DNA from: Singulisphaera sp.
GTDB taxonomy: Bacteria > Planctomycetota > Planctomycetia > Isosphaerales > Isosphaeraceae
Assembly (NCBI GenBank): GCA_027451445.1
Contig: DAIDJG010000251.1
Location: 1 to 33,346, forward strand
Length of the DNA stretch: 33,346 nt
Reading direction: 5' to 3'
The stretch's first letter is position 1; the number at the start of each line of letters is the position of its first letter. Shown in pieces: positions 1-33,346 of this stretch. The position numbers were made by a program, and so were the translations under genes. Below the pieces are notes generated by a model. The model had not been told where the DNA came from, searched no databases, and saw only the letters and a program-made list of their open reading frames with translations.

Positions 1-3000
1 GGCGTCGTACGTGTACGTCGACTGCGAGAGAAGCGTCCCCGTCGCAGACTGTTCTGTTACTCCGGTCATCCGGTTTCTGTAATCATAAGTGTACGCCCAG
101 GTGTTGCCGGTCGAGGTCTGCGTCGCGCCGATCATGTTGCCGTCGGCATCGTACGTGTAGGTGTACCCTGGCGAGGCAGTCAGCTCGTTGTCCGCGCCCG
201 TTGAGTAGCCGCTCATCGTCCGATTGCCGTTCGCATCATAGGTGTAGGTCGCGGCGAGGGGACCTGAGGCCTGGGTCAGCTCTCCGGCGTTGTCGTACGA
301 GAATGTCGAGGTCCCCGCGGCATCCTGCTCGCTGGTCAGCCGATTGGCGGAGTCATATCCGTAGATGTAGGTGGCAATCCCGGCTGCGCTGCCGCCACCG
401 GAGATCCCCGGGACGTAGCCATCGGTCACCGTCGTCAACCGATCGGCCGCGTCGTAAGAGAGCGTCGTATTCACATACGCGTCACTTCCCACATCCCACG
501 CCCCTCGGCTGATCGAGGCGAGGTTGTTGTCCGCGTCGTAACCGAAGGTAATGGGATCGTTGAACGAGCCGGTGACCGAGGCCGGGCGATTGGCGCTGTC
601 GTAGCCGTAACTCACCGTGAAGGGGCTCGACAGATTATCCGTCACGCTCGTGACGTCGTTCGCGCCGTTGTACGTCATCGTCAGCTTGACGTCGGGCTGT
701 CCGCCACCACCCGAGGTTTCGGCGGAGAGCGCATTGCCGCCGGAGTCGTACGTGAAGGTCAGCGTTGCGTCGGGGTCCGTCACGGTGAGGAGCTGGCCGT
801 CGGCGTTGTAGGTGGACGTGATCGAACGAATGATCCCACCGGAAGCGTCGAGCCAGCTCTCACCCGTGCGATCGCCGTGGGCGTCGTAGGCATAAGTCAC
901 GCGCCGACCGTCCGCGTCGGTTGTGCTCGTCAATTCGCCGTCGGCGTCGTACACATAGGTTGCGGTCCCCAGGGGGGTGGTGAGCGTCGTCATGCGATTA
1001 CCGGCATCGTAGCCGTACGTCGTCCGGTTGCCGTCGGCATCGACAACAACCGACTTGCGCCCCGCCGCGTCGTACTGCGTCACGGTCGTGCCGCCACTCA
1101 CGGGACTCGTCACGGTCGTGGCGCGGTTGAGCGCGTCGTAGGCCGTCGTCGTGACGTCCCCTGCCCCGTCCTTGACGGTGACCGGATTGCCACCCGAGTC
1201 GTAGCCGTAGACCGTCGAGTGTCCCAATGCATCCGTCACCGACACGACCCGATGCATTGAATCATACGAATACGACGTCGTGTTGTTACGCGCATCGGTG
1301 ACGGCAACGACGTCCCCGACTGCGTCATACTGGTAGGTCGTAACGTCGTTGAGAGCGTCCTTCGCCGTGACCAGCTCATCGTCAGCGTTGTACGTGTATT
1401 GGGCGAACCCTCCGCCGCTATTCCAGGGGTTGGTCACTTCCAGCAGTTTGCCCGTTCCCGAGTAGGAATACGTGGTGAGCCGGCCCAGCGGATCCTGTTC
1501 GACCGCCAGCTCGCCGTCGGCGTTGTAGCTGTAGCTCGTCGTCCTGGAAAGCGGGTCGGTAACGCTTGATGTTTGACCAGCAGCGTCGTACGAGGTCGTT
1601 GTCCGATTTCCGAAGGGGTCTTCCACAACGGTGCGTTCGTTGTCCGCGTTGTGCGTGTACGACGTAATGCGGCCGAGGGGATCCGTCACCGCGAGGATAT
1701 TGCCGCCGGAGTCGTACGCGGTGACGGTCGTGTTCCCGAGCGGGTCGGTGACCGTGGTGACGCGATTCATGACGTCGTACGCGTAGCTGGTCGTCCGTCC
1801 GAGCGGTGCCTCGACCGCGGTCCTGTTTCCGGCGGCGTCATAGAGGTAGGTCGTCGGGTTCCCGAGCGCATCCGTTGTACCCGTCGTGCGATTGAGCGCA
1901 TCGAAGCTGTACGTCGTCGTGTGATTGTTCCCGTCGGTGAGGGCGACCTCGTCCCCTGCGCTGTTGTACGCAAGCAGTTTCGACGATCCGTCTGGATAGA
2001 GGACGCTGGTCAGTCGGTCCTGGCTGTCGTATTGATAGGTCGTCACATTATTGAGCGCGTCCCGGACGGTGGCACGCATTCCGTCCGCGGTATACGTCAT
2101 CGTCGTACGGTGATGGAGCGCGTCCTCGATGACGGTGTTGTTACCCTGCGAGTCATAAGTGTAGGTGGTCGTATTGCCGTCACCGTTCGTGAAGGTCAGA
2201 GGCTCGGAGAAGCTGTTGTACGTGTACTGCGCGGTGTTCCCCGCGGGGTAGGTGATCGTGACCGGGTTGCCCTTGCTGTCGTACGTGGTCTGGGTGATTC
2301 GGTTGTCGCGGTCGATCATCACGGTGGCCAGGCCGTTGATGTCGCGATCGTGGGTCGAGACGTTGTCCATCGGGTCGACCGTCTGATTGGTCAGCCCTTC
2401 CCCGTTCCAGTCAGGGCGAAGTTGGGTTTCGTTCCCCAGGGGATCTGTGCCATTGGCCGTCGCCTGGGCGAGCAGAATCGCAGCAGCCGGACTGCTTGAA
2501 GTGCCGGTATCATTCCAGCCGGCTTCCTGGTAGGCGCGGAAGGTTTGCGTGGAATTGTCGGGGCGCGTGATCGTCCCAACGCGCTCGGCGTTGTCGTAGG
2601 CAACGGTCACCGTGTTGTTGTTTGGGTCGGTGACATTCGTGAGGCGGCCGGATGAGTCGTATCCGTAACCCCAGGCGCTGGAGTCGGGAAGTGTGACGCC
2701 GGTGAGAGCGCCGCCGGAGTGTGTGAAGGTGGCGATCCGGCCCGCGGGATCGGTGATCGTCGACAGCTCGCCGCCGGAGTAGGTGAACGTTGTCAGGTTA
2801 CCGTACGGATCCTCAATCGTGCTGAGCTGGGCGCTGCCATTGTAGGAGTATGTCGTGTGGTTTCCGTTCCTATCGACCGACGTGATCTCCTGACCGCTCG
2901 AGTCGAAATCGATCTGCGTACCGTTCGTCAAGGTACGCGTGTATCCACCGCTGGAGTTCTGAGTCAGGGTGCTGAACTCTCCGTTCGGGTCGGTAAATGT

Positions 3001-4641
3001 ACCGCCGCCGGAACCGAAGGAGCCGGAGAACCAAAGGCTCCTGTCGCCGCCGCCGAGATCGAGAATGACGCCGCCGGAGGCACTTGTGATGTGCTCGAGA
3101 CCTTGCAACGTCCAGCCAGCGCCGAAGGCGCTGCCGGATTCGTTGAGAACGGTGGTCGTTCCCGTGAGGGTGGTGGTCGTCGTCGTGGAACGGATATCGC
3201 CGATCGCTAACGAATAGCCGTAGCGACCGGTCGTCAGACCCGAGGCGTCGGCTTGAACGGCAAGCTGCTGGATGTCGCCCGGATTGAATGTGCTCGTGTT
3301 GTCATAGAACGTCGTCCCGGGCGTCCCATCGAAGGTCAACTGCGCGCTCACCTCAGAGGGGACGGGTTGGGTCGGATCGAGCTCGTGGTTCGCAACGATG
3401 ATCGGCTGAGGAACGGCGGCCTGCGAGTTGTAGGTGAGCGCCAGCGCGGGAATGTTGGGGTTATAGCGCGGCAGCGCGATCGAGGTATCGAGTGCGCCAC
3501 TGTTGGCGTCCACCGAGACGTTGTGGCTGGCGAATGAGCCACCGCCAGCCAGCACCGAGTCCGGCGTGAGTGCCTGGGGCCAGCTCGTGGTGCCGCCTCC
3601 GGAACTCACGCTGCCGGCAAAGTCCTGTGGCAGCGCAAACGAATAGGTTTGGGTTTCCTGGTCGCTGTTCGTGTCCGTCACGGTGAGAGTGACCGAGGCC
3701 GTCGGCGACCCGGTGTCGAACCACGAGTCCCATTGGAAGGTCAAATCGTAGCTACTCGTACCGGAGATACCGGTGGCCACCCCACTCAACCCACTCGTGT
3801 CCCAACTGTAAGAAGCAACACTGGCGCCGGTAACTTGTGCCCGGAGATCCACGCTGCCGCCGGGCGTCGCGAACTGAACCGAACCCGGAAAGAGCACATC
3901 GCCATTATTGTAGTCGAGCGTATAAAGAGCGAAATGCGTAAACTCGCCGCTCGCCACGTTATCCGCAGCGCTCGCGGAACTGCGCATCGAGGAGACGACC
4001 GTGCCGCCCGAACCTCCGCTGGGATTCGACGTGAAGGCGCTGGCCGTCACGATCAACGGTGCGGCGACGGAACTTCGCCCCGCGGTTAACGGAGTGCTGG
4101 AACCCGCGACGACCGGCGGGTTACTGATCGGGGACGCGGCTCGAGGCGAACTGAGTCGAAGGGGAGAGATCGTCCCCGGCAACGCGCCTCCGCCTCCGCC
4201 TCGCGGCGCCTTGGCGGCACCGCCGTGCGCAATAGCGGAGTGTTTGGGAAGTTTCCACGCCAGCGCATGATTGTGATTGGTTTTCGCGGAGTGGCCGGGA
4301 CGCAGGATTGTGATCCAGTCGTCACCTGAAATCACTTTGCCACTGTGAGCGCTTTTGCCGGTCGGCGTCGGCCCTCGAGGGGCACCGGACTTGGCTTGGT
4401 GTGTGACGAAGATGGGAACAATGTCCGGTGCGTCGTGCCGAGTCTTCGGTGTCGCATCGTGTCCTCCGGTCTGCTCGTGAGCTCGGGGGTGTGATACGAG
4501 GGCGCTCGCATGAAGCCCGATCCCCAGCGCCATGAGGCCGAGGCTTTCCGTGATCATGCTCCGGTTTTCCAGCCGATCCAGCATCTCGACACGACGGGCG
4601 AGCATGGCACGGCGGCGATCGGTGTAGCTCAATCGACTCAT
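1..4641 (-). CDS. Giant RHS/YD-repeat surface protein, N-terminal 1547 codons (C-terminus beyond window)
   Basis: The frame is stop-free from the ATG at 4641 to the window edge, so only the 3' end is missing. A GAGGA ribosome-binding site lies 8 nt before the ATG. The N-terminus carries a variant of the planctomycete export motif (LDRLENRSMIT, about residues 21-31), then a hydrophobic stretch and a low-complexity Gly/Ser/Pro linker. Residues about 215-345 look like Ig/PKD-type beta domains. Next comes the usual RHS entry segment (VDANSGALDTSIALPRYNPN). From about residue 590 onward there are dozens of YD repeats of the form 'TTYxYDxxGRLxxVTDPLGN'. RHS proteins fold into beta-cocoon shells that can enclose a C-terminal toxin or effector; in planctomycetes they are mostly large secreted proteins of unknown role. 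The C-terminal core and any toxin cannot be seen here. The family assignment is certain; the function is inferred. Confidence 0.93.
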   Translation of the reverse strand, partial: MSRLSYTDRRRAMLARRVEMLDRLENRSMITESLGLMALGIGLHASALVSHPRAHEQTGGHDATPKTRHDAPDIVPIFVTHQAKSGAPRGPTPTGKSAHSGKVISGDDWITILRPGHSAKTNHNHALAWKLPKHSAIAHGGAAKAPRGGGGGALPGTISPLRLSSPRAASPISNPPVVAGSSTPLTAGRSSVAAPLIVTASAFTSNPSGGSGGTVVSSMRSSASAADNVASGEFTHFALYTLDYNNGDVLFPGSVQFATPGGSVDLRAQVTGASVASYSWDTSGLSGVATGISGTSSYDLTFQWDSWFDTGSPTASVTLTVTDTNSDQETQTYSFALPQDFAGSVSSGGGTTSWPQALTPDSVLAGGGSFASHNVSVDANSGALDTSIALPRYNPNIPALALTYNSQAAVPQPIIVANHELDPTQPVPSEVSAQLTFDGTPGTTFYDNTSTFNPGDIQQLAVQADASGLTTGRYGYSLAIGDIRSTTTTTTLTGTTTVLNESGSAFGAGWTLQGLEHITSASGGVILDLGGGDRSLWFSGSFGSGGGTFTDPNGEFSTLTQNSSGGYTRTLTNGTQIDFDSSGQEITSVDRNGNHTTYSYNGSAQLSTIEDPYGNLTTFTYSGGELSTITDPAGRIATFTHSGGALTGVTLPDSSAWGYGYDSSGRLTNVTDPNNNTVTVAYDNAERVGTITRPDNSTQTFRAYQEAGWNDTGTSSSPAAAILLAQATANGTDPLGNETQLRPDWNGEGLTNQTVDPMDNVSTHDRDINGLATVMIDRDNRITQTTYDSKGNPVTITYPAGNTAQYTYNSFSEPLTFTNGDGNTTTYTYDSQGNNTVIEDALHHRTTMTYTADGMRATVRDALNNVTTYQYDSQDRLTSVLYPDGSSKLLAYNSAGDEVALTDGNNHTTTYSFDALNRTTGTTDALGNPTTYLYDAAGNRTAVEAPLGRTTSYAYDVMNRVTTVTDPLGNTTVTAYDSGGNILAVTDPLGRITSYTHNADNERTVVEDPFGNRTTTSYDAAGQTSSVTDPLSRTTSYSYNADGELAVEQDPLGRLTTYSYSGTGKLLEVTNPWNSGGGFAQYTYNADDELVTAKDALNDVTTYQYDAVGDVVAVTDARNNTTSYSYDSMHRVVSVTDALGHSTVYGYDSGGNPVTVKDGAGDVTTTAYDALNRATTVTSPVSGGTTVTQYDAAGRKSVVVDADGNRTTYGYDAGNRMTTLTTPLGTATYVYDADGELTSTTDADGRRVTYAYDAHGDRTGESWLDASGGIIRSITSTYNADGQLLTVTDPDATLTFTYDSGGNALSAETSGGGGQPDVKLTMTYNGANDVTSVTDNLSSPFTVSYGYDSANRPASVTGSFNDPITFGYDADNNLASISRGAWDVGSDAYVNTTLSYDAADRLTTVTDGYVPGISGGGSAAGIATYIYGYDSANRLTSEQDAAGTSTFSYDNAGELTQASGPLAATYTYDANGNRTMSGYSTGADNELTASPGYTYTYDADGNMIGATQTSTGNTWAYTYDYRNRMTGVTEQSATGTLLSQSTYTYDA

Positions 4642-5108
4642 CACGCGGATCCTCAAATACAGCGTCCCCTGCGACGCGTCGGCGCACCCCGACTGTCGAA
4701 AGCACCGGAGCTCTCGGAGTGACTGAAAACGCCGGAAGTCAATTCGTGATGCAGGCTTACGTGGGTTCCAGCGAGGCTGTCACAGCGATCGCCGGACTGG
4801 CTCAAAACGGAGGGCTCAACAAGGCAGCGACCGCACTTCCACCAACCGCCGAAATCGGCATCGGTTTCGCGTGGCGGGGACTTCAGGAAAACTCGAAACG
4901 TCGCAACTCGGAGGCAGAACCGTGGCCGTGACGGGCAACATGCTTTCCTCGGTGTCTCGGCTCGTTAGCCGCCCAATCGCCCGCCACCGTCTTCTCGGGA
5001 AAGGAATCCGTTCAAAACGCCTAAGCATCTTAATAACTAAGAACACGAATTACAGTGCACGCAGACCGTCCCAGCCCGCCTATTGTCGTCCAAGTTGAAT
5101 TTTCATTG
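4642..5108. other. Intergenic region upstream of the RHS gene
   Basis: This stretch separates the RHS start from the end of the next minus-strand gene. It must hold the RHS promoter and 5' leader. About 5025-5108 is visibly more A/T-rich than its surroundings, as expected for a promoter zone. No convincing -35/-10 pair or gene was recognised; short open frames here have no ribosome-binding site and an unlikely composition. Confidence 0.5.
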
Positions 5109-5717
5109 TTAGTTCCAAAGTGAGGATGGAATGGCAGCGAGATGCAACGGCGCGAGAGAAAGCTGCTTTACTGGCGGGGCCACCGGGTACAAGGAGGCAG
5201 AAAGCAGGCTTGCGCTCGCCTGCTGGTACAAGGGACACGCCTCGTGCTGCTCGAGCGCACGATCAAAGAGGCCCGACGCCAGGTCGGGCCGCCCGGCGCG
5301 GTGCGCACAGAGGTAGCCGCTGAGAGGCGAGACGAAGCACGGCTGCGCGCTCAAGACCTCATCCCAAGACTCGCCGCGGTCCACGCGCCGCTCGGCGCGG
5401 CGAATCTCGCGACGCAGTTCGCGGCGAAGCGCAGAGACGATCCGACGCACCGCCTTGCGATAGCGCACGACCGACGAGGCGTGAACGAGACTCTCCCAGG
5501 GATCACACCCAGGAGAATCAAGCGTTTGAGCCGCCACGTACAACTCAGGATCGATGGGCAACAGCGGATCGACTTCGTGGGCGCGGAGCAAAGCCGTTGC
5601 GGCCGCATCCCAGATCCGGTGCGTCGAGCAGCCCTCGTTCCAGTCCGGGCAACGCAGGCGGTAGGCAAGGTCGATGCGCTTGGCCAAGTCGTCGATCATT
5701 TCCTGTGTCGCGATCAC
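5109..5717 (-). CDS. Hypothetical protein (about 202 aa), soluble, Arg-rich helical centre
   Basis: I do not recognise a named family. The frame is real-looking: balanced composition, a typical N-terminal half (QEMIDDLAKRIDLAYRLRCP) and a strongly basic helical centre (RRELRREIRRAERRVDRG). The C-terminal half includes LASGLFDRALEQHEACPLY, which reads like a TPR-type helix pair, but this is only an impression. There is no signal peptide or membrane segment, so it is probably cytoplasmic. The frame opens further up at a TTG (5732), but a GAGG lies 5 nt before the GTG at 5717, so that start is preferred; the ATG at 5699 is another option. It is transcribed toward the RHS gene but separated from it by 467 nt, so co-transcription is doubtful. 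Confidence 0.7.
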   Translation of the reverse strand: MIATQEMIDDLAKRIDLAYRLRCPDWNEGCSTHRIWDAAATALLRAHEVDPLLPIDPELYVAAQTLDSPGCDPWESLVHASSVVRYRKAVRRIVSALRRELRREIRRAERRVDRGESWDEVLSAQPCFVSPLSGYLCAHRAGRPDLASGLFDRALEQHEACPLYQQASASLLSASLYPVAPPVKQLSLAPLHLAAIPSSLWN

Positions 5718-5952
5718 GATTACCTCGAACAATGATGTTGACGTCGATTCAGTGTCTGGCCTGCCCGTCCAAACCTAGGGACCGAAAACGCCGTCACGCG
5801 ACGACAGAAAATTCCTGGATTCACTCAAGATTCGGTAACACGGAGTCGAGCGTGCCTCTTCACTCCACGCCGGCAGCAGGATCAACGTTGCTTTTACTCA
5901 ACGCAAAAAGGCCTATTTTTGCGCATCTTGTTTGAGGAGGTGATACAACGAA
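5718..5952. other. Divergent intergenic region
   Basis: This lies between the leftward hypothetical gene and the rightward leader/HTH genes and probably carries promoters for both. It contains a perfect 8-bp hairpin (5902-5923) and an extended Shine-Dalgarno at 5934-5944. Nothing else was recognised. Confidence 0.45.
5902..5923 (+). promoter_or_regulatory. Hairpin just upstream of a strong Shine-Dalgarno
   Basis: CGCAAAAA and TTTTTGCG form a perfect 8-bp stem with a 6-nt loop (GGCCTA). It ends 10 nt before the extended SD GAGGAGGTGAT. In the plus-strand transcript it would sit in the 5' leader and could affect ribosome access or transcript stability. It could also be a weak terminator read on the minus strand. 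The role is inferred from position only. Confidence 0.4.
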
Positions 5953-6165
5953 ATGACTCGGGGCTTGACTCGGGCGCGCGTCCTCGGTCAGATGTATGGG
6001 TCAAATCTGGAAACGTGCAACGGAGGAGGGAGGGCACGAGCCCGCTCTCAAAATGAAGCCCCTCCTTCCGATGCGCTGAATGCCGGAAGGACGCCGGGTG
6101 GGCGAGCCGACGAGCCCGAGCCGTTCCGCCGGCAAGAAAGTAGCCATGGCCTTGCAAGACCCTGA
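5953..6165 (+). CDS. Possible leader ORF (70 codons) overlapping the HTH gene
   Basis: The ATG at 5953 is preceded by GAGGAGGTGAT, almost a full complement of the 16S rRNA 3' end and the strongest ribosome-binding site seen in this window. The encoded peptide (starting [16 protein letters not shown]) has no recognisable domain, is rich in Arg, Gly and Ala, and does not look like a folded protein. Its stop at 6163-6165 lies 20 nt inside the following HTH gene (ATG 6146). That overlap is typical of translational coupling. It may be a leader peptide, or a genuine small gene, or the SD may be coincidental. No homology could be claimed. Confidence 0.3.
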
Positions 6166-6403
6166 GTGGCCGACGCTGAAGTCGAACCTCGCAATGAGGG
6201 TCCGTACGATCCGACTGGAACTGTACGGCGAGCACGGGGGACCTTTGCTCGCTGCCGCGCTCAACGTTCCTTTTCGGACTTGGTACAACTATGAGGGGGG
6301 TTGCACCATCCCGGCCGAATCGATCCTGCGCTTCATTGAAGTGACCCAGGTGAGCCCCGGCTGGCTGCTCACGGGCGAGGGAGAGAAGTATCTTTCTCCA
6401 TAG
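6146..6403 (+). CDS. Small helix-turn-helix (phage-repressor-like) protein
   Basis: An 85-residue protein with [18 protein letters not shown], then a helix-turn-helix-like segment ([17 protein letters not shown]) and the ending [25 protein letters not shown]. This pattern matches the N-terminal domain of CI/XRE-type repressors, where 'P.RTW.NYE.G..IPAE.LLRFI..T...P.WLLTGEG' is common. The whole protein is one such domain without a C-terminal dimerisation or peptidase part. It probably binds DNA, but its target is unknown. The start at 6146 is chosen because AAGAAAG lies 5 nt upstream; an in-frame ATG at 6080 has a Ser/Pro/Arg-rich extension that looks non-coding. Stand-alone copies of this domain appear in many planctomycetes, so it need not be a prophage remnant. 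Confidence 0.72.
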
Positions 6404-6537
6404 GAAACGGAGTTCGTGATCCGCTCCGAGAGAACGTCGGTGACTCCCTACGCGGACTGCGACAGCCTACGCGTGCCGCAGGCGTTCGTGAGTGCGCGGG
6501 TGGGGCGTCTCTCAACAGTGATGAAAGTGCCGGCTCG

Positions 6538-7587
6538 ATGGCAAACAACCGCGTGGTCCTTTTCGTGGCGATGCTGGTCCTGTTCACCGCGAGTGTCTGG
6601 CTCATTCGCTCCGACCAGATCGGTGCGCCGGCACTCCCGGGTGAGCGGCAAGAGATTGGACCGGAAGAGGGTTACCTGTTCTGTACCTGGAACGTCGAGA
6701 ACCTCTTCGACGACGAGGACGACCCGCACAACCACGATGAGGACGAAGATTGGTTTGCCCGGCATCCCGAGTTGGTTGAGGAGAAGCTCCGGCTGCTTGC
6801 CGATGCGCTCCTGCGCCAGAACGGCGGCCGAGGGCCAGACATCCTGGCGATCGTCGAAGTCGAGAATCGGCGTGCGGTCGAGCTGCTCCGCGAGGCCCTC
6901 AACGCACGCCTGCCGAGCGAGTGGCATTACAACGGGCTGATTCATCGCGACAACCATACGGGCCGCCGCATCGAGCCGGCTGTCTTGACACGCCTTCGTA
7001 TCCACGACGACCTGACGCGAACCTTCGGGATCCGCCGCATTCTGGAAGCGCACATGGAGGCCGCCGGGGCGCCCCTGGTTGTGCTCGCGAGCCATTGGAC
7101 CAGCCGACTGCGTGGCGACACCGAGAGCAAGCGTGAAGCGTACGCCGACGTGCTCTACGAACGGGTCGGTGAGCTCGTTCGAGACGACCGTGCGGCAGAC
7201 GTTCTCCTCTCCGGCGACTACAACGACGAGCCCGACGACCCCTCTTTGCGCGACCACCTTCACGCGACCGGTGATCCCGCCCAGACGCGCGAGGGTGAGG
7301 AGCCGCTCCGACTGTTCGACCTGACCGAACGTGTGGACCCTTCGACCCGCGGTACCTACTGCCAGGCCGGCCGCTGGGAAATCCTCGACCACATCGTCGC
7401 GACGCCTGGCCTGCTCGATCCCAGCGGCTGGCTTATCCTGCCCGAGACCCTTCACACCGAGAACGCTCCGGAGCTTCGGTTCGGCCGCGACCGGCGCCCC
7501 TGGCGCTTTGGCGGTCCTCGCAACACAAACCCGCGCGGTCCCTCCGATCACTTCGCGTTAACCGTCCGGCTCCGAGTGGCAAACTAA
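6538..7587 (+). CDS. Endonuclease/exonuclease/phosphatase-fold enzyme with N-terminal membrane anchor
   Basis: 349 residues. Residues about 5-22 (RVVLFVAMLVLFTASVWLI) form one hydrophobic helix, so the enzyme is probably anchored with its catalytic domain outside the cytoplasmic membrane, or exported. The catalytic signature of the DNase I-like/EEP superfamily is complete: WNVENLF (metal-binding Asn), IVEVEN (Glu), LASHWTSR (His), LSGDYNDEPDD (Asp/Asn pair), ILDHIVA and a final PSDHFAL (Asp-His). Family members cleave phosphodiester bonds in nucleic acids, lipids or small molecules; the substrate cannot be inferred here. An acidic insert (DDEDDPHNHDEDEDW, after residue 55) could bind divalent metal. 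The ATG at 6538 has only a weak ribosome-binding site. Confidence 0.88.
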   Translation: MANNRVVLFVAMLVLFTASVWLIRSDQIGAPALPGERQEIGPEEGYLFCTWNVENLFDDEDDPHNHDEDEDWFARHPELVEEKLRLLADALLRQNGGRGPDILAIVEVENRRAVELLREALNARLPSEWHYNGLIHRDNHTGRRIEPAVLTRLRIHDDLTRTFGIRRILEAHMEAAGAPLVVLASHWTSRLRGDTESKREAYADVLYERVGELVRDDRAADVLLSGDYNDEPDDPSLRDHLHATGDPAQTREGEEPLRLFDLTERVDPSTRGTYCQAGRWEILDHIVATPGLLDPSGWLILPETLHTENAPELRFGRDRRPWRFGGPRNTNPRGPSDHFALTVRLRVAN

Positions 7588-7626
7588 AGCCGGCGCCACG
7601 ACATGCCGGGCGGGGACGGGCCGGCT
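7588..7626 (+). terminator. GC-rich hairpin after the EEP gene
   Basis: AGCCGGC at 7588-7594 pairs with GCCGGCT at 7620-7626 immediately after the stop codon. The loop is long (25 nt) and there is no T-tract, so termination is only a suggestion. Confidence 0.3.
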
Positions 7627-7709
7627 CTGGACGACAGGTCGTTGGAACGGTTAGAACAGGGCCGTACTGTCAGCGTACGGACTCATCCCATGATGGAGCG
7701 AACGTCACG

Positions 7710-10538
7710 ATGCACTTCCGCACGATTCGAACGTTGTCACTCGCCGTTCTAATGCTGGCCAGCAGCCCGTGGGTGCGGGCCGACGAACGGAAACCGCAGA
7801 TCCTCGACCTCAAGGTCGAGACCTACACGCTGCCCAATGGGCTCCAGGTGATCCTCCACGAGGACCACAAGACTCCGATCGTCAGCGTGAACATCTGGTA
7901 CAAGGTCGGCTCAAAGAATGAAAAGGCAGGGCGCACCGGGTTTGCCCACCTGTTCGAGCACCTGATGTTCCAGGGGTCGAAGAACCACGACAACGAGTAC
8001 TTCGGACCACTCGAACAAGCGGGCGCCCAGATCAACGGCAGTACGACCGAGGATCGCACCAACTATTATGACACGGTTCCGAGCAACGCCCTCGAGCTGG
8101 CGCTCTGGCTCGAGTCCGACCGCATGGGATTTCTGCTGCCGGCGTTGACCCAGGCCAAGCTCGACAACCAGCGAGACGTGGTCAAGAACGAGCGCCGGCA
8201 GCGAGTGGACAATGAGCCCTATGGACAGGCGAGCGAGCGACTCGACGCCGCCTTGTACCCGGCCGATCATCCGTATCACCACAGCGTTATCGGTTCGATG
8301 GCTGACCTGTCGGCGGCAAGCCTCGACGATGTCTCGGCGTTTTTCCGCACCTATTACAGTCCGAACAACGCCAGCCTTTGCCTCGCGGGCGACTTCAACC
8401 CCGCCGAGGCGAAGAAGCTCATCGCCAAATACTTCGCGCCGTTGCCGAAGGGGCCGGAGGTCGCCAAGCTGAAGCCGAGCGTGCCGAAACTGGCGGAATC
8501 GAAACATCTGACAATGACCGATGCTGTCAAATTGCCCCGAGCCCAGCTCGTCTGGCCGACCGTTCCGAACGGTCACCCAGACGAGCAGGCGCTCGACATC
8601 CTCGCGGCAGTGCTCGGCGGTCTTCACAAGGAAAACCGGCTGTTCCTTGCCCTCATGTACCACCACCAGCTCGCCGCTCAGGTGAGCGCAGCGCATCCGA
8701 CACAATCGCTCTCGGGCGTCTTCCAGGTGTCCATCTCGGCGCGTCCCGGCGAGAAGCTCGACGAACTGGTCAAGATCGCGGACGCAGAGATCGAGCGTCT
8801 GAAGACCGATGGACCGACCGATGACGAGGTGCTGAAGGCGCAGAACGAGCGAGAGAGCGACCTCATCACCGGCCTTCAGTCCGAGACGGTCCGAGCCGAC
8901 TTCCTCAACCAGTACAACGTGGTCTTCGGGGACCCGATGGCCTACAAGGCCGAGATGGTTCGTCTTTTCGCAGTCAAACCGGCCGACGTGAAACGAGTTG
9001 CGAACCAGTACGTGACCGGACACAGGGTAAGGCTCGACGTGCTCCCCGGCGCACCGGCCGAGCGCGCTCCCGAAAGCACCGTCGATGCATCGAAGCAGAC
9101 CCCGCTCGTGATGCCGAAGACCGAAGTGGTCAAGGACACGTTTGACCGTTCGGTCATGCCCGAAGTCGGACCGGCTCCCAAGTTCACGCCGCCCCGCGTC
9201 GAGCGCCGAAAGCTGTCGAATGGGCTCGAGCTCCTGGTGGTTCAACGTCACGATTTGCCCATCTTGACGCTGCACCTCGTCGTCCGCGGGGGCGAGGACC
9301 TGGAACCGAAGGGAAAGGGCGGGGTCGCCTCTCTGACGGCGTCGCTCCTGACCGAGGGAACCAAGAACCGCGACTCGCTTGCGATCGCCGGCGCCCTGGC
9401 CGAGATCGGTACGACGCTGAGCGCTTCCGGAGGGCTCGAGTCGAGCACGGTAACGCTCACGACGCTCACAAAGCACACCGAGCGGGCCCTGGAACTGTTC
9501 ACAGACGTGCTCATGAACCCCACGTTCCCGGAGAAGGAACTCCAACGTCTCATCAAGCAACGCGTCGCGCGGCTCGAGGCCCGCTTGGATCAACCGCAGG
9601 AGATTGCGCGGTTGGTCTTCCGCAGGCTGCTCTATGGATTGGACCATCCTTACGGACGGCCGGATCAGGGGACCGTGAAGAGCGTTCAGGGGCTCACGCG
9701 CGACGATGTGGTCGACTTCCACAAGCGAGTGTTTCTACCCAATAATGCCGCGCTGGTGGTCGTGGGGGACACAACGCCTGACGCAATCCAGAATGTACTG
9801 GAAAGCGCCCTCAAGGGCTGGAAGTCGGCGGAGGTACCCAGCCACGCGATCCCCGAGCCCCCGGCGTCCAAGCCGCTTTCCGTCTATCTGGTGGACAAGC
9901 CTGCCGCTGCGCAGTCGATGCTCTACGTCGGCCAGGTGGGTGAGCCCAGGAACACTCCCGATTATTTTCCCTTGCAACTCCTGAACACCGTTCTGGGCGG
10001 CCAGTTCAATAGCCGGGTCAACCTGAACCTGCGCGAGGACAAGGGTTACACGTATGGTGCGCAGACGGCGTTCGTCTACCGCCACGGACGTGGTCCGTTT
10101 GTCGCGGTCACGCCCGTAGCAACCAAGGATACAAAAGCCGCGATCGCCGAGCTGATGAAGGAGTTGAAGGACATCGTCGGTCCCCGCCCCGTCAAGGCAG
10201 ACGAGCTCGCCTTCGCGAAGGGGAATCTCATCAAGGGCTTCCCAGGCGAGTTTGAAACGACCGGGCACGTCGCCAGCACGCTCGATGAACTCGTGATGTA
10301 CCGACTGCCCGACGACTACTACAACTCGTACCAGGCCAAGATCGAGGCCGTCACGCTGGCGGACGTCGAACGGGTCGCCAAACGAGATCTCCATCCGGAA
10401 TCGATGATCGTGCTGGTCGTCGGCGACCGTTCGAAGGTCGAGAAGGAATTGAAGACTCTGCCGTTCGCCAAGATCGTTACCGTGCTCGACGTCGAAGGGA
10501 ATCCCGTGACCGAGAAGGGACAGAACGCAGCCGAATAA
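7710..10538 (+). CDS. Secreted M16 family zinc metallopeptidase, double-domain
   Basis: 942 residues, the size of fused M16 peptidases. Residues 1-24 are a signal peptide (hydrophobic LSLAVLMLASS, cleavage near VRA-DE), so it acts in the periplasm or outside. The N-terminal half has the inverted zinc motif HLFEH (H80, E83, H84) and the downstream Glu in VKNERRQR (E162), so it should be catalytic. The C-terminal half (from about residue 490) repeats the fold: ERRKLSNGLELLVVQRHDLP is followed by GGVASLTASLLTEGTKNRD, where the zinc motif is absent. It keeps the Arg/Tyr substrate-binding motif NLREDKGYTYGA. This is the usual active/inactive pairing of the family. Substrates are probably peptides or unfolded protein. 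A GGAG lies 11 nt before the ATG, and the gene appears monocistronic. Confidence 0.95.
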   Translation: MHFRTIRTLSLAVLMLASSPWVRADERKPQILDLKVETYTLPNGLQVILHEDHKTPIVSVNIWYKVGSKNEKAGRTGFAHLFEHLMFQGSKNHDNEYFGPLEQAGAQINGSTTEDRTNYYDTVPSNALELALWLESDRMGFLLPALTQAKLDNQRDVVKNERRQRVDNEPYGQASERLDAALYPADHPYHHSVIGSMADLSAASLDDVSAFFRTYYSPNNASLCLAGDFNPAEAKKLIAKYFAPLPKGPEVAKLKPSVPKLAESKHLTMTDAVKLPRAQLVWPTVPNGHPDEQALDILAAVLGGLHKENRLFLALMYHHQLAAQVSAAHPTQSLSGVFQVSISARPGEKLDELVKIADAEIERLKTDGPTDDEVLKAQNERESDLITGLQSETVRADFLNQYNVVFGDPMAYKAEMVRLFAVKPADVKRVANQYVTGHRVRLDVLPGAPAERAPESTVDASKQTPLVMPKTEVVKDTFDRSVMPEVGPAPKFTPPRVERRKLSNGLELLVVQRHDLPILTLHLVVRGGEDLEPKGKGGVASLTASLLTEGTKNRDSLAIAGALAEIGTTLSASGGLESSTVTLTTLTKHTERALELFTDVLMNPTFPEKELQRLIKQRVARLEARLDQPQEIARLVFRRLLYGLDHPYGRPDQGTVKSVQGLTRDDVVDFHKRVFLPNNAALVVVGDTTPDAIQNVLESALKGWKSAEVPSHAIPEPPASKPLSVYLVDKPAAAQSMLYVGQVGEPRNTPDYFPLQLLNTVLGGQFNSRVNLNLREDKGYTYGAQTAFVYRHGRGPFVAVTPVATKDTKAAIAELMKELKDIVGPRPVKADELAFAKGNLIKGFPGEFETTGHVASTLDELVMYRLPDDYYNSYQAKIEAVTLADVERVAKRDLHPESMIVLVVGDRSKVEKELKTLPFAKIVTVLDVEGNPVTEKGQNAAE

Positions 10539-10553
10539 TCGCGATCGGCCGAA

Positions 10554-10590
10554 GCGGAGGCTCGTTTCTCGATCGGAAATGAGCCTCCGC
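10554..10590 (+). terminator. Stable hairpin after the M16 peptidase gene
   Basis: GCGGAGGCTC (10554-10563) pairs with GAGCCTCCGC (10581-10590), and TTTC/GAAA extends the stem inward. It starts 15 nt after the stop codon. There is no clear T-tract, so it may protect the transcript 3' end or support a non-canonical terminator. Confidence 0.55.
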
Positions 10591-11235
10591 GCCGCAACCT
10601 CACGAGCGGCCGCTGCCTCGTCCGTAGGCTTACCATTTCTACGAGTGTGCGCGCCCACCGCGCTTACGCGAACGCTCGAACCGTCGCCCCAGGCGCATTC
10701 CGCACGGGATCGCCCGGGACTGGGAAATACGCCGATTCGAACGGTCGGCGAGACCGATCATTAGAAATGATCGTGTCCAGGCCCGTTCCCGAATTCGCAA
10801 TGCCAACGGGAACGCGACCAAGGAGCGAAGGACTCGTCTCACAGGCCGCGGTCGTCGGTAGAGGAACGATCTTTGGACATCTGAGGCCACCGCTCCAAGG
10901 GCGGTGGCCTGGGGTTGTCCCCACGAGTACCCGCTCAACGGTGCACGCGACGGAGTTGGAACCGAGCCTCTCCGAGACTCGGGGCATCTCTTGTCCCACG
11001 CTGAGGCTGCGCAAGGAAGCTAACGGTTCGAAGCGATCCTATCGTTTCAGGCACGTGCCCGGGCCTGGCCATCCCTCCCAAGGATTGGGGAATCGGCTCC
11101 TCCTCGGACTCTCAATTCGCCGCCGGCGAGGGAGTCCGTGCGGGATCGACGACTCGGTAACCCCCCAAACGGTTTTTGGGAATTCGTCGGGTGAGTCACA
11201 CCTGTTCCGCCCACAGTGAAGGACCCGAGCAAGGG
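10591..11235. other. Long intergenic region without a recognised gene
   Basis: About 645 nt upstream of the first surface-protein gene. Open frames are present on both strands but their translations are Arg/Ser/Pro-rich, lack domains and have no ribosome-binding site, so I do not call them. It holds a perfect 10-bp hairpin (10884-10910) and a weaker one at about 11163-11179. No tRNA-like or riboswitch-like structure was recognised. The right end must carry the promoter of the 11236 gene. Confidence 0.45.
10884..10910. terminator. Perfect 10-bp hairpin in intergenic DNA
   Basis: AGGCCACCGC and GCGGTGGCCT are exact reverse complements around a 7-nt loop. There is no T-tract on either side. It lies 346 nt past the peptidase stop, so it may end a small transcript or read-through from the peptidase gene; the strand is unclear. 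Confidence 0.35.
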
Positions 11236-12366
11236 ATGAACGCCATGAATGCTCTGGGATGGTTGGCCCGTTGGGGATTTCGCAAAGCGTCACGCACCGC
11301 CCGCACATCGGTAAGGCCGAAAACCGCCGCGGCACCACAACTCGAACCGCTGGAAGGGAAACTGCTTCTCACCACCCTTCAGACGCTCACTGAGCCCGCG
11401 TTGGTGCTGGCACCAAAGCTCACGAACTTTGGGTTCAACTCCGGACTTCCCCCGGCGAACCTCTCGCCGTCGCTCCCACTGTTCAATCCGGCGCTCGGGA
11501 CCCTCGTCGATGTCCGGGTCACGGTGAATGCCTCGGTTACAGGCACGATCCAGTCGCAGAACCGGAGCGCGTCTTCGGGCACAACCATCACTGGGATTCT
11601 GCAGGGAAGCGAGATCGCGAACACTCCGGCTCTCCTCGAAGTGGACGGTCTGAATGAGCCGTTCACGGCTTCCGGAATCAAAACGACCACGCCGTTTTCG
11701 GCGAGCGCGTACACAGGCTCTCCCACGGCCCCGCCGTCGTTCGTTCCCCCGTCCGGAGTCACCTTTCCGCCCTTGACTCTGTCGACAAACCCCACCACGC
11801 TGACGTTCAACGATCCCGCGACGCTAGCGTTCTACACGGCTTCCGCAAGCCGCAGCTCGGTGACGGCAACCATGTCGACGATGGCGTTCGCTTTTGCTTC
11901 GGCACCGGCGGGGAATCTCGTCACCAACGCGGTCACCTCTGGACAGGCAAACGTCTCCGTGTCGTACGATTACATGCCTGCGCTCCCCGTCCCTATCAAG
12001 GTTTTACGCATTGGCGTTCACCGGCAGAAAACCCAGGTGATCGTCCTCCTGAGCGGCTCGATCGACCCTGCCACGGCGCAGAACACGGCGAATTACCACA
12101 TTATCTCTCCAGGTCCTGACCGGATCTTCGGCAACGGCGATGACGTCAACATCCCCATCGCCTCCGCGACCTACAACGCGAGAAACAATGCCGTCACGCT
12201 CATCCCCGTGGTGAATCTCAACATCCACAAACCGTACGAGCTGGTGGTTCAGTACCCCGGCCAGGCCACACCGACCGTCATTCCGTTCAACCACACCAGC
12301 CTCATCGGTTTCAACTACCACGGCGGCCGCTTCTTCAACGTCGTCAATGGACACGTCATCAAATAG
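11236..12366 (+). CDS. Exported surface protein with LEPLEGKLLL motif, choice-of-anchor E-like and Ig-like domains
   Basis: 376 residues. After a basic N-terminus comes PQLEPLEGKLLLTT (about residues 34-47), a close match to the planctomycete extracellular-protein motif, which implies export. Residues about 60-246 resemble a choice-of-anchor E domain: FNPALGTLVDVRVTVNASVT, then IQSQNRSASSGTTITG, DPATLAFYTAS and a closing VSYDYMP. Residues about 252-345 form an Ig-like (SbsA/Big_5-type) domain with LSGSIDPATAQNTANYHI, FGNGDDVNI and ATYNARNNAVTLIP. The C-terminus (NVVNGHVIK) has no sorting signal that I recognise. It is a paralogue of the next gene. The ATG at 11236 is chosen over the upstream 11176 start because the extra residues look non-coding and AAGG elements lie just before it. 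The function is unknown, probably structural or adhesive. Confidence 0.85.
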   Translation: MNAMNALGWLARWGFRKASRTARTSVRPKTAAAPQLEPLEGKLLLTTLQTLTEPALVLAPKLTNFGFNSGLPPANLSPSLPLFNPALGTLVDVRVTVNASVTGTIQSQNRSASSGTTITGILQGSEIANTPALLEVDGLNEPFTASGIKTTTPFSASAYTGSPTAPPSFVPPSGVTFPPLTLSTNPTTLTFNDPATLAFYTASASRSSVTATMSTMAFAFASAPAGNLVTNAVTSGQANVSVSYDYMPALPVPIKVLRIGVHRQKTQVIVLLSGSIDPATAQNTANYHIISPGPDRIFGNGDDVNIPIASATYNARNNAVTLIPVVNLNIHKPYELVVQYPGQATPTVIPFNHTSLIGFNYHGGRFFNVVNGHVIK

Positions 12367-12378
12367 GTGATCGGAATA

Positions 12379-12496
12379 GGAGTTACGCCGTTGACGTTTC
12401 GGTGCGCCTTACACGGAAATCCTCGTTCCCACGCTCACGCGTGGGAACGAGGGCACGCCGTTCGCAGCGACGTGGTGATCCCTACTGCGTAACTCC
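12379..12496. mobile_element. MITE-like element with 10-bp terminal inverted repeats
   Basis: GGAGTTACGC at 12379-12388 and its exact reverse complement GCGTAACTCC at 12487-12496 bracket 118 bp that contains a perfect 32-nt palindromic hairpin. It encodes nothing and lies between two paralogous genes. Size, terminal repeats and internal palindrome fit a miniature non-autonomous element or REP-type repeat. No target-site duplication was found, and copy number elsewhere in the genome is unknown. Confidence 0.5.
12421..12452. repeat. Perfect 14-bp-stem palindrome (REP-like)
   Basis: CCTCGTTCCCACGC and GCGTGGGAACGAGG are exact reverse complements around TCAC. A 'CTCGTTCCCACGCT...GCGTGGGAACG' palindrome is, as I recall, dispersed in many bacterial genomes. 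The hairpin would also form in RNA and could stop transcription or protect the 3' end of the upstream gene. Confidence 0.7.
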
Positions 12497-12647
12497 AACG
12501 GAAGAATGTGATCAGGTTGTCCGCGCTCGCGTTCTACGCGGAGAGCCTTCCCGGCAGCGGGGCCGAAATTCAAGCGAGTCGCGGCATCGCGCCTAAGTCC
12601 CGGGTCGATTCGTCGATCAACCCGGCTTGATAAGAGGAATCATTGGT

Positions 12648-14129
12648 ATGCCTGCGTTGGGGAGAAATCTGCGGAATTGGCATCAATGGCTCATGCGACA
12701 ATCGCAGCAGCGCAAGGGGCTCAGCCGCAGGCTCGTGCCGAACGCTGAGTTTCTCGAGGCGATTGCGCTCTTATCCAATGGCTCACCCGTCATTAGCGGG
12801 TTCGTTTTCCTCGATCAAAGCGCCAACTCGACTCTCACGAATAACGGCCTATTCGACACGGGTGAAAACGGACTTCCCACTGCTTCGGTCGAACTCTTCA
12901 ACGCGACCAATCAGCTCGTCGCGGCCACGACGACCAACGCCAGTGGCTTTTATCAGTTCACAGGGCCGCAATTCCCAGCTCCGCCTACGCACTCAGTGAC
13001 CCAGACGATCACAGTACCGACGACGCTCACGGACTTTACTCAGCCATTCAGCCCTGCGCTCCAGCTCTTCGATACGGCGCTGGGCACGCTGGAAGACGTC
13101 AAGATTACGACGACGGTGAACCTCTCGAGCACGATCCAGGCCGAGAACACCAGTACCTCTTCCGGCGCATCGATCACGGCGCACCTTTTCAATGGCCACT
13201 ATCAGATCGACGGACTCAATACGACGATTCAAAACGCGGCTCCGCTGACGATCACATCCGGACCCGTAAGTGTATCGACGTTCGACGGGACGCAGGATTT
13301 CCTGGGGCCGGACTCGGTCACGTTCCCGGCTCTGAGCAAGTCGGACTCGCAGTCCTTCACGATCGCGTCCGGCTCGCCGGCGCTGGCGTTCTACGAATCC
13401 ACATCCGCTAACACCTCGATCACGCCCACGCTGACCGCCAGCGCCCAGGCGAACGCGACCTCACCCATCGGCAACACGGACTACCGCACCACCAGCTCCG
13501 CGACCGCAACGATCACGATTACCTACGACTATCTTCCGACAACCACCTTTTCGCCTGGCCAGTACACCATCGTGCAGACTCCCATTTTGCCAGGCTACAC
13601 GAACGGTAAGGAATCGCGCAACGGGACGGTCCTGCCTCCACCTGCCGCAGGCAACCCGCAAATGATCCCACTGTCGCTGGGCACGGCAGATGCGCCGAAT
13701 AACGACTTCGGCAAGCTGGTCTCCTCGCCGGGCGTCGCCCCCGCGATCGTGAACGTCCTCATGTTCGGGGTGCACATGGAACAGTCGGAGGTCGTTGTCT
13801 ATTTCAACGGGCCTGTCGATCCGTCGCTGATTCCCGCCGTCGAGAATCCCAAAAACTACGTGATCATCGGACAGAATCGCAAAGGCGCCTTCAACGCTCC
13901 CGGACAGCCCATCTACACCATCGCGGAGGCCGTGTACAACGCTCAGAATAATACCGTGACACTTCTGCCCGAAGCGCATTTGAACACGCACCAGCGCTAC
14001 GAAATGGGCGCGCTATTGCCGGGTTATCCGTTCCCGTATGCAACCATCATCGGCGGCAAACTAACGCTCGGTGGACAGACGACCGCGATCCAACACGCAA
14101 CCACTCATCGAGCGATCCGACACAAGTAA
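12648..14129 (+). CDS. Exported surface protein, SdrD_B-like domain split by a choice-of-anchor E-like domain
   Basis: 493 residues. A divergent export motif (NAEFLEAIALLS, residues 32-43) follows the basic N-terminus. Residues about 46-107 are the first half of an SdrD_B-like repeat (ISGFVFLDQSAN, LFDTGENGLPTASVELFN, TTNASGFYQFTG). Residues about 115-296 are a choice-of-anchor E-like domain closely similar to that of the previous gene. Residues about 299-357 then resume the second half of an SdrD_B repeat (FSPGQYTIVQTPILPGYTNG, then NNDFGKL). Residues about 363-470 are the shared Ig-like domain (FNGPVDPSLIPAVENPKNYV, AVYNAQNNTVTLLPEAHLN). AGAGGAA sits 9 nt before the ATG at 12648, which decides the start over an in-frame TTG at 12627. 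It is probably a cell-surface or matrix protein; the ligand is unknown. Confidence 0.87.
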   Translation: MPALGRNLRNWHQWLMRQSQQRKGLSRRLVPNAEFLEAIALLSNGSPVISGFVFLDQSANSTLTNNGLFDTGENGLPTASVELFNATNQLVAATTTNASGFYQFTGPQFPAPPTHSVTQTITVPTTLTDFTQPFSPALQLFDTALGTLEDVKITTTVNLSSTIQAENTSTSSGASITAHLFNGHYQIDGLNTTIQNAAPLTITSGPVSVSTFDGTQDFLGPDSVTFPALSKSDSQSFTIASGSPALAFYESTSANTSITPTLTASAQANATSPIGNTDYRTTSSATATITITYDYLPTTTFSPGQYTIVQTPILPGYTNGKESRNGTVLPPPAAGNPQMIPLSLGTADAPNNDFGKLVSSPGVAPAIVNVLMFGVHMEQSEVVVYFNGPVDPSLIPAVENPKNYVIIGQNRKGAFNAPGQPIYTIAEAVYNAQNNTVTLLPEAHLNTHQRYEMGALLPGYPFPYATIIGGKLTLGGQTTAIQHATTHRAIRHK

Positions 14130-14473
14130 CGAAGGCGATTTCCGAGAGCATTTCCGTTCGCCCGACCTGGAAAGCGGAGGAGGAGGAACCGGCGGCATCG
14201 CCTCTCCTCCTCCCCACTGTTCCGGTATTAACGCGCAACCACGACGGCAATCTTCGACGCCTTTGACCGTGACCACCGGGTGTCCACATCGCCCCCGGCA
14301 TGTTGAAAAGCTGAAACAGCGCTTGCGATCCGCCAATTTGGAAGTAACTTGCTCGACCTCGACCCAGCATCCCGGCCGTAAGTCGTTTCGCGCAGGCCCA
14401 TTAAGCGGATCCCGCGTCCCTTCCCTGCGCGTGTCAACCCGTTGTCATCTTCGAGGGTATTTCCCTCGACGAG
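14130..14473. other. Convergent intergenic region
   Basis: This lies between the rightward surface-protein gene and the leftward aldo/keto reductase gene. Apart from the hairpin at 14176-14213 nothing was recognised. The frames crossing it are extensions of antisense shadows with improbable composition. Confidence 0.5.
14176..14213 (+). terminator. Purine/pyrimidine hairpin after the surface-protein gene
   Basis: GGAGGAGGAGG (14176-14186) can pair with TCCTCCTCC (14205-14213) 47 nt after the stop codon. There is no T-tract. It may act between the converging genes in either direction. Confidence 0.45.
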
Positions 14474-15472
14474 CTAACGAACGGCCGGACGTCGAGGCAG
14501 CGTCCACCATACCGCCTCGCAGGCTGCCCGCAGTTCATCATTCAGGGAAAAGGTGGAAGCGGCGAGTGTCTCGGTCAGTTGTTCCGGACGGCTGGCACCA
14601 ACGATGGCCGCACTGATCCCTTGCTGCTCGAGAACCCACGCGACACTCACAGTCGCAAGGCTGACCGCATGCACGTTGCAAACATCATTCAGGCTCGCAA
14701 CCGCCTCGAACTGCTGCGCTTGCCAGTAGCGTTCTCGGTAAAGCTCACCGCTAATTCCCAGGGTGAAGCGCGTTCCCGGCTGGGGTGGAGCGTCGCCTCG
14801 GTGCTTTCCACTCAAGAGCCCGCCCGCCAGCGGGTTGTAGATGATCACTCCCACGCCCTGATCGCGGCAGAGCGGAAGCAATTCGTTTTCGATCTCACGG
14901 TAAAGCACGTTGTACCGCGGCTGCACGCAGTCGTATCGCGCCCAGCCGCGACGCTCGCTCACTCCCAGGGCAAGTCCGAGTTGCCACGCCGGATAGTTCG
15001 AACAGCCCACGTATCGAACCTTGCCCGACCGCACGAGGTCGTCGAACGCGCCCAGAGTTTCTTCGATCGGTGTTTCAGGGTCGGGCATGTGGGATTGATA
15101 GAGGTCGATGGTATCGGTCCTCAAACGTCTCAGGCTCGCCTCGCATGCCGCCATGATATGCCGGCGCGAAAGGCCCTGATCATTGGCGCCGTGGCCCACG
15201 CGAAGCCGGCACTTGGTGGCGACCACGAAGCGATCGCGCTGGCCCTGGCGACTGAGCCAGCGGCCGATCACCTCTTCGGTTTGTCCCGCGGTGTCCGGGT
15301 CAGGGGGAATCGGATAAGCGTCGGCAGTGTCCAGAAAGGTCACCCCCGAATCCGTCGCCACATCCAAGATTCGGTGCGAGGTGGCTTCATCGCACTGCCC
15401 GGCGAAGGTCATCGTCCCAAGGCAAATCTCGGATACTTTCAAGCCTGTCCGCCCCAGTCGCCGATGTTTCAT
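14474..15472 (-). CDS. Aldo/keto reductase
   Basis: 332 residues, the usual length for the family. It starts MKHRRLGRTGLKVSEICLGT, typical of aldo/keto reductases that reduce carbonyls with NADPH. The catalytic tetrad is complete: D48 and Y53 in FLDTADAYP, K87 in VVATK, H128 in YQSHMPD. Later family blocks are present: VRYVGCSNYPAWQ, VQPRYNVLYREIENELLP, GVGVIIYNPLAGGLLSGKH, and the cofactor-binding AAIVGASRPEQL. The physiological substrate is unknown; a sugar or ketone is likely. AGGAG lies 5 nt before the ATG at 15472, which is why the longer frame from 15499 is rejected. It is divergent from the 15578 membrane-protein gene. Confidence 0.94.
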   Translation of the reverse strand: MKHRRLGRTGLKVSEICLGTMTFAGQCDEATSHRILDVATDSGVTFLDTADAYPIPPDPDTAGQTEEVIGRWLSRQGQRDRFVVATKCRLRVGHGANDQGLSRRHIMAACEASLRRLRTDTIDLYQSHMPDPETPIEETLGAFDDLVRSGKVRYVGCSNYPAWQLGLALGVSERRGWARYDCVQPRYNVLYREIENELLPLCRDQGVGVIIYNPLAGGLLSGKHRGDAPPQPGTRFTLGISGELYRERYWQAQQFEAVASLNDVCNVHAVSLATVSVAWVLEQQGISAAIVGASRPEQLTETLAASTFSLNDELRAACEAVWWTLPRRPAVR

Positions 15473-15528
15473 CGCTTCTCCTGTTTTCCTCGTGTACAAT
15501 CAACGCGCCCAAGCGCCGAATTGATACA

Positions 15529-15547
15529 GTTTACGCTACCGTAAAAC
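15529..15547. promoter_or_regulatory. Possible operator in a divergent promoter region
   Basis: GTTTACG and CGTAAAAC form an imperfect inverted repeat around CTAC, in the A/T-rich 105-nt gap between the reductase and the membrane-protein gene. Its position fits a shared operator. No matching regulator is encoded nearby. Confidence 0.25.
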
Positions 15548-15577
15548 TTTACGAGCTCCCTGGATTTGGGAGGATGC

Positions 15578-16213
15578 ATGGACGAGCCAACGCAACGATT
15601 GATCCCGTTTAGGGAATGGAAGGCCGCCCTCGTCGCGGATTTGGACCGGGTCAGCCAACGCGACCGATGGGGTGTTGGACTGATGTGGGTGGGTTGGAGT
15701 CATCTCGCGTTCTTTCTCCTTGAGCAGTCACTTTTTACCTCGGGAAGGCTCGGCAATCTGCTGGCGTTGTCGCTTTGGGCTACGGAGCTGGCGGTCAATC
15801 TTAGCCTGTTTCGGCGTGTGGTCGGAAAAGGGTGGTATCGCTCGACCCCGCTCGCGGGAATTCTGGCGCGCGTTTGGGGCACGTTCCTGATTCTGTCGTT
15901 CAACGTGGCTTCGCTCAACAACTTCACGGGCTGGTCGCTCGACTGGTTCAAGCCGGTCTGGGCGTCGATCGCGACATTTGGCTTCATGATGATGGCGTAC
16001 CTGATCCATGCGCGCTTCTTCTTTTTCGCGGTCCAGATGTACTTCACCGGTCTCCTGATGGTGCTGAACCCGGAGTGGAATTACCTCATTTACGGCGTCT
16101 CGTGGTGGGCTGCGCTTCAAGGAATGGGCTGGTCGTTGGAACGAAGGCGGTCCACGCTCTCCATCACCGATGCCGAAGAACCGGTCCCCGAAGCGAGCTC
16201 CGCCGCGGCTTGA
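15578..16213 (+). CDS. Integral membrane protein of unknown function
   Basis: 211 residues with about five hydrophobic segments: WVGWSHLAFFLLEQSLF, LLALSLWATELAVNLSLF, VWGTFLILSFNVASL, ASIATFGFMMMAYLIHARFF and a final LMVLNPEWNYLIYGVSWW. A cytoplasmic N-terminus with DLDRVSQRDRWGVGLMWV precedes them, and the tail is acidic/Ala-rich (DAEEPVPEASSAAA). I recognise no catalytic motif or family name; similar small membrane proteins occur in planctomycetes. GGGAGG sits just before the ATG at 15578 and decides the start over an in-frame TTG at 15566. The MlaE-type gene begins 118 nt downstream on the same strand, so the two could be co-transcribed, but a functional link is unproven. Confidence 0.78.
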   Translation: MDEPTQRLIPFREWKAALVADLDRVSQRDRWGVGLMWVGWSHLAFFLLEQSLFTSGRLGNLLALSLWATELAVNLSLFRRVVGKGWYRSTPLAGILARVWGTFLILSFNVASLNNFTGWSLDWFKPVWASIATFGFMMMAYLIHARFFFFAVQMYFTGLLMVLNPEWNYLIYGVSWWAALQGMGWSLERRRSTLSITDAEEPVPEASSAAA

Positions 16214-16331
16214 ATCGCCCGACTCGTACCGGTTCGAGACGTCGGAAATGCACGGTTCGCTTCCAAGAACTCGTCTCAGCGCCCGAACAATCTTTTGAGG
16301 CTTGAAACGAGCGGGACGGGAGGCGCATTCG

Positions 16332-17120
16332 ATGGCGGTCGGAGGGCGATTCGTCGAAGCCCTGGAGCAACTGGGTCGGTTCGTGGACCTGGCTCTCCAA
16401 ACACTCGCCGCGATGCCCCTCGCGTTCGTGAAGCGTCCGGCGGAAGTCGTCCGCCAGTTCGAGCGCGTCGCTTGGGGGAGCTTGCCGATCATCGCCGCGG
16501 CGGGCGTTAGCGTCGGGCTGGTCACCTGGCTCCAGACCCACCGGGTCCTGTCGAACTACGGCGCGGAGGCGACGCTGCCGAGCGTTTTGACCGTCGCCGT
16601 CCTCGTCGAGACCGGGCCGCTTCTGGCCAGTCTGCTCGTGGCCGGTCGAATGGGAGCCGGATTGGCCGCCGAGCTTGGCTCAATGGCGCTGACGGAAGAA
16701 GTCGACGCCCTGGCGGTGCTGGGCGCTCCCACGATCCCCACGCTGGTGACCCCTCGCGTTCTTGCCTGTACGCTCGCCCTGCCGTTGTTGACCGTCATCA
16801 TCGACGCGTCCGCCGTGCTTGGCGGGCTCCTGGCCGAGTTGACGGCTGGCGGGCTCTCTGCTCAGGTTTTCTGGCAGCGCTCGCTGCTGTTCCTCCGCCT
16901 GGCTGATATCATTCCGGCCACGCTCAAAACGGCCGTGTTTGGACTCCTCATCGGCCTGCTCGGCTGCTGGACCGGACTCCACGCCGAGCGCTCGACCGAA
17001 GCCGTCGGTCGTGCGGCGACCCGGGGCGTTGTCCGCTCGATGCTCGCGGTCTTCGCCGCGAACGTCGTCCTGGTGCCCTGGCTTCAAACGATCGTCACTG
17101 CTGTGGGATGGAGAAGCTGA
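16332..17120 (+). CDS. MlaE-type ABC transporter permease (lipid transport)
   Basis: 262 residues with five to six membrane helices. MlaE permeases form the inner-membrane channel of MCE systems that move phospholipids between inner and outer membranes. The family signature is clear: ETGPLLASLLVAGRMGAGLA, then ELGSMALTEEVDALAVLG, then PRVLACTLALPLLTVIID. The signature is followed by further helices and ends in VVLVPWLQTIVTAVGW. GGGAGG lies 8 nt before the ATG at 16332, which decides against an upstream TTG at 16302. The next gene encodes the MCE-domain partner, but the expected MlaF ATPase is not encoded beside it and may be elsewhere. The N-terminal amphipathic stretch (FVKRPAEVVRQFERVAWGS) is usual for the family. 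Confidence 0.9.
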   Translation: MAVGGRFVEALEQLGRFVDLALQTLAAMPLAFVKRPAEVVRQFERVAWGSLPIIAAAGVSVGLVTWLQTHRVLSNYGAEATLPSVLTVAVLVETGPLLASLLVAGRMGAGLAAELGSMALTEEVDALAVLGAPTIPTLVTPRVLACTLALPLLTVIIDASAVLGGLLAELTAGGLSAQVFWQRSLLFLRLADIIPATLKTAVFGLLIGLLGCWTGLHAERSTEAVGRAATRGVVRSMLAVFAANVVLVPWLQTIVTAVGWRS

Positions 17121-17396
17121 ATACAATCAAAAACAATCATTTGAAAATTATACCATAATAGAACTCTTGATTGGAACGCAGCCCCTTCGATTCGTTGGAT
17201 TTGATCGATCGTGGGGAATGTGCTCGAACAATCTGTCTTTTTTTTGATTCGACGGCATAAAATATAACGGACTTCTAAAGAGCGGCGCAACGATTTGTCC
17301 GGATGGACTTACGTCGTAACGAGCGGCAACTTTTTTCCCGCTGTCTCAGCGACCTCCGTGTCCTCTGTGGTGCAATCGAATTCCGAGGCGTTTCCC
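17121..17396. other. A/T-rich gap inside the lipid-transport locus
   Basis: About 17121-17290 is strikingly A/T-rich compared with the flanking genes and includes a run of eight T (near 17238). It could hold a promoter for the MCE gene, or it may be a scar where the locus was broken. No ATPase gene or remnant is visible in it. The right end carries a dispersed-repeat-like segment (17341-17378). Confidence 0.5.
17341..17378 (-). repeat. Dispersed 'TTEDTE'-type repeat remnant
   Basis: The segment with CTCAGCGACCTCCGTGTCCT followed by CTGTGG reads in reverse as a spurious peptide TTEDTEVAE. Near-identical segments (translations like TTEDTEDTE or NHRGHGG) are, as I recall, scattered through many bacterial genomes in non-coding DNA. 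I see only one copy here; it lies 19 nt before the MCE start. Confidence 0.4.
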
Positions 17397-18515
17397 ATGC
17401 AGCGCGAGATAGGACGGTGGCGTGCGCTGGCGAATGCCGGGTTCGTGCTGGCGATCCTGGCGCTCGCGGGTTTCGGCGTGACTGAGGTGGCGCGCCGGCA
17501 ATGGCGCGTGCAGAGTACGTTCCCCGTGCGGGCGAAGTTCGCCACCATCGGCGGCGTCGAGGCCGGCGATCGCGTGCGGGTGCAAGGGATCGATGCCGGC
17601 ATTGTGGAAAAGGTCGTACCACCCGACGTACCTGGCGAGGCCGTCACGCTGGTCTTTCGAATTGATGCGAAGCTGCGCCCCTTGGTTCGATCCGACGCCC
17701 GCGCCAGGATCGCATCCGAGGGAGTCGTGGGCGCCAAGGTCGTCGAGATCTTCCCTGGAGCTGCCAATGCGCCCCTGCTGGCCGCCGGGGGATACATCGA
17801 CTCCGAACGCCCCGTGGAAGTCGCCGACTTGCTTCAGAACGCCCGAGCCTCGCTGCAGCGGATCGACACAGTCGCCAACGCCGCGGCCGAGGGCTTGAAC
17901 GAGATCAACGCCATTGCGACATCGATTCGCAAAGGTGAGGGGAGCCTCGGTAAGCTCGTGCAGGACGATGAAGCCTACCGTAAGGTTGTGGCACTCTCGG
18001 ACCGCGGTGAACGTACTCTGAACGACATGGAGGAGAATCTCGCGGCCTTGAAGCGCACCTGGCCGTTGTCGCGCTACTTCAACGACCGCGCCTTCTTCGA
18101 CCGCGACCGCGTGCTTTACCACCCGGGGGCGGAACGCGACAGTCGAACTCTCCGGGAAGATGAGCTCTTCGAACCCGGCCGCTCGGTCCTGACAGCGGAT
18201 GGACGGCGTAAGCTCGACGAGGTTGCCGCCTGGTTCAAGAAGATGGGACGTCCCAAAACCGAAGTCGTGATCGCCGCCTTTACCAACGACGCCCGCGACC
18301 CGGCGCTGGCGCAGGTCTTGACCCAGGAACAGGCCGACACCGTGCGCAAGTACCTCGTTTCCCGATACGCCATCGACTCGGCCGGCTGGTTCGCCACCCG
18401 CAAGGTCGCCGCGGTCGGCTTTGGCACCGACACCCCGCGCACGCTCTCCAGTGAAGGCGCTGACGAACAACCACCGCGCCGGGTTGAGGTGATTCTGTTT
18501 ACCCCGCAATCGTGA
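17397..18515 (+). CDS. MCE (MlaD-like) protein with C-terminal OmpA-like domain
   Basis: 372 residues. An N-terminal anchor helix (LANAGFVLAILALAGFGV, about residues 10-28) is followed by the MCE domain, about residues 38-130: VRAKFATIGGVEAGDRVRVQ, then IDAGIVEKV and ARIASEGVVGAKVVEI. MCE proteins assemble into rings that guide lipids across the periplasm. A helical linker (residues about 140-225) contains GEGSLGKLVQDDEAYRK, common in this family. Residues about 255-372 resemble an OmpA peptidoglycan-binding fold: FEPGRSVLTADGRRKLDEVA, then LTQEQADTVRKYLVSRYAID, then VAAVGFGTDTP and a closing PRRVEVILF. GAGG is 8 nt before the ATG at 17397; the longer frame from 17295 runs through the dispersed repeat and is rejected. 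It pairs with the MlaE permease upstream. The OmpA-like assignment is less certain than the MCE one. Confidence 0.87.
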   Translation: MQREIGRWRALANAGFVLAILALAGFGVTEVARRQWRVQSTFPVRAKFATIGGVEAGDRVRVQGIDAGIVEKVVPPDVPGEAVTLVFRIDAKLRPLVRSDARARIASEGVVGAKVVEIFPGAANAPLLAAGGYIDSERPVEVADLLQNARASLQRIDTVANAAAEGLNEINAIATSIRKGEGSLGKLVQDDEAYRKVVALSDRGERTLNDMEENLAALKRTWPLSRYFNDRAFFDRDRVLYHPGAERDSRTLREDELFEPGRSVLTADGRRKLDEVAAWFKKMGRPKTEVVIAAFTNDARDPALAQVLTQEQADTVRKYLVSRYAIDSAGWFATRKVAAVGFGTDTPRTLSSEGADEQPPRRVEVILFTPQS

Positions 18516-18617
18516 TCGGTCCATCTGACGGGTTGACGCGGCTTGCGCGGTCGATTAGCTTGAAGTGGGATAGGCAGACTGAATGCCCTTGCGCCCCAGC
18601 CGAGGAGACGTGACTTC

Positions 18618-20333
18618 GTGGCCTCCTTGTTTGTGATCCAAGGGGCCGACCAGGGAAAGCGTTTTGAGCTGAAGACCGCCAAGCCGGTGGCCCTGGGGCG
18701 TGACAACTCGAACGCGATCCGGCTCCACGATACCGAGGTTTCCCGACGACACGCCGAAGTCCGGCCCGTGGACGATCAATCGTTCCGCATCGTCGACCTC
18801 GGCTCGGCCAACGGAACGTTCGTCAACGGCAAACCCGTCGATCAGTCCCCCTTGAAATCGGGCGACCGGGTCCAGCTCGGCCAGACGGTGATGCTCTTCA
18901 ACGAGGGGCCGGCCCCGCAAGAGCGCGACTTCACCACACGCGTCGACGTCTTTCAGAACGCCAGCGCCGAGGACCGCTCGGCGATCCTCAAGAGCATTCC
19001 GGCCGGCGAGGGTTCGCGGATCTTGCAGGCCCCGGAAGTCGCCGGGGGATGGCTCCGCGATCGACTCGTCAACCTCTCGGTCATGTACCGGGCGACGCAG
19101 GCGATCAGTCACGTCGCCGATCTCGACAGCTTGCTGCCGCAGATCCTGGAACTGGTCTTCGAGTCGATTGGGGCGGATCGGGGCGCCATCTTGCTCAAGG
19201 ACGAAGAGAACCGGCTGGTCACGCGCGCCTGTCACTCGCGGGCGCCGTCGGACTCGAAAGAGCAGATCAAGATTTCCAGCTCGATCGTGGAACACGTCCT
19301 CGAGCAGGGCCAGGGCGTGATCACATCCGATGCGCCGGGGGACAAGCGATTCAGCCCTGCACAGTCGATCGTGGACTACGGCATCCGCGAGGCGATCTGT
19401 GTACCCGTCCAGGGCCGCCACGTCTCGCTCGGAGTCATCTACGCCGACATCCAGACGGGCAGCGGATTCGCGCTGACGGGCCCGGCAGGGAAAGAGGGCC
19501 CGCGAGGCCGATTCACCCAGGACCATCTCATGCTGATGGTCGCCATCGGGCACCAGGCCGGGCTCGCGATCGAGAACACGCTGTTCTACCAGGCCAAACT
19601 CCAGGCCGAACGGCTCGCGGCCGTGGGCCAGACGATCGCCACGCTGTCGCACCACATCAAGAATATCCTCCAGGGCATCCGCGGCGGCAGCTATCTGATC
19701 GACATGGGCTTGAACGAAAAAGATGAAACCATCGTTCGGCGCGGTTGGACGATCGTCGAGAAGAACCAGGGAAAGATCTACAACCTGGTCATGGACATGC
19801 TCTCCTTCTCGAAGGACCGCGAACCCGCATTGGAGCCCACCGACCTGAACGAGATCACGTCCGACGTGATCGAGCTCATGCAGTCGCGTGCCCAGGAGCT
19901 GGGCGTGGAGCTCATCTGGCGGCCGGACGCAAACCTGCCCCAGGTGATGATCGATCCGGACGGGATCCACCGCGCGATCCTGAATATCGTCACCAACGCC
20001 ATTGACGCCGCCGAAGGCGTGGCAGGCGCCAAGGTGACCGTGGCGACGAGTTTTGACCCCGCCAGTGGTAACGCGAAGGTTGCCATCACGGATAACGGCG
20101 TGGGGATCCCGGAATCCGAAATCAGCTCGATCTTTCAGATCTTTGCGTCGACCAAAGGGGCGCGTGGGACGGGGCTCGGACTGCCGGTGTCGCAAAAGAT
20201 CGTCCGCGAGCACGGAGGCAAGATCGTCGTGACGTCGGAATTGGGCCACGGCTCGACATTCCTCATCGAGTTGCCCATGAGGCAGACGGAACTCAAGTCG
20301 GGGACGGGTGAGACGCCGGCGATTGTGGGTTAG
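18618..20333 (+). CDS. Soluble FHA-GAF-histidine kinase
   Basis: 571 residues, no membrane segment, so cytoplasmic. Residues 1-97 are an FHA domain (ALGRDNSNAIRL, EVSRRHAEV, GSANGTFVNG) that would bind a phosphothreonine protein. Residues about 150-322 are a GAF sensory domain (LPQILELVFESIGADRGAIL to GHQAGLAIENTLFY). The kinase core follows: H box with phosphoacceptor H345 (ATLSHHIKNILQGI), N box (ILNIVTNAIDAAEG), and G boxes (ITDNGVGIPESE, STKGARGTGLGLPVSQKIV, GHGSTFLIELP). No response regulator gene is adjacent. The FHA domain suggests crosstalk with Ser/Thr kinases, which are abundant in planctomycetes. The start is a GTG at 18618, with AGGAG 10 nt before it. Confidence 0.93.
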   Translation: MASLFVIQGADQGKRFELKTAKPVALGRDNSNAIRLHDTEVSRRHAEVRPVDDQSFRIVDLGSANGTFVNGKPVDQSPLKSGDRVQLGQTVMLFNEGPAPQERDFTTRVDVFQNASAEDRSAILKSIPAGEGSRILQAPEVAGGWLRDRLVNLSVMYRATQAISHVADLDSLLPQILELVFESIGADRGAILLKDEENRLVTRACHSRAPSDSKEQIKISSSIVEHVLEQGQGVITSDAPGDKRFSPAQSIVDYGIREAICVPVQGRHVSLGVIYADIQTGSGFALTGPAGKEGPRGRFTQDHLMLMVAIGHQAGLAIENTLFYQAKLQAERLAAVGQTIATLSHHIKNILQGIRGGSYLIDMGLNEKDETIVRRGWTIVEKNQGKIYNLVMDMLSFSKDREPALEPTDLNEITSDVIELMQSRAQELGVELIWRPDANLPQVMIDPDGIHRAILNIVTNAIDAAEGVAGAKVTVATSFDPASGNAKVAITDNGVGIPESEISSIFQIFASTKGARGTGLGLPVSQKIVREHGGKIVVTSELGHGSTFLIELPMRQTELKSGTGETPAIVG

Positions 20334-20492
20334 GCCGGTTGAGAATGCAGGCGATTGTTATCAGTCCGGGTTCGGAGCCTGCGCCGACGAAATGGAACGT
20401 CCAGACTCTGGTCGCTGGACTGTCGCACCGTAGGGTCGCGGGATAAAATACAACAATAGAGTTCCCGAGCCAACCCGCCCGAGGACATCAGC

Positions 20493-20753
20493 GTGCCGCG
20501 GATCTCTAGTTTCTATGGTATTTTCATCTATATGTATTATCGACACCACGCACCCCCTCATTTCCATGCCATCTACGGTGACCACGAAGCGACGATAGCG
20601 ATCGCGACTGCAGAAGTACTGGATGGAGCACTACCCCAACGTGCCCGGAACCTCGTGACCGAGTGGGTCAAAGCGCACCGTGACGAATTGGAGCGTTCCT
20701 GGGAATTGGCGCGTGCGAATGAGCCGCTGCCTGTCATCGCCGGGCTGGATTGA
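20493..20753 (+). CDS. DUF4160 family protein
   Basis: 86 residues with the family hallmarks: start PRISSFYGIFIYMYYRHHAP, then PHFHAIYGDHEATIAI, and a C-terminal helix pair (RARNLVTEWVKAHRDEL). DUF4160 genes very often sit directly before a DUF2442 gene, as here (16 nt gap), an arrangement suspected to be a toxin-antitoxin-like module. No enzymatic activity is established to my knowledge. The start is GTG at 20493, with GAGGAC 6 nt upstream. A TAAAAT-like sequence near 20443 could be a promoter -10 element. Confidence 0.85.
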   Translation: MPRISSFYGIFIYMYYRHHAPPHFHAIYGDHEATIAIATAEVLDGALPQRARNLVTEWVKAHRDELERSWELARANEPLPVIAGLD

Positions 20754-20769
20754 GTCCAGGAGAACTTTC

Positions 20770-21030
20770 ATGACACTACGTATTTATGAGATGCACGTCT
20801 GTGGCCCGAGTTCATTGCGGCTGGCGTTTAACGACGGGACGATCAAGCAGGTTGATCTGCGTCCGCTACTTGATGGTCCTATCTTCGAACCGCTGCGCGA
20901 GCCGGAGTATTTTGCCCGCGTGACACTCGACTCAGTTTGCGGCACCGTTGTCTGGCCAAATGGCGCTGACTTCGCCCCAGAAGCACTTCACGAATTGAGC
21001 GCTGAGACGACCGCGGAATCCGCTGCCTGA
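20770..21030 (+). CDS. DUF2442 family protein
   Basis: 86 residues: LAFNDGTIKQVDLRPLLDGP, FEPLREPEYFARVTLDSVCG and TVVWPNGADFAPEALHEL are the DUF2442 pattern. It follows the DUF4160 gene by 16 nt with its own ribosome-binding site (AGGAGA, 6 nt before the ATG), so the two form one transcription unit. If the pair is a toxin-antitoxin module, this protein is the plausible partner or antitoxin, but which is which is not known. An in-frame start at 20680 would overlap DUF4160 and lacks support. Confidence 0.87.
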   Translation: MTLRIYEMHVCGPSSLRLAFNDGTIKQVDLRPLLDGPIFEPLREPEYFARVTLDSVCGTVVWPNGADFAPEALHELSAETTAESAA

Positions 21031-21078
21031 GGCTTTCTGTGGGCGAAAAATCGACCTTCGAGACTGGCGGAGGCGCCA

Positions 21079-21543
21079 ATGCTCGCGCACGATCAAATGA
21101 AAACACCGAATCCCGTTCAGGACGAACTCGACGGCATCATCGTTCGGCTACAGGCCGGCGAGGACCAATGTCTGTTCATCATGCTTGGGGCCGACGGGAG
21201 CATCAACCGCCTCGGCACGGGCGACGTGGACAACACCGAGCAGGACCTTTTCATCGGTCGCACCGATCCCGCGCTCTTCCGCGATCTGGTCCAGTCGATC
21301 ACACCGGAATTACTCAACTGGTGCGGCCAATCTTTGGCAGACCCGGAACCACAAGGAAAGGAATGCGAGCTGACCGTCGGTTTCCGGTGGCTAGGCGGCA
21401 AGGAGGCGTTCACGTGCTGGCGTTACGGAACGGAATCCGACGGTCCGCCCCCAGAGATCCAAGAGTTCGTGGGCGCGGCGATGCGGGGGACGGATCCCTG
21501 GTTTTCTAAGCAGAAGGCCATGGCACGAGGCCACGAGGGCTAA
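21079..21543 (+). CDS. Hypothetical protein (154 aa), acidic, cytoplasmic
   Basis: I do not recognise a family. The composition is protein-like and acidic, with CLFIMLGADGSINRLGTGD, TDPALFRDLVQSITPELLNW, and ECELTVGFRWLGGKEAFTCW followed by RYGTESDG. There is no signal peptide or membrane helix. The alternating strand/helix impression recalls small alpha/beta immunity-type proteins, but that is a guess. GGAGG lies 5 nt before the ATG at 21079; a second ATG at 21097 is possible. It follows the DUF4160/DUF2442 pair by 48 nt on the same strand and could be part of the same operon. Confidence 0.7.
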   Translation: MLAHDQMKTPNPVQDELDGIIVRLQAGEDQCLFIMLGADGSINRLGTGDVDNTEQDLFIGRTDPALFRDLVQSITPELLNWCGQSLADPEPQGKECELTVGFRWLGGKEAFTCWRYGTESDGPPPEIQEFVGAAMRGTDPWFSKQKAMARGHEG

Positions 21544-21663
21544 TGTCCCGCAGCAACCAGCCGCGCTCGGCGCTCGGCCGACCAACCGGTTCCGGCGCTC
21601 CCCTGCTGGCGCTTTCAACACCGATCGACCTCCAGAACGGGACACAACGAGCCGGTTCGTTTC

Positions 21664-22431
21664 TCACTGTCTCTCAATGAAGCGAAGCTGCTCGTCGGCC
21701 TCCATGAGCTCGTCGAGGATTCCCTCCAGCGAGCTGATGATTAACACTCCGTCCTTGACGCAGTACGCAAGGTCGAGCTGCTTGAGAAGCAGTCGCAGCG
21801 TGGTCTTCAGCGGGACACCGTGCAAGTCGAGTATGACAGGAGAGGTCGAGGTTTTCTCCGCCTCGTTCAAGCCAACGGGATCGACGTAGATCGGGATTCC
21901 CGGAAACTCGTCGTTCTCATTCTTTTTCGTCACTTGTCCAATATATTTGATGACATCTTCAAGCGGCGTTTCGTTGGGAAAGGTCATGTCGAGCGGCTTT
22001 TCCAGCGTCGCGAGGATCGCCGCGTTGCTGGTCGATCGATCTCGCTGCGCGAGGCGGAAGGATAGGCTAGCGATGCGATGTCGGACTTCCGCGTCATGAT
22101 GCGGACCCGGAGCCGGCCACAGCGACGAGGAGTCAGAGTGAGAGTCCGAAGAGACGCCCGATTGCGGACCGCGCTGCATTTTGCTCAGCGAACCGGCCGG
22201 CATCCCTCCTCCGTTCGTTCCGCTCGGAGTCCCTCTTGGCGGCACATCTTTCTTGACGTCCGCACTTTGGGGCACTCCCGACGAGGGATCGCCCGCACTG
22301 GAATCAGCGGCTCGGCTTTCGCTGCTTTGGGTTCCCCAATGGCCAAAGACCACGGCGCCGACCACGACAACGAGGATTGTGCTGCAACAAGCCAGGGCGA
22401 TGGGTTTCCAATGGGACCGCGGGCTCATCAT
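21664..22431 (-). CDS. Membrane-anchored STN-like domain protein, paralogue of the sigma factor C-terminus
   Basis: 255 residues. Residues about 10-32 are one membrane helix (ALACCSTILVVVVGAVVFGH), then a Ser/Gly/Pro-rich linker (to about 105). Next comes a folded region starting PGPHHDAEVRHRIASLSFRL and ending in an STN-like domain: [51 protein letters not shown] and LAYCVKDGVLIIS. Almost every segment after the linker matches the C-terminus of the sigma factor encoded just upstream (22507-24036), so this is a duplicated copy without the sigma part. The ATG at 22431 has GGAG 5 nt upstream. The STN-like domain should lie outside the cytoplasmic membrane. It is likely co-transcribed with the sigma gene (75 nt gap). 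It could modulate the sigma factor by pairing with the same ligand or partner; this is inference. Confidence 0.8.
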   Translation of the reverse strand: MMSPRSHWKPIALACCSTILVVVVGAVVFGHWGTQSSESRAADSSAGDPSSGVPQSADVKKDVPPRGTPSGTNGGGMPAGSLSKMQRGPQSGVSSDSHSDSSSLWPAPGPHHDAEVRHRIASLSFRLAQRDRSTSNAAILATLEKPLDMTFPNETPLEDVIKYIGQVTKKNENDEFPGIPIYVDPVGLNEAEKTSTSPVILDLHGVPLKTTLRLLLKQLDLAYCVKDGVLIISSLEGILDELMEADEQLRFIERQ

Positions 22432-22506
22432 TCAGGCTCCTACCGCATTTTATGAAGAGTTGTGTGACACCGAAATTGCAACGCCGCTGTGTCGTCCGAG
22501 ACAACC

Positions 22507-24036
22507 TCAGTGCGCATCTGATGAGGGCGTCTCCTCGGCGTCCATGAGTTCCTCGAGGATGCCTTCGGGAGAACTGATGATCACGAGGCGGTCTTTGACG
22601 CAATACGCCAACCCAATCTGCTTGAGCAACAACCGCAAGGTGGTCTTGAGAGGAACCCCGTCGAGGTCGAGCACGATCGGCGAGGTCATGGTTTTCTCTG
22701 CCTGCGCCAGACCGACGGGATCGATATAGACGGGGATACCCGAGTCGTTTGGGCCCTGCGTTGCCTGCTTGATGTATTTGAGCACGTCTTCGAATGGCGT
22801 TTCGCTGGGAAACGACATGTGCAATGGCTCGTCGAGCTTCGAAAGGATCGCCGCGTTCGCCTTCGATCGGTTGCTAGCCGCGAGCCTTGCAGAAAAGACG
22901 GTGATACGATGCCTGATCTCCGCGGCTTGGTGTGGTCCAGGTTGCGGCCACTGGGGCACGGCGAGCGGATTCGCATCGGGAGGCGTTGCACCAGGAATCA
23001 TACTCCCCGGCATCATGCTGGACCCCACTTGAGGCCCTCCACCGCTTCCCCCGCCATTTCGGTCGGAAGTGGTGGCCGGTTTCCGCGCCACTTTAAAAAA
23101 ATCTGGCCCCTGCTTCTTGCTCGCGGGTGGATCGATTGCGGGTGCGCCGCCGGCTTGACGTTCGTCACCTCCCGAATCCTGGTACGCATACACCGCCGCG
23201 CAGGCCGCGACGATTCCTGAGGCGACGCAGAGCGCTACGGGAATTGACTTCAGCTTGAACACAGACATCGTCGCCAACACTCCTTCCATCAGTGTCATGA
23301 CCGATCCCGAGACGGCGCCGATTTGGCCAGCAGTCAATGCCGTGGCGCCTCGGACCGTGGCATCCAAAAGGATCGGAGGAACCGCGGCCGAGGCATCCCG
23401 AGGCAGCTCGGCCAACAGCGCGGCGGACGCCGTTGTGAGCCCTCGCCGCACCAGGCGATCGCGGAGGAGGTCGCGTGCCCGGGCGAGCCGGCCCTTGACG
23501 GTTCCGACCGGACAGCCGAGCCGAGCCGCTGCTGCATCGTGTGTGAAGCCTTCCAGGTAGCACAGCACGATCAGGCTGCGGTACTTCTCGGGGAGGCGCG
23601 CGATCTCTTCGTGGAGGCAAACTTGTTGCTCACACTTTGGCTCGTTGTCCTCAAGCGCAGGCAGTTCATCATCCACGAGGATCTCTCGAGCCGACCGCTT
23701 CGCCGCGACCGCTCGCGACCGGAGCGCCACGCGCAGGGCCACACCGTACAACCAGTTGCCGAGCAGATCGCGATCGCGAAGCTGGCTCGCCTTGCGGGCG
23801 AGGACGAGGAACGTCGCCTGGAAGGCGTCTTCCACGTCGTTCGAATCGCGGAGCAGTCGGCCGCACACCCTCAAGACCATCGGCGCGTGCTGCGCGACGA
23901 GCGCCTCGAACGCCGCTTCATCTCGGCGTGCCACAAAACGGTCCAGGAGCTGCCGCTCGTCGAAGCCCGCGACGCTGCCCGAATGGAAAAGCTGCTCAAC
24001 CCACCGAGCCGGGGTGCGCAACGGACGGATCATCAT
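22507..24036 (-). CDS. ECF sigma factor fused to a membrane helix and STN-like domain
   Basis: 509 residues, versus about 180-200 for a plain ECF sigma factor. Residues about 28-100 are sigma region 2 ([50 protein letters not shown]). Residues about 143-195 are region 4 ([20 protein letters not shown], then [14 protein letters not shown]). A linker leads to one membrane helix, about residues 264-284 ([20 protein letters not shown]), then a Gly/Pro/Met-rich spacer. The C-terminus (about 398-490) is STN-like: [56 protein letters not shown]. Sigma regions should be cytoplasmic and the STN-like domain external. GGAGGG lies 6 nt before the ATG at 24036. No anti-sigma gene is nearby. Planctomycete ECF factors with long C-terminal extensions are known; this exact combination is not one I can name. 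Confidence 0.92.
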
Positions 24037-24122
24037 ACTCAACCCTCCTCACTCGCGGGACGTGCCACGAGGTACTGCGCGCGGGCAGGGAAACCGATAC
24101 AACTTTTCCGAAAGAATTCTGA

Positions 24123-24581
24123 CTACGAGCGGATCGCCAGCAGTCGCATCGCGCGCTCGCGCAGATCGTGCCAGGGCGTTGGCAATTCCGGCGGGACCTC
24201 GTCCGGTGTTCCCGGTAGCGGCTCCGGCCGACCGGCGGCATCGACCTGGACGAACTGCATGGCACAATCGAGCCAGGTTCCGGATCGATCGGGCAAGGGA
24301 GTTCCCCAGAGCGCCACAACGAGGTGCGCGCGCGCCCGATGAACCTCGCGACCCCGGATCTCGACTACCTGGCCGATCGGTACAGGCTCGTAGCAACGGA
24401 GGTCGAGCACCCGCTTGAGCACAAGATTCGCGTTCAACCCGGCAGCCCGATAAGCCGTCGCATAGGCCGCCTCGAGCGCGAGCGATAGGAGTACGCCCGC
24501 GTACAGGGTCCCGTGATGATTGGCATCGCGCGGCAGGATCAGCCGATGGGTCAGGGTCTCGCTGTCGTTTGCGGTCGACAT
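24123..24581 (-). CDS. Hotdog-fold acyl-CoA thioesterase
   Basis: 152 residues. LPRDANHHGTLYAGVLLSLA is the conserved hotdog segment of YciA/BACH-type thioesterases (Asp/Asn then HxGxLxxG), followed by helix ALEAAYATAYRA. Then come strands LVLKRVLDLRCYEPVPIGQV and VEIRGREVHRARAHLVVALW, with a C-terminal CAMQFVQVD. These enzymes hydrolyse acyl-CoA to free acid and CoA in the cytoplasm. The length fits a single hotdog domain, active as a dimer or higher oligomer. No strong ribosome-binding site is seen before the ATG at 24581. It ends 87 nt before the sigma-factor start on the same strand. Confidence 0.88.
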   Translation of the reverse strand: MSTANDSETLTHRLILPRDANHHGTLYAGVLLSLALEAAYATAYRAAGLNANLVLKRVLDLRCYEPVPIGQVVEIRGREVHRARAHLVVALWGTPLPDRSGTWLDCAMQFVQVDAAGRPEPLPGTPDEVPPELPTPWHDLRERAMRLLAIRS

Positions 24582-24693
24582 CAGCTAGGGGTCCCGTTCG
24601 AGGGGAAGGCTGCGCAAGCTAAAGCCTTGCCGCGGCACGATAACGCGCCATCCGACGGGCTGCAACGTGCGCAACCGTGGGATGGGGGCGTCT

Positions 24694-25764
24694 TTAGTCG
24701 AAGAGTTTGAGCTGCCTGTCGCCCGGACGCCGGAAGGAGGCTGTCGAGAGCGAAACCCTGCGCGGAGTGAGGCCCGCGCGCTTCAAGCCCGTCGCGAAGA
24801 GTTGGGCGATCGTATCGGCAAAGACACCTTGACCCTGCATTCGGGAACCGAATTGCGAGTCGTTGATACGGCCGCCACGGATTTCGCGAATGCGGTGAAG
24901 AACCTTTTCCTTGCGGTCCGGAAAATGACGAGTGAGCCAATCGTCGAAGAGACCGCCGACTCCCAAAGGCAGCCGGACGGTGACGTAACCCGCGGACTGC
25001 GCCCCAGCCTGCGCGGCGGCCGCGAGGATGGCTGGAATCTCGTGGTCGGTCAGCCCCGGTATGACGGGAGCGACCATCACGCCTACGGGCACGCCCGCCG
25101 CCGAGAGCGTCTCGAGTGCCAACAGCCGGGCCGACGGGGTCGACGCTCGCGGTTCCATCGTCCGCGCCAAAACGGGATCGAGGGTCGTGATCGAGAGAAA
25201 GACCACGACCACCTCATGGGCCGCCAGTCGGCCCAGAATATCCACGTCCCGGGCGACGAGCCGATTCTTGGTGATGATCCCGACGGGGTTGAGAAACTCG
25301 GCGAGCACTTCCAAACACCGTCGCGTCAGCCGCAGACGTCGCTCCGCCGGCTGATACGGATCGGTCACCCCGCTGAGTGCGATCGTTCTGGGAACCCACC
25401 GCGGAGAGGCAAGCTCACGCCTGAGAAGTTCAGGCGCGTTCTCCTTGACGAGGATCTTCGTCTCGAAATCGAGCCCGGCCGAGAAGCCGAGGTACTCGTG
25501 AGTCGGCCTCGCGTAGCAATAGATGCAGCCATGTTCACAACCACGATACGGGTTGATGCTAACGTCGAAGCCGACGTCGGGGCTGTCATTGCTGGCGAGA
25601 ATAACACGGGTCGAGTCGCGGAGGAACTCTGTTGCCGGCGCCGGGGTTTCGTCCAGGTCGAGTTCGGCCGCATCCGGATCGGGCTCAAACCAAGTGCGTT
25701 CGAAACGATTCGGCGGGTTCTCGCTTGTCCCTCGGCCTCGGAGTCCGTTTCTGGGATCGTTCAT
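24694..25764 (-). CDS. PA0069-type radical SAM protein
   Basis: 356 residues. The iron-sulfur motif CEHGCIYC (C76, C80, C83) is followed by YARPTHEYLGFSAGLDFETK, the hallmark of the PA0069/SplB-related radical SAM branch. Further blocks are IALSGVTDPYQPAERRLRLT, NPVGIITKNRLVARDVDIL and VPVGVMVAPVIPGLTDHEIP. The N-terminus (NGLRGRGTSENPPNRFERTW) is also typical. Family members reduce SAM to a radical; the substrate is not established, though nucleic acid repair is suspected from the spore photoproduct lyase relationship. The start at 25764 is chosen because the conserved N-terminal GRGTS segment begins just after it; no clear ribosome-binding site is visible. It is not tightly linked to its neighbours (112 nt from the thioesterase). 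Confidence 0.92.
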   Translation of the reverse strand: MNDPRNGLRGRGTSENPPNRFERTWFEPDPDAAELDLDETPAPATEFLRDSTRVILASNDSPDVGFDVSINPYRGCEHGCIYCYARPTHEYLGFSAGLDFETKILVKENAPELLRRELASPRWVPRTIALSGVTDPYQPAERRLRLTRRCLEVLAEFLNPVGIITKNRLVARDVDILGRLAAHEVVVVFLSITTLDPVLARTMEPRASTPSARLLALETLSAAGVPVGVMVAPVIPGLTDHEIPAILAAAAQAGAQSAGYVTVRLPLGVGGLFDDWLTRHFPDRKEKVLHRIREIRGGRINDSQFGSRMQGQGVFADTIAQLFATGLKRAGLTPRRVSLSTASFRRPGDRQLKLFD

Positions 25765-26205
25765 GACATCATGATGGCAAGGGATAAACGAGCGGAAAAA
25801 ATCGACTCGGGTCAAACCACCAGTTACCGACAAACGCTTTCGGGCATTCCGACGGCGACACTATACGTTTTTATAGTAAAACTCAAGAGCAGTCCAGCAA
25901 CCCTCGCGAAACGGCCGATCGGCGACCTCGTGAACGATGAGGCTACTGGGTCAGCGCGCTCTGCGAATTCCAAAAAAACTTTCAGTGGACCGAATAGGCT
26001 TCTTCCCGTTAACGTCTACATTACTCGTGCGAGCCTATTGCGCCGGTTCTCTCTTCTCAGTCACACGTTTCTCAACGCACTCGGACTCGGCGCGGTATGC
26101 CTTCGCTTTGCGAGAAGCTGTCATGGGTCGGGACTCATCTCGCCGCATCAGCTTCCCCCCCAACGTTTTCGTAGCTGATTCCGAACCCAGAAAAGAGCTT
26201 CCCAC
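25765..26205. other. Divergent intergenic region
   Basis: 441 nt between the leftward radical SAM gene and the rightward Gly/Met-rich protein gene. It contains a small perfect hairpin (ACTATA-CGTTTT-TATAGT, 25860-25877) in an A/T-rich patch that may mark a promoter or terminator. No gene is supported; frames crossing it lack ribosome-binding sites and domain features. Confidence 0.45.
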
Positions 26206-27825
26206 ATGCATCTTTCACTCTCCCCGATGAAGCTCCCCGCGGTTCTCGCGGCGAGCTTGGTGTTCGTCTCGTCCTTCTCGGCGGCCATCGCCACCGACAC
26301 ACCGAGCGCGAAGACCGAAAAAGCCACCAAAGCCGAGAGCGAGGCGCCCGAAGTCTCGCTCTACGACGCGGTCCGCCAAGGCGCCGTGACCGTCGAAGCC
26401 GAAGGTACCGGCGATGGCCGGATGACCCTCTCGCTCACCAACCAGAGCAACCGTCGCCTTCGAGTCGTCCTTCCACCTGGCCTGATCGCCTCCGGAGCTG
26501 CTGGGCAGTTCGGAGGCATGGGTGGCGGCATGGGAGGCATGGGAGGCATGGGCATGATGGGTGGCATGGGAGGCATGGGCGGTGGCATGATGGGCGGCGG
26601 TATGGGCGGCATGGGTGGTGGAATGATGGGCGGCGGTGGCGGTACCATGCCCGCGACCATGGGTATGATGATGCTCGGCCGGCTGATCATGAGCCTCATC
26701 GGCGAGCGTGATAGCTGGGACCAGCGCTCGCTGATGTCGGGCATGATGGGTGGCATGGGCATGATGGGCGGCGGTATGGGCATGATGGGCGGCGGCATGG
26801 GTGGCATGGGTGGTATGGGTGGCATGATGGGGGGCGGTATGGGAGGTGGTATGCGTTCGGTGCCTCCAACCGATCTCCCCTCGGCTCTCGTGAAACCGGG
26901 TCAGACGCGTCACCTTCCCACCCGTCTCGTGGCCCTGAATGCGCCGAATGCCGAGCATCCGCTTACGCTGCCGGAGAAGGGTGAGAAGCTGGAGATCGGC
27001 GATATCAGCGAGCTGAACGCCGAGCCCAAGGTCCAAGCGGCCATGAAGCGTCTGGCAGCGGATAAGGCCCCGGTGCCGTTGGCGCAACTGATCATGTGGC
27101 GGCTGTCGGCGAAGCTGAACTGGGGCGATATCGTCGCGTTGTCCAAGAGCTGGGCCAATGGTCATGAAGTGGCCCTCGCACGGCATTTCGCCGACCAGTT
27201 CGAGAACCTTCCGGCCGGTGAGACGGGTCAGTTGCTGTACCAAGTCGAGACTACGGCTACGACTGGGAAGACGCTCGCAAGTGAGTTGAGTATTGTTCTG
27301 AAGGATGTCCCGGTGTTGGGACTGAAAACGAAGGCCGGGGTGCCTGACCGTCCCGAAGAGCCCGCGCTGGCGTGCCGTATCCAGGTAACGGGAACGGATG
27401 AGAAGCCCGAGGCGCTCGTCCAGGTTTTCATGACGGACGGCAACGCGGCATCTTGGGCACCGGCCGGTAAGTTTACGCTGCCGATCCCGCGCGATTCCGG
27501 AAAGATCAAGGGCGTCGAGTTTGCCGACGCGATGGCAGAAGGCATCCTGGGCCGTATGATCCGTGCCCAGGTGAGCAAAGGCCCGAAGGACAGCAAGGGT
27601 AAGCTCACCTACAAGATTCGAGTCGACAACGCCTCGCCGCTGATCCTGAACGGCCTGGCGATCCTGGGTGCTGAAACTTCGAGCAAGGAGATCCCCAAGG
27701 TCCTCTCCGGCATCTCCATCTCTCCGCGCCGGAGCATTACCGTCCCGGCCACCGGTGAGATGGTGGAGGCGTGGGGCCTCAAGAAAGGCGTCCGCGTGAT
27801 CGCTGCCGACCTGAGTGGCCTTTGA
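26206..27825 (+). CDS. Secreted protein with two Gly/Met-rich blocks
   Basis: 539 residues with a signal peptide (LPAVLAASLVFVSSFSAAIA, residues about 10-29). A short beta domain (about 50-95: GAVTVEAEGTGDGRMTLSLT) precedes two Gly/Met blocks at residues 103-146 and 178-216, built from units such as GGMGGM and GGGMMGG, with a 31-residue non-repeat insert between. The rest (about 220-539) is a non-repetitive region with a helical part (IMWRLSAKLNWGDIVALSKS) and a beta-rich end (SGISISPRRSITVPATGEMV). No enzyme motif is seen. The Met-rich blocks are probably flexible and could bind soft metals such as copper or be oxidised; this is speculation. The ATG at 26206 has AAGAG 8 nt before it; the ATG at 26227 is an alternative. 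It is followed by a strong terminator, so it is monocistronic. Confidence 0.85.
   Translation: MHLSLSPMKLPAVLAASLVFVSSFSAAIATDTPSAKTEKATKAESEAPEVSLYDAVRQGAVTVEAEGTGDGRMTLSLTNQSNRRLRVVLPPGLIASGAAGQFGGMGGGMGGMGGMGMMGGMGGMGGGMMGGGMGGMGGGMMGGGGGTMPATMGMMMLGRLIMSLIGERDSWDQRSLMSGMMGGMGMMGGGMGMMGGGMGGMGGMGGMMGGGMGGGMRSVPPTDLPSALVKPGQTRHLPTRLVALNAPNAEHPLTLPEKGEKLEIGDISELNAEPKVQAAMKRLAADKAPVPLAQLIMWRLSAKLNWGDIVALSKSWANGHEVALARHFADQFENLPAGETGQLLYQVETTATTGKTLASELSIVLKDVPVLGLKTKAGVPDRPEEPALACRIQVTGTDEKPEALVQVFMTDGNAASWAPAGKFTLPIPRDSGKIKGVEFADAMAEGILGRMIRAQVSKGPKDSKGKLTYKIRVDNASPLILNGLAILGAETSSKEIPKVLSGISISPRRSITVPATGEMVEAWGLKKGVRVIAADLSGL
26512..26853 (+). repeat. In-frame Gly/Met codon repeats
   Basis: Short in-frame units such as GGCATGGGAGGCATGGG and GGCATGATGGG recur throughout two blocks (26512-26643 and 26737-26853). 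They encode the Gly/Met blocks and are prone to length change by slippage or recombination. Confidence 0.85.
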
Positions 27826-27861
27826 GCGGCCGAGCGACCAGATCGTCAGGAAATGCGAAAA

Positions 27862-27895
27862 GCCCCGGATGCTTTCATCCGGGGCGTTTTCGTTT
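27862..27895 (+). terminator. Rho-independent terminator
   Basis: GCCCCGGATG (27862-27871) pairs perfectly with CATCCGGGGC (27876-27885) around CTTT and is followed by GTTTTCGTTT. It begins 37 nt after the stop of the Gly/Met-rich protein gene, with an A-run on the 5' side. It is the clearest intrinsic terminator in the window. Confidence 0.9.
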
Positions 27896-28202
27896 ACCTA
27901 ATGGGAACTATCTGAGCTGAACGCCACGTCGTTTTCTGTCGCGATCGTCGAGTCGAATCGTTTCAACGACCAGCGGTCGTTCGGCGTGGAGCTCCTGGCC
28001 CTGCCGCACGGTTGGCGACTGGAGGCCGCGTCGAACCGGGGCGTCAAGACGCCCGCGCGAGCTCCAACCTGCGAACGGGCGTGTGTCGCTACCGGGAGAC
28101 CGACGTCGAACCGGCCAAGGGTTGGTTATCAACCGGAACGACACAATCGTCACGTGGCCTCAGCCGCGCGGGCGATCCTTCGAGGTAGCCGCTGCCATTT
28201 CT
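27896..28202. other. Intergenic region, possible degenerate coding remnant on the minus strand
   Basis: This lies between the terminator and the end of the methyltransferase gene. A minus-strand frame (27908-28153, GTG start) encodes 81 residues ending LHAERPLVVETIRLDDRDRK, a segment that looks protein-like, but its first half is Arg/Pro-rich and it has no ribosome-binding site. It may be a remnant or chance, so I do not call it as a gene. Confidence 0.4.
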
Positions 28203-28955
28203 TCAGTCCTTCCGTGCCGGCTTCTCGAAGATGATGATGTGCTGCCACGGCAGGAACTCGAGCGATTCCTTAAAGGCGTAACCCTGAGGTTCCAGCTCCC
28301 GGCGCACCTGAGCGAGCGTCATTTTGTGCTCCGGTTTGATGGGCACTTCGGGATCCTCGCCCCGGAACTCCACCAAAACGAGCCGCCCGCCCGGCTTGAG
28401 CGCCTTAAGAAGACCCTGAAGGATGGTCTCTGGGTGAGAGCACTCGTGGTAGACATCGACCATGATGGCCAGGTCGATCTTTCCCTCGGGCAACCTGGTC
28501 TCCGTCTGCGACGCGCGGACGGAGCGGACATTCTTGATACCAGCAACTTTCATGTTCTCCGCGAGCATACGGAGCATTTCCGGCTGAACGTCGGTCGCGT
28601 AGACGATGCCGTCCGGACCCACTCGTTTGGAGAGCCGCAGGCTCGTATAACCCGCGCCTGCCCCAATGTCGGCCACCGTCGAGCCCGGCGCGATCTTGAG
28701 CGCATCGAGCATCGCCTCGGGTTGCTCCTCCTGTTCCCGACTGTCGCGGAAGAGCCAGTCCGCTCCCTGGAACGACATCACTTCGGCGATCTGCCGGCCC
28801 ATGTAAAAGCCGGGCGGATCGCGGCGGGGCCGCCCCTTACTTTTCGGCTTCGCCGGAGCGTCTGACTTCGCCGGGGCCTGGGTATCCTGCGCACGCGACA
28901 CGTCGGCAATCATCAGCCAGGCCGCCAGTGCGGCAAACACGCCGAATCCACGCAT
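28203..28955 (-). CDS. Exported class I SAM-dependent methyltransferase
   Basis: 250 residues. Residues 1-22 form a signal peptide (MRGFGVFAALAAWLMIADVS, cleavage near RAQ), then a Lys/Pro/Ala-rich linker. Residues about 50-240 are a class I methyltransferase: motif I VADIGAGAGYTSLRL (glycine loop at about 96-102), YATDVQPEMLRMLAENM, IDLAIMVDVYHECSHPETIL, and LKPGGRLVLVEFRGEDPEVP. The fold is complete, so SAM binding is expected. Proteins with this YMGRQIAEVMSFQGADWL segment and an N-terminal signal sequence occur in planctomycetes; the substrate is unknown. GGAG lies 8 nt before the ATG at 28955, which is preferred over 28961 where the spacing would be 2 nt. Export of an enzyme needing SAM is unexpected and worth testing. 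Confidence 0.9.
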   Translation of the reverse strand: MRGFGVFAALAAWLMIADVSRAQDTQAPAKSDAPAKPKSKGRPRRDPPGFYMGRQIAEVMSFQGADWLFRDSREQEEQPEAMLDALKIAPGSTVADIGAGAGYTSLRLSKRVGPDGIVYATDVQPEMLRMLAENMKVAGIKNVRSVRASQTETRLPEGKIDLAIMVDVYHECSHPETILQGLLKALKPGGRLVLVEFRGEDPEVPIKPEHKMTLAQVRRELEPQGYAFKESLEFLPWQHIIIFEKPARKD

Positions 28956-29105
28956 AGCCATAACTCCGGGGATTGGGTTCCAGCAAACCGATGACCTCCC
29001 GGAAGACGACCTCGCGTCAAACCAGTGACTCCGACCCAGTAACCGCAGGCGACACCGCTCGTGGCTTGCCGCCTCGTCCGCCGGACTCTTCCCGTCCCAC
29101 GCCCC

Positions 29106-29981
29106 TCAATCCACGTAGGCGTAGCGGAAGATGCAGATGAGCGCTTTGACGCCGTCCTTCCAGGTAATATGCTTTCCGTCGCTATAACTGCGGCCATTGT
29201 AGCTGACGGGTGTTTCGAAAACCCGGCATTTATGACCTGGCCGCCCGTCGTTCGCGGGAAAGCGGAAACGGGCGATTTTCGCAGTTACCTCGGGCTCGAA
29301 GCCAAAGCGATCGCTTTTCAGTGTGATCCCCTGAATCACTTCCCGGCGGAAGACCTTGTAGCAGACTTCCATGTCGGTCAGATTTAGGTTCGTGAACGTG
29401 TTCGAGAGTAGTGTGAGGAACTTGTTGGCGAGCGAGTGCCAGAAGTAGAGCACTCGGTGTGTCTCCCCGATGAAGCGCGAACCGTACACAACATCGGCCT
29501 TGCCTTCGATGATGGGCCGGATGAGCTTGGGGAACTCCGCCGGGTCGTACTCCAGGTCGGCGTCCTGCACGATGACGATCTGACCCGTCGCCAGCTTGAA
29601 CCCGGTCCGGAGCGCAGCCCCCTTGCCCTGGTTCCTCTCGTGGAACGCGATGGTCAGGTCCGACTCGGTTTTCGCCCACTCCTGCAGCAACTCGCGGGTA
29701 CCGTCCGTGGAGCAATCGTCCACCAGAATGATCTGCTTCTTGATCGGCACTGCGCGCACCCTGCGAACGATCTCGTGAATCCAGCGCATTTCCTTGAAGA
29801 CGGGAATCACCACCGAGACCGTCAAGTCATCGGGGATGCGGTAGATCCCCATCGCGCCGCAGATTTCTTCGCCAAGGTAACGGAGCAACCACTCCCTACG
29901 TTCCTGGAGATCCTCGGGCGGCATGGAAATCGACATTTCGTCAGCCAAGGTCGTGGAAGAAGAAAAAGATGAGTCCATCAT
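29106..29981 (-). CDS. Family 2 glycosyltransferase (dolichol/polyprenyl-phosphate type)
   Basis: 291 residues. The GT2 core starts with [20 protein letters not shown] (about residues 55-74), has the first Asp pair in [11 protein letters not shown] (D88, D89), the lid segment [15 protein letters not shown], and the metal/nucleotide motif [13 protein letters not shown] (DXD at about 140-142). The later part, [20 protein letters not shown] and [14 protein letters not shown], is typical of enzymes that transfer a sugar to a polyprenyl phosphate or in envelope glycan synthesis. There is no C-terminal membrane helix, so it is probably soluble or peripherally bound on the cytoplasmic side. An extra N-terminal segment of about 50 residues precedes the core. 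A GGAGA lies 8 nt before the ATG at 29981. It is on the same strand as the methyltransferase but separated by 150 nt. Confidence 0.93.
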
Positions 29982-30120
29982 GTCCGTTTTCTCCCGGTTT
30001 TCGTCCGGCGTGAGGCTGCCGGGTAGCCGGCGAGGGGAAATTATACGTCAACACGGCCCGCGAAAGAAACATAGGTGACACCCGCCGAAGGCGCAAAAAG
30101 GGGCGGATTCGAAATCAAAC

Positions 30121-30157
30121 CGGCCCGCCCAATGGGGTTAACCCCGTCGGCGGGCCG
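30121..30157 (-). terminator. Hairpin terminator after the Cys-rich protein gene
   Basis: CGGCCCGCC (30121-30129) pairs with GGCGGGCCG (30149-30157); inside lies the palindrome GGGGTTAACCCC. It sits 37 nt after the minus-strand stop codon and is followed on that strand by a T-containing stretch (GTTTGATTTCG). On the plus strand it is followed by TCGTTTT, so it could act both ways. Confidence 0.7.
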
Positions 30158-30193
30158 TCGTTTTGCAACGTTTGAGCCAGCGTCAGCCGGTGC

Positions 30194-30946
30194 TCACTTC
30201 TCTTCCTTCTCAGCGGGCGGCGCTGCGGCGGGAGGAGGCGGAGGAGGAGTCGTGGCAGCGGCCGGAGCCGTCGCGGCGGGCGTCTCAGCCGCGGGCGGCG
30301 GCGGAACCGTTTCCTTGGGCATTTCGGCCGCCGGAGCCGCCGTCGCGGGGCCCGCAGCAGGCGCCGCGGTGGTCGGAACTTCAACAGCACCCGGCGGAAC
30401 AGCGGCGCCGCCACCGATTACGACGGGCGTGTAGCTGCCGTAAACCGGCACGCCCGAGTAACCATAGGCGAGCCCGCCGTAGCAACCACCGCCGTAGCAA
30501 CCACCGTAGCAGCCCGCGACGACTGGTGCGCCACAGCAGACCGAGCAGCGCTTGCGGTGGAAGCAGCCGAACAGGCCGCCGCCGCAATGCTTGCGGCCGC
30601 CGTAGCAGCCACCATAGCAACCGGCATAGCCACCATAGCAGCCATAACCGCTGTTGTACCACGACGTGTAGCAGCCGCTATAGCACGAGGAATAGCACGC
30701 GCTGTAGCACGAAGGGGCGACGTACGTCGAGTAGCTAACCGGCATCGGCACCGCGTAACAGCCACTGTAGCAACCGCCGTAGCAGCCCATTGACTGGCCG
30801 CTCGCCACGACCGGGGCGCTGTAGCAGCCACCGTAACAGGAAGAGTAGCACGCACTGTAGCAGGCGGGAGCATACACCGGCCCACAACTCTTGTGGTGGC
30901 AGCCCAAGCCGCTCAGAGCCATCAACATCACAATCGTACCCTGCAT
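30194..30946 (-). CDS. Cys/Tyr-repeat secreted protein with Pro/Ala-rich tail
   Basis: 250 residues. The N-terminus (MQGTIVMLMALSGLGCHHKS) is a short signal sequence ending in a Cys, lipoprotein-like although the residues before C16 are not a classic lipobox. Residues 29-156 contain tandem CYxx tetrapeptides (CYSACYSSCYGGCYS, CYGGCYSGCY) with 24 cysteines in the whole protein. The last 60 residues are Pro/Ala/Thr-rich (PPPPAAETPAATAPAAATTP) and end in EKEEK. Such a protein can form many disulfides and tyrosine contacts and is likely a structural envelope component. Planctomycete cell walls were historically described as cystine- and proline-rich; a link is inference. GGGAGG is 6 nt before the ATG at 30946. 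It is followed by a terminator and probably has its own promoter. Confidence 0.85.
   Translation of the reverse strand: MQGTIVMLMALSGLGCHHKSCGPVYAPACYSACYSSCYGGCYSAPVVASGQSMGCYGGCYSGCYAVPMPVSYSTYVAPSCYSACYSSCYSGCYTSWYNSGYGCYGGYAGCYGGCYGGRKHCGGGLFGCFHRKRCSVCCGAPVVAGCYGGCYGGGCYGGLAYGYSGVPVYGSYTPVVIGGGAAVPPGAVEVPTTAAPAAGPATAAPAAEMPKETVPPPPAAETPAATAPAAATTPPPPPPAAAPPAEKEEK
30479..30862 (-). repeat. In-frame Cys-Tyr tetrapeptide repeat region
   Basis: Twelve-base units encoding Cys-Tyr-x-x recur in clusters (TGCTACGG-type on the minus strand, CCGTAGCA-type on the plus). They are separated by non-repeat segments, with cysteines mostly four residues apart. Confidence 0.85.
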
Positions 30947-31358
30947 CTCAGTCCTCCCAGTTGCAAAGCGAGTGGGTCAAAAGCGGGACGGCAACCGAGC
31001 AACGGAATCTTCGTCGTCTCCGGCACGGCACGCGGCAGAAACTTAACCCCATCACCCGGAGTCATCTTGCAGTTCTTGTTCCGCGCATCAGCCGAGTTGC
31101 CCAAATCGTTAATCTCTACCCAGGCATCGCAAGTTTAATCACCAATCCGGGCGAATGCAACCAACTTTGTCAAAATAGCGGGAAGACGCAGAATGAGATG
31201 ACTTGCGTTTCCGTCCAAGTTAATCATGGCAATAAAACTCGTTTTGACTGATGGACCCAGGGAAGCTCAGTGGCGTCGTAGCGGAAGATCGCGCACAATG
31301 CGTAGGAGAAGACGCGAGCCCACGCACTCGCGCGCCATGCAATCGGGGAGTCGTGCTG
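30947..31358. other. Divergent intergenic region, with an unassigned minus-strand open frame
   Basis: 412 nt between the leftward Cys-rich gene and the rightward membrane-protein gene. A stop-free minus-strand frame of about 67 codons (about 30931-31133) includes DLGNSADARNKNCKMTPGDG and runs into the start of the Cys-rich gene; it has no ATG or ribosome-binding site and may be a remnant. About 31140-31250 is A/T-rich and may contain promoters. Confidence 0.4.
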
Positions 31359-32021
31359 ATGAGCGGTCGGAGGAGAAGCCAGGGAGCAGATCCCTCGGTT
31401 CGTGACGAGGATGTTCCCGGACCGGATAAAGGGTCGACTGAGGCCTGGCCGGTATGGGCACGGTGGGCTGTGACCGGCGTGATCGTCTTCCATTTCGTCG
31501 CGCTCCTGGCCGCGGCGCTCGGTGCAACCCCGCCCTTCTCGATGCTCGAGCGCGCAGTCGCGAATCAGTTTGTCCCGTACTATGACCTCATCGATCAGGG
31601 ATACGCTTATCACTTCTACGCGCCCGAGCCGCCCCCCACGCCGGTGATCCTGGCAACTGTTCACTACACCGACGGTCGGCCGGATGAAACGGTCCGCATT
31701 CCCGAACGCGGGGTGAGTCCCCGTTTGCGATATCAACGGCAACTCGCGCTGGCGACCTGGCTGTTCTCCGACTTTCAAGAAGCACGGATGCAGGGCGATG
31801 GCAGCCGAAGCCGGCTGGCCCAGGCGTACGCACGCCACCTCTGTCACACCCGGCCGGGCTGTTCGAGCGTGACCATGCGCTCGCAAATTCATCGCATCCC
31901 CGCATTGCCGGACATCGTCGAACGCCTCCGATCGCACCGAGGGGAGGTCGTCGACCTCGACGCGGAAGAGTTTTACGACGTTCCGGAATGGATCGGAGAC
32001 TACACGTGCGACGCCTTCTGA
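31359..32021 (+). CDS. Membrane-anchored protein, partner of the HTTM-DCC gene
   Basis: 220 residues with one clear membrane helix (about 36-56: WAVTGVIVFHFVALLAAALG). The rest is a soluble domain with NQFVPYYDLIDQGYAYHFYA, PTPVILATVHYTDGRPDETV and a C-terminal VDLDAEEFYDVPEWIGDYTC. Similar proteins with a 'QGY.FFAP.P' segment are, as I recall, encoded beside HTTM proteins in planctomycetes. The next gene starts inside this one (16-nt overlap), so translation is coupled and the two products likely act together. GGGGAG is 8 nt before the ATG at 31359; the longer frame from 31251 has an implausible N-terminus. No catalytic motif was recognised. Confidence 0.82.
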   Translation: MSGRRRSQGADPSVRDEDVPGPDKGSTEAWPVWARWAVTGVIVFHFVALLAAALGATPPFSMLERAVANQFVPYYDLIDQGYAYHFYAPEPPPTPVILATVHYTDGRPDETVRIPERGVSPRLRYQRQLALATWLFSDFQEARMQGDGSRSRLAQAYARHLCHTRPGCSSVTMRSQIHRIPALPDIVERLRSHRGEVVDLDAEEFYDVPEWIGDYTCDAF

Positions 32022-33346
32022 ACGGCCTCGCCGCTTACGCGGCGGACCTTTACCGGAGCTGGGGCCGAGGGTGGAACGCCTTTTTCTTCACGCCCGCTGA
32101 TCCGACCTCGCTCGGTGTCATCCGGGTGGGCGTAGGCCTCCTTCTTCTCTGGAGCATGCTCGTTTACGGGCTCGACCTCCACGACTTTTTCGGTTCGTTC
32201 GGCTGGGCCGATCCAGCCGCGGTCCGGTACTTCGCCTACGAAGCCCCAAATGACGGGTTCGCGGGAAGACATCCCTATTCATGGTCATTCTGGTTCTGGG
32301 TTCCCGATGCGCTCCTGCGACCCGTGTGGATCCTCTGCATGGGTGTGCTGGTCCTGTATACGTTGGGGCTTTGGAGCCGGGTCACGGCGGTACTCGCGTG
32401 GGTCATCGTCGTTTCGACCGTACGACGCGTGCCGGTGTCGCTCTTCGGGTTCGACCAGATGACCTCGACGTGGGCGCTCTACCTGGCGATCACGGGGGCG
32501 AGCGGTCAGGCGGTTTCGCTCGACCGCTTCCTCATGCGCTATCGCCAGGCGCGCGAGGCCGTCGCGAGGCGCCGGCAGGACGGGCGCTGGGTCGTCCCCT
32601 CGGGCGTACCCTCGCCGACAGTGTCTGCGAATCTCGCCTTACGGCTCATCCAGCTCCACCTCGTGCTGATTTACGGCATGGCGGGCGTCGCGAAACTCCA
32701 GGGCGCGGCATGGTGGAACGGGACCGCGATCTGGGGCACGGTCGCGGCCGGCGAATTCCGTCTCTTCAACCTCACATGGCTGGCCGCTTTCCCTTGGCTG
32801 CTCAATTTCATGACGCACGGCGGCTTACTTTTCGAGTTGCTGTACCCCGTCTTGATCTGGAATCGTCTGGCCCGACCGCTCTTGCTGTTTACCGCGACCA
32901 TGATGCACCTTGGGATTGGACTGACGCTCGGCCTTTCCGAATTCACGGTGGCGATGCTTGTGGCGAATGTCGCCTTCGTCTCCGGCGTTTGGCTGCGAAG
33001 CCTGGTTTCCGGTCGCGTGCAACCGTATGCGCGTGTGCTCTACGACGGCGCATGTCCCCGCTGCCGAGCTTCGATGGCGCTTGCGAGCGCGGCCGATCCC
33101 GACCACGTGATCGAGCCGGTCGACCTGACGGCCGTGAATGTATCGACGATCCATCCGAGCCTGACGAAGGAAGCCTGCCTCCAGGCGATGCATTTGGTAC
33201 GTGCTGATGGCCGCGTACTTGCAGGTTACGACGCCGTGGTGGCCATGGGTCGATACTGCCCCCTCTTTTTCCCGGTCGCTCTCGTGGGATCGCTTCCGGG
33301 TGTCACATGGTTAGGCCGGCGAGCCTACAATATCGTGGCGGCCTCG
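32006..33346 (+). CDS. HTTM (gamma-carboxylase-like) membrane protein fused to a DCC thiol-redox domain, partial
   Basis: The frame is open for 447 codons to the window edge, so the C-terminus is cut. It starts with GTG at 32006 (GGAG 7 nt upstream), overlapping the previous gene. Residues about 20-340 are an HTTM domain with several helices: PTSLGVIRVGVGLLLLWSML, RPVWILCMGVLVLYTLGLWS, HLVLIYGMAGVAKLQGAAWW and FELLYPVLIW. The AGVAKL segment lines up with the region of vitamin K-dependent gamma-carboxylase that holds its catalytic Lys, but carboxylase activity is not shown for bacterial HTTM proteins. Residues about 343-447 are a DCC (DUF393) domain with ARVLYDGACPRCRASM, whose CxxC is a thioredoxin-like redox pair. 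It then continues HLVRADGRVLAGYDAVVAMG. Linking HTTM and DCC in one chain suggests a redox-coupled modification of exported proteins or quinone chemistry; this is inference. Confidence 0.9.
   Translation, partial: MRRLLNGLAAYAADLYRSWGRGWNAFFFTPADPTSLGVIRVGVGLLLLWSMLVYGLDLHDFFGSFGWADPAAVRYFAYEAPNDGFAGRHPYSWSFWFWVPDALLRPVWILCMGVLVLYTLGLWSRVTAVLAWVIVVSTVRRVPVSLFGFDQMTSTWALYLAITGASGQAVSLDRFLMRYRQAREAVARRRQDGRWVVPSGVPSPTVSANLALRLIQLHLVLIYGMAGVAKLQGAAWWNGTAIWGTVAAGEFRLFNLTWLAAFPWLLNFMTHGGLLFELLYPVLIWNRLARPLLLFTATMMHLGIGLTLGLSEFTVAMLVANVAFVSGVWLRSLVSGRVQPYARVLYDGACPRCRASMALASAADPDHVIEPVDLTAVNVSTIHPSLTKEACLQAMHLVRADGRVLAGYDAVVAMGRYCPLFFPVALVGSLPGVTWLGRRAYNIVAAS

Follow-up and report, generated by a model that had tools for sequence, protein, structure and literature searches.

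The gene at positions 22507–24036 of the Singulisphaera sp. contig analysed here (33 346 nt in all, referred to below as the window) is probably a two-product locus, giving rise to a membrane-tied sigma factor and to a sigma-less helix-plus-STN partner, of which the neighbouring gene would be a duplicated short copy. The full-length product, P0001, joins an ECF sigma factor, one membrane helix and a domain of STN-type fold in a single chain, and just before the helix there is a conserved methionine codon with its own Shine–Dalgarno (SD)-like sequence, from which translation of the shorter partner probably begins.

Organization of the P0001 gene and its neighbour

A sequence-only reading of this DNA had described the 22507–24036 product as sigma regions 2 and 4 joined to one membrane helix and an STN-like domain, and the next gene (21664–22431) as a repeat of the helix and STN-like domain lacking the sigma part. 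Both descriptions were borne out, and the features of the two genes are as follows.

22507..24036, minus strand: sigma-TM-STN gene P0001, 509 aa, a single open frame with an ATG start
24044..24050, minus strand: SD sequence of the long product, GAGGAGG, 7 nt upstream of the ATG at 24036; anti-SD duplex −11.7 kcal/mol
23713..23901, minus strand: sigma-70 region 2, P0001 residues 46–108 (PF04542, Sigma70_r2, E 3e-9)
23470..23622, minus strand: sigma-70 region 4, P0001 residues 139–189 (PF08281, Sigma70_r4_2, E 8e-16)
23280..23286, minus strand: internal SD-like sequence GAAGGAG, 11 nt before the internal ATG, conserved at the DNA level across the family
23266..23268, minus strand: putative internal start codon ATG, Met257 (family conservation of the Met; synonymous-shuffle, structure and control tests)
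23182..23247, minus strand: predicted membrane helix, P0001 residues 264–285 (Kyte–Doolittle; N-in/C-out by flanking charge)
22942..23172, minus strand: disordered Gly/Pro/Met-rich linker, P0001 residues 289–365 (AlphaFold2 pLDDT below 50 at 289–355)
22570..22848, minus strand: domain of STN/secretin-N0/FecR_C fold, P0001 residues 397–489 (family HMM, AlphaFold2 model and fold matches, Pfam matches of relatives)
21664..22431, minus strand: sigma-less TM-STN gene P0002, 255 aa, 75 bp downstream of P0001 on the same strand, with its own SD sequence GGAG at 22437–22440
22345..22401, minus strand: predicted membrane helix of P0002, residues 11–29 (Kyte–Doolittle 2.8)
21730..22017, minus strand: STN-fold domain of P0002, residues 139–234 (family HMM)

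P0001 is an ECF sigma factor by three models, PF04542, PF08281 and TIGR02937, all of which scored above cut-off. A TTG codon two codons upstream of the ATG at 24036 is an alternative start, less likely to be used because it is the ATG that has GAGGAGG 7 nt upstream. The hydrophobic segment, already proposed to be a membrane helix, is predicted as a single clear one, with a mean Kyte–Doolittle value of 2.2 over residues 264–282 in a chain that nowhere else exceeds 1.4; the value is 1.6 or more in 89 of 94 family members. KLK precedes the helix and acidic residues follow it, and across the family net positive charge follows the Met in 79 of 83 genes. By these flanking charges the helix would run N-in/C-out and place the STN-fold domain outside. 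The order of sigma factor, one helix and C-terminal part in one chain is the same overall as in IutY-like fusions.

The earlier suggestion that no anti-sigma gene lies nearby held good among the neighbour genes tested around the locus, which encode a thioesterase-like protein, a radical SAM protein, a DUF2442 protein and an FHA-GAF histidine kinase. Docking of an anti-sigma factor by the segment between sigma factor and helix (residues 200–255) was considered and dropped, since the AlphaFold2 confidence of this segment is too low for such a contact to be claimed.

The outer domain

P0001 taken alone gave a weak match to the Pfam STN model (PF07660, E 0.13, below the gathering score). The STN assignment of the sequence-only reading gains its firmness from the relatives, of which 62 of 80 matched the same model (best 1.3e-7), and from the predicted structure, which fits the fold. 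Other Pfam matches among the 80 relatives were to FecR_C (21 proteins) and to the GspD N0 model (four). The AlphaFold2 model of the domain, built from an 80-sequence alignment, has a mean pLDDT of 87.7, and its top structural match is the C-terminal domain of a FecR-type anti-sigma factor (4m0h, Z 9.5, 1.7 Å over 73 residues), with further matches to PupR (Z 7.8), to the signalling domains of FpvA and PupA, and to the secretin N0 domains of EscC, PilQ, XcpQ and GspD. Some phage baseplate proteins scored nearly as well, so that the fold alone leaves the function unfixed; homology to the STN family is nevertheless supported by a true secretin of the source genome (L067, PF00263), which has a domain of P0001's STN family. 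As modelled, the C-terminal domain of P0001 has the STN/secretin-N0/FecR-C-terminal fold. This fold is common to receptor STN, secretin N0 and FecR C-terminal domains, and since the best matches are FecR-type, a receptor sensing domain, as first supposed, is not the sole reading. FecR and PupR resemble P0001 in having an STN-like fold outside, one helix and signalling to an ECF sigma factor, but in FecR the chain is separate from the sigma factor whereas P0001 is one chain; the secretins PilQ, GspD and XcpQ share the fold of their N0 domains with P0001, but lack a sigma factor and belong to an outer-membrane channel.

The prominence of FecR-type domains among the fold matches, together with the FecR_C matches within the family, is what would be expected of a Fec- or IutY-type circuit, with a fused FecR whose periplasmic part is the C-terminal domain and which a TonB-dependent receptor activates. 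However, the FecR domain PF04773, which precedes FecR_C, is absent from P0001, and neither PF04773 nor the TonB-dependent barrel (PF00593) was found in the source genome, a 10.9 Mb draft of 622 contigs in which the search controls were positive. As far as the draft genome shows, a Fec-type circuit is therefore unlikely, and this explanation is largely refuted and highly improbable.

Conserved signals for an internal start

When 94 Isosphaeraceae sigma-TM genes were aligned from sigma region 4 to the helix, an equivalent of Met257 was found in 83, within the motif L-x-[EQK]-G-V-L-x-x-M. Where a glycine stands five residues before this Met (65 genes), it is encoded by GGA in 51 and by GGG in 14, never by GGC or GGT, although GGC and GGT make up 55% of Gly codons across these genes and the expected share of GGA and GGG is 44%; after thinning to below 40% identity the skew was 28 of 28 (p about 1e-10). 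This places GGAG or GGGG some 11 nt upstream of the internal ATG, a spacing within the range of ordinary starts in these genomes, where GGAG lies 5–12 nt upstream. The SD sequence is present in all 28 STN-bearing genes that have the Met. Of the four genomes searched, two have the exact anti-SD pattern CCTCC at the 16S 3′ end; it was not found in the source draft or in genome G015.

In control sets the amino acids were held fixed and the codons resampled 1000 times, and SD occurrence and folding energy were compared with the observed values. The SD sequence occurred in 88% of genes against the 59% expected from the amino acids, part of the signal being carried by the conserved EGV peptide (z 6.2; no resample of the 1000 above 72%), and weight is accordingly placed on the codon and structure tests. 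Folding of the mRNA around the internal ATG was relaxed relative to synonymous shuffles (z about +10), and the relaxation was confined to about −6 to +6 codons; in P0001 taken by itself it is modest, 6% of shuffles being equally open. Neither signal was found at two sets of control methionines, the conserved HGPM Met, which lies in sigma region 2 and was taken from 68 genes, and a further 200 Met codons. Among the Isosphaeraceae genes the SD sequence was present in none of the five that lack the ATG and in 75 of the 89 others (Fisher 2e-4), and with the Gemmataceae-like genome G029 added the association between loss of the ATG and loss of the SD sequence strengthened to p = 8e-6. The start signals were also detected in 26 genes of another family, and in the G029 genes they are weaker (z 3.7 and 4.6). 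Paralogues are non-independent samples, and the result holds after thinning. Conserved start codon, normal SD spacing and mRNA opened beyond the coding constraint thus coincide at one site.

The long frame is intact throughout the aligned genes. Programmed frameshifting at the internal SD sequence was also considered and rejected, the aligned sequences having no conserved slippery site. We infer that a short form is translated from Met257; since the fused frame of P0001 is open throughout, the tethered sigma factor is expected as well. The idea that sigma factor and STN domain are made as one chain only stands as regards the open fused frame, but one observation named beforehand as refuting it, a conserved start codon from which the C-terminal part would be translated separately, is strongly indicated by the sequence and goes part of the way against it.

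Pausing at internal SD-like sites has been proposed for membrane targeting in Escherichia coli. In the same manner, P0001 might be made only as the long chain, the SD-like site and the low mRNA structure serving as a ribosome pause that aids insertion of the helix. The site does directly precede the helix, and the unbroken long frame accords with a single product. Pausing alone would not call for an ATG; the Met is nevertheless retained in 83 of the 94 genes at constant spacing, and where it is lost the SD sequence is lost too. Moreover, sigma-less genes start at the equivalent Met, and one homology break falls exactly at the ATG. We consider this explanation improbable.

The sigma-less neighbour

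From the helix onward P0002 is 49% identical to P0001 residues 257–509. The near-identical blocks noted in the earlier reading are represented by a 14-residue block common to both, but this block also recurs in other STN-domain proteins of the same and related genomes and is not specific to the pair. The length of P0002 (254–255 aa) agrees with the 253 aa predicted for the short product of P0001, as does the layout. In another locus (L099) the first sigma-less gene downstream agrees with the sigma gene in all 45 nt compared, counted from the internal ATG, and differs upstream of it. Sigma-less neighbours are infrequent: only two of the 25 sigma-TM-STN genes with sufficient downstream sequence have one, and a conserved pairing of sigma and sigma-less genes was accordingly rejected as a rule. 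Such scarcity is expected if the short product normally arises inside the sigma gene. P0002 is best read, from these sequence comparisons, as an occasional duplicate, a stand-alone copy of the internally started product. At L101 (G016:C59:1-2637) sigma fragments in two frames lie between two sigma-less STN frames, and the locus represents a sigma-TM-STN gene that is either decayed or mis-assembled.

Distribution and exchange of modules

The relatives named are from the Isosphaeraceae and comprise Singulisphaera acidiphila, Singulisphaera sp. GP187, Paludisphaera soli, Aquisphaera insulae and several MAGs. A survey of genomes had been suggested for both the fused architecture and the adjacent sigma-less copy, and only the former proved widespread: sigma-TM-STN genes were found in at least 12 of 19 Isosphaeraceae genomes (at least 13 with the broken copy in L101), a minimum count from the loci fetched. 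Searched with the helix-plus-STN part of P0001 at E 1e-25, 31 of 37 genomes of the same family gave matches, and 22 genomes representing the class's other families gave none. One more remote sigma-TM-STN protein (L178) was seen in another family. In all, 29 distinct genes combining sigma-TM and STN were counted, with one to three STN copies each; two of the sigma-TM proteins, L069 (G000:C5:3832-6669) and L086 (G001:C320), have three consecutive STN-fold domains.

The STN-fold domain is also found in secretins, in multi-helix proteins and in a TPR protein some 590 aa long. L100 (G018:C77) is a Ser/Thr protein kinase that has a single membrane helix and carries the domain at its C-terminus, and L083 (G015:C124) is a DUF4139 protein with the domain inserted inside. 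In the multi-helix membrane proteins L098 (G017:C195), L096, L016, L017 and L091 one STN-fold domain precedes the last helix, and at L098 four such proteins are encoded in tandem; no Pfam match accounts for these proteins, and an M56/BlaR1 identity, suspected for L016, L017, L091 and L098, found no Pfam support. Within the window, 26206–27825 encodes a protein of 539 aa that looks secreted and contains a long run rich in Gly and Met (GGMGGMGGG); similar runs occur in the linkers and tails of several STN-domain proteins.

The sigma-TM half is represented by about 25 paralogues in the source genome, with 54 matches in a Singulisphaera genome and 65 in G029. The outer parts of these paralogues are varied and include WD40-like, CarboxypepD_reg, Poly_export, AhpC/TSA, di-haem oxidoreductase and CBM96 domains, which places P0001 within a large family of tethered sigma factors whose outer parts can be exchanged. 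Enzyme-like examples are L054 (G000:C589; di-haem oxidoreductase/cytochrome c) and L060 (G000:C93; AhpC/TSA redoxin).

The enzyme-like outer parts of several paralogues fit less well with a purely sensory role. The outer domain may instead be an effector, with the envelope protein produced for the most part by internal initiation and a smaller share of chains bearing the sigma factor to report the state of the protein itself, be it an STN adaptor, a redoxin, a di-haem oxidoreductase or an exporter part. Besides the range of outer parts, it is in keeping with this proposal that internal start signals are common to STN and non-STN members; the STN fold, on the other hand, is usually a binding module without catalysis, and for these genes we regard an effector role as unlikely.

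Comparison with known systems

Tethering of an ECF sigma factor is not new in itself, having precedents in IutY and in groups ECF48/52/53 (PMC8999054, PMC9249621). IutY (ECF243) of Pseudomonas putida is a fusion of sigma factor, helix and FecR-like part, from which cleavage by Prc and RseP frees the sigma factor (PMC8999054, PMC9249621). P0001 resembles IutY in combining an ECF sigma factor, a single membrane helix and a periplasmic part of related fold in one chain, but differs in lacking the FecR domain PF04773, in coming from a genome in which no TonB receptor was found, and in having a long disordered linker, a probable internal start and dozens of paralogues with other outer parts.

Another comparison is with the ECF sigma factors of planctomycetes that carry C-terminal extensions, such as the ECF01-Gob type of Gemmata. 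They belong to the same expanded sigma-TM family, and the 65 relatives in G029 carry the internal start signals, but the outer domain is WD40 in theirs and STN in P0001. WD40-bearing planctomycete ECFs have been described, and in Tuwongella several ECF sigma factors were recovered from detergent fractions (PMC8567305). In the literature surveyed, the coverage of which was partial, an internal start is not described for these extended ECFs, and nothing directly relevant was found on sigma-STN fusions or on internal starts in sigma factors.

Working model

Our current working hypothesis is that full translation of the P0001 gene yields an ECF sigma factor that a single helix anchors at the inner membrane and whose STN-fold domain lies outside, and that another start, at Met257 immediately ahead of the helix, yields from the same mRNA a sigma-less helix-plus-STN protein of 253 aa (residues 257–509), of which P0002 would be a stand-alone duplicated copy. 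The outside STN domain would bind another STN-fold or envelope partner. The signalling domain of PupB binds the periplasmic part of PupR (PMC9249621), and since both have the STN fold, candidate partners are the short product, the TPR-STN protein and a secretin. A change at the STN domain would lay the long chain open to cleavage, first by a periplasmic protease and next by an M50 site-2 protease, whose cut would free the sigma domain to reach promoters. By analogy with IutY, and given that M50 proteases, including one of 687 aa, are present in the source genome, we infer that proteolysis is the likeliest route of release. The short products have the same helix and outer domain, and so may have partners and proteases in common with the long form; we hypothesize that they act to set a threshold for release, or as decoys.

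The bolder proposal, for which we see the balance as slightly favourable, is that every gene of the planctomycete family, which numbers some 25 to 65 copies in a large genome, encodes two nested proteins whose ratio or competition sets when the sigma factor is released, and that P0002 is a short product fixed by duplication. Planctomycetes have unusually many ECF sigma factors, the C-terminal extensions of which are unexplained. If the proposal is correct, each gene would provide, through its conserved nested start, a sigma factor along with its sigma-less counterpart, and the annotation of dozens of genes per genome would need correcting. That the STN fold is found in secretins, in a kinase and in a sigma factor also points to a single outer module serving several signalling outputs.
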